Part shown: one piece after another, positions 1 through 41,538 of the stretch
How the letters are laid out: each line of letters opens with the position of its first letter
Numbering within the stretch: the stretch's first letter is position 1
From: a virus
Direction: 5' to 3' (one strand)
IMG/VR virus record: IMGVR_UViG_3300047171_000035
Coordinates: 1-41,538 of that record
Length of the DNA: 41,538 nt
Translations under genes and position numbers: made by a program
Notes under the pieces: model-generated
What the model saw: the letters and a program-made list of their open reading frames with translations, nothing else
Told to the model about the DNA's origin: nothing
Databases searched by the model: none

Positions 1-137
1 TCGATCGGCGGCGGATTAAGCGTCACGGCTTGTCCGTTGACGGTCACGCTCACCGCAAGTGCGGGAACGGCAGTGACGGCGAAGCCGAGCGCGAGCGCTA
101 CGACGGTCGCGAGACCTCGTGTATTCGGTAGATTCAT
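1..137 (-). CDS. Exported protein, N-terminus only (cut by window edge)
   Basis: An open frame starts at ATG 137-135 and runs off the left edge, so only about 45 residues are visible. The start has the purine-rich leader AGAGAG a few bases upstream. The protein opens with a short polar segment (MNLPNTRG) and an Ala/Val/Leu-rich stretch ending in VPALA, which looks like a Sec signal peptide with an AxA cleavage site. The mature part begins VSVTVNGQAVTLNPPP, which resembles the first strand of stalk-like or copper-amine-oxidase N-terminal-like repeats found in cell-surface proteins. That family call is an inference from very few residues. It lies about 100 bp downstream of the RND pump gene on the same strand. 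Confidence 0.6.
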   Translation of the reverse strand, partial: MNLPNTRGLATVVALALGFAVTAVPALAVSVTVNGQAVTLNPPPI

Positions 138-239
138 ACTCTCTGTGCTTTCCCCGGATTGCGGGTTCTAGACGAGCGCTCGGCTTGACGCTCGCGCCGA
201 ACCGTCCAACGAACCCACGGTAGCGGAAAGTTCCTAGCG

Positions 240-3200
240 TTAGACCGGAACCGGCGTCTCGAAATCGGCGATCGTGTGTTCTTCTTCGCGGGCACGTTTG
301 GCGGCGCGGCGATGGTCGCGTTTGTCGACGGCGCCCATGATGTACGTATACATGACGGGGACGAGTGCGAGCGTTAAGATCAGCGAGCTTATGAGGCCGC
401 CGATGAGCACGGTGCCCATCGACGCGCGTTGCTCGGCACCTTCGGTGATGCCGAGCGAGAGCGGCAACATGCCGAAGATCATCGCGCACGTCGTCATCAA
501 AATCGGCCGGAAGCGCGTCGCCGCCGCAGCCTTCATCGCATCGTAAACGTTGAGGCCGTACTTGCGACGCTGCTGATTCGCGTAATCGACAAGCAAGATG
601 CCGTTCTTGGCAACGAGCCCGAAGAGCATCACGATCGCGATGAGCGAAAACAAGTTGAGCGTTTGATGCCGGATCGCGAGGCCGCCGAGCGCGCCGACGA
701 CCGCGACCGGCACCGAGAACATCACGACGAACGGCTCGACGAACGAGCCGTACAGCACGACCATGAGCATGTAGACGAGCAAGAATGAGGTGAGCAACGC
801 AAAGCCCATGCTCGAGAACGTTTGGTTATAGAGATCGGCGTCGCCGTCGGCGGCGACGTGGACGCCCGGCGGCAAGAAGCCCGGCGTGTCGAGCGCTTTC
901 TGCACGGGCGCGAGGATCGTGCCGAGCGAGACGCCGAGGTTGGGATCGACGTTCGCGGTCACGCGCACGACGCGATTGCGCGCCTGGCGAATGATCTTCG
1001 TCGGCGCCTTCGTCATCGTGAAATCGGCGACGCGCATGAGCGGCACGAGGGTCCCGTCGGACGCGCGCACTTGGAGCCGTTCGACCGTCCCGAGATCGTT
1101 GCGTTCATCGGCCGGTAGCTCGAGGCGCACGTCGGTGAGCCCCGTTTCGAGTCGCACCTTCGTCGAGACGACGCCGCCGATTGCGATGCGCGCGATCGTC
1201 GCCGCGTCGCCGGGCGAGACGCCGAGCAACGCCGCGCGCGCCGGATCGATGCGAATATCCAAACGCGGACCGTCTTGCGACGCGCTCGTATCGACGTCGA
1301 TAGCACCTTTTTGCTGTTTTAGCAATGCCGCAAGATTTTGCGATGCACCATCGAGTTCGGCATCGGGACCCGTAAGCGTGAAGACTACGGCCGCACCGCT
1401 TCCGCTACTGGAATCCGTCGCGATCTGATAGGCGGCGCCGGGAACGAGATAGCCGAGTTTGCGCGCGTCGGCAAGCACGCGATCCTGTTCGCGACGGCGC
1501 GTTTTCTCCAGGAGGACCGTGAACTGCGCGAGATGCCCGCCGAGATCGGCGCCGAAGCCGTTGGGCTTCGTACCGACGGTCGTAAGGATCGATTGCACGC
1601 CGTCGATTTTGAGCAGCGCGTTCTCTAAACGCGATACGCCCGCTGCGGTCGTCGCTAGCGGCTGACCGATCGAATACTGCAGCGAGCCTTGCAACACGCC
1701 GGTGTTTCCCGACGGCACGAACTCCGAGCCGATGAAGCCCAGCGGCACGAGGGTGATCGACGCGGCGACGAGCAACAGACACGCGATCGGCACGATCGGC
1801 CGATGCGAGAGAAACCACGGCAAGAGCCGCTCGGCGTAATAGCGGCCGACCGCTTCGAAGCCGTTCTGGAACCACGCAGCCCACCATGGTACTTCCGGAC
1901 TGCGCTTTTTCACGGACCAGCGCCCCGCGAGCAGCGGCGTCAGCGTGAACGAGACGAAGAGCGAGAACAGCGTGGCGACCACGATCACCATGCCGAACTC
2001 TTTCATGTACTTGCCGACGATGCCCGAGAGAAAAGCGATCGGCAAGAAGACGACCACGTCGACGAGCGTGATCGCGATCGCCGCGTTCCCGATCTCGGTC
2101 CGTCCGTTGAACGCGGCATCGAGTGGACGCTCGCCCATATCGCGATGGCGCGTGATGTTTTCGAGTACGACGATCGAATCGTCGACGAGGATGCCGATCG
2201 TGAGGCCGAGGCCCATAAGCGAGATGACATCGATCGTGAAGCCGAGCAGCTTCATCACGATGAACGTCGCGAGCAGCGACGACGGGATCGCGATCATCAC
2301 GACGACGGCGTTGCGCCACGCGTGCAGGAAGAGCAGCATCACGATCGCGGTGAGAAAGATGCCTTCGATCAAACTCTGCAACACGCCGTTGACGGAGCTC
2401 TGCGTGTAATCGGCGGATGCGTTGACTTCAGTGAATGTGACGTACGGAAACTCTTTGGCCAGCGCCGCGAGTTCCGTGCGCGCGGCGGCGGTCGACTTCA
2501 CCGTATCCGCGTCGTTCTGCCGCTCGATGTTGAGTAAGAGGGACGGCGCACCGTTGAAATGCGACGGCCGCCGTTGTTCGACGTGTCCGTCTTCGACCGT
2601 CGCGAGGTCGCCGATTTTCACGTTGCTCTGCGCACCGCCGGAGATCGGGATCGGGATCGCGAGGATGTCGGAGGCCTTCTGCACGTCCGCGTGGACGGAG
2701 ACCGTCGTCTCGAGCGTCGGCGCATCCATGCGGCCACCTGGCAAATTCGCATTATTGTGCGCGAGGATCGAATCGAGATCGATCAGCGTCGCGCGCGTCA
2801 TCGCGAGCCGCTGGCTATCGGGAAAGACGTGAATCTCGCGCGCGGTATCCCCCGCAACCTCGACGTCGAGTATGCCCGGGACGGCCTTGAGATCGGGCAC
2901 GATACGCTGGGAAACCAGATACGAAAGTTCCGACGGCGAGAGCTTCTTCGAGGTCAAGGCCTCTTCGATGATCGGGTCGCTCTCGGAGCCGTCTTTGAAC
3001 ACGACCGGCGGATCGAGATCGGTCGGCATGTAGATGCGCGCGGTATCGACGCGGCGTTGCACGTCGATCGTTTCGTAGTTGAGATCGGTATCGAGCCGGA
3101 AGCGCGCGATGACGGTCGCTTGGCCTTCTTGCACGGTCGCCGAAAGGCGATCCATGTTTTCCATCCCGTCGAGCTGATCTTCGATCGGCTTGACGACGAG

Positions 3201-3383
3201 CTTCTCCATCTCGGAGGGCGAGGCGCCCGGGTACGATGCGCTTACCCCGACGATCGGGAACGCGACGTTGGGGAAGAGGTTGACGCCGAGCTGTTTGTAC
3301 GAGAAAAGACCGTACAAGGCGAGCCCGATGAAGACCATCGCCGTGATGACGGGTCGCGAAATAGCAAATCGGGTCAACCACAT
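240..3383 (-). CDS. RND-family efflux transporter, inner-membrane pump subunit
   Basis: This 1047-residue protein has the length and layout of AcrB/MdtB-type hydrophobe-amphiphile efflux pumps. These use the proton gradient to export drugs or other small molecules together with a periplasmic adaptor and an outer-membrane channel. It starts with TM1 (FAISRPVITAMVFIGLALYG) and the usual LGVNLFPNV turn. TM4 carries GILVDDSIVVLEN with the paired proton-relay aspartates, and TM10 carries GLVAKNGILLVDYA with the conserved lysine. ATG 3383 has AGGAG 8 bp upstream. No adaptor or outer-membrane gene lies in the window. Upstream is the tRNA fragment and prophage, so the pump appears to be transcribed alone. 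Codon use is GC-rich, unlike the phage genes. Substrate cannot be told. Confidence 0.95.
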   Translation of the reverse strand: MWLTRFAISRPVITAMVFIGLALYGLFSYKQLGVNLFPNVAFPIVGVSASYPGASPSEMEKLVVKPIEDQLDGMENMDRLSATVQEGQATVIARFRLDTDLNYETIDVQRRVDTARIYMPTDLDPPVVFKDGSESDPIIEEALTSKKLSPSELSYLVSQRIVPDLKAVPGILDVEVAGDTAREIHVFPDSQRLAMTRATLIDLDSILAHNNANLPGGRMDAPTLETTVSVHADVQKASDILAIPIPISGGAQSNVKIGDLATVEDGHVEQRRPSHFNGAPSLLLNIERQNDADTVKSTAAARTELAALAKEFPYVTFTEVNASADYTQSSVNGVLQSLIEGIFLTAIVMLLFLHAWRNAVVVMIAIPSSLLATFIVMKLLGFTIDVISLMGLGLTIGILVDDSIVVLENITRHRDMGERPLDAAFNGRTEIGNAAIAITLVDVVVFLPIAFLSGIVGKYMKEFGMVIVVATLFSLFVSFTLTPLLAGRWSVKKRSPEVPWWAAWFQNGFEAVGRYYAERLLPWFLSHRPIVPIACLLLVAASITLVPLGFIGSEFVPSGNTGVLQGSLQYSIGQPLATTAAGVSRLENALLKIDGVQSILTTVGTKPNGFGADLGGHLAQFTVLLEKTRRREQDRVLADARKLGYLVPGAAYQIATDSSSGSGAAVVFTLTGPDAELDGASQNLAALLKQQKGAIDVDTSASQDGPRLDIRIDPARAALLGVSPGDAATIARIAIGGVVSTKVRLETGLTDVRLELPADERNDLGTVERLQVRASDGTLVPLMRVADFTMTKAPTKIIRQARNRVVRVTANVDPNLGVSLGTILAPVQKALDTPGFLPPGVHVAADGDADLYNQTFSSMGFALLTSFLLVYMLMVVLYGSFVEPFVVMFSVPVAVVGALGGLAIRHQTLNLFSLIAIVMLFGLVAKNGILLVDYANQQRRKYGLNVYDAMKAAAATRFRPILMTTCAMIFGMLPLSLGITEGAEQRASMGTVLIGGLISSLILTLALVPVMYTYIMGAVDKRDHRRAAKRAREEEHTIADFETPVPV

Positions 3384-3489
3384 GATGGGAGCTCCTGGTC
3401 GTTCGCGGCTACGCGTCCACGTACGAAACCGTAGCGACGAAGTTTCGTTTCAGCGCGCGTTCGTGCCCGCCAAGCTCTTGAGAAAGCAA

Positions 3490-3513
3490 AGGCCCGCAAA
3501 CGCTTGCGGGCCT
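3490..3513 (-). terminator. Rho-independent terminator behind the tRNA-Leu 3' half
   Basis: A perfect 10-bp stem (AGGCCCGCAA / TTGCGGGCCT) closes a 4-base loop. Read on the minus strand it is followed by TTTGCTTTCT. It lies 10 bp after the encoded CCA of the tRNA fragment, as expected for the original chromosomal tRNA-Leu terminator. Confidence 0.85.
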
Positions 3514-3522
3514 TTAAATCGA

Positions 3523-3575
3523 TGGTGCGCGAGACTGGACTCGAACCAGCACGTCCTTGCGAACGTTAGCACCTC
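3523..3575 (-). tRNA. Partial tRNA-Leu (3' half), prophage attachment-site remnant
   Basis: Read on the minus strand, the segment begins inside an anticodon loop (TTGAGGT, anticodon GAG = Leu). It continues with the 3' anticodon stem GCTAA, a long type-II variable arm, the T-arm (CTGG TTCGAGT CCAG), the acceptor strand CTCGCGC and an encoded CCA at 3523-3525. The sequence before the loop (TTACA) does not pair with GCTAA, and no D-arm or 5' acceptor strand follows, so the 5' half is missing. Half-tRNA remnants of this kind mark the site where an integrase recombined a phage into a tRNA gene. The breakpoint near the anticodon loop matches common tRNA-type attachment sites. Confidence 0.85.
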
Positions 3576-3690
3576 AATGTAAAATGCCGCGTTTTCGTTC
3601 TCGGACTGACGCGAACTAACTCGGACCCAAACGAACGAAAAACCCCGTGGTTACAACGTTTTTCTAACATTCAGTAAATTAGGAGACGTT

Positions 3691-3721
3691 CGCAAAGTTC
3701 GGCCAAGTTCGTCAAAGTTCA
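3691..3721 (+). repeat. Three tandem 10-bp repeats near attachment site (candidate integrase arm sites)
   Basis: AAGTTC occurs at 3695-3700, 3705-3710 and 3715-3720, each inside a CAAAGTTCG-like decamer with exactly 10-bp spacing, one helical turn. Further GAACT/AGTTC-type words lie nearer the core. Arm-type binding sites of tyrosine integrases are short direct repeats placed this way next to the core, so that reading is natural but inferred. Nothing else is seen between the tRNA remnant and the gene ending at 3750. Confidence 0.5.
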
Positions 3722-3749
3722 GTCGATAGGTGCAGAATAGGTGAACGAC

Positions 3750-3953
3750 TTAGAGCTTCGATTCCGGCTCGCGGACGAGAACGTAGCTTACTCCCTCCAG
3801 AACGATGCGCTTCCGGCGGGGCATTTGAGGCGAGCGAATCTTCCCATCGTCCTGGAAGTGGACCAGCAGCCAAAGAATCAGTAGGGCCACATCCTGAGCC
3901 TTGAACGACTCTTTGACCATCGACCGGACACTCTGGAACGCCTCGCTCGCCAT
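3750..3953 (-). CDS. Small hypothetical phage protein (67 aa)
   Basis: ATG 3953 is preceded by AGGTG at a spacing of 5 bp. The protein has a helical N-terminal half with a hydrophobic run (ALLILWLLVHF) flanked by charged residues, then a basic segment (MPRRKRIVLEGVSYVLVREPESKL) that looks like short strands. I do not recognise the family. The single hydrophobic stretch is short and amphipathic, so membrane insertion is uncertain. It is the last phage gene before the attachment site and lies just behind the terminator of the gene at 4023-4700, so it needs its own promoter or read-through. Confidence 0.55.
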   Translation of the reverse strand: MASEAFQSVRSMVKESFKAQDVALLILWLLVHFQDDGKIRSPQMPRRKRIVLEGVSYVLVREPESKL

Positions 3954-3974
3954 CGAACACCTGTTCGATGCATC

Positions 3975-3999
3975 AAAAAGCCACCCTCGCGGGGGTGGC
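3975..3999 (-). terminator. Rho-independent terminator after the 4023-4700 gene
   Basis: A 7-bp stem (GCCACCC / GGGTGGC, 3980-3986 and 3993-3999) with a 6-base loop is followed on the minus strand by TTTTTGATGC. It ends the left part of the late transcript just after the stop codon at 4023. Confidence 0.85.
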
Positions 4000-4022
4000 T
4001 CGGTTCCTAGATTACTCGGCGG

Positions 4023-4700
4023 CTATGCGCGGTCAGGCTCCCGGCTCAGGTATTTAAGGAAATGGCGTTCCGGGAGCGAGCTTGCTTCCACGATTTTGAA
4101 GGCTTCTTCCCGGACGTTGGTCATCAACTGCCCGCGCTCGGCCATCGCCTTGGCAAGCTCGTTAAAGGCTCGGGTAAGGTCGTCGCCTTCCGCAGTCCCG
4201 ACTAGCTTCTTTAGCCTCGTTATGTTGCGGTCGTTCTCAAGCGAAAGCTTGTCGTTGACGGCTCGTTCTTCTCGCTGAATTGCAGCAGCCAATCGAAGGA
4301 CTTGTTCCACAGTTGGCTTACGCGCAGCCACCGATTCGACAGGAGCGGTAACGCCGGAACTGCGCTTGGCCCGAGTCTTTTTCGGGGGAATGGATTCATC
4401 AATTTCAAGGAATTCAGGCCGGATTTTCATTATGTACTTGCGCCCGCGACCGTGAACCCCGTTGTCATCTAAGACGCCTTCACGCCTTAATTCTTTGATT
4501 GCATCTTCGCTAATTCCAGGGGGTCGGGTGCCCGAACCCAAGGAGTTAATCTGATAAATCTTATCCGCAGCGACATAAGCTTCCGGGCTTAATTTAATCT
4601 TACGCTGCCTATTCGGAGCTTCTAAAATCTTCGCAGCCTCGATAAGCTGCTTTTCTACAAGAGCCCGACCCGCTTCAGGGTCAGCCGTTTTCGTGGCCAT
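4023..4700 (-). CDS. Hypothetical phage protein, possible DNA-binding (225 aa)
   Basis: ATG 4700 has TGAGGT 6 bp upstream. The protein is charged and mostly helical. Residues 30-95 (LSPEAYVAADKIYQINSLG, then ISEDAIKELRREGVLDDNG and GRGRKYIMKI) resemble a winged-helix or MarR-like arrangement. A basic linker (PPKKTRAKRSS) and a long C-terminal helical region follow. That reading is structural guesswork; I cannot name a family. It is the distal gene of the left operon, after the tail genes. That is a place where phages often keep lysis or regulatory genes, but no lysis signature is visible. Confidence 0.65.
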   Translation of the reverse strand: MATKTADPEAGRALVEKQLIEAAKILEAPNRQRKIKLSPEAYVAADKIYQINSLGSGTRPPGISEDAIKELRREGVLDDNGVHGRGRKYIMKIRPEFLEIDESIPPKKTRAKRSSGVTAPVESVAARKPTVEQVLRLAAAIQREERAVNDKLSLENDRNITRLKKLVGTAEGDDLTRAFNELAKAMAERGQLMTNVREEAFKIVEASSLPERHFLKYLSREPDRA

Positions 4701-4768
4701 GCCAATACCTCAGGATAACAGGTTAATTGCATCTTCTTTAAGCTACTTAAATGGCCCTTTCATGCATC

Positions 4769-5110
4769 TTAAATTGCAGCAGGATAGAACGGCGGAGATT
4801 TACCTAAATGAATATGAAGCAGCCGGGCAGCAGCCATGTAAGAAATCCCCGCTGCTAAACCCGCCTCGTCTGGTAAAGGCTCTAAATCGGCGTCTGTCAC
4901 CTTAAGCTCGTTCTCGGTGACATGAGCCCAAACCGGACCTAATTCGGCCAACACCTCGACCGAATGAGGTTGCCGAATTTCCGTCCTAAGAGCCGTCCAT
5001 CCGTTGTTAAGAACCATGAAATCGTAGTGATTTACATGGTCGGGAATCCCGAGCATCTTTTCGTGTATCTTCGCCGGGTCGGTTTCTTTAATGAAATGAT
5101 GGTAACGCAC
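4769..5110 (-). CDS. Hypothetical protein following the tail-tip gene (113 aa)
   Basis: The start is GTG 5110, 3 bp from the tail-tip stop codon, with GGAG 6 bp upstream. The GGAG lies inside the last codons of the tail gene, so translation is probably coupled. The sequence opens MRYHHFIKETDPAKIHEKM, has a central NNGWTALRTEIRQPHS segment and ends in an Ala-rich helix. There is no signal peptide or clear membrane segment. Its place directly after the tail-tip gene suggests a tail accessory or assembly protein, but I do not recognise it. Confidence 0.65.
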   Translation of the reverse strand: MRYHHFIKETDPAKIHEKMLGIPDHVNHYDFMVLNNGWTALRTEIRQPHSVEVLAELGPVWAHVTENELKVTDADLEPLPDEAGLAAGISYMAAARLLHIHLGKSPPFYPAAI

Positions 5111-5113
5111 ATC

Positions 5114-8100
5114 TTACTCCGTGACGATGTTGTGGCTAACGGCCTGACCGAGCATAAAACGATTTCGAGCGCATTTGATTTGAACGTACTGGCCCGGTAC
5201 TCGCTTGCCGATGCACTGAACCGCGAAGAACTTCTCCCCGTTCTCTCCAGCTATCAACGTACTTAAGCTTAGCTCCGTCGTCGGCACCCAGTCCAAGGAA
5301 CGTGCATTAGGGTCGCCTCCGGCTGCTAACCACAAATGAGTTTCGTCAACGCTTAGGACTTCATCGGCAATCTCAACATCAACGATATACGAATCACGGA
5401 TGCGTACCGCTTGAATGACATTCCACTCCCCGGCGTTGTAATCGCGGAGATGCATTCCGACTTCCAACTCGTCTGCACGAATGAAGCCGTGTTCTTGGGT
5501 TTCTACCAATTGATGAATGGCCGGGCATTGCGGCTTGTAACCGCCACCGCCGCCCGTGTTCGAGCCCGACGCCGGGGCAAGCGGAGTCGCTGCCGTTTCG
5601 TTGATGATTGCAGCAACTGAACCGTCTCGGTTCATTCCTTGGATGAATGCGTAAGACTGCGCTCCACTCGAAACGGAACCGTAGACGTAGTAAGACCCGG
5701 ATTGGTACGAAGTGTAGCCTTCACCCGCAATCGTCGAAATCCAAACGTTGAAATAATAGGTTGTTGAGCCGACTAAGCCCGTGAAGTTCAATGAACCCGC
5801 ACCAATGCTTACTGCCGAATTGTCGGTCAGGTAAAGACTGAATGCGCTCCACGATACCGAGGCCGTAGCAGCGTTGGACGAATTCGTTGAAGTCGTGACC
5901 GGGAATGAGCCGCCCGAGAAACCGTTCAAGCTCAATTGATTGTTCAAGAACGTTGAAGCATTCGCACGGGCAGTAGTCGAAATCACGCCTATCAACTGAC
6001 CACTCGAATTTAAACCAGTTTGCACTCCGGGGCTCATTGCGGTATGCGTCAGTTGCGTATTTCCCGACTGGAAAGAGCTAGTCGAGAGTCGTCGGTAATT
6101 CGAATCATCTTGAATCCCGGTCAAGGTCGCGCCAGTCGAATTGAAATGCCGATTGTTGATGATGCCGGACGTAAGGTAAGAGCCGTCACCGCCCGCTGCT
6201 GATGTAAGCGAGTTCTTCACTTGCGTTGACATTGCACCGTATTCGAATTGCCCGGCCGTATGATTAGCGCCGTTTTCTTTGTAGCCCGTCGCGACGTTTC
6301 CATATTCAAGTTGAATCTGCGAAGCAAGTAAAACGTTCGTGCTCGCCTCTGCCGACGAAGCAGTAACTTGCGCCAAAAGGTAGACTTGAGAACATCCGCT
6401 AGGCGGGGACAAAGGCGAACTAACAACACGCCCGTAGCTCGCACCAGAAGTTCCACCTGTTGAAGTGATTCGCCCAATTTCTGTGTTCGTCTGAGCGTTC
6501 AAGAGAATCAATGAAACAGTCGAATTTGCTTCTGCTTGCATCGTTGCGCTTAGCGTGTATGAAAGTGGATACGTGACGTTGATGTATCCCGCCGGATATT
6601 GGCTAAGATTGAAATTCGTTTGGCCCGCATTTCCGCCAGAACCGCCGGAGGGAACGCTGTAATAGAATCCTTGGTAACCGAAGTAGGACGAAGTAAAGAC
6701 ACCGCCTCCGGTAATCCAATACGAATTGCCGAACTTTACGTCAGAATCGGGAACGAGATTTACTTGTGAGCCAGTGCCATCTAAAGCTACGCTCGCGTTG
6801 TGCTGCCCGAGTGGAAGCGTATTCTTCGCTTGAACCCCGAGATAAACACTACCAGCATTTGAATCGTGGTCGATGTAATCTTGAATGCGATTGCCCGCCA
6901 CAAGCAACGCGCCGAGCATGTAGAAACTCCCGTTCGTGTTTGTATTATCGTAAATCAACACGCGAGCCGAAGTCGCGCCGTAAGGCATCGTAAACGTTCC
7001 GTAGACCATATACCAACCGCTTTGATTAGCAGTTTGAACCGCGCTATTGTAGCGAGTGACGCCGGAATAGTACGGCAGAACGTCGTTCGGGTTCGCGGTC
7101 GTGATTAGCGTAGAGTTGTATTGCGTCGAAAATGCCGCGTTACCAATCCACATTGTTGGCAGCATTCCCGAAGAGCCCGCGTAAAGCAAACATTGAAACG
7201 TGTACGCACTTCCGCCAGTAACGGGAACATCTTGATAATACCCCTGTGGAGTCGCAGCATTCTTTCCGTAAGAGATGCTCCCGAACGAGCCGTAATTTCC
7301 GTTCGAGGCTGGGTTTCCAGGATTAGCGCCGCCGTAAGGATTCGTCCATCCGTAAGCAGACGGTAACGCTGCCGCCGTACCACTGCAATTATTCCCGTTG
7401 ACGATTAGATTCTTCGCCGGGATGTTACCAGCGATGTACGTCGTGTTTTTATTGAGGTGCGACGTTTGGGAAAAATCAATCAAAGCACGGCGGTTCGAAT
7501 CCATGTTCGAAATCGGCATCCGTTGGTAAGTAGAGCCGTCGTTTAAGCCGTCTTGCGTAGCTCCGGTTATATGTCGATTGTAAATTAAGCCTGTGCCGAG
7601 GTAAGAGCCGTCGCTTCCGGGAGTCGAGACAATGGTCGATTGCACCGGAACGGGAGCGGAACTGTACGCAGTCGTTCCAGCGTTTGCGGTCGTCGTATCA
7701 GTTTGGACGGGAGTCGATGGCAAGAAGCCCGTGAAGTTCGAACCCGGCTGAACCATCGCGCAAGCCATGAAGATGGGCGAACCGCCAACGGTAATTCCGC
7801 TGTTCGAGAATTGAAAAACATACTGCCCTGTAGATGACGGCGTGAACACCGTAGAGGGATTGCCGGAGTAGCCTCCGCTCTGAATGCACGAAGCGACAGA
7901 ACTAGCCGCATTGCCGGGGTTCGTGTTCGAAATCGTCCCTGAAATTGGGCCAATGATTCTCGCACCGCCGCTACCTGATGCATTGATTAAATCCAAGTAA
8001 CACGACATTGTGTAAGTCGTGCCGCCCACCAATTGGAACGGCTGAGAATTTGCGTATCTGCTTGAACTGTTCGCGCCAGAGGTCCACGAGAACAAGCCAA

Positions 8101-11100
8101 AAGGCTGGTACTGATTCCCTTGAACGACTTTGTAAGAAAGTCCATCAATGCCGTACTCGAACCAATACGCCTCATTCGCACTGGTAAGGATGTGCGCGAG
8201 TTGACCGTCTGGCACAAGGTTGCCCGTCCCAGTCCCAAGTACGGTCGTTACCGGATTGAGCGCAGCGGCGCTAACGCCGAATGATTGCGAAGGCCAAACG
8301 ATAGTTGAACTAGCGCCCGTTTGGTCTACGTAATTAAATCCTAAATCGACCGATTGAGCCGCACCGAAGTTGATGCTAGTAACGAGCGAGTTCGAAATTC
8401 CGAAAGAGTAAATCGCGCCCGCAGTTTGGTTCGAGTGAGTGAACGCAACGCGGTAGTTGACTTGAAGCCCCGCCATCCACTGAGGAACGTTTCCTGAAGT
8501 GAAGTCTGAAACAGTAACGCTTGTGTTTGCCGTGGCTACTGTGCCCGCGACTGAGGCCGCATATTGCGTAATCGAAGAAATCGTCGGCCCTGCGGATAGA
8601 ATCGCATTAGGCATTGCTGCGAGCGACGTAGTTCCAATTTGAATCGTAATCGCAGCGTAGTTTAGGTACGCATCCGCAATGGTCGATTCACCGCCTTGGG
8701 CATTCTCGAAAGAACATCCGAAGTCGTAGCTCTGACCGCCCACGCAATCGGGGTAAGTGAATGTGTAAGTTCCCGAAGCTGACGGGCTCGTTAAAGACGA
8801 ACACGGAATAGAACCGTAAGGCTGATACGTTGAAGCTCCGGCTCCGGCAGTTTTTCGCCAAAACGCAATACGCGAGAGCGAGCCGTTCACAGGCTGATTC
8901 GAAATTGTAATGGTCAACGCGATAGGCGAAGAGATGTTGTTAATAGTCGGCAACGTTGCAATTGACGTACTGCTGTAGGTTGGCGAAATTGAAACGCCGC
9001 CTAGTTGATACTGAGCCGGAATGCCGACGCTCGTAGCAGCGATGTTCGACCACTGCGAAGGTGATGCAATCGTGCCCGGCGCGTTCTGTAAATTCGCGTA
9101 AGCTATCGCGAAGTCGTAGCTCGCACCGTTGCTAAGCGAAAAGAACTGAAACGAAACGGTTTGTGATGCAGCCGGGTTCGGCAAGCCCGCTAGTTGCGAT
9201 TCACCCGCAATCGTCCAAGTCGATTGACCGTGTGTTCGGTAGTACCATATTACTTGCGAACATCCCGAATCTTGAGGGACATTGGCGAGCGGAGCCGTTG
9301 CAATAATCGAACACGTTAGGCCCGACGTTTGAACGACCGGAGAACTTACGGACGGATTGCTAGAAAACGTTGGAGCCGAATAGATTTCCGAATTGAGATT
9401 GTTCAGGCTTATTGAGCCGAACTGTCTCTTATCATCAATGGCTGTGATGATGCCGCCTAAACGATATACGTAGAAAAGCGGAACGACTTGATAGTTCAAG
9501 TATGCATTGCCCGAGGGAATCGTCGTCCCAGCAAATTCGACTATCTGCGGGCCACCTGTGCCCGTATAAATTGTCCCTGATGCTGTGCGGTAAAGGTAAG
9601 CTACCGTCGTAACACCATCGCTCGTAGGCGTGTACGTGAATGACGAAATACTGAAAATCTGCGGACCCGTTGGCGTGACGTAGCAGCACAAGGACCCAGC
9701 GGAAACCGTCAACGTGCTACTGGAGAACGACGGAACTAAACCAGTAACTACGAATCTGTCTTTAGTATTCGAGCTTCCATCAGAGAGCGCAGCCGAAGCA
9801 ATGTAATGCTGACCTGCAATTTGATTGATTAAACGAGTGACGTTCGGGAACGTCTCTTGACCCTTGAACTGCTGCGCGAATTGCTGGTCCCCGGCGGTCC
9901 ATGTGGTCGTGACCGTAGACATATTCGTAAGGCGCGTTACGCCATCTTTGAAGCCCGTTAACGCGAAATAATCTTGTGCTGTAGCAAATGCGCCGGAAAC
10001 ATCAAGAACTGTAGTCGATTGAGTACGCGGAAACGCAGTGATGTTTAAGTAAGACTGACCCCAAGCTTCAGCAGCAGCCTCGGAATACAAGCCAGGGTTG
10101 GAAATCGTGCATTCCCATTGCCCGTAGGTATTAATGCTAAGCTGGTCCTGAACTATTGCGGTAATCGGATTGCCCGAGCCGTCATTACCACCGGAGACCA
10201 AAACGACGTTGCATAGTGGACTCGTTAAATCTTCATCTCGAAGTTGATACGTCGCTACGTTATTGAAGTGCGCGTTCGCACTGTAGCCGGGCGTAGGCGT
10301 AACGACGTTTGCCGATACGGTTGCGGTCGTCGTATTGATGGGCCCGAAGTGAACCTGATTAACTTCGTCGACCCACAACGTGTAAGATACATTCGAAGTA
10401 TTAGCGTTGGCGAAAAGTAAGATGTCCTGAACGATAGACTGAACGCTCGCATTTGTTTGCGAGCCATTGTAAGCTTGACCAGTTCCCAAAGCTTGGCCCA
10501 TCGCGCCGGATACTGCGCCCGTGGTACTCATCACGAAATTTGAAGGCGTTACTTGTAAGTCCCAAGCGCCGGAAACGCTGTACGTGTTCAGCAGTTGATA
10601 GAGAACCCAGCCGCATTCCATGCCGCCGCCATTGGCCGAAGTGTATCGCTGCGCTAATTGCGTCTGATAGCCCGACGTTTCAACTGTCGTAATGTTATCT
10701 TGGACTGCATCACGATTCACGGCTGAGATGTAGCCCGTGTAGCGCAGATTCAGAACCGTGGTATTGACGGCGTAAGAATGCGCTAGGTTCTGATTGAGCG
10801 TCAGCGTTGAACCGCTGATTGACGAGATGGTTACGTTATCGTAGTTTGTTCCGTCCCACACTAAGATATTTTGATTAGCAGCGAAGTAAGACGGGTTCTG
10901 AACGGTGATGCTATTCGCGCCGGAAGTCGCGACGTTTCCTAAAGCATCATTGCGTAAGAAACATTCAAGCCGATTAGGTGAGTTGATGTTCGTCGTGAAC
11001 TGCGTTCCTAATGAAGTCGATTGCTCTAAGCCGTAGCGTAGACGAAAAGTCCCCTTTGAATAGCCGCCGAACTGCGTGTTATCAAAAGAGATTTGGTCGC

Positions 11101-11173
11101 ATTCTAAAAACTGGAGTAATGCGCCGTTGTTGTGAACGCCATTAAATACTGCTACTACTACGTCGAAAGACAT
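5114..11173 (-). CDS. Giant tail-tip/receptor-binding protein with C-terminal intein-like Hint domain (2019 aa)
   Basis: This is the largest gene, directly after the tape measure, where siphoviruses encode baseplate hub and tip proteins. The first 450 or so residues look like a hub/Tal-type domain (MSFDVVVAVFNGVHNNGALL and DEVNQVHFGP). The middle is Ser/Thr/Gly-rich beta structure with fibronectin-like segments. Carbohydrate-binding-like modules begin NLVPDGQLAH and NLVPDSDVKFG. A module GDGSYL-x-G-I/L-I-x-NRH occurs twice. After a glycine linker (GGGGGYKPQ), residues 1883-2015 form a Hint domain: Cys1883, block B DETH around His1946, and a terminal VSHN followed by only IVTE. ATG 11173 is the only suitable start; its ribosome site is weak, and AAGGAG lies about 40 bp upstream. 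Confidence 0.88.
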   Translation of the reverse strand: MSFDVVVAVFNGVHNNGALLQFLECDQISFDNTQFGGYSKGTFRLRYGLEQSTSLGTQFTTNINSPNRLECFLRNDALGNVATSGANSITVQNPSYFAANQNILVWDGTNYDNVTISSISGSTLTLNQNLAHSYAVNTTVLNLRYTGYISAVNRDAVQDNITTVETSGYQTQLAQRYTSANGGGMECGWVLYQLLNTYSVSGAWDLQVTPSNFVMSTTGAVSGAMGQALGTGQAYNGSQTNASVQSIVQDILLFANANTSNVSYTLWVDEVNQVHFGPINTTTATVSANVVTPTPGYSANAHFNNVATYQLRDEDLTSPLCNVVLVSGGNDGSGNPITAIVQDQLSINTYGQWECTISNPGLYSEAAAEAWGQSYLNITAFPRTQSTTVLDVSGAFATAQDYFALTGFKDGVTRLTNMSTVTTTWTAGDQQFAQQFKGQETFPNVTRLINQIAGQHYIASAALSDGSSNTKDRFVVTGLVPSFSSSTLTVSAGSLCCYVTPTGPQIFSISSFTYTPTSDGVTTVAYLYRTASGTIYTGTGGPQIVEFAGTTIPSGNAYLNYQVVPLFYVYRLGGIITAIDDKRQFGSISLNNLNSEIYSAPTFSSNPSVSSPVVQTSGLTCSIIATAPLANVPQDSGCSQVIWYYRTHGQSTWTIAGESQLAGLPNPAASQTVSFQFFSLSNGASYDFAIAYANLQNAPGTIASPSQWSNIAATSVGIPAQYQLGGVSISPTYSSTSIATLPTINNISSPIALTITISNQPVNGSLSRIAFWRKTAGAGASTYQPYGSIPCSSLTSPSASGTYTFTYPDCVGGQSYDFGCSFENAQGGESTIADAYLNYAAITIQIGTTSLAAMPNAILSAGPTISSITQYAASVAGTVATANTSVTVSDFTSGNVPQWMAGLQVNYRVAFTHSNQTAGAIYSFGISNSLVTSINFGAAQSVDLGFNYVDQTGASSTIVWPSQSFGVSAAALNPVTTVLGTGTGNLVPDGQLAHILTSANEAYWFEYGIDGLSYKVVQGNQYQPFGLFSWTSGANSSSRYANSQPFQLVGGTTYTMSCYLDLINASGSGGARIIGPISGTISNTNPGNAASSVASCIQSGGYSGNPSTVFTPSSTGQYVFQFSNSGITVGGSPIFMACAMVQPGSNFTGFLPSTPVQTDTTTANAGTTAYSSAPVPVQSTIVSTPGSDGSYLGTGLIYNRHITGATQDGLNDGSTYQRMPISNMDSNRRALIDFSQTSHLNKNTTYIAGNIPAKNLIVNGNNCSGTAAALPSAYGWTNPYGGANPGNPASNGNYGSFGSISYGKNAATPQGYYQDVPVTGGSAYTFQCLLYAGSSGMLPTMWIGNAAFSTQYNSTLITTANPNDVLPYYSGVTRYNSAVQTANQSGWYMVYGTFTMPYGATSARVLIYDNTNTNGSFYMLGALLVAGNRIQDYIDHDSNAGSVYLGVQAKNTLPLGQHNASVALDGTGSQVNLVPDSDVKFGNSYWITGGGVFTSSYFGYQGFYYSVPSGGSGGNAGQTNFNLSQYPAGYINVTYPLSYTLSATMQAEANSTVSLILLNAQTNTEIGRITSTGGTSGASYGRVVSSPLSPPSGCSQVYLLAQVTASSAEASTNVLLASQIQLEYGNVATGYKENGANHTAGQFEYGAMSTQVKNSLTSAAGGDGSYLTSGIINNRHFNSTGATLTGIQDDSNYRRLSTSSFQSGNTQLTHTAMSPGVQTGLNSSGQLIGVISTTARANASTFLNNQLSLNGFSGGSFPVTTSTNSSNAATASVSWSAFSLYLTDNSAVSIGAGSLNFTGLVGSTTYYFNVWISTIAGEGYTSYQSGSYYVYGSVSSGAQSYAFIQGMNRDGSVAAIINETAATPLAPASGSNTGGGGGYKPQCPAIHQLVETQEHGFIRADELEVGMHLRDYNAGEWNVIQAVRIRDSYIVDVEIADEVLSVDETHLWLAAGGDPNARSLDWVPTTELSLSTLIAGENGEKFFAVQCIGKRVPGQYVQIKCARNRFMLGQAVSHNIVTE
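5117..5527 (-). other. Hint (hedgehog/intein) domain coding segment of the tail-tip protein
   Basis: The 137 C-terminal residues carry the splicing-block order of inteins without a homing endonuclease. Block A is Cys1883 followed by HQLVETQEHGFIRADELEVG, close to the usual intein pattern of a Cys, a short strand and a polar turn before a DEL.VGD-like motif. Block B is VLSVDETHLWL. Blocks F/G are QYVQIKCARNRFMLGQAVSHN, ending in the His-Asn pair used for Asn cyclisation. The residue after Asn is Ile, not Cys/Ser/Thr, so ordinary splicing is unlikely. Bacterial intein-like (BIL) domains lacking that nucleophile cleave instead. Self-cleavage here is therefore a prediction. Confidence 0.78.
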
Positions 11174-11231
11174 TTGAGGGGACCCGTTGCAAAATCAAAC
11201 CGTTAGGCAGACTTCTCCTTAAGTGAAATGG

Positions 11232-14200
11232 TTAGTAAGCGCCGTTCATATTATAGGCGTTGTTGAATCGGTTTCTAAGCTGATAGGTTTCTAAAAGGTT
11301 CGCGAGTTCGCTCATCCCATTAGAACCGACGAGCGTTCCAACTGAGATGTTGATGCTCGTCCCGCTGCCGTTACTTCTCACGACGGGTGAAACAGTAGAC
11401 CCGCCGCTCGTACCGGATGGCGTTAATGCGTTGTAAAGTCCATTCGCAAACGTACCAATCTGAGCGATTGTTGTGGTTTCGAAATTGGGCATCGTGTTTT
11501 TGATGCCGTAAACTCTTGTTGGGTCAGACGCTCCCGTCGTCGATAAGCCCTGTTCAATTTGCGAAAGCGTTTGGTCTAACGTCGCATAGCTGAACGTTCC
11601 GCCCGCGCCAGTAGCGCCCGTAACGTACTGCTGTCCGATGTTCGTATCAAAGTTTAATTTACCCGAGCCTGTTGCGCTCGCGCCAAACATACTCAGAGCC
11701 GCTTGATACTGAGCCGCCGTCTCTCCGGTGTCTTGCATGAATTGCGTTTGACCCTTAGCGAGTTCCATCTCCACGCCCGCGAGCCCAGTAGCACCGTTGA
11801 AAGCCTTTAGCGTGTTTTGGTCCTCAGTGAATGACTGACCGTTGGCTCCGGCGTTTCCGAGCAGGTCCGCGACGCCTTGGCCGTATGCTTGCGTGTTGTA
11901 AATATCGGGCTCGTTAGCAGCCGGAGTGTGATTGCCAAAAAGCGAGCCGAGAAAGCCGCCAACCGCTCCCGCGATGCTGCCGACGACGGGGCCACCTAAC
12001 GCAGTACCGACGACCGTTCCTAAACCGGATAACGTCTGAGCAAATGAACCACCCGATGATAGGCCTTGTACGAGACTGAGGCCACCAGAGATGTAGTTTC
12101 CGGTATCTTGGGCACCGACTGATTTACCGCCGCCGCTGCTGCTCGTAGATGTGGCCGGAAGCGTGTTTTGAAGAGCCGTAAACGACATAGGCGAAACACC
12201 GCTTGTAGAGCCTGTAAGGTGCGCGATTGAAGTCGGTGATAGGTCGATGGCCGAGAGCATACTTGCACTAGATGGAGCCCCGCCGGAGGTCACATTAAAG
12301 AGTGAGCCGAGAACCTGATTAGAGCTACTGAACAGTCCACCCGATGATGAATCATCCCACGAACCCGAGCCCGCGTTACCAAGGTCCGCAGTGAATCCGC
12401 CGCCGCCCGAATCCGAACCGCCGCCCTGACTTGAAGAATTCGCCTTGTTGACCGCAGTCGTAAGTGCGTTAATCGCCGTCGTATTCGTCTGAACGTTCGT
12501 CGTGTTTGAATCGGTTGAAGTTTTAGCGTTATCAGTCGATGTCTTTAGGTCAATGACGGGCTGCTTTAAATCAATCGTTGGCTGCGTATTCTTGTTAACC
12601 GCGAGCGTATTTGCTTGGTCAGCCGCTATCATCTGGTCAAGCTGTGGATTCTTGCCCTGGCCTGCGCTATCGGGAGCCTTGCCTAAACCAAAAAGCGATT
12701 GGAAACCCGAGCTACCCGTAATCATCTGCGAGAATGATTGCGCGTATTGCTTTTCAATCGTCGCCATTACGTCTTTAAGGGCGGACCCAAACGTCTTATG
12801 CTTCTGCAGTACGTCATCAAAAAACACATCGAAGTCTTTGGTAGCATCTTCGAGTGATTTCTTACGAGCTTCATTAGCAGCGTCGATAGCCTTCTTCTGC
12901 GCCTCTAGGGACTCATCAATGTACTTCTTTTGAAGCTGTGCGACTTTATCTTCGTACTCTTTGATAGAGTCCCAGTCGGCAGCATTGCTTGAATCTAAAA
13001 GCGAGAGCTTCTGTTCGTAGTACGTGATTTGTGCAGCCGTCGAAAGGTTGTACGTTTTGATTTCATCGTTCAACGTTTCCGCGAGTTGCGTTTTCTGTCG
13101 GTCCTGAGACAACAAGAAAGCATCCAAAGCGTTCTTAGCTTCAGCTTGCGCCTTCGCGTTTGCTTGTAACGAAGCCGTGTCTTTATCACGAATTGACGTT
13201 ACTTCTTTGATGGACTGAGCGGTTTTGTCGTAAGCTTTTTGTGCAGCTTCTACGGCATCTTTGTGTTCTTTAAGTTCTTGCGTTAATTGCGGAGTTTTGT
13301 CTTTTCCGACAATCTCTTTATCAAAAGCGTTGTAGGATGCCGTAACGCGGTCGAGGTGTTCTTTCTGGTCCGCGTAGGTCGAATTAAGCTGCTTCAATTC
13401 ACCGTTGGATAAATTGATGTGACCCTGTAGCAAGGTATGCTCTTGCGCCAGTGCCGCAGCAGAATCTGCCGCAAGCTTTGCCTTTGCTGCGTTTTCTTCC
13501 GTGACCGTCGTAGCCGATTGTACGGCTGCGCGGTCTTGGTCTAAGGCAGCATCTACATCGTGTAGTTTAGTTTCTAATTCAGCCTGTGAAGCCGTATACT
13601 TCGAAGTCGCATTCGTTGCTTCTTGAATAGGTTCCGAATCATACTTTTCTTTGGGTGCTTTCGCAGCCTTATCACTTCCGCCAATTTCTTGGTCCCGGAT
13701 TTGGAGATTGCCCGGCACCCCTGAGCCCTTGGATGCGCCGCCGCCGGAAGGCCATTTCAAAGAATCAGCTTCTGCCTTCGTGACCTTATCAGCCGTCTCG
13801 GAAATCGAATGCTGCCACTTCTTAAAAGCTTCGGAATGCTCTTTAAATTCTTGGCCCATCTGGTCGGTGTTTAAGCCGAGGATTTGATGCGCGACCTGGC
13901 CCGCACCGATGAAGTTACCCTGTTGAAGGTCGCCCATCAATCCCTTAAGTTCGTTGAACTTCTCTTTAATTTGGTCGATGGCCGTATCTACTGCACCGAC
14001 GATGTTCGCAAGTTGACCTGAGAAGATGTCGTTTAGAATCTTCAAACCGTCAGACGCAAGAACGTTGATGTCATCGTGAAACTTCTTCCAGTTTTCGGTG
14101 AACACACCAATGAAGAAATCCACCTCAGTTTTGATTTCATCGAACATCGCCGAGAACGAATCAATAACGAGCATTAAGCCTGACTTGATTTCATCTAAGA

Positions 14201-15410
14201 AAGCGCCGCCGATGAAATCGACGACCTCGCCTAAAACTTTCATTACTCCGTCAATTTGGGGCTTAAATGCATTGTAGAAATCGACGGCAGCAGTAACGAT
14301 TGATGCGAGCGCAGCCTTCGCGTGGTTGCCGAGATTTTCAAAGTCATCACCGACCGGAGCAAAGTATGTCCGTAGTGCGGCTAAGGCTTCTTGAACATCA
14401 TGAATAGCAGCAGTAACATAAGGGCCGACTGCATCGGCGAATTGCTTAAAGGTTTCGATGCCGTCGTTAACGCCTTGGATGACTGAGACTAAAACCGGAA
14501 CAAGCCCCGAACTGAGGTCCGTAATTAGCTGCTTGAAGTTCTCTGATGAAATCGCTAAAGCGCCCGGCAATGAGTTTTGATATTGTTCAACCGACTGAGC
14601 CGTAGAATCTAGGATGCGTCGGTTGACCTCATCTAACGAGATGCCGTTCTTCGCTTCTTCTTTCGTGATGACACCGAGCGCGACTAAGCCCCGGGTGCGA
14701 CCTAGTACCGCGTTCATCAAAGCATCTTGAACCGAGGCCGAATCACGACCGGATGCGATGGACTCTAGTTCAGCATCCTTCGTAAGCTGCATCGCGGTAT
14801 TAAGCGGGATGTGCGCGGCAGTCATCTTTTGAATGGCTGCTACGGTTTGCTCCGCGCCCGCGCCAGTCGATGAACCTAAAGCATCAGCGAATTCTTTAAT
14901 TTGGTCTTTGGTTGAATCTGCCGCTGCGCCCGTAAGGTGAAGATTTGCAGCAATTTGGTCTAACGATTCGTTTAGTTTGCTTGCAGATTCGACGCCATCT
15001 TTAAGCGTGTTCATCGCTGCTACGACTGCTGCAAGGGCTGCGGTAATAATCAGTAACTCAGGTGCCGCAGCCATCAACGAGGTAAGCGCCTTGGCGAGGT
15101 ATGCCACGCCTTCGGCTCCCTCTACGGCTGCGGGGCCGACGAGCCCGAGCGCAGGCGCTAAGCCTTCAACGCCTTCTTTGAGTGAACGAACGCCCGTTAA
15201 GAGCGTTGCAGTTTCTGAACGGGCTACTTTTAGCTCATTCGAAAACTTTTGCGTACTCGCTGCCGCGCCATCCATCGCCGCATTAGTTGAAGAGCCCGCT
15301 TCTTTAGCGCCGGAAGAGACTTGTCCGAGACCCTCGACAATAGTTCCAAGGTCAGCCTGAAGCTTGCCGATATCGGATTTGATTGTAAAACTAGCAGTTG
15401 AATCGGCCAT
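11232..15410 (-). CDS. Tail tape measure protein (1392 aa)
   Basis: The length, the position between tail chaperone and tail tip, and the composition identify the tape measure protein. It sets tail length and is ejected with the DNA. Residues 90-160 contain hydrophobic stretches (ALGLVGPAAVEGAEGVAYLA, ELLIITAALAAVVAAMNTL). Residues roughly 600-900 are long charged coiled coil. A second glycine-rich hydrophobic segment (GGPVVGSIAGAVGGFLGSLF) lies near the C-terminus. At the usual 0.15 nm per residue the tail would be near 200 nm. Start ATG 15410 has GAGGT 6 bp upstream. No peptidase or transglycosylase motif was seen. Confidence 0.93.
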   Translation of the reverse strand: MADSTASFTIKSDIGKLQADLGTIVEGLGQVSSGAKEAGSSTNAAMDGAAASTQKFSNELKVARSETATLLTGVRSLKEGVEGLAPALGLVGPAAVEGAEGVAYLAKALTSLMAAAPELLIITAALAAVVAAMNTLKDGVESASKLNESLDQIAANLHLTGAAADSTKDQIKEFADALGSSTGAGAEQTVAAIQKMTAAHIPLNTAMQLTKDAELESIASGRDSASVQDALMNAVLGRTRGLVALGVITKEEAKNGISLDEVNRRILDSTAQSVEQYQNSLPGALAISSENFKQLITDLSSGLVPVLVSVIQGVNDGIETFKQFADAVGPYVTAAIHDVQEALAALRTYFAPVGDDFENLGNHAKAALASIVTAAVDFYNAFKPQIDGVMKVLGEVVDFIGGAFLDEIKSGLMLVIDSFSAMFDEIKTEVDFFIGVFTENWKKFHDDINVLASDGLKILNDIFSGQLANIVGAVDTAIDQIKEKFNELKGLMGDLQQGNFIGAGQVAHQILGLNTDQMGQEFKEHSEAFKKWQHSISETADKVTKAEADSLKWPSGGGASKGSGVPGNLQIRDQEIGGSDKAAKAPKEKYDSEPIQEATNATSKYTASQAELETKLHDVDAALDQDRAAVQSATTVTEENAAKAKLAADSAAALAQEHTLLQGHINLSNGELKQLNSTYADQKEHLDRVTASYNAFDKEIVGKDKTPQLTQELKEHKDAVEAAQKAYDKTAQSIKEVTSIRDKDTASLQANAKAQAEAKNALDAFLLSQDRQKTQLAETLNDEIKTYNLSTAAQITYYEQKLSLLDSSNAADWDSIKEYEDKVAQLQKKYIDESLEAQKKAIDAANEARKKSLEDATKDFDVFFDDVLQKHKTFGSALKDVMATIEKQYAQSFSQMITGSSGFQSLFGLGKAPDSAGQGKNPQLDQMIAADQANTLAVNKNTQPTIDLKQPVIDLKTSTDNAKTSTDSNTTNVQTNTTAINALTTAVNKANSSSQGGGSDSGGGGFTADLGNAGSGSWDDSSSGGLFSSSNQVLGSLFNVTSGGAPSSASMLSAIDLSPTSIAHLTGSTSGVSPMSFTALQNTLPATSTSSSGGGKSVGAQDTGNYISGGLSLVQGLSSGGSFAQTLSGLGTVVGTALGGPVVGSIAGAVGGFLGSLFGNHTPAANEPDIYNTQAYGQGVADLLGNAGANGQSFTEDQNTLKAFNGATGLAGVEMELAKGQTQFMQDTGETAAQYQAALSMFGASATGSGKLNFDTNIGQQYVTGATGAGGTFSYATLDQTLSQIEQGLSTTGASDPTRVYGIKNTMPNFETTTIAQIGTFANGLYNALTPSGTSGGSTVSPVVRSNGSGTSINISVGTLVGSNGMSELANLLETYQLRNRFNNAYNMNGAY

Positions 15411-15493
15411 CTTAAACCTCGGAAATTAAAGAGGCCCGCCTCTTCCCATGAATAGGAGAAAATGCGAGCCGTTTTTCTAGTGATTGGTGTTTA

Positions 15494-15667
15494 CTACATC
15501 ACGCCTCTAAGATGAGCCGCGATGTTTTTAGCGAGAAAGTCGGACTGAAGCTTTAGCGACTTAACCGCCATGTGCGTAAGCAGTTGAACTTGGTCCGGGT
15601 ACATCTCGTAGATTTTTTGAATGTCATACTGCGGGTATTGCGCCATTATCAGCGAGTACGTGTCCAT
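15494..15667 (-). CDS. Tail assembly chaperone, frameshift extension (T part of G-GT)
   Basis: This short frame (57 residues from ATG 15667, beginning MDTYSLIMAQYPQYDIQKIY) lies between the chaperone gene and the tape measure. It is open upstream past its ATG to the slippery heptamer at 15685-15691. A -1 shift there joins the last chaperone codons to RQLSGEMDTYS and gives a longer fusion protein, as in the lambda G/GT pair. No clear ribosome site precedes the ATG, which favours expression by frameshifting. In other phages the T domain recruits the tail tube protein to the tape measure scaffold. Confidence 0.75.
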   Translation of the reverse strand: MDTYSLIMAQYPQYDIQKIYEMYPDQVQLLTHMAVKSLKLQSDFLAKNIAAHLRGVM

Positions 15668-15675
15668 TTCGCCGC

Positions 15676-16203
15676 TTAGCTGACGTTTTTTTCTTGACTG
15701 TCACCCGAATCTTTTTGAACCAATTCATTTAAGATTTGCAAAGCTAAAATGAATGCCGATTGAACAGTTCCCTGATTGACGTAAGGCCGAATCGTATCGA
15801 CGGGCTTCTTCGTTACTAGCGCAAGAAAATCGGAAACGATGTAGACAATCGGCTCTTTGTAAGCAATGAGCGAAATTGCCGCGCTATTACGCTTAAGCCA
15901 CGCCTGAGTATCTACGAAATCAATATCACCCGTTAGTTCGCCGCCGTATTGGAACACGGCTTGAACGAACGCACGGATAACGTTAGTCACTTTCTTTTCG
16001 TAAATCTGTCCGAGCGTAAGCTTTGGTACGATTTGCAGAATAGTGCCGTCATCCAGAGTCACGTTTAGATGTTCAGGGCGCAAAATCTTCGCCTGAACGT
16101 CCGGTGAATCTAATGGATTCGGTTCGGCTCCGCCATCGCTTGAAGGCGAGATGCCATCTTGAATTTTCGCCGCATTGCGTTCAGCGTAAGTTTTTCTTCC
16201 CAT
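15676..16203 (-). CDS. Tail assembly chaperone (G-like), source of -1 frameshift product
   Basis: The 175-residue protein starts at ATG 16203, chosen because AGGAG lies 8 bp upstream; an upstream in-frame ATG at 16266 has no such site. It begins MGRKTYAERN, has a central strand-rich part (LNVTLDDGTILQIVPKLTL) typical of tail chaperones, and then helices. Near its end the codons GAA AAA AAC contain A_AAA_AAC, a canonical -1 slippery sequence. The zero-frame product stops four codons after the GAA codon, while the shifted product continues to 15494. Position just before the tape measure agrees. Family membership is inferred from context, not from sequence similarity. Confidence 0.8.
   Translation of the reverse strand: MGRKTYAERNAAKIQDGISPSSDGGAEPNPLDSPDVQAKILRPEHLNVTLDDGTILQIVPKLTLGQIYEKKVTNVIRAFVQAVFQYGGELTGDIDFVDTQAWLKRNSAAISLIAYKEPIVYIVSDFLALVTKKPVDTIRPYVNQGTVQSAFILALQILNELVQKDSGDSQEKNVS
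15685..15691 (-). promoter_or_regulatory. Programmed -1 ribosomal frameshift heptamer A AAA AAC
   Basis: On the minus strand the sequence CAA GAA AAA AAC GTC AGC TAA places A_AAA_AAC in the correct phase for tandem -1 slippage. The stop codon follows two codons later. The -1 frame is open through the next 64 or so codons. This matches tail-chaperone frameshifting in lambda and many siphoviruses. Confidence 0.8.
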
Positions 16204-16285
16204 TTCGTATGCTCCTAATCGTATGCTCCAATGATAGGTCAGCAAGAAGCGCCGGAGCATACCCAACGCTTCTCACCAACGTTTT

Positions 16286-17260
16286 TTATGGTGCGTAAGC
16301 AGTAGCGCCAGTATCAACGACGACAGCCTTCAGAGCATCAGCGGCTCCGGTCGCGCTTTCGTAAGCATTGAACTTGACGGCATACGTTACTACGTCGTTA
16401 CGCTTTGGCGAAAGCGGTGCAGAAGTCACGATGACATTCGGGCAAATAAAGCTTACGCTGTACGGAGTTGAACCGCTCGCGATTGCTGTATGAGTGAAAT
16501 TGATTTGAAAAGGAACTGCAGTAGCACCTAAAGCTAAGTTCGCGATTGCGTCAGATTCATACGTCGCACTAAAGGAACCCGTGACTTGTGCATTTTTTGG
16601 GTTGATGTTACGAACTAGACGACCTGAGCCCGAACCGTAGAACGGCTGCATGTTGTTTTTAAGCGAGATACTGAAACTATCCATGTTCGTAAGCGGGAGG
16701 CTGTTCAAAGACGCAGACGTTACTAGCTGATAGTCGAACGGATTTGCATTACCGAACGTAGGGCTCAACGATTGACTCGCGAGAATAACGTCGTTCTGTG
16801 CGATGACGCCTACTTTTAATTCGAGTAGACCTCCAGCTTTGGCGGAAATATCGACGGAATCAGCGACGCAACCTACCCACTGGTGAACGCTGCCGCCGCC
16901 GTAGTCTGCACTGAGCGTGAATGATGGACGCGGAGCGTACAAGTGCATAATATGCGTGTAAGCTCCAGTTCCCGATACGGAATCAGTACCTAAGCAGATA
17001 CCTAAAACTTGTCCAATGACGTTAGGCTCAGCTTCAATTGAGAACGAGCCCTTTACGTCGATTTGTCCGGGATTTGCAAGCGTATCCGAGACGGTCTTAC
17101 GCGAACCCATTCTTGGAATGAGTTTGTTGGTGTAAGCCATCGCGTCATCAGTCGCAGGTAAATAGAGTGTGGGAGCAACGGCAGTGCCGTAAACATTTTC
17201 GCGAGCTAAGCCTAGTGCGCTGGCCCATCCATACGCGGCTTGAAGTTGGGTCGTCGGCAT
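16286..17260 (-). CDS. Major tail tube protein (324 aa)
   Basis: The gene sits just upstream of the tail chaperone, the usual place for the tube protein. The protein is rich in beta strands and Ser/Thr/Asn. Near its start it has GLARENVYGTAVAPTLYLP, a pattern often seen in siphovirus tube proteins (an 'ExxYGT' opening). Segments such as VKGSFSIEAEPNVIGQVLG and QVTGSFSATYESDAI resemble the repeated tube-fold strands. The ending is Ala-rich and may form an exposed domain. ATG 17260 follows directly after the stop codon of the preceding gene (TTAAATG) with GAGGT upstream, so the two are probably coupled. Confidence 0.85.
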   Translation of the reverse strand: MPTTQLQAAYGWASALGLARENVYGTAVAPTLYLPATDDAMAYTNKLIPRMGSRKTVSDTLANPGQIDVKGSFSIEAEPNVIGQVLGICLGTDSVSGTGAYTHIMHLYAPRPSFTLSADYGGGSVHQWVGCVADSVDISAKAGGLLELKVGVIAQNDVILASQSLSPTFGNANPFDYQLVTSASLNSLPLTNMDSFSISLKNNMQPFYGSGSGRLVRNINPKNAQVTGSFSATYESDAIANLALGATAVPFQINFTHTAIASGSTPYSVSFICPNVIVTSAPLSPKRNDVVTYAVKFNAYESATGAADALKAVVVDTGATAYAP

Positions 17261-17680
17261 TTAAGTTACCTCGTTAGAATCTTCCTCATCGGAAATTTGG
17301 GGTTCGTGTTCGTCGTCGTCGGACTGCGGAATCGGAATAGCGTTCTTGTGGTCAGCGAAGCATTTCGGACAAACGCGCTTACCGTCAATCTCAAAAAGTA
17401 CCGGAGAGCCATCAATTGGATTAGAGAAGCCCTCTTCGGTCGTATGCGCTCCACAGTCCGAACATTCGAACTGAGGGTTAGAATCGGAATCAGCAAGCTT
17501 GTAAGCCGGATTCGAAAGCAAGTCATCGCACAAGTTCACGTAGATAGATTGGCCGCAGAAGCTTACGCGAATGCGCTCATCGTCGGGAATGTCTTTTACT
17601 TCGCCGTATTGCCACACCAAACCGGATAAGGCGTGAACGCCTTCGTTCATATGAAACTCAGGTTCGAACTTAATCTTCAT
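17261..17680 (-). CDS. Zinc-ribbon protein encoded before the tail tube (139 aa)
   Basis: Start ATG 17680 is preferred over ATG 17704 because GGAG lies 8 bp before it. The C-terminal half has two CxxC pairs (C73/C76 in ECSDCG, C104/C107 in VCPKCF), a probable structural zinc site. The last 25 residues are very acidic (DDDEHEPQISDEEDS). The N-terminal half is unassigned. It is co-transcribed with the tail tube gene, and its stop codon touches the tube start codon. It may be a minor tail or assembly protein, but function is not recognisable. A TTGCGTA box lies 25 bp upstream. Confidence 0.65.
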   Translation of the reverse strand: MKIKFEPEFHMNEGVHALSGLVWQYGEVKDIPDDERIRVSFCGQSIYVNLCDDLLSNPAYKLADSDSNPQFECSDCGAHTTEEGFSNPIDGSPVLFEIDGKRVCPKCFADHKNAIPIPQSDDDEHEPQISDEEDSNEVT

Positions 17681-17705
17681 TGTTAAATCTCCATCAGTAA
17701 ACAAA

Positions 17706-17712
17706 TACGCAA
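17706..17712 (-). promoter_or_regulatory. TTGCGTA box upstream of the zinc-ribbon/tail tube genes
   Basis: The minus strand reads CCAATTGCGTATTTGTTT, ending 25 bp before the start codon. The same core occurs in front of five other minus-strand starts (22351, 24800, 36189, 37331, 38032), always in non-coding DNA. Confidence 0.5.
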
Positions 17713-17729
17713 TTGGAGCGAATTCGTCA

Positions 17730-18230
17730 CTAAGAGATATTGAGACGAGATTTCGTAATGAATTGCGTTACGGCGAAAGCGGCGAACTGATTAGTACCGG
17801 AAGCCTTGTTTTTAGCGAGGTCATCGTAAAAATCGGTACGCTCGCGGTACGATGCGTAAACGAGATTGTTCATCGTGAAATGCGAGAAGTCATCAAGAAC
17901 TTCGTTCACACCGTTACCAGTACCGTCGCTCAGCAGCGTTATCAATTGGTTGTACGCATCTTCAGTCGACATCGAAGAGCGAACGATGATGTTGATGCCC
18001 CACTTAATTACTAAGTCTTTTTGCTGATTAACCGTTCGGATGACTTCTTCTTGAATGGGAACAACACCGATGTAAGGCCACACTGCTGCAGCATCCACCC
18101 ATCCCCCGCCGACTGCTTTAATAGTCTGCAGACGACCTTTAGGATTGTTACCAGAGTTATTCATCTCATTAGTAAAGTACGTGATGATTTGGGCGCGAAT
18201 GCTCATTAGCTGGTTTGGTTGTGCAGACAT
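17730..18230 (-). CDS. Probable tail terminator/tail completion protein (166 aa)
   Basis: The gene lies between the HK97 gp10-like gene and the tail tube, the slot that normally encodes the tail terminator. The protein mixes helices and strands (MSIRAQIITYFTNEMNN, then KWGINIIVRSSMSTEDAYNQLITLLSDG), compatible with the lambda gpU/HK97 gp10 neighbourhood fold. I see no diagnostic motif. It begins one base after the upstream stop codon region (GTTTAAAAATG), so it is translationally linked. An internal ATG (MSIRAQ) is an alternative start eight codons downstream. Confidence 0.6.
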   Translation of the reverse strand: MSAQPNQLMSIRAQIITYFTNEMNNSGNNPKGRLQTIKAVGGGWVDAAAVWPYIGVVPIQEEVIRTVNQQKDLVIKWGINIIVRSSMSTEDAYNQLITLLSDGTGNGVNEVLDDFSHFTMNNLVYASYRERTDFYDDLAKNKASGTNQFAAFAVTQFITKSRLNIS

Positions 18231-18232
18231 TT

Positions 18233-18652
18233 TTAAACCCCGTTAACGTATTTTTCGATAATCCTCGCCATTGCGTCGGTGCGTTGTTCATCGAAAAACA
18301 TAAAAGGACGAGCCGGAAGCGAGTGCGGCGCATAGCCCTGGTTCTGCGCGCGGGCGTAAGCGAGGTTCGAACCAACAGTCAGCGTCAGTCCGTCGTTCTC
18401 AGATTCGAAAACATTCATCGCACCGCCGGGAGCGAGCGAGCCAATCAATCGACCCGTATCATAAAGCAGTTGATGCGGACGCTTTGGCGGGCGACGGAAC
18501 GCGGGCCAATCTAAGCCTCCGCTGCGAATTGTTTTAGCAGACTCTGAAAGAAAGTAAATCGCTGCTGCTTTAAGCCCGGCAACTACATTCGATTTCGTTC
18601 CCTCAATTTCAGAGATGAACGCGGAAGCATCAAATTCGAATTCGATGCTCAT
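18233..18652 (-). CDS. HK97 gp10-like tail completion / virion morphogenesis protein (139 aa)
   Basis: Length, position and the ending LPARPFMFFDEQRTDAMARIIEKYV fit the HK97 gp10/Mu gpG virion-morphogenesis families, in which a conserved PARPF(L/M) motif precedes the final helix. The N-terminal helix (SAFISEIEGTKSNVVAGLKAAAIYFLSESAKTI) is followed by a strand region with YDTGRLIGSL, also characteristic. The product probably links the tail to the head-tail connector. Its ATG overlaps the stop of the preceding gene (TAATG). Confidence 0.82.
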   Translation of the reverse strand: MSIEFEFDASAFISEIEGTKSNVVAGLKAAAIYFLSESAKTIRSGGLDWPAFRRPPKRPHQLLYDTGRLIGSLAPGGAMNVFESENDGLTLTVGSNLAYARAQNQGYAPHSLPARPFMFFDEQRTDAMARIIEKYVNGV

Positions 18653-19002
18653 TAGCCACCTATCGCCTTCTTGTGTAAGAAGAGCCGTAGGTAAACGCCA
18701 TTATCGTAAGACTCATTCACCGTGTAGCTGACGGGCGAACCGTCGTTATTCACGTTGACGGAATCCAAAAGAACGTCCTGATTTTTGATGGCCGTCCCGG
18801 TGAACGTTGAACCGATGTACTTGCCTTCGGCGTCGATGCCCGATTCTAAGACTTGCTCCACGCCTAGCAATGGCTTTAATTGGACGCTTACGCCCGCTAC
18901 AGCGATGACGGAAGGCGCGGGGATGTAATTGTTGCCGGAAAGCACGGTGCCGCCGCTACGCTGCACGTTGAAGGTATGAGTCGCGCCTGGAAACGTGGCC
19001 AT
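18652..19002 (-). CDS. Head-tail joining (head closure) protein (116 aa)
   Basis: The start chosen is ATG 19002, overlapping the upstream stop codon (TAATG) and preceded by GGGGGAG. The protein is a small beta-rich product (FPGATHTFNVQRSGGTVLSG, then VSVQLKPLLGVEQVLESG) of the size of head-closure proteins. It sits between the adaptor-like gene and the gp10-like gene, where head-closure proteins are usually found. The assignment rests on gene order and size rather than a motif. Confidence 0.65.
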   Translation of the reverse strand: MATFPGATHTFNVQRSGGTVLSGNNYIPAPSVIAVAGVSVQLKPLLGVEQVLESGIDAEGKYIGSTFTGTAIKNQDVLLDSVNVNNDGSPVSYTVNESYDNGVYLRLFLHKKAIGG

Positions 19003-20039
19003 TACGAATAGCTCCCCCAACCGCTCGCGTAGAAGCCGCCAGTCATCGAAGGAGTACGACGCTTGTACTTATTTACAGTCGCAGCGATTTCGGCTTGCCA
19101 AGTAAGGATGATGCCTTCCCACGGGAAAGCGGATTGCTTCCCGTAAGTCGCTTTAAAGCCGTCCATCTGATAATCAGAAGTACCTTGACCGAGCGAGCCA
19201 CCTAAGCCGATGCCCTCAAGTTCAAGAATCTGAATCGCGGCGATTTTTGCTACGGCGCGAGAGACATCACCGGGAACGTAGTAATACTCGTAATCGGACG
19301 TTACCACGGTGCCCGGTGCTTGCGGCGAATTGAACGTGATTGTTCCCGCCGACCAGTTTACCGTGTAGTAAATCTTATCTTGAGCAACGACGTACTGCGA
19401 GCCCGATGCTAGGCTTTCGTACTGGTAGAGCGTGTTTGTTAATTGAACACCATTCACGTACACAATCGGGCGATAAATTGGCGGAGTCGAAATGATAGGC
19501 CCGAACTGTTCATAAAGCGTTTGTGCGAGGGTCGGATTAGCGAACGAGTACGTGACGTTATCGGTCGTCGTTAAAGTCTCGCCGAACACTTGGCGACCGA
19601 ACCCGGCCCAGTAGTCTACGAGTACGTTTCGATTGCCCTTAAAGAACGCTTGGGTGTATTGCACTGAAGCCGAGGTCGTGTAAGACAACGGAATTCGAAT
19701 GATACCCGTAGGGCGTTCAGTCGTTAGAGAGTAGTCGCCCTGAATCACGGTAAGCAATTGCGCGTTGATGTAGTTTTGCACAACGTTCAGGACGAGGATG
19801 GGCGAGTTCTGCACGATGATACTGGGCATTCCCGTTCCGTCAATTCGTTCGATGTATCGCACCGGACAGTAACGTCGGTCAGTTTGCGTTTCGAAGTATT
19901 GCGTTGCTTGTGCGATAACGCTCGTCAAGTAATTGTTATCTTGCGACGGTATCGCTCCGTAGGTAATAGCACCGAGCAAGTTAGAAACATCTGTCGGCTT
20001 CGCGTAAGGTACGGAATCAGGATAAGTCAGAGTAGCCAT
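19002..20039 (-). CDS. Head-tail connector/adaptor protein, enlarged (345 aa)
   Basis: This follows the major capsid gene and precedes head closure. N-terminal residues 15-60 (PTDVSNLLGAI, then YLTSVIAQATQYFETQTDR) resemble the helical start of gp6-like connector (adaptor) proteins. At 345 residues it is about three times their usual length. The middle is a strand-rich insertion (residues roughly 100-265) with VNGVQLTNTLYQYES and YYTVNWSAGTITFNSPQAPGT, which resembles an inserted virion beta domain. The C-terminal helices (DVSRAVAKIAAIQILELEG) complete the connector fold. GAGG lies upstream of ATG 20039. Confidence 0.7.
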   Translation of the reverse strand: MATLTYPDSVPYAKPTDVSNLLGAITYGAIPSQDNNYLTSVIAQATQYFETQTDRRYCPVRYIERIDGTGMPSIIVQNSPILVLNVVQNYINAQLLTVIQGDYSLTTERPTGIIRIPLSYTTSASVQYTQAFFKGNRNVLVDYWAGFGRQVFGETLTTTDNVTYSFANPTLAQTLYEQFGPIISTPPIYRPIVYVNGVQLTNTLYQYESLASGSQYVVAQDKIYYTVNWSAGTITFNSPQAPGTVVTSDYEYYYVPGDVSRAVAKIAAIQILELEGIGLGGSLGQGTSDYQMDGFKATYGKQSAFPWEGIILTWQAEIAATVNKYKRRTPSMTGGFYASGWGSYS

Positions 20040-20053
20040 CTTAGAAGCCTCAA

Positions 20054-20088
20054 AGAAAAAGGAGCAAAGGCATTTGCGCCTCTGCCCC
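20054..20088 (-). terminator. Terminator-like hairpin after the major capsid gene
   Basis: Arms at 20061-20071 and 20078-20088 match at 9 of 11 positions, and the minus strand continues with TTTTTCTTT. A partial terminator directly after a capsid gene would lower expression of the connector genes relative to the capsid. Confidence 0.6.
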
Positions 20089-20109
20089 TTTCCGGTACGC
20101 AGATTAGAA

Positions 20110-21270
20110 TTAGCCGTGAACGTTGAAAGCTACAGCATTTCCCTTTTCAGCCATCACCGCTAAGCATTCATACGCTTTTACGCGAAACACTTTTTGGTCT
20201 ACGTTGATTGGGTCAGGTAGATTTTCGAAGCCCAAGTCGTGAAGCACCGGAACGACCATCGTACTGAAATCCAGCAAGTAGATGTTTTGCTGTAATGAGT
20301 AGTAGGTAGCTACTGGCGTTGCTGCCGGAGCCGTATTGAACACGATGGTTCCAACACCGCCGAACGGGTCGGTCGTGATGGTGTAGGCTGATGCCGGGAC
20401 AGTAGAACCCGAGACTTTGATGACCGGAGCCGGAGCCAAAGCACCACCAGAATTCAAGTTTCCGAGTTGGTCGTCATACGGTTGAGTAATGACGAACTTG
20501 TTCGCGAATGCGTAAGTTGTGCCGGAACCGCTGAGCGATTCAGTTGCCGTCGAAACGACTGATGCAGCAGCGGACGATTCGAGGATGCGCTTGTTACGGT
20601 ACATCGTCGCAGCGAAGCCACCCATCAAATTCATGGAGTTACCATCTTGACGGAAATAAGGCTGCGTCAATCTTGCGATTGCGGTAGACATATTGGGGGT
20701 CGTGACCCAAACGCATGAAGCAGGGTCTACGCCAAAGCCCGCAGTCTTTACAGCGTCATCCATTGCGTCCAAAAGATTGAATGAAATCGTGCCGGAGTTT
20801 TGCTGAACGTTGGTGACCAACTGAGCCGCAACGCCATCGAACTGTTTAGGATTCGAAGCAGAACTACCATTTAAAAGTAAAAACTCTTCGTACTTAGCAC
20901 AGCCACGAACTGCGCCGTCGATTTCGAGCATGAAAGCATCAACAAATTCTTGTGAGCCTTCTTGCAAAAGGTTTGATACGCCACCGAGTTCGCCGAGAAT
21001 CTTCATCGTCTGAACTTGGGATGCGTAAGCGTTGTTGTTTAAAGTCCAAGTGTCGTTTTCACCGTAAGACTGACCCGCCATCGTAGCAAGACGTTGCTTG
21101 TACGTGAAGGTTAAATTCTTCCAATCCTTACGCGGAATCTGTGCGCGTAACGGTGACAACTTACGTGCAAGTTCAATTATGTAAGGGTTAATAACTTGAG
21201 GGATTAACGTGTTTCCGGTAGATGCGGAAGTCGTATCCAAAGCTTTCGCTAAGAGGTTTAGGTCTAACAT
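20110..21270 (-). CDS. Major capsid protein, HK97-like fold (386 aa)
   Basis: The gene follows the protease/scaffold, as is usual. Features of HK97-type capsids include an N-terminal helical region (ALDTTSASTGNTLIPQVIN), an E-loop-like segment (LTFTYKQRLATMAGQSYGEND), the spine-helix region VSNLLQEGSQEFVDAFMLEIDGAVRGC (printed here only as an outline), and the P-domain WVTTPNMSTAIARL. The C-terminus FENLPDPINVDQKVFRVKAYECLAVMAEKGNAV is typical of capsids of this type. GAGG lies upstream of ATG 21270. A 70-residue Ser/Thr/Pro-rich part (residues 240-310) may be a surface insertion domain. Confidence 0.88.
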   Translation of the reverse strand: MLDLNLLAKALDTTSASTGNTLIPQVINPYIIELARKLSPLRAQIPRKDWKNLTFTYKQRLATMAGQSYGENDTWTLNNNAYASQVQTMKILGELGGVSNLLQEGSQEFVDAFMLEIDGAVRGCAKYEEFLLLNGSSASNPKQFDGVAAQLVTNVQQNSGTISFNLLDAMDDAVKTAGFGVDPASCVWVTTPNMSTAIARLTQPYFRQDGNSMNLMGGFAATMYRNKRILESSAAASVVSTATESLSGSGTTYAFANKFVITQPYDDQLGNLNSGGALAPAPVIKVSGSTVPASAYTITTDPFGGVGTIVFNTAPAATPVATYYSLQQNIYLLDFSTMVVPVLHDLGFENLPDPINVDQKVFRVKAYECLAVMAEKGNAVAFNVHG

Positions 21271-21318
21271 AATTCGGGCCTCAGAAAATCAAGCGTTAGG
21301 CGTGATTCCTTTCAGAAA

Positions 21319-21359
21319 TAATTGGTGGATTAGAGTAGGTGGATTAACTCCACCAATTA
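21319..21359 (-). terminator. Hairpin between protease/scaffold and capsid genes
   Basis: An 11-bp perfect inverted repeat (TAATTGGTGGA / TCCACCAATTA) with a 19-base loop lies just after the protease stop codon. On the minus strand it is followed by TTTCTG. It could be a weak terminator or an mRNA-stabilising 3'/5' hairpin for the abundant capsid message. Confidence 0.5.
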
Positions 21360-21361
21360 GG

Positions 21362-21856
21362 TTAAGCGGATAAACGTTTAGCGAAAGCCGCGCGTAATTC
21401 GGTAATGGATTTAGCTTCTGCGAATTCAACGGTTGCGGTCTTTGCTAAATCAGTGTCAGGGACCACAGCCGAAGTTTTTTCAGACTTGAGCAACGGCACG
21501 ATGTTCTCGACAATTGCAGTCTTAATTAAATCTTTGAAGTTCGATTCGTCGAACGATTTGTGAGCGGTAACGGTGCCGGAATCCAATACAGTCTGGTCCG
21601 AATCATCAACGTCAGCTTTGCCGCCGCCCGCGACTACATCGTAGCTCTTGGTTGGCTCGTTCTCCGCCCCGATAATCAGCGTATTAACGCCAATCAATTC
21701 ACCTAATCGGGAATGAAGGTCGGATAAAGTCTTAAGGGTGTCGCTGGAAAACTTAGCACCGATTTTAGCAAGGTTTTCGTCTGATTCGGTTTTGAGTAAA
21801 GCAACGGCATCGCTCAATAGCTCAGACGCTTCTTTCTTGATGATTTCTTCTGTCAT
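21362..21856 (-). CDS. Nested scaffold protein from an internal start (164 aa)
   Basis: Within the protease gene, in the same frame, ATG 21854-21856 (Met166, MTEEIIKK) has TGAGGAAA with 4-6 bp spacing. The internal product would be the acidic, helical scaffold domain alone. It is analogous to lambda Nu3 nested in gene C. The sequence shows the site; use of it is inferred. Confidence 0.55.
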   Translation of the reverse strand: MTEEIIKKEASELLSDAVALLKTESDENLAKIGAKFSSDTLKTLSDLHSRLGELIGVNTLIIGAENEPTKSYDVVAGGGKADVDDSDQTVLDSGTVTAHKSFDESNFKDLIKTAIVENIVPLLKSEKTSAVVPDTDLAKTATVEFAEAKSITELRAAFAKRLSA

Positions 21857-22351
21857 AATTTCCTCAGATTCGATTTCCGCCAAAGCCTTTTGAAAGCAAT
21901 GCGCGTAAGTGTTTGGATTCGCAGGCTTTTTCGTAAGCGCGATGTGGTCGAGTTCAACGTGTTCAATGATGCGTTTCACGCCTTTGGCTAAACCCGGAGC
22001 CGTCGATAAAATCTTCCCGCCGACCGAAAAGCCCGCATGAGAACCCTTAGCAATTTTGTTGAAGAGTCGCATCGCATGGTCGTCCTCTTCGTCCATCTTA
22101 AAGACGGTGACGAACTGGCCGTTCTCCACGCGCGCGTCCACTAAACGACCTATCTCATTTTCGAGTTCATTCGAATGAGAGTCAGTCAAGGGAATCTGCC
22201 CAACAAACTTTTTCATATCGTCTAGGGCGGATTGCGCCATTACATCTTGTTGTTTGTCTAAGTCCGTTGTCGAGCTAACGCCTCTGAGAAAGTAACCTTT
22301 ATCATCGTGTTCCGCTTTGGCAACGGTCATGTGAAAATTGAATTGCTTCAT
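21362..22351 (-). CDS. Prohead protease fused to scaffold (329 aa)
   Basis: Residues 1-150 match the HK97 U35-type prohead protease: GYFLRGVSSTTDLDKQQDVM at the start, catalytic His59 in PLTDSHSNE, catalytic Ser109 in SHAGFSVGG, and the closing LDHIALTKKPANP. The C-terminal 170 residues are acidic and helical, as in scaffolding domains. The enzyme cleaves scaffold and capsid extensions during prohead maturation. ATG 22351 is preceded by GAGGT. The scaffold part has its own probable internal start at 21856 (listed separately). A TTGCGTA box lies 36 bp upstream. Confidence 0.9.
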   Translation of the reverse strand: MKQFNFHMTVAKAEHDDKGYFLRGVSSTTDLDKQQDVMAQSALDDMKKFVGQIPLTDSHSNELENEIGRLVDARVENGQFVTVFKMDEEDDHAMRLFNKIAKGSHAGFSVGGKILSTAPGLAKGVKRIIEHVELDHIALTKKPANPNTYAHCFQKALAEIESEEIMTEEIIKKEASELLSDAVALLKTESDENLAKIGAKFSSDTLKTLSDLHSRLGELIGVNTLIIGAENEPTKSYDVVAGGGKADVDDSDQTVLDSGTVTAHKSFDESNFKDLIKTAIVENIVPLLKSEKTSAVVPDTDLAKTATVEFAEAKSITELRAAFAKRLSA

Positions 22352-22387
22352 CTCGGTACGACCTCGCGATAGTGTTCATCAACAAAC

Positions 22388-22394
22388 TACGCAA
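22388..22394 (-). promoter_or_regulatory. TTGCGTA box upstream of protease
   Basis: The minus strand reads ACTTGCGTAGTTTGTT, ending 36 bp before ATG 22351. It is identical over 14 bp or more to the box before the portal gene (24832-24838). Confidence 0.55.
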
Positions 22395-22414
22395 GTGTCG
22401 GCAAGATGTAATGA

Positions 22415-23245
22415 TTAGGCCGCGTCTCCTAACAGTTCTTCACTGACAGCAATCATTGTGCAACGGCAATTTGAATGAATCGGAACAACATCGCCCGAGG
22501 GCAAGTCATCGCCGATGTTGACAATGGCTCCATCATTTTGCGAACATTCATCGCAAGTGCGCTCGTCGTCGGCAACGATACATTGCCACAACTGCAACCC
22601 GGCAGATTTTAAGGACTCCGCTACCGAGGTCGCATAAGCGCGATTGCATTCCGTGCGAGCTACTTGGTTCGCCCATACCTCGGGCGAAAGCGTTCGATAA
22701 ACGTCACCATCGGCGTTCCGGTAAGCAACGCTACTCATGCCGTCAGCTAGTGCAGCCGCAATGTCTCGCGTTGGTGTTCCGCTCGCTAAGCCGTCCTCTA
22801 AGATTTGATGGATTCTATCGGACTGGTCCTTAGCGAAATTACCGAACGACTTTTCAACTGCTGCTTGCAGCGAATCGACCGCCTTGGTGTTGACGGTATC
22901 GTAGTCAATCGAAATATCAGCGAGGTACTTATCCGTTTCGGATTCGAACGACTTAAGAAAATCATTCAGTACGTCTGTGTATGAATCTAAAAGCGAGTCA
23001 GTGCTAAATGCGTCCTTGATGCCTTGAATGAACCCGGCCTTAGTATCGGCGTCCATCCCGGCTAACGAGCTTCGAATGTCGGTGAGCCAGTCGCGAAACA
23101 CGCCCTCGAAGTCGGCGTCGTATCGCTCGCGTATCTTGGCGACCTCGGCCCAAGCTTTCGACTGGCCTTCGTCTGAGGTCTTAGCTAGAACCCGGTAAAG
23201 GCGGTAGACGAGCGGAAGTACGCGACGAGCCCGCTCCTTAGTCAC
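22415..23245 (-). CDS. MuF-like head morphogenesis protein (276 aa)
   Basis: The C-terminal third carries the Phage Mu protein F/SPP1 gp7 signature: ARTECNRAYATS (residues 196-207), DDERTCDEC (226-234) and HSNCRC (257-262), the usual putative zinc or structural cysteine pattern. The N-terminus is helical. Such minor head proteins bind the portal inside the capsid. Start GTG 23245 overlaps the portal stop codon by 8 bp, showing translational coupling. There is no toxin-like C-terminal extension of the kind some MuF proteins carry. Confidence 0.9.
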   Translation of the reverse strand: MTKERARRVLPLVYRLYRVLAKTSDEGQSKAWAEVAKIRERYDADFEGVFRDWLTDIRSSLAGMDADTKAGFIQGIKDAFSTDSLLDSYTDVLNDFLKSFESETDKYLADISIDYDTVNTKAVDSLQAAVEKSFGNFAKDQSDRIHQILEDGLASGTPTRDIAAALADGMSSVAYRNADGDVYRTLSPEVWANQVARTECNRAYATSVAESLKSAGLQLWQCIVADDERTCDECSQNDGAIVNIGDDLPSGDVVPIHSNCRCTMIAVSEELLGDAA

Positions 23246-24800
23246 CGGAAATCGCTTTCTTTAAGTCAGCAGCGATTCCAAGTAACGCCTTTTGAACGTC
23301 GTTAGCTTCAGGAGCCGGCCCATTCGAAGGTGGGGCTACGGTCTTAGAATCGGCGTCCGTGTTGGCTGCATCATCACGCATCCCGCCGACGAGCCCCGCG
23401 AGCGCATCCAACTTTGCGTTGACCGCATCCATCTGCGCGTTGTTCTGTTCGATATCTTTGAGCTTCATCGCGCCGCTGCTGGTCATCACAATCGGAACAT
23501 CACCCTCGTCCTTGAATGGCACTTGCTTAAGGACGACGCGGGCTTCATTGCGCGTAAAGACACCAGAGTCAATGAGGTTCACCAGCATCTCGGCCTGAGT
23601 CGAAATTAAGTCGATATCCTCAGTAAGAATCGCAATGCCGTAACCGCTAACGCCTACTACTTGAAAGTCAGGAATGAGATGCAAATTAAATTGGCGTTCA
23701 ATTAAACGCGCGAGAGGCTTGACCGTTACTTCGATGTACGTTTTGTTTGCGCCATCTTGAGTTGAGTCGCCTAAGGTGCCTTTGTCAGCCGTTCCGAGCT
23801 TCGCGAGCGGAATTCCTAAGCAGCAGACGATTTTCTCTTTCAGCGAATTCGCTAAGTCCATCTCTACGTCGTAAGGCGTAGGAGGCGCAGTCACAAATTC
23901 GGTCCCGGCATTCGTCACGACGTTCTGACCCGCATTAGCAGGGCCACGGGCGCGAAGATTCATCCACTCTTGCAGTCGCGACATCTCTTCAGGCGGAGCG
24001 TCGGTCATTGTAATGATGTTGCCGATTTTCGTGGAGTTTTCTAACTGCGCTTTGATGTACGTTTGACGGTAAAGGTCGATTATCAAGTCATGCTCTAACG
24101 GCGCGAGCGGTGAAGAACCGTAAACCTCATCTTGAACGCCCCTTAAGCAGAAGTTCATAATCTGCGAAGGCTCAAATTGGATTTTCTTACCCTCAGGTAG
24201 GATTTGCGTGTACCCGGTAATTCTACCGTGTTCGTCCGTCTGCTTCGTCATCGTGCGGGCGTCGATGTGCCACAACGCGAGCGGTAAGCCGTCTAACTCT
24301 TGCATACTCGCATCAATGGAATCTTGAATAATCAAAGCATATTCGGAATCTTTGGCGAGCGTATTACCGAAGCTGGAACTTAACCGCTTGGATGCGGTGT
24401 TAGAATTGAGTCGTGAAACTTCCCAGTAGGCATCACCCGAAATCATTAGGTCGATGACAATTAACTGGATGCAATCTTCGAATGAATCTCGGTCGTTCGG
24501 CTGAGCCAAGAACTTCGTTAAGTAATGTTCAGCCTTTTGATTCGGCTGCGCGGTAACGTCTAGCGGTTGCGGTTTCCATCCGTTGGCAATGACCGAGGAA
24601 GCAATGGCGTTGATGGCACGGTTAACCCAAGCGTTTTTCTGATAAGACAAATACAACGTCTCTAGCGCAGTGCGACGTTGATTCTGGTTCTGAAGCATAG
24701 CATCAAACCCGGATACCAACGATGACGGTTCAACGTTTAACGCCGGGGACGACTTAGCTAGGGTTGATGTAATTTTCGGTTTAGTAGGGCGTCGAGCCAT
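23238..24800 (-). CDS. Portal protein (520 aa)
   Basis: This lies between large terminase and MuF. Typical HK97/SPP1-type portal segments are present: YQKNAWVNRAINAIASSVIA (residues 52-71), DLMISGDAYWEV, VYGSSPLAPLEHDLIIDLY, LKEKIVCCLGIPLAKLGTAD (core helix and wing), and VFTRNEARVVLKQVPF near the C-terminus. The portal forms the dodecameric DNA gate at the unique vertex. ATG 24800 has GAGGT 7 bp upstream and a TTGCGTA box 31 bp upstream. Confidence 0.95.
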   Translation of the reverse strand: MARRPTKPKITSTLAKSSPALNVEPSSLVSGFDAMLQNQNQRRTALETLYLSYQKNAWVNRAINAIASSVIANGWKPQPLDVTAQPNQKAEHYLTKFLAQPNDRDSFEDCIQLIVIDLMISGDAYWEVSRLNSNTASKRLSSSFGNTLAKDSEYALIIQDSIDASMQELDGLPLALWHIDARTMTKQTDEHGRITGYTQILPEGKKIQFEPSQIMNFCLRGVQDEVYGSSPLAPLEHDLIIDLYRQTYIKAQLENSTKIGNIITMTDAPPEEMSRLQEWMNLRARGPANAGQNVVTNAGTEFVTAPPTPYDVEMDLANSLKEKIVCCLGIPLAKLGTADKGTLGDSTQDGANKTYIEVTVKPLARLIERQFNLHLIPDFQVVGVSGYGIAILTEDIDLISTQAEMLVNLIDSGVFTRNEARVVLKQVPFKDEGDVPIVMTSSGAMKLKDIEQNNAQMDAVNAKLDALAGLVGGMRDDAANTDADSKTVAPPSNGPAPEANDVQKALLGIAADLKKAISGD

Positions 24801-24831
24801 CTTGAATACCTCGCGATTCTTGCAAACAAAC

Positions 24832-24838
24832 TACGCAA
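24832..24838 (-). promoter_or_regulatory. TTGCGTA box upstream of portal
   Basis: The minus strand reads GACTTGCGTAGTTTGTTTGC, ending 31 bp before the portal ATG, in the 58-bp gap after the terminase stop codon. It shares CTTGCGTAGTTTGTT with the box before the protease gene. Confidence 0.55.
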
Positions 24839-24858
24839 GTCGCTTGGTATCTGAAGTT

Positions 24859-26262
24859 TTAGTCAACCTGAACGGTGCGGTATTCCGGGTGTCCTAACGG
24901 GTCGTATCCGATTAAGAACTTCATCTCCTTAGGAGAATCGACAGCCATCTCGCCCGGTAAGTACACTCTACGGACATTCGCATTCGTGTTCGAAAAAACG
25001 GCATAGCGTAAGGCGTCCAAAAGATGGTCCTGCTGACCGCGAGCGGGCTGGTCGCGCTTCTCGTCCCATTGGTACGCTTCAACTTCTTTCTTTAGCTCGT
25101 TGCATTCCTCAAAAATGAAAAGTCGGTTTTCTGCGAACAACGTATCAACCGAATTGATACCCGGCATTAAGTCTTTGTTCGCTAAGACGGTGTGAATGCC
25201 GACCGCACCGTATTCCGAACGAGTCTGCGTTTCGTGTTCAGAGTAAATCGTCGGACGCTTAGCGAGATTCATCTCTTTAATCAGCGAGTTGATGAATCGA
25301 CCGTGTTCTTTAATTAGCTCGCCCCCGCGCTTGTACTCACGCACGACGTACCATATGTTAGTAAGCACGTTGCGAGCCAAAAGCACGAACGCTGTAGAAT
25401 CTTTAAAGCCGAAATCAAGCCCCGCGACCCATTGCCATTCCGCCGGGTCATCAAAAGTCGGCTGACTGCCCTTCGGCAAGAGATGAACGTCCGGGTCGTA
25501 ATTGCCGTAGACTTGGCCGGAGTTGTCCGTGAAGAGTCCTTGAACGGCTCGCGCATACAACGTCGGTGAATGCGCGTAAGCTGCCTTCATCGACTTCTTA
25601 CGGTGTTCAGGTACGTGGGTCGAATCGTCGAGCGAAATCGTTGCACAAAACGAATCTTCGGGGGATTTCCCGGTTTCGTAAAGCTCGCGGTAAAATCGCT
25701 CCCACAACCAATGTCCCTTATGGCTCGGGTTGGCTGCAATAATGAACATCCCGCGAGCATCGCCGTCTCGACCGATACGGTTCTCTAAACTCAGGTAGAC
25801 CGATTCGGGAGCTTTGTTCGCTTCATCTAAAACAACTATCGCAGGATTGTAGCCGTCGATAGCGTCCGAGTTCTGCGATAGGAAGATTATCTTCGCACCG
25901 TTGTAAAACTCCACGGTAATTGGTGCAGTCGTTTTAATCTCATAAGAGTTGCGCGGGAAGGCCGGAATCTTTTTAGCAGCGTCACCCTTCAACATTTTCT
26001 TGATGATAGGCAGCAACACGTTTAGATTTTGAGCATGGTCACGACCAACGACGAGAGCCGTCTTACCGCCGTAGAGATTCGATTTAAGCAACAGCCATAA
26101 CAACTCGAAGAGAATCATGTAAGACTTGCCCGCACCGTAGGCCGCAACGACGACGCGCCGGGTAGCTGAACGGCTCTGATGCCATTCGACAAATTTAGGA
26201 CCGCCGTGATTGTAAACGAGCGCAGCCTCAACGGGCTTAGCATTAGGGTTCTTAATTGGCAT
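24859..26262 (-). CDS. Terminase large subunit (467 aa)
   Basis: The DNA-packaging ATPase/nuclease. Walker A is AAYGAGKS (residues 40-47), Walker B is IVVLDEAN (142-149) and the coupling motif region is IIAANPS (174-180). The RNase H-like nuclease domain has AGLDFGFKD (Asp283) and the last acidic site DHLLDALRY (Asp412/Asp416). Length is normal for the family. ATG 26262 has CAGGT 9 bp upstream. The adjacent upstream gene on this strand is a membrane-protein cargo gene, separated by two hairpins. The small subunit lies 2.5 kb away beyond the cargo, so the terminase pair is split. Confidence 0.96.
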   Translation of the reverse strand: MPIKNPNAKPVEAALVYNHGGPKFVEWHQSRSATRRVVVAAYGAGKSYMILFELLWLLLKSNLYGGKTALVVGRDHAQNLNVLLPIIKKMLKGDAAKKIPAFPRNSYEIKTTAPITVEFYNGAKIIFLSQNSDAIDGYNPAIVVLDEANKAPESVYLSLENRIGRDGDARGMFIIAANPSHKGHWLWERFYRELYETGKSPEDSFCATISLDDSTHVPEHRKKSMKAAYAHSPTLYARAVQGLFTDNSGQVYGNYDPDVHLLPKGSQPTFDDPAEWQWVAGLDFGFKDSTAFVLLARNVLTNIWYVVREYKRGGELIKEHGRFINSLIKEMNLAKRPTIYSEHETQTRSEYGAVGIHTVLANKDLMPGINSVDTLFAENRLFIFEECNELKKEVEAYQWDEKRDQPARGQQDHLLDALRYAVFSNTNANVRRVYLPGEMAVDSPKEMKFLIGYDPLGHPEYRTVQVD

Positions 26263-26278
26263 TTTTAGCGTACCTGAC

Positions 26279-26339
26279 GAAAGAGAAAAACGACGGAGAG
26301 CCGAAGCCCGCCGTCGTCGATTAGGGAGGTGAAAGCCCT
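26279..26339 (-). terminator. Two hairpins ahead of large terminase, one a clear terminator
   Basis: ACGACGG (26289-26295) pairs with CCGTCGT (26310-26316), and the minus strand then reads TTTTTCTCTTTC, a good terminator. Just upstream a second hairpin pairs TAGGG with CCCTA (26321-26339). They would stop transcription from the cargo gene at 26390-27070 before it enters the terminase gene. Confidence 0.75.
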
Positions 26340-26389
26340 AATAGAATAGGTACGCTACTTTTTCAAAAAGGTAGCGATGCCAGCCTCCA

Positions 26390-27070
26390 TTATTTGCCTT
26401 TGTAATTCCAGGGCAGTGTATGTTCAAGTCTAGTGGTCGCCTTAAGGTCTCTTTGTTCAGAGTCACGTTCATTTTCTTCGAGGCCTTTCAGCAAATCAAA
26501 AACGGCTTGAAGGCTATGGGTGTAACGCCTTAAGCCTCGGCCAAAAGCGTGACCCGCGTTGCCTGCGTCGTCTGATTGCCCCTCTGCGGCGGCTATCAAC
26601 GGGTTAGCTATTGCAGCCCGGTAAAGACCGAAGAAGCCAGTCTCCGCATCATTGAGAGTTTCACTCGCTCGGAAATACGCTTCGAAAGTCCCTTGTTCGG
26701 CTTTCGGAAATGGAACGTTTTCACTGCGAGACTCTTGTCGGTCGATATCCTCTAACTGAGCTACATCTTTGTCTAGCTTACTCGTTTCAAGTTGAAGATG
26801 CTTGGTATGCGTTGCTGCCACCTCAATAGTGGCCAAGCCCGGTTCGCTAGTGTCGAAATCATTCATAATCGAAGTCGCTGCGTGATTGTAACCGTTGATG
26901 TGGTCCAGAATGCTGCGGTCAAACTCTTGATACTGCTCGTAATAGCGATGTTCTAAGCTCGCATCTTCTCTTAGAGTCGCGGTCGCGTTAAGTTTTGCAA
27001 TGTATTTCGGAACTAAGAAAATTGCGGCCAGACCAAAAATTAGAACGACGCAGATAAGGGCTACTTTCAT
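26390..27070 (-). CDS. Membrane-anchored helical protein, cargo gene (226 aa)
   Basis: The protein begins MKVALICVVLIFGLAAIFLV, a single membrane anchor or uncleaved signal. About 195 residues follow, mostly charged alpha-helix (LEHRYYEQYQEFDRSILDHI, ETSKLDKDVAQLEDIDRQ), compatible with a periplasmic helical bundle. No enzymatic motif is visible. ATG 27070 has AAGGG 6 bp upstream, inside the shared leader word GCCTCGTAAGGGC. It is divergent from the PIN-like gene at 27185 and is followed by strong terminators, so it is an independent unit inserted between the terminase genes. A role at the envelope, such as superinfection exclusion, is only a guess. Confidence 0.7.
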   Translation of the reverse strand: MKVALICVVLIFGLAAIFLVPKYIAKLNATATLREDASLEHRYYEQYQEFDRSILDHINGYNHAATSIMNDFDTSEPGLATIEVAATHTKHLQLETSKLDKDVAQLEDIDRQESRSENVPFPKAEQGTFEAYFRASETLNDAETGFFGLYRAAIANPLIAAAEGQSDDAGNAGHAFGRGLRRYTHSLQAVFDLLKGLEENERDSEQRDLKATTRLEHTLPWNYKGK

Positions 27071-27075
27071 GTTAC

Positions 27076-27165
27076 GCCCTTACGAGGCTGAATAACGAAA
27101 ACCCGGCTATGCGAGCCGGGGTCTTATTAGGGCGAATGATTTCTTATGAGACGCCTCGTAAGGGC
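27076..27165. promoter_or_regulatory. Divergent control region with 13-bp perfect inverted repeat and central hairpin
   Basis: GCCCTTACGAGGC (27076-27088) and its exact reverse complement GCCTCGTAAGGGC (27153-27165) flank the region between the divergent starts 27070 and 27185. In the middle, CCCGGCT (27102-27108) pairs with AGCCGGG (27114-27120) around a 5-base loop, terminator-like. The two arms could be sites of one regulator controlling both directions, or remnants of recombination between two copies of the cargo leader. Confidence 0.6.
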
Positions 27166-27184
27166 CTATTGAGGAGCCGAAGCG

Positions 27185-27673
27185 ATGGCAAAACGATTCT
27201 TGTTCTTAATCGACAATACGAACCCGCACCTCACTGGCTACTTTCCACGAAGCTGTAGCTTGAACGATGTTGGCTTAGATACGGACGCCTCGGACCCCGA
27301 TATTTTTCGCAGGGCTCTTGATAAAGAGCTTACCATCGTGTCCCGTAACGATAGACATTTTTTCCAGTTGATGCGAGATGCTGCAAACCGAAGCGGAGTA
27401 GTCAATTGCGCGGGTGACGGTTACGGCTTGGTCAATCCGCATGAAAAGAAAATCAACTACGATGATATCACGCGGCGATTGAAGTACGGCGGTCATCGAA
27501 TCGACTGGGAAGATGTTCGTCATTTCAACTTAAAGGTCTCGCTCGGAGCGACGGACCCAATTGTTTCAACCCTGCCGAGATGCAAGATTCATCTAGCAGA
27601 ATGTAGCGACCCTAAGATATGCGACTACAATCCAGTTTTTCGAATGCTTGGGCTGGATAAGGCGTCAACGTGA
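27185..27673 (+). CDS. PIN-like (DUF5615/Mut7-C type) putative nuclease, module copy 1 (162 aa)
   Basis: The N-terminal 65 residues fit the DUF5615/Mut7-C PIN-like pattern: FLIDNTNPHL with Asp10, SDPDI with Asp37/Asp39, and TIVSRND with Asp56 before HFF. Such proteins are Mg-dependent RNase-like folds found in defence and toxin-antitoxin settings. Residues 70-162 are not part of that core but are strongly conserved in the second copy (NPH, DDITRRLKY, HFNLKVS, DPIVSTLPRCK). GAGGAG lies about 8 bp before ATG 27185. The stop codon overlaps the next start (TGATG), so the pair is coupled. Activity is unproven; one core acidic position differs from copy 2 (Arg-His replaces Ala-Asp after Asp56). Confidence 0.75.
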   Translation: MAKRFLFLIDNTNPHLTGYFPRSCSLNDVGLDTDASDPDIFRRALDKELTIVSRNDRHFFQLMRDAANRSGVVNCAGDGYGLVNPHEKKINYDDITRRLKYGGHRIDWEDVRHFNLKVSLGATDPIVSTLPRCKIHLAECSDPKICDYNPVFRMLGLDKAST

Positions 27674-28524
27674 TGTTTCGAAATAAGAAACGGCAATTAC
27701 CAGAACCCGACTACCGCATCTTTGGCTCTTTGATGGTCCTCCTAATTTTCCTCAGTGCCATCATTATTCTGATTAACAACCCTAGCTTCCAACACGACGC
27801 GAACAAAGATAAAGTTGTTACTGACTCCTTTTTCATTGGCATCGTTACGCTCTGCGGCGTTTTAGTTCAAATTGCGCTCGCTGCGTTGGAATTAAACCTA
27901 GTACGAATAGACCTAGCGCGTTCGTTGCGCGAATCAGAATTATGGGTGTATGGTCTTTTCTTCGAAACGTTTGCTTTCGACGAAGATTCGGATGCGGATA
28001 TCACGTCCGCACCAGTTCAGGGCTTGTTTTTAAATTTATGGAACGATGGGGACAAGCACGACTTACTCCGAACTGTCATCGTAGGGGTTCACAGTCGATT
28101 TCACCATTACAAACTACACCCAAAAAGTAAGCTATGGAAGGAAGGTAACTGGGTTGCAGCCAGCAACGGCAGTTACGCGAACTTCATCTTCTATAAGCTC
28201 GTAGACTCTGAGCCAATCTACGTGAAAGACTTTATCGAGCTTCCCGTATTAATGTTTCAATTCAGAACACGACGACCAGAAACTTGGTACTACAATCCGC
28301 TCGATGAAAATGCCACTAGGGCCACGAACATCTTCGTGCGGGTGTCGTATGAATACGGTCGCAATCCACAAGAGCGATATCACTACGCGCCGCTCAGAGA
28401 TACCATCCGTGAAAGTAAGCTCACAAAGCCAATCGACGTTCGAACGAGACGCGACGACGGCAAGCAAATAGGTCCCTTCAACGAGTCGTATTCACTGGAC
28501 AGCCCTGGTGTTTTTGATTCGTAG
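27673..28524 (+). CDS. Membrane protein coupled to PIN-like copy 1 (284 aa)
   Basis: ATG 27673 overlaps the stop codon of the PIN-like gene (a GTG one codon earlier is possible). Two membrane segments lie at about residues 18-36 (FGSLMVLLIFLSAIIILI) and 52-75 (SFFIGIVTLCGVLVQIALAA). A 210-residue soluble C-terminal domain follows (ELNLVRIDLARSLRESELWV, FETFAFDEDSDAD, VRVSYEYGRNPQERYHYAPL). I know no family for it. The strand-rich tail domain could be periplasmic or cytoplasmic. Translation coupling suggests it works with the PIN-like protein, perhaps as a membrane effector or anchor. Confidence 0.75.
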   Translation: MFRNKKRQLPEPDYRIFGSLMVLLIFLSAIIILINNPSFQHDANKDKVVTDSFFIGIVTLCGVLVQIALAALELNLVRIDLARSLRESELWVYGLFFETFAFDEDSDADITSAPVQGLFLNLWNDGDKHDLLRTVIVGVHSRFHHYKLHPKSKLWKEGNWVAASNGSYANFIFYKLVDSEPIYVKDFIELPVLMFQFRTRRPETWYYNPLDENATRATNIFVRVSYEYGRNPQERYHYAPLRDTIRESKLTKPIDVRTRRDDGKQIGPFNESYSLDSPGVFDS

Positions 28525-28755
28525 CCGTACGCGATATCCTGGCCGTGGGAGAGGTCGTTACGGCTTTTGGGTGCCGGGGGTAGGGGACACCCTCGCTTCG
28601 CTCGGGAACCTTTTAGCCTAGCGGCCCGGGGGTGTGAATGCATCACTTTCCGACGAGTTTTATGCATCGGATGCATAGATTTGCCTTGACTTCGGGTTCG
28701 GGTTTTGCATTGGTTCAGTACTGAATCAACAAACCCTAATTTCATGATGTAGACT
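28525..28755. other. Gene-free region rich in palindromes between convergent cargo and small terminase genes
   Basis: No gene is seen. The left part is GC-rich with hairpin-prone CCCTCGCTTCGCTCGGG (about 28,592-28,609) and GGCCCGGGGG. ATGCATC occurs at 28638-28644 and 28662-28668, and ATGCAT again at 28671-28676. At 28710-28729 there is a near-perfect 20-bp palindrome centred on TTCAGTACTGAA. It may hold terminators for the two converging genes. Its place next to the small terminase gene also makes it a candidate packaging (pac/cos) region, which is inference. Confidence 0.45.
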
Positions 28756-29412
28756 CTACAAACTGGAATCCAACTCCGTCTGATTGCCCGCGTTGTTGAC
28801 ATTGACTTGAACGTTCACCGAATCGCCATCAGAGTACAACCCTAGCGTTTTTGCTATTTGCTCTAGGACGCGCGAACCCGGATGAGCTTTGTCTAATTCG
28901 TTGTTGTAGACCGTGTAGAGCTTGCTGCGACCTACGAGATAGAAAAGACCTCGCTTCCATTCTTCAAGCGCAGTGAGAAACAGAATCTCGTTGTGCCATG
29001 CATAGATGGTGTCTGTGTGTACCCCAACTTTAGCAGCGACTTCCGCAACGGATTGCTTGGGACCAACGAAGTCACACAGCAGTTTGATAGCGGTCATCTG
29101 AGTGGTCGTCAGTTTGGACTGGGCTGGGTCAACGTAGTAAGTGTTCAAGGTCGGAAACTTCAAAGACTCGCTCCGTATCTCATCATCGAATGATGGTGCC
29201 GGAACACCCGGTAAAAGAATCGGAACTAACTCACCCGTCTTGACCTTGTGTTCTACGAGCGATTCAGCGGGACGCATGGGATTCTTAGGCCGTTTACGGT
29301 ATCCGTTGCTTTCCTTGAGAGAAGCCACTGCATCTGTTACTGCTGCTTGTTCTTCGTCAGTTGGTTCTAGTGAAATTGGTTTTAAAATTTTCTTTTGTCT
29401 ACCTACTGGCAT
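28756..29412 (-). CDS. Terminase small subunit-like DNA-binding protein (218 aa)
   Basis: The central part (residues about 105-165: LTTTQMTAIKLLCDFVGPKQ, SVAEVAAKVGVHTDTIYAWH, then FLTALEEWKRGLFYLVGRSK) is a helix-turn-helix of the phBC6A51/terminase-small type, which recognises the packaging site and helps large terminase. The N-terminus is basic (GRQKKILKP) and likely disordered. The C-terminus (NVQVNVNNAG) is a short strand region seen in related small terminases. ATG 29412 has TGAGGT 7 bp upstream. It is 2.5 kb upstream of large terminase because cargo genes have been placed between them. Confidence 0.75.
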   Translation of the reverse strand: MPVGRQKKILKPISLEPTDEEQAAVTDAVASLKESNGYRKRPKNPMRPAESLVEHKVKTGELVPILLPGVPAPSFDDEIRSESLKFPTLNTYYVDPAQSKLTTTQMTAIKLLCDFVGPKQSVAEVAAKVGVHTDTIYAWHNEILFLTALEEWKRGLFYLVGRSKLYTVYNNELDKAHPGSRVLEQIAKTLGLYSDGDSVNVQVNVNNAGNQTELDSSL

Positions 29413-29484
29413 TTCTTTACCTCACATGAGCTTTCATTATTTTTTTCCTTCCAAGCCTTCAGTACACAAAGACTCTTACTTTGC

Positions 29485-29498
29485 GTCTCGTAAGAGAC
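29485..29498 (+). promoter_or_regulatory. Palindrome just before PIN-like copy 2 (operator candidate)
   Basis: GTCTCGTAAGAGAC is a 5-bp inverted repeat (GTCTC/GAGAC) around GTAA, ending 7 bp before the ATG at 29506. Its middle repeats the CTCGTAAG word of the other cargo leaders, so a repressor site or an mRNA hairpin over the ribosome site are both possible. Confidence 0.5.
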
Positions 29499-29505
29499 TT
29501 TCACG

Positions 29506-29997
29506 ATGGCTAAGACTTACAGATTTCTCATCGACAACTCGAACCCGCATTTACTGCATCATTTTCCGGCGAGTCAGAGTCTACGCGACGTGGGCCTAGA
29601 CGAGTCTGCTCCTGACGATGCCATTTTAAGCGAGGCGATAGCCAGAAGCCTTACCATTGTCACCAGAAACGACGCGGACTTTATTCGACTCATGCGCGAT
29701 GCTGCAAAACGTAGCGGTTTTGAGAACTGTACCGGAGATGCATACGGCCTGGTAAATCCGCATGGTCGAAGAGTCAATTTCGATGATGTTACTCGTCGCC
29801 TTAAGTACAACGATATAAGGATTGATTGGACCGACGTCGCGCATTTCAACTTAAAAGTATCAATTGGTACAAATGACCCCATTGTTTCGACCCTACCACG
29901 ATGTAAGTTCCATGTTGCGGACTGCAATGACCCGGATGGATGTGGCGACTATCAGCTTTTCCGAAGGCTGGGCCTGGACAAAGTAGTTTACGAATGA
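29506..29997 (+). CDS. PIN-like (DUF5615/Mut7-C type) putative nuclease, module copy 2 (163 aa)
   Basis: A paralogue of the protein at 27185-27673, well over half identical along the whole length. The PIN-like acidic set is more complete here: Asp10 in FLIDNSNPHL, Asp37/Asp38 in APDDAIL, and TRNDADF with Asp56 and Asp58, the classic T-x-D-x-DF ending of the DUF5615 core. The shared C-terminal half carries ENCTGDAYGLVNPH, DDVTRRLKY, HFNLKVS and three conserved cysteines (CKFHVADCNDPDGC). The ATG is 7 bp behind the palindrome at 29485-29498. The stop overlaps the next start (ATGA). Predicted cytoplasmic nuclease; target unknown. Confidence 0.77.
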   Translation: MAKTYRFLIDNSNPHLLHHFPASQSLRDVGLDESAPDDAILSEAIARSLTIVTRNDADFIRLMRDAAKRSGFENCTGDAYGLVNPHGRRVNFDDVTRRLKYNDIRIDWTDVAHFNLKVSIGTNDPIVSTLPRCKFHVADCNDPDGCGDYQLFRRLGLDKVVYE

Positions 29998-30515
29998 TTC
30001 GTAAGGCGTTACCTCGTATCGGGACGAGCGTGGGCGACGACAGAATGGAGACCGCAGAAGATAGACGCTTAGCACGGCTTTATTACCGTTTAGGTCTCTT
30101 ACTTTGGACCATTTGTGCGGTTGTCGTCGTAGTGTTTCATAGGCCGAGCTTTAATTCGTGCGATGACAGCTTGTCTTTGCCAAAAACGATTGTTGCTTTG
30201 CCCCTAGGCATTGTTTTCTACTTTCTTTTGATTGGCTTATGGGCCACACTCGGATTAATCTACAAAGGCCGAATAGCAGACGTTCCCCGCGACATTTTCC
30301 CGGTGTTCACGAAACCTGTCGTAAGGAGCTACCGTCTTGCGCCCGGATTCACTACGACGGCGTTCTTTGCGCTAATGCTTTATGGTGCAACAATGACGTT
30401 TCGATACGATATTCGTTACCATGCCGAATATGCCCGAATTCACGACCGCGTTTCAGGCAACTGGTTCACGGAGAGATTCGTCGATTGTCCCGAAGATGGC
30501 AACGATGATAGATGA
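29994..30515 (+). CDS. Membrane protein coupled to PIN-like copy 2 (173 aa)
   Basis: ATG 29994 overlaps the upstream stop as ATGA, which I prefer to an upstream in-frame ATG at 29940. GTG 30030 and ATG 30045 are later alternatives. Three membrane segments are visible: YRLGLLLWTICAVVVVVF, TIVALPLGIVFYFLLIGLWA and FTTTAFFALMLYGATMTF. The tail is short and polar. It is not similar in sequence to the membrane protein of module 1, so the modules pair related PIN-like proteins with different membrane partners, as immunity or exclusion systems often do. No known family recognised. Confidence 0.7.
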   Translation: MIRKALPRIGTSVGDDRMETAEDRRLARLYYRLGLLLWTICAVVVVVFHRPSFNSCDDSLSLPKTIVALPLGIVFYFLLIGLWATLGLIYKGRIADVPRDIFPVFTKPVVRSYRLAPGFTTTAFFALMLYGATMTFRYDIRYHAEYARIHDRVSGNWFTERFVDCPEDGNDDR

Positions 30516-30537
30516 GCGCATGATTCGTTAAGCAGTA

Positions 30538-30550
30538 CCTCGTAAGGGCG
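30538..30550 (+). promoter_or_regulatory. Cargo leader word CCTCGTAAGGGCG before the 30555 gene
   Basis: The word supplies the ribosome site (AAGGG, 6 bp before GTG 30555). It is part of a longer stretch, ATGATTCGTTAAGCAGTACC plus this word, that is a clear copy of the sequence at 29994-30020 and resembles 27136-27165. See the finding on shared leaders. Confidence 0.5.
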
Positions 30551-30554
30551 TCGG

Positions 30555-31103
30555 GTGCGAAGTAAGAATCCACCGAAAGAACCCCGGTCGAGTCGAGTGC
30601 TCCGCTACTTTACGTGGGCTATTGTAATCGTCGTAGTGTCGCTTATCGGCTACACCGTAATTATTGTCGTGTACTCAGGTGTGAAGGTCGCAATGCAGCC
30701 AACCCCTTCGCCGTCACCCTATCAGAAGAAACTTATTATCTCGGATGACTGGTATGGCTTCCCGGTCGTCGTTGGTCAGAAGTATCGCGCGATGGAAGGC
30801 TTCATCTCAAAATCTGATTCTGACGGGGCGGATGTTGATGCTGAGGACCTTCTTCATTTCCGAGATTTAGGAATGAAGAATCAAATAATGACCTCCTACA
30901 ACATTCCAACGTACCGCCATTATGGAGGAACGAATGAACCTTCAGCACCGGAATGCACGGTAGCCGACCAAGACCCGATTGAGATAGTCAAGAATCCGGC
31001 GAGCGGACTAGGGTACAACACCCCGGCAAAACCGATTCACTGCACCTTGAATGATGGAACCAACTTTTACGCACTCTCACTAGACCGCGATAAGAGATTT
31101 TAA
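30555..31103 (+). CDS. Single-pass membrane protein, cargo gene (182 aa)
   Basis: Start GTG 30555 has AAGGG 6 bp upstream. A basic N-terminus (MRSKNPPKEPRSSR) precedes one membrane segment (YFTWAIVIVVVSLIGYTVIIVV), then a Pro/Ser linker (PTPSPSPYQ) and a soluble domain of about 130 residues that should be periplasmic (KLIISDDWYGFPVVVGQKYR, then PAKPIHCTLNDGTNFYAL). Two cysteines late in the domain could form a disulphide. No family recognised. It is the last gene of the plus-strand cargo block and is followed by a terminator. Confidence 0.65.
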   Translation: MRSKNPPKEPRSSRVLRYFTWAIVIVVVSLIGYTVIIVVYSGVKVAMQPTPSPSPYQKKLIISDDWYGFPVVVGQKYRAMEGFISKSDSDGADVDAEDLLHFRDLGMKNQIMTSYNIPTYRHYGGTNEPSAPECTVADQDPIEIVKNPASGLGYNTPAKPIHCTLNDGTNFYALSLDRDKRF

Positions 31104-31157
31104 GATGCCTTGATAAGGTGGACGGTATCCCTGCAGTTGCTTAAATGCTGGCATCTT
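31102..31157 (+). terminator. Terminator-like inverted repeat ending the cargo block
   Basis: AAGATGCC (31102-31109) pairs with GGCATCTT (31150-31157), followed by TTTCC on the plus strand. The loop is long (40 bases), with possible inner pairing. It overlaps the stop codon of the preceding gene. Confidence 0.5.
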
Positions 31158-31162
31158 TTTCC

Positions 31163-31417
31163 TCATATGAACCACTTACAATCGAAGGTATCATCGAAGC
31201 CAACATATCTCGAAACGCTCCATTCTTCGCCAGAGTAGTATTCTTGCTTTGAAGCCCATCTCGCATTCGCGTATCTCGTTTGGATTTCAAGCGGTTCTTC
31301 GGACAAGTCAGGCTTCTCGGAATTGTCGTGACCGCTTCTGCAAAGCGTAATCATCATTCCGTTCTTGGTTTTACCGTACCACGTTGTACGTTTGATATTT
31401 TCTGGTTCTGGTGTCAT
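31163..31417 (-). CDS. Small hypothetical protein (84 aa)
   Basis: The frame from ATG 31417 gives a polar protein (MTPEPENIKRTTWYGKTKNG, then YSGEEWSVSRYVGFDDTFDC). No strong ribosome site is seen and no family is recognised. It is the last minus-strand gene before the convergent cargo block. Its composition is protein-like rather than a shadow, but support is limited. Confidence 0.45.
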   Translation of the reverse strand: MTPEPENIKRTTWYGKTKNGMMITLCRSGHDNSEKPDLSEEPLEIQTRYANARWASKQEYYSGEEWSVSRYVGFDDTFDCKWFI

Positions 31418-31442
31418 TCAGTCATTGATTCCCGAAGATTAC

Positions 31443-31628
31443 CTAAACCCCGTTCTGTCGGTTGGTAATCATTGGAATCAAGTTCAACGCGAGTGGTTGG
31501 TCCTCTGGGTGAATCTTCGTTTTGATTAACCCTCTTACGCCTTGGATGATGTGCAGTTCATCGAAAAACCATTCTGCGGCTTGTGCGCGAAAGTACATCA
31601 ATTGAATCGTTAATTCTGCAATGTTCAT
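31443..31628 (-). CDS. Small hypothetical protein (61 aa)
   Basis: ATG 31628 has GGAG 8 bp upstream and overlaps the stop of the preceding gene (ATGA-type overlap), which supports it as a real coupled gene. The protein is amphipathic and helical (MNIAELTIQLMYFRAQAAEW, FFDELHIIQGVRGL). Function unknown. Confidence 0.5.
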   Translation of the reverse strand: MNIAELTIQLMYFRAQAAEWFFDELHIIQGVRGLIKTKIHPEDQPLALNLIPMITNRQNGV

Positions 31629-31867
31629 TGCGGAAACTCCGGTAGGTGCTTGATTTCACTTAACTTTGAGTTCTCTACGCCTTCACGTTCGTTGATTTGT
31701 CGAATGAGGTCGTCATAATCTCGCGCAATTATGTGAACTAAATCGCCCTTTTTGAACGCCTTCCATGTGCCTTGCTCCTTGTTGTTCCAAAGCACATGGT
31801 TTCGATGATAAGCGGTCAGTCTGTTTTCGTCGTCATCAAACCCGAGACTCCACGGTGAATCTGCCAT
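31625..31867 (-). CDS. Small acidic/aromatic hypothetical protein (80 aa)
   Basis: The frame begins MADSPWSLGFDDDENRL one base after the stop codon of the Ig-like gene. It contains YHRNHVLWNN and KAFKKGDLVHIIARDYDDL. No family recognised. Tight spacing on both sides makes it part of the fibre-module operon. Confidence 0.55.
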   Translation of the reverse strand: MADSPWSLGFDDDENRLTAYHRNHVLWNNKEQGTWKAFKKGDLVHIIARDYDDLIRQINEREGVENSKLSEIKHLPEFPQ

Positions 31868-31868
31868 C

Positions 31869-32156
31869 TTACAAATTCGCTAAGACGTTCACGGTTTGAG
31901 TTGCTGAATAAAAGACGCTGCTGCCGTAAGTCGTTTCTAATTGAATTTTGTAAACGCCAGTAGCTGCGAATTCGCTACCATTCGTTACGTAAAAAGCGTA
32001 GAGCCCTTGCGGGTCGATTGCACAAGGGTAGGTTGTTCTAGTACCAGTGGGGCTTACGAGTACCATCGTGTTGATTGAGCCACTCAGTGGGGTTGTGCCC
32101 GTTGTGTACGCTTGCAGTTCGACTCTAAAACCAATTTGTGACTGTTGAATGTTCAT
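31869..32156 (-). CDS. Small virion-associated beta-sandwich-like protein (95 aa)
   Basis: ATG 32156 has GAGGT 5 bp upstream. The sequence is strand-rich (VELQAYTTGTTPLSGSINTM, VLVSPTGTRTTYPCAID, GVYKIQLETTYGSSVFYS). It resembles small Ig-like or BppU-N-terminal-like domains found in phage receptor-binding modules, with the pattern of a value that is set or inherited from a default. It directly follows the repeat protein, so a fibre accessory role is likely. Similarity is by eye only. Confidence 0.6.
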   Translation of the reverse strand: MNIQQSQIGFRVELQAYTTGTTPLSGSINTMVLVSPTGTRTTYPCAIDPQGLYAFYVTNGSEFAATGVYKIQLETTYGSSVFYSATQTVNVLANL

Positions 32157-32169
32157 CTTGGACCTCGGT

Positions 32170-33207
32170 TTAAATTAAGGGCGTCTGTAGTCGCATCTTA
32201 GTAATGATGGGCGTTTGCAATCGAATCGACGTTTGGATAGCGGTCGGTATCGTCAGGCTCGTTTGAATCGGCGTTGCTACTACGATGGATTGATTTAAGG
32301 GCATTTGCGTCCTGACTGATTTCGAAATTGGTGCGGATAGTCTGACGGATTCTGAAATGCTCGTAAGTAAATTTACTGTTACTACTGTTTTGAGCATGAA
32401 CTTCGTGAGCTTATCACTGGTCGTGAGGTCAAGGTGTCTCGTTCGCATCAATCGCAGAACACGATTCAAAACGTCAACCGTCATTAGAGAATCTTCAGCT
32501 TGTCTTGTTACCAACTGCGCGCGGTTGACTGCATCTGAAAAGGTCGATGCGTCCGTGAGCATTCTACTAGCGATTAAATTCGTTAGTAGCGCATCTATGG
32601 TCGGCAGCGAATCCGAGGCCGAACGGCTAACGAACTGTTGACGATTCACGGAATCTGCTATCTGAAACGTTTCTGTTTCTGAGCGCATCAGTGTGATTTT
32701 ACGGCTTACCGAATCGACGACTGATAAAACCTCGGTCAATAATCGTGTAAAATACTTACCTGATTGAAGCGAGTCAGACGTAGTTAGGGAATCGACCTTA
32801 CTTCTGATAGCCGTTACGGTGCGTTGTAGGGAATCGACCGTTACCAGGGCCTCGTTTTGTGCCCTGTAGAGGCTTACGGCGCGGTTTACAATGTCGGACG
32901 TAGTAAATGTATCAGCCTGATTTCGAAAAGCCACTACAAGCCTTGCAATTGAGTCCGACGTAATGAACGAATCCGATTGTGAGCGATTGAGCAACGCTTG
33001 ACGTTGTAGAAAGTCCGCTACTTGCAGTGTGTCGTTCTGCGCGCGGTAAGCGACGGCGAGACGATTCAATGCGTCTGAGGTCGCTACGGTATCGGTTGCG
33101 GCTCTAGGAGCTACTAATACCCTAGCGAGCGTATCCGATGTAGCGAGCGTTACCGTCTGATTTGCTAGCAGCCTTGAACTGCCCTGATTCAGTAAAAGAA
33201 TCAGCAT
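32170..33207 (-). CDS. Repeat protein of the fibre module: 20-residue tandem repeats (345 aa)
   Basis: After a short start (MLILLLNQGSSRLLANQ), residues 20-276 consist of about 12.8 units of exactly 20 residues, of the type TFTTSDSLxRxVxxxRxQxD. There is Asp at unit position 6, Arg at 10 and 16, and Asp or Glu at 20. Residues 277-345 switch to shorter units of about 10 residues (VATPIQTSLT, IRLQTPIITK). The regular length suggests a fibrous helical or beta-solenoid shaft. The ATG overlaps the tailspike stop codon (TAATG). It is probably a virion fibre or adhesin; no enzymatic motif. Similar Ser/Asp repeats occur in some archaeal and bacterial surface proteins. Confidence 0.75.
   Translation of the reverse strand: MLILLLNQGSSRLLANQTVTLATSDTLARVLVAPRAATDTVATSDALNRLAVAYRAQNDTLQVADFLQRQALLNRSQSDSFITSDSIARLVVAFRNQADTFTTSDIVNRAVSLYRAQNEALVTVDSLQRTVTAIRSKVDSLTTSDSLQSGKYFTRLLTEVLSVVDSVSRKITLMRSETETFQIADSVNRQQFVSRSASDSLPTIDALLTNLIASRMLTDASTFSDAVNRAQLVTRQAEDSLMTVDVLNRVLRLMRTRHLDLTTSDKLTKFMLKTVVTVNLLTSISESVRLSAPISKSVRTQMPLNQSIVVATPIQTSLTIPTAIQTSIRLQTPIITKMRLQTPLI
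32380..33150 (-). repeat. 60-bp coding tandem repeat, about 12.8 units
   Basis: The DNA encoding residues 20-276 of the repeat protein has a 60-bp period. Units have diverged at the DNA level (different codons and residues), yet none has gained or lost a codon. That indicates old duplication with selection on unit length. Confidence 0.75.
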
Positions 33208-35594
33208 TACCGAATTACTTCAATCTCGGCTAGGTAGACGGTCGGAAGTGAGGTCGTCGCGGACGTGAGCATGTTAAATTCAAGGACGTTTTGAACCGTG
33301 GTGTTTACGGCGGTGTTTGCGGGAGCCGTTCCGTTGGCCGGAGAGAACACGGTAGCGGTAGCGGTCAATCCGGTAGCAGCAGAATTCTGCTGAATGCCGA
33401 TTGCTTCGATTCCGCCGGATGCACCGATTGCTTTGACGGTCGCAATTATTTCGAGCGTGAATCCGATTGCCGTTCCGACGACCGACGTATTAGCGAAGCT
33501 TGCAGCTATTGCACCCGTTAAACTCGCAGTACCGATTCTAAGGCGGAACGTTGCGGTTCCGGCTGCGGTTGTCGTCGTATCTTGACCGATGACTCGAATT
33601 CGGAACGTTGTGCCGATTTGTAGCGCGTAGGCGGGGATGGTGTAGCCGACGACTTGGGCTTCTGTCGTCGTCGCAGCTTGGCTCGCGGTTGTGAGTGCGA
33701 CTACTCCACCTTGAACCATCGCGCCGATGTTGTCTTTAATTATCTTGGTGCCGACTGCCGTCGAACCGTCGATGATTCCGGCTCCGGTGTTTCCGCTTAC
33801 GTCGTTCTGTTGAATCGTAAGCGAAGTGTATGTCCCGGCTGCAATCTGAACACCGACGCCATTAGCGCCGAATGCTGCGGTTGGGCCTAAAGTGTTTCCG
33901 GTAATCCTTACTTGAGAATTACTGTTTACGGAGGGTGCGATGTAAACGGCACCTGAAGTGTTGCCTGCAAACTTGCAGCCGCCATTAACGGACCATCTCG
34001 TTCCGCCGCCGGATGCGTAGATACCCCAGCCGGAATTACCGAAGAAATGGCAATTAATCCAATCAATTCCGTCAACGTTTGCTTGTTCAATTGATGCACC
34101 GTGATTCGTATGGGACGAGAACCAAGAATTAACGAAAAGACAGCGGTAAATTGAACCTGAGCCTCTGAATCGTACTCCGTAAGTTCCGGTGTCAAAAAAC
34201 GTGTTGCTGACGTAAACGGTTGGAATTGTTACGCCTGCGCCGGGATTCAAGTCTAAGGTAATCCCACATTGTGACATCCCCGAATTGTCGATTAGCAGCG
34301 AACCGAGGTTCGTCGAACATGCAATTCCGGCTGTTGCCTGACACGGATTTTCGGCGAATACGTGATTGAAGTAGAGATTCTGATTTGTGCCCGAAATCTG
34401 AACCAAGGTGCCCGCGAAATTACGTGAGTTGATATCATCTACGTGGTCGTCTTGACCCGCGAAGTTGATGATGTTAAAATTCGAATTGAATTCGCAGTGA
34501 CGAACTAAAGCGTAGTTTCCGCCGGAATGATTGATTGCGTAGCCGCTAGTACGTCCTAAGACGTAGCCCCCAGTTGCAGCAGCGGTTCCCGTGCCGCCCG
34601 TGCATCCCGTAAAGCTCGTAGCAGTTTTTCCGGTGTATGAAATAAGCTGCCATGCCGTAGCGGTCGAATTCGTAGCAACATAAATTGAGCCGGAGTTCGC
34701 GAAGTTCGCGGTACTCGCGACGTTTAGAACACCGCCGGATATCGGAAACGCAACGCTACTCGAACCACTAGCAATCGTCGTGTTGAGACCTTGAAATTGT
34801 AGCTCTTCGAATTGGTCGTACCAACCCGTTACGGAGAACATATCTCCGGTCGGAACTGTGTAGTAAATAATTGTATTAGTGCGACTCTGACCAATGACTC
34901 GAACTGAAGTCTGCGTAATCGCCGTGAGCGAACTACCGATTAGGTAGAAGCCGACCGGGAAATAAAGCACTCCGCCGAAAGTCGATGCGTTCAGTTGAGC
35001 AATGAGCGTGTTAATGGCATTCGTGGAATCGGTAGCACCGGATGGGTCCGCACCACCATCAGCGACGGCATCAAGCCACAAACCGCCAAGCTTCTTAAAC
35101 TGCGCGGCTGACATCGCGCCCGCTGCTGCTGTAGTCGCGTTCGTGATGCTCAGCGCCGGATTGGTGCCGCCGCTGGAAACGATGGGCGCAGTTCCCGTTA
35201 CTGATGCTACTGGCTGTGTAGCGAGCGCATTAAGCGGAATGGTGCCCGCAGCAATGCCCGCGCCCGATTGAACCGGAGGCGAAGCAAAAGACTTTACGCC
35301 TTGTAAAGTTTGATTCGTCGTTAAATCAACGAAAGGCTGAGTCGCTGAGCCTGTACCACCTGAGGCAATCGGTAACACCGGAAGTGATGCAATCGCTCCG
35401 CCTGTGGTATCCGCGAAGATGGCGATTCCCGAGGCTGCGATGGTGCCCGTGGATGCCACGCCTGCTAATGGGGCGACGACGTTACTTGAATTGAGCGACG
35501 ACCATCGTCCGTTAGTGTTTAGGAATAATACTTGTTGCGAACCCTGGGGCGTGATGAAGCCTGAAGCGGGCGTAGCGTCATTTAGGAACGGCAT
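33207..35594 (-). CDS. Tailspike with pectate-lyase-type beta-helix (795 aa)
   Basis: The N-terminal 170 residues are phage-fibre-like, with LTTNQTLQGVKSFASPPVQS (the 'QTLxGxKTF' fibre motif) and an AAQFKKLGGL linker. Residues 175-235 (DAVADGGADPSGATDSTNAI, then GGVLYFPVGFYLIGSSL) are the start of a Pectate_lyase_3-type right-handed beta-helix. Repeating short strands follow to about residue 640 (FVNSWFSSHTNHGASIEQ, NCHFFGNSGWGIYASGG). The last 150 residues form a separate strand-rich C-terminal domain, perhaps for trimerisation. Such spikes bind and often cleave surface polysaccharide. Catalytic residues cannot be assigned. It sits upstream of the terminase genes, unusual for a late gene order. 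Confidence 0.87.
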   Translation of the reverse strand: MPFLNDATPASGFITPQGSQQVLFLNTNGRWSSLNSSNVVAPLAGVASTGTIAASGIAIFADTTGGAIASLPVLPIASGGTGSATQPFVDLTTNQTLQGVKSFASPPVQSGAGIAAGTIPLNALATQPVASVTGTAPIVSSGGTNPALSITNATTAAAGAMSAAQFKKLGGLWLDAVADGGADPSGATDSTNAINTLIAQLNASTFGGVLYFPVGFYLIGSSLTAITQTSVRVIGQSRTNTIIYYTVPTGDMFSVTGWYDQFEELQFQGLNTTIASGSSSVAFPISGGVLNVASTANFANSGSIYVATNSTATAWQLISYTGKTATSFTGCTGGTGTAAATGGYVLGRTSGYAINHSGGNYALVRHCEFNSNFNIINFAGQDDHVDDINSRNFAGTLVQISGTNQNLYFNHVFAENPCQATAGIACSTNLGSLLIDNSGMSQCGITLDLNPGAGVTIPTVYVSNTFFDTGTYGVRFRGSGSIYRCLFVNSWFSSHTNHGASIEQANVDGIDWINCHFFGNSGWGIYASGGGTRWSVNGGCKFAGNTSGAVYIAPSVNSNSQVRITGNTLGPTAAFGANGVGVQIAAGTYTSLTIQQNDVSGNTGAGIIDGSTAVGTKIIKDNIGAMVQGGVVALTTASQAATTTEAQVVGYTIPAYALQIGTTFRIRVIGQDTTTTAAGTATFRLRIGTASLTGAIAASFANTSVVGTAIGFTLEIIATVKAIGASGGIEAIGIQQNSAATGLTATATVFSPANGTAPANTAVNTTVQNVLEFNMLTSATTSLPTVYLAEIEVIR

Positions 35595-35599
35595 AGGCT

Positions 35600-35776
35600 T
35601 TAACTCACTTTCACACCCACCAAAAGCGCGTTACCAGCCGTGTAAATCATTGCGTTGGATTGCAAATAGATTGTTGAAGCGTAAAGAACTTGGGTGTTGT
35701 TTGGAACGAAGTACGTCGAATTGGCTGCGATTTGAAGTGGAACGCCAGGTGTGGCGAGATGAATTGAAACAGCCAT
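35600..35776 (-). CDS. Small virion-like protein (58 aa)
   Basis: ATG 35776 overlaps the stop of the preceding gene (TAATG), a strong sign of coupling. The product MAVSIHLATPGVPLQIAANS continues with YFVPNNTQVLYASTIYLQ and ends VGVKVS. It is strand-rich and resembles the neighbouring 35776-36189 product in style. It probably belongs to the fibre module. Function unknown. Confidence 0.55.
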   Translation of the reverse strand: MAVSIHLATPGVPLQIAANSTYFVPNNTQVLYASTIYLQSNAMIYTAGNALLVGVKVS

Positions 35777-36189
35777 TACGTCACCGCTTCAATGATGTAA
35801 GATGACGTGTTCACGAACTGCAACGTAGGAGCGGACAAATTGCCCTGCGGTCCTATTGAAACAGATGAGTTCGGCTGAATCGTGATTGTCTGAGTACTAT
35901 TGATAATCAACGAGCCGCCTGATAAGCTCGCGGCTGCGATACTTACGACGCGAGTCCCCGAGGGAATTGTTACCATGCCATTCGTGCCGGAGTAGTAGCT
36001 CGGAACGCCTGAAGTCAAGGGCGCAAACGTTGCTAATCCGTTTGAAGTGACCGCCGCGCATACTGCCGTGTTGGGGTCACTTAAATTCGTAAGTTGAATT
36101 GATTCTATTAGGCCGTCTCGCGTCACGTTGTTTACTGCAACATTTCCGCTCGCGGGATTCGTGGCCGTGTTAATTGCAAATGCGGGCAT
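35776..36189 (-). CDS. Strand-rich virion-associated protein (137 aa)
   Basis: ATG 36189 has TGAGGT 6 bp upstream and a TTGCGTA box 39 bp upstream, making this the first gene of the tailspike transcription unit. The sequence is Ser/Thr/Asn-rich and beta-prone (AFAINTATNPASGNVAVNN, VTIPSGTRVVSIAAASLSG, TQTITIQPNSSVSIGPQG). It looks like a small fibre or head-decoration domain. No family recognised. Confidence 0.6.
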   Translation of the reverse strand: MPAFAINTATNPASGNVAVNNVTRDGLIESIQLTNLSDPNTAVCAAVTSNGLATFAPLTSGVPSYYSGTNGMVTIPSGTRVVSIAAASLSGGSLIINSTQTITIQPNSSVSIGPQGNLSAPTLQFVNTSSYIIEAVT

Positions 36190-36228
36190 CTAAGGACCTC
36201 AGTTCATCAGGCGGTACTCCTTAAAAAA

Positions 36229-36235
36229 TACGCAA
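36229..36235 (-). promoter_or_regulatory. TTGCGTA box upstream of the tailspike unit
   Basis: The minus strand reads CCAATTGCGTATTTTTTA, ending 39 bp before ATG 36189. It shares CCAATTGCGTATTT with the box before the tail tube unit (17706-17712). Confidence 0.55.
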
Positions 36236-36263
36236 TTGGTTAGGCACATGAAATTGGAAGCGT

Positions 36264-36353
36264 TCAGTCTTTATCGTCGTCGGGGGGAATGCCCGGAAAC
36301 GTCACGATGAGGTAACCGAGAACGAAGGCTGCAAACACCAGGGAAAGCAGCAT
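36264..36353 (-). CDS. Very short membrane peptide (29 aa), tentative
   Basis: The frame MLLSLVFAAFVLGYLIVTFP plus an acidic tail (GIPPDDDKD) starts 2 bp after the stop codon of the gene at 36356-36583 (TTAAGGATG). It is almost entirely one membrane segment with an acidic C-terminus. Short phage membrane peptides of this kind exist (for example small holins or pump inhibitors), but the size makes this call weak. Confidence 0.35.
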   Translation of the reverse strand: MLLSLVFAAFVLGYLIVTFPGIPPDDDKD

Positions 36354-36355
36354 CC

Positions 36356-36583
36356 TTAAGCACCTGAAACGGGCTCGGTCGTAGTCATTGCAGTAAGCGG
36401 TTGATTCGTCGTAATCGCTGCTGAAATGTCGTTGTTGAATCCCGACAAAGCTTCTGAAAACGTGTCCGCTTGATAGCTCAGATTCCACTGTGATTGTGGC
36501 CCGGCCATCAACAGAACGCTCGTTCCGTCTGTTGTAGTTTGTTCGGACAGTTGTAAGCAGTTGAAAGTAAAGGTGAAAGCCAT
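36356..36583 (-). CDS. Small hypothetical virion-like protein (75 aa)
   Basis: ATG 36583 is preceded by GAGGAG about 10 bp upstream. The product MAFTFTFNCLQLSEQTTTDG continues with SQWNLSYQADTFSEALSGF. It is Thr/Ser-rich with alternating strands. No family recognised. It stands directly between the HNH-like gene and the tailspike unit. Confidence 0.55.
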   Translation of the reverse strand: MAFTFTFNCLQLSEQTTTDGTSVLLMAGPQSQWNLSYQADTFSEALSGFNNDISAAITTNQPLTAMTTTEPVSGA

Positions 36584-36586
36584 TTC

Positions 36587-37168
36587 TTAGCACTCCTCGC
36601 GTTCGTAGCTCGGGTTCCAAACTTCAGCCCATTCGGATTCTCCGTGAAGTTTCAAGTCCGGCCATCTCGTTTTGCAATATGAATGAATGTCGTTTGCTAC
36701 TGCATCACGGCATTTATCGTCGGCTCCCCAAACATCATAGGGCATTAAATCAACTACTAGCTGAGATTTAATCTGAACCCGAATCGTCGGACAAGTCGTG
36801 TTCACTGGCGGGCGTTTGGGAATTGACTCCGCCTTCTTTGCATCTCTCGCATGTTTGATTAGCTCAGCCGTGTTCGTGACGATTAAATTGTCACGACGTA
36901 AATCTAAGGGCTGACCGTTAATCGAACGAACACGCTCATGAGATTCTAGCTCGCGTCCTAAGACTGCCGACGCAATCAATCGCGTCGCTTGTGCAGTCGA
37001 TTTTCGGTGTCTCGTCTGAAGTCTCGTACTGCCGTCTTTGGTTGATGTGTTCCACTGAAACCGTTCCATTAAATCGCGGTCGGCATCATCGAACTTGATT
37101 TCAGGGTGCTTAGTCATTATTTTTTCTAGGCTCTTGCGCTTCTGCGCTTTGGTTGCTCGGTAAGGCAT
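36587..37168 (-). CDS. Degenerate HNH-type (HNH_3-like) protein (193 aa)
   Basis: Residues 62-100 follow the HNH_3 homing-endonuclease pattern (TRLIASAVLGRELESHERVR, then SINGQPLDLRRDNLIVTN). Where active enzymes have VDHINGxxxDNR, this one has VRSINGQPLDLR: Asp to Arg81, catalytic His to Ser82 and the later Asn to Leu90. The nuclease centre is therefore probably dead, leaving a DNA-binding or structural role. The N-terminus is basic (RATKAQKRKSLEKIMTK). ATG 37168 overlaps the upstream zinc-ribbon gene by 59 bp in another frame. Confidence 0.6.
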   Translation of the reverse strand: MPYRATKAQKRKSLEKIMTKHPEIKFDDADRDLMERFQWNTSTKDGSTRLQTRHRKSTAQATRLIASAVLGRELESHERVRSINGQPLDLRRDNLIVTNTAELIKHARDAKKAESIPKRPPVNTTCPTIRVQIKSQLVVDLMPYDVWGADDKCRDAVANDIHSYCKTRWPDLKLHGESEWAEVWNPSYEREEC

Positions 37169-37331
37169 CTTCGTTACGCTCTTTCTTTAATTTCGCTCGG
37201 TATCTCCGCATAATCGCGGCTCTTTTGTCTTTGTTGTTTTGCTCCCAATGTTTCTGAATTTGCTTCTTGCATTCGCGACAGTACAACTGATTGGGAACTA
37301 TTTCGCGGAGGCTGCACTTGGTACATAACAT
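37110..37331 (-). CDS. Small zinc-ribbon protein (73 aa)
   Basis: The protein opens MLCTKCSLREIVPNQLYCRE and continues CKK, giving two CxxC pairs (residues 3/6 and 18/21), a zinc-ribbon. A highly basic helix follows (DKRAAIMRRYRAKLKKER), and a polar tail. This layout is common for small phage DNA- or RNA-binding proteins. ATG 37331 has GGAGG 6 bp upstream and a TTGCGTA box 35 bp upstream, so it starts an operon. A transcription-factor or packaging accessory role is a guess. Confidence 0.65.
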   Translation of the reverse strand: MLCTKCSLREIVPNQLYCRECKKQIQKHWEQNNKDKRAAIMRRYRAKLKKERNEDALPSNQSAEAQEPRKNND

Positions 37332-37366
37332 CTTCTAACCTCCGTTGTGTCCTCTTAAAATAATAG

Positions 37367-37373
37367 TACGCAA
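37367..37373 (-). promoter_or_regulatory. TTGCGTA box upstream of the zinc-ribbon gene
   Basis: The minus strand reads GCTTGCGTACTATTATTTTA, ending 35 bp before ATG 37331. TATTAT directly after the box could serve as a -10 element. Confidence 0.5.
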
Positions 37374-37404
37374 GCAACGAACGTCCGTATCATTTCAAGC
37401 AAAG

Positions 37405-37434
37405 AAAAAGCTCAGCAGCCGGAGCCACTGAGCT
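37405..37434 (-). terminator. Strong terminator (end of candidate small RNA)
   Basis: AGCTCAG (37409-37415) and CTGAGCT (37428-37434) form a 7-bp stem, extended by inner GC pairs. The minus strand continues TTTTTCTTTGC. Confidence 0.8.
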
Positions 37435-37536
37435 AATCGAACGGAACCCACCACGAACATCCTAGAGCGAAGGATTAAGCTCGCGATGCCTCATCGGTCA
37501 GGTGAAACGGATGAGATGAGAACACCGCAAGCCTTA
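37409..37536 (-). ncRNA. Candidate small RNA between two terminators
   Basis: About 310 bp (37,335-37,645) have no gene. On the minus strand a perfect -10 box TATAAT (37542-37547) lies behind the terminator of the gene at 37646-38032, and a strong terminator ends at 37409. The roughly 125-nt product would have inner pairing such as CTCATC with GATGAG (around 37,493-37,516). No open frame with a ribosome site is visible. The -35 region is poor, so this is a tentative call. Confidence 0.35.
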
Positions 37537-37560
37537 ACGGTATTATAGTTCAAAGGGAAT

Positions 37561-37591
37561 GCAAAACGCCGAAGCGTTAAACTCCGGCGTT
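37561..37591 (-). terminator. Terminator after the 37646-38032 gene
   Basis: AACGCCG (37565-37571) pairs with CGGCGTT (37585-37591), followed on the minus strand by TTTTGC. It lies 54 bp after the stop codon. Confidence 0.7.
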
Positions 37592-37645
37592 GCAGTTCAT
37601 CTCCTGGGTACAGCTTGACGCTGCTGGATTAATTTTAGTTCATCC

Positions 37646-38032
37646 TTATCGCTTAAAGCGATTCTTCTTGCAAAAATCCGTGTAAGCTGCATCGTGGTAT
37701 TTTGACTCAGTATTCCGAAGATGCTCGCTAATTAGTTTCCTCGCATCGTTGTATCGAAAAACCTTAGAGTCGAAATGGTCGCAAGCGATTAAGGCGGGGT
37801 CAGTTTCTACAAATTCGAGTAAGCGAATCATCTGTCTTAACGTTGCGGGGCCTTCGGGGTTGTGTTTGAAAACGACATCTTCCCATCTCTTGCAAAAAGC
37901 TTGGTCCGCTGCAGCGATTTCCTCGCGAGTGAATCCGTTTTCTAAAAACGAACAGGCTTGATTCTCAGTGATGGGGCGGCTGAAGTAGGGATTTATTTTT
38001 CGTAGGGCTTCTAATGGGTCTCTTTCGTTCAT
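37646..38032 (-). CDS. Helical hypothetical protein (128 aa)
   Basis: ATG 38032 is chosen because GGAG lies 9 bp upstream and the frame before it crosses the divergent promoter region. The product MNERDPLEALRKINPYFSRP continues ENQACSFLENGFTREEIAAA and ends KYHDAAYTDFCKKNRFKR. It is charged and fully helical with no membrane segment. Standing alone between a terminator and a divergent operator region, it might be a regulator or early protein, but no DNA-binding motif is recognisable. Confidence 0.65.
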   Translation of the reverse strand: MNERDPLEALRKINPYFSRPITENQACSFLENGFTREEIAAADQAFCKRWEDVVFKHNPEGPATLRQMIRLLEFVETDPALIACDHFDSKVFRYNDARKLISEHLRNTESKYHDAAYTDFCKKNRFKR

Positions 38033-38043
38033 TGTCTTTGCTC

Positions 38044-38075
38044 CGTAAGTGAGTGGTCTACTACTACTTACGCAA
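38044..38075 (-). promoter_or_regulatory. TTGCGTA box and CGTAAGT/ACTTACG inverted repeat before the 38032 start
   Basis: The minus strand reads GCTTGCGTAAGTAGTAG, with the TTGCGTA core (38069-38075) ending 36 bp before ATG 38032. The same stretch contains CGTAAGT (38044-38050) and ACTTACG (38066-38072) as an inverted repeat with a 15-bp centre. Confidence 0.5.
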
Positions 38076-38077
38076 GC

Positions 38078-38094
38078 GTTACAGACGCTGTAAC
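38078..38094. promoter_or_regulatory. 17-bp palindrome in divergent promoter region (operator candidate)
   Basis: GTTACAG-ACG-CTGTAAC is a perfect 7+3+7 palindrome between divergent genes (starts 38032 and 38154). This is the classic place and form of a phage repressor operator. No repressor gene is in the window. Confidence 0.6.
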
Positions 38095-38098
38095 AATT

Positions 38099-38153
38099 TG
38101 ACCCTATACGCGCACGGATAAGGGGTAGGCGTATTTGCCTAGAAATCTCCGGC
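38099..38153 (+). promoter_or_regulatory. Conserved leader of membrane-protein paralogue 1
   Basis: ATAAGGGG (38118-38125) ends exactly 28 bp before ATG 38154, and GAAATCTCCGGCATG leads into the start. The gene at 39427 has the same arrangement with ATAAGGGG also 28 bp before its ATG and GAAATTTACGGCATG. The ATAAGGGG is too distant to be a ribosome site. Confidence 0.5.
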
Positions 38154-38531
38154 ATGCCGAACGAGAAAAGGCCAAACACAAAAAGAAAACTCACACCAAC
38201 CACGGTGCCAAAGCAATCTTGGTGGCTTTCGGCTTTGAAATGGACCGTTGAGAAGTTCGCCATCCCTATCGTTGTCGGCATCATCGTGCTTATTGCGGGC
38301 GGTTGGTACAATCGGGCGCAAACGGTTCCGCCTCCGGCTCAGTCATTCCAAGCCGTCGCTACGAATCCACCGATTGGAAGTAACGCAGGCTCAGTTCACG
38401 ATAATTCTTTTGAGAACATAACAAGCGTCGGCGGCGAACGAGGAGTCGTCAACGGATACGGCTCTTACGATAACCACTTTAAGAACGTGAAGTGCATCAA
38501 TACCAAGGAATGCGTCCACAACGGGCCTTGA
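38154..38531 (+). CDS. Membrane-anchored protein, paralogue 1 (125 aa)
   Basis: A basic N-terminus (MPNEKRPNTKRKLTP) precedes one membrane segment (KFAIPIVVGIIVLIAGGWY). A Pro-rich stalk containing VATNPPIGSN follows, then an Asn/Gly-rich domain (HDNSFENITSVGGERGVVNG, YGSYDNHFKNVKC) with the rhythm of a short beta-helix, and two cysteines. The topology predicts the C-terminal domain outside the inner membrane. The protein at 39427-39924 shares the stalk and the terminal domain. No clear ribosome site precedes the ATG. Confidence 0.65.
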   Translation: MPNEKRPNTKRKLTPTTVPKQSWWLSALKWTVEKFAIPIVVGIIVLIAGGWYNRAQTVPPPAQSFQAVATNPPIGSNAGSVHDNSFENITSVGGERGVVNGYGSYDNHFKNVKCINTKECVHNGP

Positions 38532-38616
38532 ACCGGAGACGAAACGGAAAGTAGGTTTCAGCCATCTAAGGCTCCAAGGGACGTAGACTGGTCGTTTTAC
38601 CGAAAGGGCTTCGCGA

Positions 38617-38907
38617 ATGAGAAATCTAGCCATCGCAGTATTGGCAAGTGTCCTGTTGCTCGTTCAGCCGCAAGCGAGTTCCGCACGTTCGCATCACCCG
38701 GTATCAACGGGTTCAATGCAGCTATTCTCTACGGAATCAGCGGCGCAAGCTCATTGCCCGAAAGACACCGTGGTGTGGTTGAACACGAACACCGGAATTT
38801 ACCACGAAAAAGGGATGAGATGGTACGGAAACACGCGAGCAGGCGCGTACGTCTGCCGAGCCGAGGCCGACGCTGCAGGCGACCGTGATACGAGGAACGG
38901 TCAGTGA
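38617..38907 (+). CDS. Small exported protein with conserved TVVWLNTxTGIYH motif (96 aa)
   Basis: A cleavable signal peptide is evident (MRNLAIAVLASVLLLVQPQA, cleavage after SSA). The mature part has SAAQAHCPKDTVVWLNTNTG, then YHEKGMRWYGNTRAGAYVC and REAEA-like ending AEADAAGDR. This resembles a widespread small exported bacterial protein of unknown function with two conserved cysteines that may pair. AAGGG lies 8 bp before ATG 38617. Its presence in a prophage suggests a host-derived lysogenic-conversion gene. Confidence 0.7.
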   Translation: MRNLAIAVLASVLLLVQPQASSARSHHPVSTGSMQLFSTESAAQAHCPKDTVVWLNTNTGIYHEKGMRWYGNTRAGAYVCRAEADAAGDRDTRNGQ

Positions 38908-39353
38908 TAAACGTTCTAACCCTTTTGATTGTTGGCCAATTATATACGCTACCTAGTGAAACGATTTTCCGTCGGCCGAGCCCTTGTGAATTGAGAGCAC
39001 AAAATGCGGGCATCCCGAAAGGGAACTGGGGTGACGGTAAACGTTCTGATATGGCGGAGGACGGACGCTTACAGGAGAAACTCTCGCGCAATATTCTTAA
39101 GTGCGCGACTGACCCCGACAGTTTGCAAAGCATTGATGCGTTTGCGGCAGCAGGCGGATATGCGTTCGCGGCTATCGACTACTACTTGTTAAGCGATAAG
39201 ACTGGGGTCGAGCGCGTCGTTCGATTGGGGCGAGCATTGCTCCAAAATATCAGGCCCGTGATTGCAGACGACCGCAAACAGTATTTTGATGATGAGGCGA
39301 TGCTGAATTGTGCGTCGTCCGACAACTGCAAGGGTTACGGCTCAAAACTTTGA
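38904..39353 (+). CDS. Probable exported hypothetical protein (149 aa)
   Basis: Start GTG 38904 overlaps the stop of the preceding gene (GTGA), so the two are coupled. The N-terminus (INVLTLLIVGQLYTLPSE) is a short, weak signal or anchor. The rest is helical with GKRSDMAEDGRLQEKLSRN, AFAAAGGYAFAAIDYYLLS and a cysteine pair near the end (LNCASSDNC). No family recognised. Coupling to an exported protein suggests that both act in the envelope. Confidence 0.6.
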   Translation: MINVLTLLIVGQLYTLPSETIFRRPSPCELRAQNAGIPKGNWGDGKRSDMAEDGRLQEKLSRNILKCATDPDSLQSIDAFAAAGGYAFAAIDYYLLSDKTGVERVVRLGRALLQNIRPVIADDRKQYFDDEAMLNCASSDNCKGYGSKL

Positions 39354-39380
39354 TAGAAAATTAGCCCAACCACAGGCCTT

Positions 39381-39426
39381 GCGTGTACGCATAAGGGGTT
39401 CAGATTTCGGCCTCGAAATTTACGGC
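39381..39426 (+). promoter_or_regulatory. Conserved leader of membrane-protein paralogue 2
   Basis: TACGCATAAGGGG (ATAAGGGG at 39391-39398, 28 bp before the ATG) and GAAATTTACGGCATG repeat the arrangement seen before the gene at 38154. The preceding GCGTGTACGC is itself an imperfect palindrome. Confidence 0.5.
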
Positions 39427-39924
39427 ATGGCTAAAAAGAAAAATAAGCCGAATGTCGCTCGAAAAATCGTAGCGCCTCCATCCAAACCTGAGCCTTCGCT
39501 ATGGCAACGGCTCATAGTTCTGCTTCGTCTCGCTCTGAAAGCGGTTGGAACGTCGATTAGATGGCTCTTCACGGAGAGACAGCCCGCAGTAATTGTTCTT
39601 CTTTTCCTTGCCTTTGCTCCGGTCTACATTCCGAAAGCAATTGACGCAATCCACCCCGCTCCACTCCCTTTGCCCCAGTCCGTCGCTACCGCTCCACCAA
39701 TGGGAAGTGTTAGTAACGAAGATGCTGATTCGAGTTTAGGATGCAATTCTTTTCAGCACATCGGAGCTTCGTCAACATCCACTCATGCAGTCGGAATCAG
39801 AATCGAAGGCGGATGCTCGAAATTCTACGATACTAACATTAAAACCAAGGGAGACGGCATCCAAGTGACTGGCGGTCGTAGCAGTTTTCACAAAACAGTG
39901 ATTAATCGACAATCGCAGCCGTGA
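39427..39924 (+). CDS. Membrane-anchored protein, paralogue 2 (165 aa)
   Basis: ATG 39427 is preferred over an in-frame ATG at 39310 because the conserved leader ends exactly there. A lysine-rich start (MAKKKNKPNVARK) precedes an amphipathic stretch and one membrane segment (AVIVLLFLAFAPVYIPKA). A Pro-rich stalk with SVATAPPMGS matches paralogue 1, and a Gly/Ser/Thr-rich C-terminal domain (IRIEGGCSKFYDTNIKTKGD, then IQVTGGRSSFHKT) resembles beta-helix turns. The outward-facing domain and paralogy suggest surface or periplasmic interaction. The stop overlaps the next start. Confidence 0.65.
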   Translation: MAKKKNKPNVARKIVAPPSKPEPSLWQRLIVLLRLALKAVGTSIRWLFTERQPAVIVLLFLAFAPVYIPKAIDAIHPAPLPLPQSVATAPPMGSVSNEDADSSLGCNSFQHIGASSTSTHAVGIRIEGGCSKFYDTNIKTKGDGIQVTGGRSSFHKTVINRQSQP

Positions 39925-40292
39925 AAGAAACTCTCCTGACTTACGTCATCGAATATCCGGGAACGAATCTCGTGAAGTTCGGACAAGCAAAATATTTCGT
40001 AGACCGTTTCGCGCAATTAAAGACGGGTTCGCCCGTCATCCCCGTGGTCATCTGTCTGTTCAGAGGCGCGAAGCACGAACGAGACTTTCACAAAAAATTT
40101 GCTCACCTCAGACATCACGGTGAATTCTTCCATTTCACCGCTGAGGTAAAACATTATCTACTGGGGCCGGAAATGGAGCCGCATCGCATGACATTGGAAG
40201 AAGGTCATGCATACTCACCACGCATTGAACGGACTGCTGAACGGCTTAGACGCGAAAAGCGCGAGGCAAAAGCTTTAGCAGAGAACCTCTAA
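39921..40292 (+). CDS. GIY-YIG family protein (MUG113/T5orf172-like), 123 aa
   Basis: Residues 6-85 follow the divergent GIY-YIG pattern of the MUG113/T5orf172 group: LTYVIEYPGTNLVKFGQAKY (the two-strand 'YV...VKxG' start), VDRFAQLKTGSP with its arginine, an ERDFHKKFAHLRHHGEFFHF segment with the H..F....GEWF-like ending, and a helix. Such domains are small nucleases in phages and mobile DNA. The first tyrosine motif is degenerate (YVIEYP...VKF), so activity is uncertain. GTG 39921 overlaps the preceding stop. It is followed by a long gene-free, structured region. Confidence 0.7.
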   Translation: MKETLLTYVIEYPGTNLVKFGQAKYFVDRFAQLKTGSPVIPVVICLFRGAKHERDFHKKFAHLRHHGEFFHFTAEVKHYLLGPEMEPHRMTLEEGHAYSPRIERTAERLRREKREAKALAENL

Positions 40293-40299
40293 CCAACTT

Positions 40300-40760
40300 C
40301 ATCCCGCACTGCCGTTCGGGGAGGGTGGGAGGTTCATAGTAATTTAGGTTTCCTAGGTGCGGAGCTTTGCGCTGTTCCAGCGGGCGCGGCAGTCTCTCCC
40401 CCTGTTCAAGGGGAAAGAGTCTGCATTCTTAGATAAGAACTAAAGCGTTCCATCGGTATGCGACAGCCTATCCTCTCTTGCATCGCTACGGCGGTCACCC
40501 TGTACCGTAGCCTCGGATTTCTGTTAGTCTCTCCCGACTTGAGCATGACGTTCGACGGTAAATGCTGATGGGTCGGTGTGGCGGTTCAGTTGGTTTTAAA
40601 GCCAACAGTGCTGGTCAGGCAGCTTTGATAATTTTGGGTTGCACTGTTTAGAGACGGTTCGGAAATGGCACCTCAGAGTTTTTTGTCTATTGATTTCAGG
40701 CGCGACCCCTAATCAGACTTTTTCGCTCCTACAACTTTTTGCGTTGCAAACGCTCGTACC
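40300..40760 (+). ncRNA. Gene-free, hairpin-rich region: candidate large structured RNA
   Basis: No credible gene lies between 40,293 and 41,015. Several clean hairpins follow one another. GCAGTCTCT pairs with AGAGTCTGC (8 of 9) around an inner CCCC/GGGG stem (40389-40424). TTCTT/AAGAA closes AGAT (40427-40439). GCTACGG/CCGTAGC has a 13-base loop (40485-40511). GTTGG/CCAAC lies near 40,590-40,607, and GCGTT/AACGC at 40740-40752. The strand is uncertain; plus is chosen because the upstream operon runs that way. It matches no RNA family I can name, and intron-core motifs were not found. Confidence 0.4.
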
Positions 40761-40842
40761 CGTCTTATGAAGTGTTTTCGTCTGGAACCGGACCTCAGTA
40801 ACCCCGACGCATTAAACACGTTGTTAGAATTCATAAATGCAA

Positions 40843-40902
40843 AAAGCCCGTTGGGTTTCTTGCTAGGCTTCCACACCATCCGAAACACTACCAACGGGCT
40901 TT
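40843..40902. terminator. Bidirectional terminator-like inverted repeat
   Basis: AAAGCCCGTTGG (40843-40854) and CCAACGGGCTTT (40891-40902) are perfect 12-bp arms with a 36-base loop. The minus strand continues CTTTTTGC, suiting the gene at 41016-41402. The plus strand continues TTTATCTTTT, suiting the region to the left. The rest of 40,760-41,015 shows nothing recognisable. Confidence 0.65.
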
Positions 40903-41015
40903 ATCTTTTGGACAAACTTTTGATTCAGTGGTTCGGTTCGGCGTGGAAGCTTACCTAATAAAGATAGTCGAGTTTTTGGAAAACGTAACGCGACTGTCAT
41001 ATTTTTTTGCGGAAG

Positions 41016-41402
41016 TTACTCACCATCGTTTTCATCTTCCAAGCTGTTGTCAGCGCACAACTGGCAAGAATCGGAACATAAGTCCAAGCTCGCAGCTACG
41101 GCCAACTCCGCGAATTTCGTAAGATGTTCGATGAACGGCTCTAACGCTTCATCAATGCCCGGCAAAGCGATGCCGTTGCGCGGCTGCGCCTTACCGTGTT
41201 CATCATATTGGGTTAGGTCATAGCCGCCGAATTCGTAGTCCGTCAGGTAGAGCGAAAGGCGGTAATCTTCGCTGCCGTATAACGCGCATAAATCCCAGTT
41301 CGCCGATTCTGCGCGGAGATGCCACTCCGGCGGAGCGAACGCCATCACACGGACGCTTAGCGGAGTTGATTTGGTAAAAGTCGCCGAGACAGGCCAAGTC
41401 AT
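41016..41402 (-). CDS. Hypothetical protein next to the IS fragment, possibly 5'-truncated (128 aa)
   Basis: The frame runs MTWPVSATFTKSTPLSVRVM, then AFAPPEWHLRAESANWDLC, YLTDYEFGGYDLTQYDEHG, and ends with a helical, Cys-containing acidic tail. No family recognised. ATG 41402 has only a weak ribosome site. It lies about 5 bp from the apparent IS end, and an in-frame TTG at 41420 would lie inside the IS. The insertion may therefore have replaced the original promoter and first codons. It reads on the same strand as the phage late genes. Confidence 0.5.
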   Translation of the reverse strand: MTWPVSATFTKSTPLSVRVMAFAPPEWHLRAESANWDLCALYGSEDYRLSLYLTDYEFGGYDLTQYDEHGKAQPRNGIALPGIDEALEPFIEHLTKFAELAVAASLDLCSDSCQLCADNSLEDENDGE

Positions 41403-41406
41403 GCTT

Positions 41407-41430
41407 TGTCCACTGGTCAAGCCCCAAACC
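41407..41430. mobile_element. Probable terminal inverted repeat of an insertion sequence
   Basis: The sequence TGTCCACTGGTCAAGCCCC begins right after the hypothetical gene and ends at the transposase stop codon. TG-first ends and close spacing to the transposase stop are usual for IS3/IS481-type elements. The other end is outside the window, so this cannot be confirmed here. Confidence 0.4.
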
Positions 41431-41538
41431 TTAGGCCACGGATAAATGTGGCGTAAGTGATTTTTGGTATTTCTCCGCGAACTCGCGGGGCGTTAGGTAA
41501 CGAAGGGTCTGATGCGGGCGAACCTCGTTGAAGTCGAT
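41431..41538 (-). CDS. IS3/IS481-type transposase, C-terminus only (cut by window edge)
   Basis: Reading in from the right edge on the minus strand gives IDFNEVRPHQTLRYLTPREF, then AEKYQKSLTPHLSVA and stop TAA at 41433-41431. The block (Y/F)NxxRPHQxLxYxTPxEF is the well-known end of DDE integrase-core transposases of the IS3 and IS481 families. Only 35 residues are visible, so completeness and exact family cannot be judged. It marks an IS inserted in or at the edge of the prophage. Confidence 0.85.
   Translation of the reverse strand: MDFNEVRPHQTLRYLTPREFAEKYQKSLTPHLSVA

Follow-up and report, generated by a model that had tools for sequence, protein, structure and literature searches.

Gene Content of the Window

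The stretch of DNA analysed here (the window) is an IMG/VR virus record of 41,538 nt (41.5 kb), in which the tail genes all lie on the minus strand, in the order tail tube, tape measure and a protein of 2019 residues, P0001 (Table 1). P0001 was named a putative tail-tip protein from its position after the tape measure and its size, without sequence homology. Outside its C-terminal domain, no relatives of P0001 were detected in Pfam, PHROGs, the PDB, the 50,697 phage records searched or IMG/VR, and residues 1–400 modelled alone with AlphaFold gave a pLDDT of 34.6. Directly after this gene begins a small ORF of 113 aa (4769–5110, minus strand), to which no family is assigned.

The 3' end of a tRNA gene (3523–3560, minus strand; GGTTCGAGTCC ... 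GCGCACCA) was found between a host gene for an AcrB-type efflux protein (240–3383) and the phage genes, although ARAGORN did not find a whole tRNA at this fragment. It is likely the left attachment site, which would make the window an integrated prophage. A search of IMG/VR with the window terminase revealed no related phage, and, as the domain queries described below gave no relatives either, the window could not be placed near any known phage. In addition, a pectate-lyase-like domain (PF12708, 9.1e-7) is present in a protein of 795 aa encoded upstream of the terminase and away from the tail genes (33207–35594, minus strand), possibly a depolymerase or spike.

Table 1. Tail genes of the window and elements of the C-terminal domain of P0001.
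Feature	Position (nt)	Strand	Basis
Putative tail-tip/hub protein P0001, 2019 aa	5114–11173, stop codon included	−	ORF, directly downstream of the tape-measure gene
Tape-measure protein P0002	11232–15410	−	phrog_1272 tail length tape measure, E 4.9e-11; directly upstream of P0001
Tail tube protein	16286–17260	−	PF18906 Phage_tube_2, E 1.6e-24
Hint domain, Cys1883 to Asn2015, 133 residues	5129–5527	−	Family HMM, hhalign, AlphaFold, Foldseek
GGGGG linker, residues 1874–1878, then YKPQ and Cys1883	5540–5554	−	Sequence
Cys1883, block A, predicted nucleophile for N-to-S acyl shift	5525–5527	−	Sequence; Cys1 of relatives
His1946, block B (DETH)	5336–5338	−	Aligned to block-B His kept in 74/76 relatives
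His2014-Asn2015, block G, predicted Asn cyclization site	5129–5134 (Asn2015, 5129–5131)	−	His-Asn in 76/76 non-redundant Hint domains
C-terminal tail IVTE, without Cys/Ser/Thr at +1 and without Lys	5117–5128	−	Sequence

A Hint Domain at the C-Terminus of P0001

The last 146 residues of P0001 consist of GGGGGYKPQ, the segment from Cys1883 to Asn2015, which ends in SHN (2013–2015), and IVTE. The first-pass annotation of this DNA had pointed to a block A cysteine, the His of a DETH motif and a terminal SHN followed by IVTE, and all the residues that it named are present in the translated ORF. The absence of an endonuclease and of a +1 nucleophile, also claimed there, was borne out, as 133 residues leave no room for an insert and SHN is followed by Ile, after which the protein soon ends, only four residues remaining past Asn2015. 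The window copy is an outlier, being around 20% identical to its relatives. It keeps Cys1, the block-B His and SHN, but the position three before this His is occupied by Asp, instead of the Thr or Ser found in 74/76 relatives, and the block-F His is missing, as it is from 12/76 relatives. This Thr or Ser is customary in Hint domains but does not strictly define them.

The domain was not recognised as Hint by the named libraries (Pfam, PHROG, PDB), and no relatives were found with it or with the whole P0001 as direct query in Pfam, PHROG, PDB, the phage records or IMG/VR. As a lead only, a hand-written consensus of C-terminal phage Hint domains was used as bait; all the statistics given here come from natural sequences and not from this consensus. 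The bait returned 50 loci, to which a later profile scan added more, a first, over-diverse alignment being unsuitable for scanning. With a family HMM built from environmental phage Hint domains, with the window left out, the window domain scored 20.9 bits end to end, from the Cys to His-Asn, compared to 9.9 bits for the best of 10,000 shuffles (5000 full ones and 5000 keeping Cys1 and the end SHNIVTE). In a six-frame translation of the window, the Hint-bearing ORF alone passed the inclusion threshold of this HMM. Aligned by hhalign to an 11-sequence profile, the domain scored 29.9, against maxima of 22.1 for 150 shuffles and 13.6 for 30 other pieces of P0001.

The fold was then considered. An AlphaFold model of the window domain, produced with an alignment of 60 relatives, showed a Hint fold with a pLDDT of 88.3 and a pTM of 0.83; as the input alignment consists of Hint relatives it could bias the fold, and the independent support comes from the sequence statistics above. 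Foldseek returned 60 PDB matches at E ≤ 0.001, and among the 50 matches listed all were inteins, BIL or Hog domains, the nearest structures being Tetrahymena BUBL1 BIL2 (TM 0.76, the best match), the gp41-1 intein (0.78) and a Clostridium BIL domain (0.77). The top matches to BIL and mini-intein structures agree with the earlier expectation of a Hint fold. Searched against the PDB, the family profile (in which the window is 1 of 19 rows) matched 7cfv (4.7e-12), Tetrahymena BIL2 (2.1e-11) and the Clostridium BIL domain (2.0e-9). The Clostridium BIL structure is among the top matches, but mini-inteins score similarly, so that these scores do not single out the A-type BIL subfamily.

Because the family HMM, hhalign and the structure model converge by three routes, the Hint assignment is considered secure on the grounds of sequence profiles and modelling. 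That the domain merely resembles a Hint domain by chance would fit the lack of Pfam, PHROG, PDB or close sequence matches, but the shuffle controls, the hhalign controls and the fold model speak against this, and we find it hardly credible.

Several known Hint classes were considered and rejected. A class 1 intein does not fit, with Ile at +1 and four residues only after Asn2015. A class 3 intein was considered for the HLW motif, with a Trp two residues after the block-B His, and discarded as Cys1, absent from this class, is present and positions F:4 and G:5 are Gln and Ser instead of Cys and Thr (the class has its Trp at B:12). A polymorphic toxin of the PT-HINT type was discarded too, given that no toxin domain is present and the protein ends at IVTE, and so was a Hedgehog autoprocessing domain, since there is no sterol-recognition region and the protein ends four residues after His-Asn.

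Relatives on Phage and Prophage Tail Proteins

In order to describe the relatives, we considered non-redundant sequences, at most 85% identical. A terminal class includes 28 phage or prophage proteins whose ORFs stop 2–16 residues past His-Asn, with a common plan consisting of a linker, a Hint domain beginning with Cys1, His-Asn and these 2–16 residues, a layout shared by the window protein. At least five Gly are present among the 20 residues preceding Cys1 in 23/27 terminal-class relatives versus 7/34 of the others. The remaining proteins include an internal class (n = 35), in which the Hint domain is internal and mostly followed by a Lys and a proline-rich or low-complexity segment.

The terminal class carries, as N-terminal parts, several types of tail protein that are unrelated to each other. 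One of them, in a Pyxidicoccus prophage (L009/L053), corresponds to lambda tail assembly protein I (phrog_32, 4.6e-54); the gpI-Hint gene belongs to a complete M-L-K-I-J module (L009, 6520–13048), flanked by K (JAB + NlpC/P60) and J, and a second terminal-Hint protein, of 704 aa, follows J. Other partners are a 1080-aa hub encoded one gene after the tape measure in myxobacterial genomes (L136), phrog_376 tail proteins (L028, L037, L039), a phrog_5616 tail fibre (L046) and a tail protein after a gp84-type hub (L138). No clear family was found for the N-terminal part of L025, L083, L085, L103 and other terminal members. The comparison with tail proteins elsewhere, proposed in the first-pass annotation, thus revealed an architecture of glycine linker, Hint domain and short tail that recurs on phage tail proteins.

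Among genomes of the myxobacterial phylum, 52/195 showed some Hint match, the strongest being terminal-class prophage proteins and the weaker ones mostly toxin-like. When the 50,697 phage records were searched with the bait and three relatives, the bait and two of these relatives recovered the phage type from a single metagenomic scaffold without annotation, and the remaining matches in these records were inteins or less similar Hint proteins.

The internal-class domains lie within large virus proteins (L003–L008, L010, L015–L024, L030–L036 and others), where His-Asn-Lys leads into proline-rich linkers; L070 and L091 carry two internal Hint copies each. In L043–L045, only a few residues precede the Hint domain in the ORF (MA-CSILTSD...), leaving almost no N-terminal extein, and the domain is followed by a conserved C-terminal protein of around 350 aa.

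This distribution bears on the nature of the domain. An ordinary mini-intein, joining IVTE to the tail protein by splicing, would account for the intein-type motifs at both ends of the domain, but there is no Cys, Ser or Thr at +1, the C-extein would have four residues, and the domain lies at the extreme protein end across unrelated tail proteins instead of at a conserved active site; splicing of this kind is thus very improbable. The Hint fold, the lack of both a +1 nucleophile and an endonuclease, and the recurrent terminal architecture fit BIL-like autoprocessing better than a splicing intein, as had been suggested from the sequence at first reading.

Conservation of the Catalytic Residues

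Among the 76 non-redundant domains, His-Asn is conserved in 76/76, the block-B His in 74/76 and the Thr or Ser three before it also in 74/76, while in the terminal class Cys1 is missing only from L121, a truncated copy. Within a clade of 13 relatives, the dN/dS ratio was 0.10–0.22 for the closest pairs, with a median of 0.33, and the catalytic residues were invariant. By its substitution rates, this clade is under purifying selection, the pattern of an active domain.

The window copy may be a degenerate remnant that has kept the fold, lost its activity and remains part of the mature tail tip, capping it structurally. The Asp in place of the block-B Thr or Ser and the loss of both the block-F His and the lysine of the family (see below) point in this direction; Cys1, the block-B His and the SHN end, however, are intact and exactly placed, and the relatives that likewise lack the block-F His include a whole myxobacterial group, which retains all other Hint features. 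Weighing both sides, we find a remnant unlikely.

A Conserved Lysine after the Hint Domain of Relatives

While a Cys, Ser or Thr at +1 was found in 1/28 terminal-class proteins, a Lys is present at +1 or +2 in 26/28 of them and within +3 in all 28. The same holds for 9/9 further members of the L028 clade and for 34/35 internal-class proteins, with a Lys within +1 to +3. By comparison, toxin-type and other Hints from the same genome search have a Lys at +1 or +2 in 1/13 cases (Fisher p 1.4e-7, an optimistic value since the sequences are related to each other). The patterns of the consensus bait and of the profile scan contained no Lys, although one L028 scan pattern did include it. The rows of the Myxococcota model end at Asn, except for the window row, itself without Lys, so that Lys was not selected for in the Myxococcota examples.

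In splicing by BIL2, an isopeptide bond is formed with a lysine, so that a ubiquitin-like domain becomes conjugated without ATP (PMC8616854). There is a striking parallel in the phage proteins, in which a Ub-like or tail protein is followed by glycines, the Hint domain and Lys. As a conserved Lys follows the Asn and BIL2 is known for Lys isopeptide bonds, lysine-mediated ligation at the level of the family is, by this analogy and from the sequences, a serious and strong hypothesis. The equivalent of the nucleophilic C-flank Lys of BUBL BIL2 is absent from the IVTE tail of the window.

Applied to the window, such a ligation would consist of an attack on the linker thioester by a lysine side chain, here provided by a partner tail protein, joining both covalently without ATP. 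This is favoured by the conserved Lys within +1 to +3 in relatives versus 1/13 toxin-type or other Hints, by the nearest solved fold being that of BIL2, a former of Lys isopeptide bonds (PMC8616854), and by the N-terminal partner in the Pyxidicoccus prophage, the Ub-like gpI. On the other side, the window tail has no Lys, ligation in cis would attach a few residues only in the terminal class, and the Lys may serve Asn cyclization or folding rather than ligation. We regard ligation as an improbable fate of the window protein.

A broader proposal can be put forward tentatively for the family. Uncultivated phages and prophages of a large family might use their C-terminal Hint domains to join or crosslink tail-tip proteins through ATP-independent, ubiquitin-like isopeptide bonds from glycine to lysine, the window being a lysine-less offshoot that would be cleaved or joined to a lysine of a partner. 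As a whole, this proposal is possible but rather doubtful.

Proposed Processing of the Window Protein

The window domain is probably a C-terminal BIL-like Hint autoprocessing domain, by which the tail protein would be cleaved at the N-terminal side of the domain and the Hint part lost. Its terminal architecture, the conserved Cys1, block-B His and His-Asn, and the tail-protein partners of the relatives count for autoprocessing, as read from sequences and the model. The analysis establishes the class of fold, the shared layout and the residues conserved among relatives; the following chemical steps, their order and a role in assembly are inferred. The domain would fold and, with the assistance of His1946, Cys1883 would attack the peptide bond after Gln1882, so that the glycine linker ends in a thioester. 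This thioester would react with water or with another nucleophile, freeing a tail protein with the end ...GGGGGYKPQ, and cyclization of Asn2015 would shed IVTE. The Hint part would be active in tail assembly and be discarded afterwards. Most relatives have a lysine at +1 to +3 to which the thioester could be transferred, as in Tetrahymena BIL2.

Cleaved products predominate when BIL domains lack a +1 nucleophile (PMC7664689). Since the window copy has no Lys, simple cleavage is likelier than ligation in its case. Lacking in addition the block-B Thr or Ser and the block-F His, and being so distant from its relatives, it may be slow or inactive.

Comparison with Known Hint Systems

The A-type BIL domains, such as that of Clostridium thermocellum (2lwy), share with the window domain the Hint fold, Cys1, the block-B His, His-Asn and the lack of a +1 nucleophile, and they are not located at a conserved active site of the host protein either (PMC7765530, PMC7664689). 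They differ in that the phage domains lie at the extreme C-terminus of tail proteins, followed by a tail of 2–16 residues, and in the flanking Lys of the relatives. In BUBL1 BIL2 (6y75, 6tmm), the best Foldseek match, the Hint domain also follows a ubiquitin-like or glycine-ended segment, and its attacking nucleophile is a lysine, the residue that flanks the domains of the phage relatives. BIL2, however, is eukaryotic and lies between two ubiquitin-like domains, whereas most phage domains are terminal and the window copy has no Lys.

PT-HINT domains (PF07591) have the same fold and His-Asn end, and their model was weakly matched by 13/19 family members, but toxin-type Hints are followed by around 100 or more releasable residues, mostly without Lys, and the window domain by essentially none. 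The Hog domain does not require the His-Asn step, a feature inapplicable to the window domain. It is likewise a terminal Hint domain with a matching fold (1at0, TM 0.77), and its N-terminal cleavage proceeds through a Cys1 thioester. In contrast to the window, Hog has an extra C-terminal region that binds cholesterol (PMC7765530).

Finally, lambda gpI is the counterpart of the N-terminal part of the Pyxidicoccus terminal-Hint protein, including its location beside a K with JAB and NlpC/P60 domains, although gpI has been described without a Hint domain and the window protein is not gpI. Lambda gpI is Ub-like, its role is unclear and it is absent from the mature tail, and its processing by JAB was proposed earlier (PMC1779556).

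Implications for Tail Assembly

In the open-access literature searched, we found no description of tail-tip proteins that end in a Hint domain with a conserved lysine beside it. BIL domains, Hog domains and toxin Hints have been described before, and autocleaved C-terminal domains occur on some tailspikes and fibres. If active, the terminal Hint domains would serve assembly and then remove themselves, and the conserved lysine points to protein ligation without ATP; their small size also makes them candidate tools for ligating proteins. Through the link to lambda gpI, they offer a way into an old question of tail-tip assembly.

Follow-up and report, generated by a model that had tools for sequence, protein, structure and literature searches.

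Prophage setting and gene content

The window, i.e., the whole 41,538-nucleotide stretch of DNA that was analyzed, harbors a block of small cargo genes on both sides of the gene for the small terminase subunit. The features that define the block and its surroundings are listed below.

240..3383, minus strand: AcrB-type RND transporter gene, host flank (Pfam ACR_tran, 776 bits)
3523..3553, minus strand: 3′ end of a tRNA-Leu (GAG) gene, probable attachment site
26390..27070, minus strand: cargo gene, one hydrophobic segment near the N terminus (3-21; ORF, hydropathy scan)
27076..27109, minus strand: repeat copy 5 nt upstream of the ATG of the 26390(-) gene
27132..27165, plus strand: repeat copy 19 nt upstream of the PIN1 ATG
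27185..27673, plus strand: PIN1, DUF5615-type PIN-like protein with a C-terminal tail (ORF, Pfam)
27673..28524, plus strand: TM1, membrane protein with two hydrophobic segments and a remainder of ~200 residues (ORF, hydropathy scan)
28756..29412, minus strand: small terminase gene (PHROG terminase small subunit, E 3.6e-6), setting rather than cargo
29464..29497, plus strand: repeat copy 8 nt upstream of the PIN2 ATG
29506..29997, plus strand: PIN2, paralogue of PIN1 (ORF, Pfam)
29990..30023, plus strand: repeat copy between PIN2 and TM2, holding ATG 29994, 6 nt to GTG 30030
30030..30515, plus strand: TM2, membrane protein with two hydrophobic segments; its start may be 29994, 30030, or 30045
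30516..30549, plus strand: repeat copy 5 nt upstream of the TM3 GTG
30555..31103, plus strand: TM3, further cargo gene with one hydrophobic segment (ORF, hydropathy scan)

The closest relatives of the AcrB-type flank gene are from Ca. Eremiobacterota (76%). A 17-nt core at 3523..3553 is matched exactly within the ARAGORN tRNA-Leu(gag) genes of L003, L006, and L007, while no complete tRNA gene was found in the window. Together, the host flank and the tRNA-Leu(GAG) 3′ end indicate that the element is a prophage whose host is an uncultured member of the bacterial phylum Eremiobacterota. Judged by titles, none of the papers listed as naming this phylum together with prophage or phage/virus has phages of Eremiobacterota as its subject.

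Minus-strand head and packaging genes surround the small terminase gene, and the 26390(-) gene, for which Pfam, PHROG, and PADLOC scans gave no family match, lies between the genes for the large and the small terminase subunit. A sequence-only reading of this DNA had described PIN gene pairs on either side of the small terminase and had taken them as cargo on the strand opposite the packaging genes. Both points are borne out, as 28756-29412 (-) sits between PIN1 and PIN2, and the AcrB flank and tRNA-Leu 3′ end are those of an apparently real prophage. Relatives of the large terminase in phages amount to 1340 records, all below 60% identity, with none in viral contigs and none in 149 Eremiobacterota genomes; these searches of viral contigs and genomes yielded no related prophage for comparison of gene content.

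The PIN-like proteins and their tail

PIN1 and PIN2 score 25.1 and 27.9 bits, respectively, against a Pfam DUF5615 (PF18480) cut-off of 23.8 bits. The match spans profile positions 16-76 and 16-63 of 110, i.e., the core only, and the window proteins differ from the family in their extra tail. All seven members of the PIN alignment match DUF5615 at E ≤ 0.01 and retain D10, D/E28, D37, and N55, a PIN-type D-[D/E]-D-N set that we take to correspond to the PIN catalytic positions, helped by the alignment with VapC. A PIN-type core is thereby supported for both proteins at the level of sequence; AlphaFold2, run from the two window sequences only, yielded no usable fold (mean pLDDT 35.4). A PDB search with a two-row PIN profile returned weak unrelated matches only.

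The proteins had been described as DUF5615/Mut7-C-like, of which the DUF5615 part stands. Membership in Mut7-C is rejected on the basis of the missing Pfam match (PF01927, none at E ≤ 1 for PIN1 or PIN2) and of the C-terminal Cys4 zinc finger of that family, in place of which PIN1 and PIN2 carry three terminal cysteines. The Mut7-C core does align with the PIN profile (hhalign 72%, E 3.5e-5), but the alignment does not leave the core. The relatives L023 and L024 terminate in two CxxC pairs.

The tail comprises about 85-95 residues after the DUF5615 core and contains the motifs IDWxDV...NLxV and PRC. No family library matched the tail. It is more alike between PIN1 and PIN2 than the core (67% identity over residues 77-160 vs 59% over residues 1-76). 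A conserved 95-residue tail with three cysteines had been proposed; the conservation is confirmed, but the shared cysteines in the last 95 residues number four (C75, C133, C140, and C146), three of them in the final 30 residues. C133 is the only cysteine invariant in the seven relatives. Neither PIN1 nor PIN2 has a hydrophobic segment in the hydropathy scan.

The two proteins are paralogous, as had been stated, and their 62% identity together with a dS that is not computable marks them as old paralogues (dN 0.29; third codon positions 39% identical). Selective constraint between them covers the tail as well. Their membrane partners are mutually unrelated (BLASTP E 13), again as described. The notion of a duplicated two-gene module is nevertheless overstated, because paralogy is limited to the PIN gene, and a recent duplication of such a module is rejected in view of the non-computable dS and the unrelated partners. 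Codon usage gives modest support to PIN1, TM1, TM3, and the 26390 gene, with PIN2 and TM2 scoring about zero; one reverse frame of PIN1 and PIN2 scores slightly higher, yet contains 6-7 stops.

Membrane genes and gene overlaps

Both the PIN-like genes and the membrane-protein genes beside them are real, with two hydrophobic segments each in TM1 and TM2. An overlapping stop/start had been claimed for both pairs. It is evident for PIN1-TM1, where the TM1 start overlaps the PIN1 stop in TGATG, but the PIN2-TM2 overlap is doubtful. The ATGA at 29994 falls inside the 34-nt repeat at 29990-30023, downstream of which lie an in-frame GTG at 30030 and an ATG at 30045. Thus, it is at least as likely that 32 or 47 nt separate the two genes and that TM2 has a start element to itself. 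Shine-Dalgarno matching does not discriminate among the candidate starts.

TM1 has no relatives in viral contigs, in phages, or in 147 Eremiobacterota genomes, and TM2 has none in phages. None of the six window cargo proteins, all of which were scanned, matches PADLOC at E ≤ 0.1. TM3, a third plus-strand membrane gene, is absent from the earlier description.

A repeat at the starts of the cargo genes

A repeat of ~34 nt, also unnoticed before, is present in five copies in the window, all of them immediately upstream of a cargo gene; the five start sites that carry it serve six genes. Its core is CCTCGTAAGGGC. With a matrix trained on the five copies themselves, the next-best window site scores 8.9, compared to 29.0 for the weakest copy. 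An 8-mer is common to four of the five tagged leaders, which were picked after the repeat had been seen, and none of 5000 random sets reaches this. When each copy is left out in turn over the full 34 nt, three of the five stand out; the copies before the 26390(-) gene and PIN2 have a conserved core, but the full 34 nt are not significant.

No copy was recovered beyond the prophage, although the pattern used on viral contigs fits only two of the five window copies; its two exact matches there are both inside unrelated genes. At the five chromosomal loci of PIN relatives, the best site reaches 12.8 bits vs 27.9 for the lowest plus-strand copy among those listed. Folding of the five leaders gave no common RNA structure (z -2.2 to +0.8); the leader with the lowest z has a hairpin of its own. 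Scans for promoter-like sites (2 found vs 5.9 in shuffles) and terminator-like sites (7 vs 6.1) are uninformative for that reason. The presence of one repeat at five starts suggests that the six genes are probably expressed together and regulated separately from the packaging operon.

Relatives in other genomes

Full-length PIN relatives are present in five of 149 Eremiobacterota genomes. This count leaves out the weak matches in G127 (E 7e-4, positions 42-109) and G020 (E 6e-4, positions 27-66), which cover at most part of the tail, as does one in G013 from a separate 13-genome set (E 0.0012, positions 27-89). By itself, the DUF5615 core is widespread in Eremiobacterota, exceeding the cut-off in 34 of 147 genomes; that scan placed the members from G052, G072, and G107 under the cut-off and did not list G046.

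Relatives of PIN2 were found neither in phages nor in plasmids or viral contigs, an alignment of PIN1 and PIN2 found none in viral contigs or genome contigs, and the PIN proteins of the chromosomal relatives led to no further ones in plasmids, viral contigs, or phages. A seven-row PIN profile matched 0/5, 0/398, 1/395, and 0/345 genomes in groups centered on Burkholderiales, Gemmatimonadaceae, and Bacteroidales, the 5-genome set additionally including Alphaproteobacteria. The sole match is partial (positions 4-71 in a 120-residue ORF), and the negatives from the 398-, 395-, and 345-genome sets are weak because at most 9-10 candidates were scored per genome, with no positive control there. In the searches made here, full-length members with the long tail came only from Eremiobacterota genomes and from this prophage.

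Constant pairing with a membrane protein had been expected, but four of the five chromosomal relatives have no membrane-like partner. At G052, the downstream ORF overlaps the PIN gene and contains a single marginal hydrophobic segment. In a second relative, 8 nt separate the PIN gene from a soluble ORF downstream of it, and the other three are followed by just small ORFs of doubtful reality that have no hydrophobic segments. Relatives found mostly without such a partner had been named as grounds for refutation, and the two-gene form of the module is weakened accordingly. The surroundings of the chromosomal genes are at most suggestive of defense: three of the four loci scanned with Pfam (G029, G046, G072, and G107) have defense- or island-type neighbors, a tally from 10 hand-chosen neighbors and no control set. 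G107 has a DUF4238 protein and an Mrr-like enzyme (PADLOC mREase_IV, 257 bits), G046 a ResIII helicase and an AbiJ-like domain below cut-off, and G072 a DUF3800 protein; nothing known matched the G029 neighbors. Weak matches of the G052 partner to Cas1 (PADLOC E 0.008) are regarded as chance, and one of the G107 tail to RPB9 (E 0.0025) is set aside.

Proposed function and alternatives

The reading tentatively preferred here is that the genes served by the repeat form a co-regulated block of prophage cargo (morons) in an Eremiobacterota host, which would most plausibly serve lysogen defense. PIN1 and PIN2 would be metal-dependent endoribonucleases, held quiet by a tail (PRC...C...C) that may recognize RNA or a partner. 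The co-produced small membrane proteins may detect phage entry at the inner membrane or prevent it, and upon superinfection the PIN nucleases would cut tRNA or mRNA, stopping the incoming phage. Direct contact of each PIN protein with the adjoining membrane protein can be inferred weakly, because PIN1-TM1 is the one pair with a clear tight overlap. A more specific version, in which a phage-specific start element turns on swappable small genes in lysogens, combining PIN ribonucleases of an undescribed long subfamily (core plus cysteine tail) with varying small membrane proteins as a new kind of regulon against superinfecting phages, is rather unlikely.

Alternatively, the genes may be unlinked lysogen cargo, with PIN RNases acting alone (in RNA processing or prophage/host regulation), membrane proteins serving separately (e.g., at the cell surface), and adjacency being accidental. 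This is possible, if on the doubtful side. It fits the chromosomal relatives that have no membrane-like partner, the lack of common sequence between TM1 and TM2, the potential for PIN2 and TM2 to be separate start units, and the occurrence of the repeat at TM3 and the 26390 gene without a PIN gene. However, the PIN1-TM1 overlap and the overlapping ORF of G052 resemble coupled translation, and several relatives have defense-type neighbors.

A toxin-antitoxin-like addiction module, in which a VapC-like PIN toxin is kept inactive by its neighbor or by its own tail and stabilizes the prophage, is improbable. The PIN residue set is present, and weak VapC matches exist, namely ~29 residues with a D...T-x-N-x-x-x-F pattern (PDB E 0.007) and a score of 21 bits for the G107 relative against NCBIfam VapC, far under the cut-off of 143. 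However, the PIN1/PIN2 tail is not in the VapC match, neither a VapB-like protein nor any other antitoxin family was found among the window neighbors scanned, and solitary PIN relatives exist. VapB is not a membrane protein, unlike the neighbor in the window.

Least probable is a role of the repeat as a recombination boundary instead of a control element, in which a short shared sequence permits cargo swapping and accounts for a single PIN family next to varying membrane genes: the copies do lie at gene borders on both strands, and the PIN gene alone is common to both sites, but their constant orientation 5-19 nt from the starts (GTG 30030 for TM2) favors expression, the large-terminase searches found no related prophage to reveal swapping, and such a boundary would leave a regulatory role possible.

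Comparison with known systems

Lysogen defense by PIN nucleases, as preferred here, has partial parallels. The PIN nuclease is required for defense in DS-3 and DS-5, the latter described as requiring a second protein and as likely no toxin-antitoxin pair (PMC13092281). By description, the DS-5 partner is a DUF5830/AcrIF4-like protein (PMC13092281), unlike the window membrane partners. The prophage-encoded RexAB, compared likewise by description, pairs a cytosolic and a membrane protein against other phages, as proposed here, but RexA is DNA-binding and not a PIN protein (PMC12894663). The SNIPE nuclease is reported to work at the membrane while phage DNA enters, much as proposed for the window, but is itself membrane-bound (PMC13190303), whereas PIN1 and PIN2 have no hydrophobic segment. 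If the preferred reading is right, the long PIN nuclease subfamily joins the candidates for anti-phage defense.

The repeat is similar to the start-associated sequences known from cluster K mycobacteriophages, short repeats described as lying a few nt upstream of non-structural gene starts in the ribosome-binding position (PMC3203893); the window copies lie 5, 5, 6 (to GTG 30030), 8, and 19 nt before starts. The consensus differs, with CCTCGTAAGGGC in the window vs the 13-bp GGGATAGGAGCCC reported for cluster K (PMC3203893), which none of the five window copies matches. The window, an incomplete record, holds five copies, compared to 11-19 per cluster K genome, and the hosts are unrelated (PMC3203893). 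The window repeat would be a separate case of such sequences, whose function is left open in the account of the 2011 paper (PMC3203893). As the repeat marks prophage genes that may form one regulon, the block is testable as a unit.

Prophage setting and host

The left end of the 41,538-base virus record is a host flank harboring an AcrB-type gene, whose best full-length relative (76% identity) is found in a Candidatus Eremiobacterota genome.

Host-flank features at the left end of the window
240–3383, minus strand: AcrB-type RND gene (Pfam ACR_tran, 776 bits)
3523–3553, minus strand: tRNA 3′ end (17-nt core match to tRNA-Leu genes)

The window contains no complete tRNA. Eight Eremiobacterota-type relatives were scanned with ARAGORN; six carry a tRNA-Leu(gag) gene ~0.07 to 1.9 kb upstream of the same AcrB gene, and two (L004 and L008) gave none. 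The 17-nt core is exact in 3/56 loci, always within such a tRNA-Leu gene. The flank thus points to a prophage integrated at tRNA-Leu(GAG) next to the AcrB-type gene, probably its attachment site. The attachment repeat is not visible because the record lacks the other prophage end. Head and packaging genes are carried on the minus strand. At the right contig edge, a 33-residue frame (41440–41538, minus strand) resembles, by eye, the end of an IS3-type transposase.

The PIN-like paralogues and their relatives

PIN1 (27185–27673, plus strand) and PIN2 (29506–29997, plus strand), recognized in a sequence-only reading as paralogous PIN-like proteins with a conserved tail, are both real ORFs, scoring 25.1 and 27.9 bits against the DUF5615 cut-off of 23.8 bits in Pfam. 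They are 62% identical, with a dN of 0.29 (dS is not computable) and identities of 69, 78, and 39% by codon position. Judged from these comparisons, they are old paralogues under constraint, and the earlier assignment holds for the tail as well, which is better conserved (67%) than the core (59%). Structure prediction from the two window proteins gives no usable fold (mean pLDDT of 35.4). The term DUF5615 is absent from the open-licence PMC papers searched.

Full-length relatives occur in 5/149 Eremiobacterota genomes (G029, G046, G052, G072, and G107), searched with a PIN1 plus PIN2 profile and again with a seven-row profile; the phages, plasmids, viral contigs, and genome contigs searched contain none. 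Residues D10, D/E28, D37, and N55 are kept throughout the seven-row alignment, as are W108, D110, V111, N115, L116, P131, and C133 of the tail. DUF5615 is the sole Pfam match of all seven proteins at E ≤ 0.01; in the scan across genomes, the G052, G072, and G107 members score under the curated DUF5615 cut-off and G046 is not listed. The DUF5615 core passes the cut-off in 34/147 Eremiobacterota genomes; therefore, what is rare is the long form. Three other groups yielded no long form among 398, 395, and 345 genomes; these negatives are weak. One record, L014 (genome G150), is titled Alphaproteobacteria; its phylum search shows the same genomes as that of a Bacteroidales record, so the title may be wrong.

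In profile comparisons, nine Mut7-C proteins align with the core alone (72%, E 3.5e-5), and three short PIN-like proteins found via the Mut7-C model align more weakly (28%, E 6.5e-4). VapC chains are matched across ~29 residues (E 0.007). Mut7-C is described in PMC11347159, which reports Mut7-C and PIN folds to be only distantly related.

Start-associated repeat

A ~34-nt repeat with the core CCTCGTAAGGGC is present in five copies, and a cargo start lies directly after every one.

Repeat copies and distances to the following starts
27076, minus strand: before the cargo gene 26390–27070, 5 nt to start
27132, plus strand: before PIN1, 19 nt to start
29464, plus strand: before PIN2, 8 nt to start
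29990, plus strand: before TM2 (second membrane gene), 6 nt to GTG 30030 and 21 nt to ATG 30045
30516, plus strand: before TM3 (third membrane gene, 30555–31103), 5 nt to start

With a matrix trained on the same five copies, the weakest copy scores 29.0 bits vs 8.9 for the next site in the window, and 20 single-base shuffles reach at most 14.4 bits. Because this matrix is self-trained, two further tests were run. In leave-one-out scoring, 3/5 copies outscore every other position; the copies before the minus-strand cargo gene and PIN2 are equaled by 60 and 57 of 82,975 other positions, respectively, since only their core is conserved. Among the five leaders, picked after the repeat had been seen, an 8-mer is common to four (0/5000 random sets) and a 9-mer to three (reached once among 5000 sets). 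CTCGTAAG alone occurs seven times in the window (four inside copies, three elsewhere) vs 1.3 expected.

Start-associated sequences of cluster K mycobacteriophages are alike in position and in their choice of non-structural genes, but their consensus differs (PMC3203893). The same 2011 paper leaves their function open, and a role in gene regulation is given as proposed in a 2025 paper (PMC12699233). A terminator-like hairpin readable on both strands (27102–27120) lies between the minus-strand cargo gene and PIN1; such sites are not more frequent in the region than in shuffles.

Membrane-protein neighbors

TM1 (27673–28524, plus strand) and TM2 each have two hydrophobic segments and share no sequence, in agreement with the earlier view of unrelated partners. 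The proposed stop/start overlap is plain in the first pair, where PIN1 and TM1 meet in TGATG. In the second pair, the suggested ATG at 29994 exists but sits inside the 29990 repeat copy, and a start there is doubtful. The ATGATT found here is also part of the PIN1 and TM3 copies, and no cargo gene begins with it there; we therefore think that TM2 begins at 30030 or 30045, with an element of its own. Ribosome-binding-site matching does not discriminate between these starts.

The idea of a constant membrane partner is not supported among the chromosomal relatives. In G052, the PIN stop is overlapped by a GTG that opens an ORF with a single, marginal hydrophobic segment; in G072, a soluble ORF begins 8 nt 3′ of the PIN gene. 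The only ORFs downstream of the genes in G029, G046, and G107 are small (94, 78, and 102 residues), may not be real genes, and lack hydrophobic segments. Given the ORFs at these five loci, membrane-protein pairing is not a family feature.

Ten hand-picked neighbors were scanned at 4/5 loci. G107 has DUF4238 and an Mrr-like enzyme (PADLOC match, 257 bits), G046 a ResIII helicase together with an AbiJ-like domain scoring under its cut-off, and G072 DUF3800; the chosen G029 neighbors gave no match. As the scan had no control set, these defense-type neighbors are suggestive only.

Possible mechanism and precedents

Added to the observed prophage setting, common start element, paralogy, constraint, and residue set, a mechanism can be envisaged in which the PIN proteins would act as RNases, with the tail as a putative recognition or control part. 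The membrane proteins may be sensors or entry blockers, and the outcome would be anti-phage. Among PIN-based defenses, DS-3 works alone and DS-5 requires a second protein, probably not as a toxin-antitoxin pair (PMC13092281). RexAB is described as a prophage pair of a DNA-binding and a membrane protein (PMC12894663), and SNIPE as a membrane-bound nuclease (PMC13190303).

Other genes in the prophage

The genes at 38154–38531 and 39427–39924 (plus strand) form another pair in this prophage: their products are related but diverged (BLASTP E 1e-5, single comparison), have one hydrophobic segment apiece, and share a Q(S/A)VAT-PP-GS-like stretch. Both leaders contain a ATAAGGGGT stretch. A small gene at 39921–40292 (plus strand), which overlaps the end of the preceding gene, matches MUG113 (PF13455, E 6e-6).
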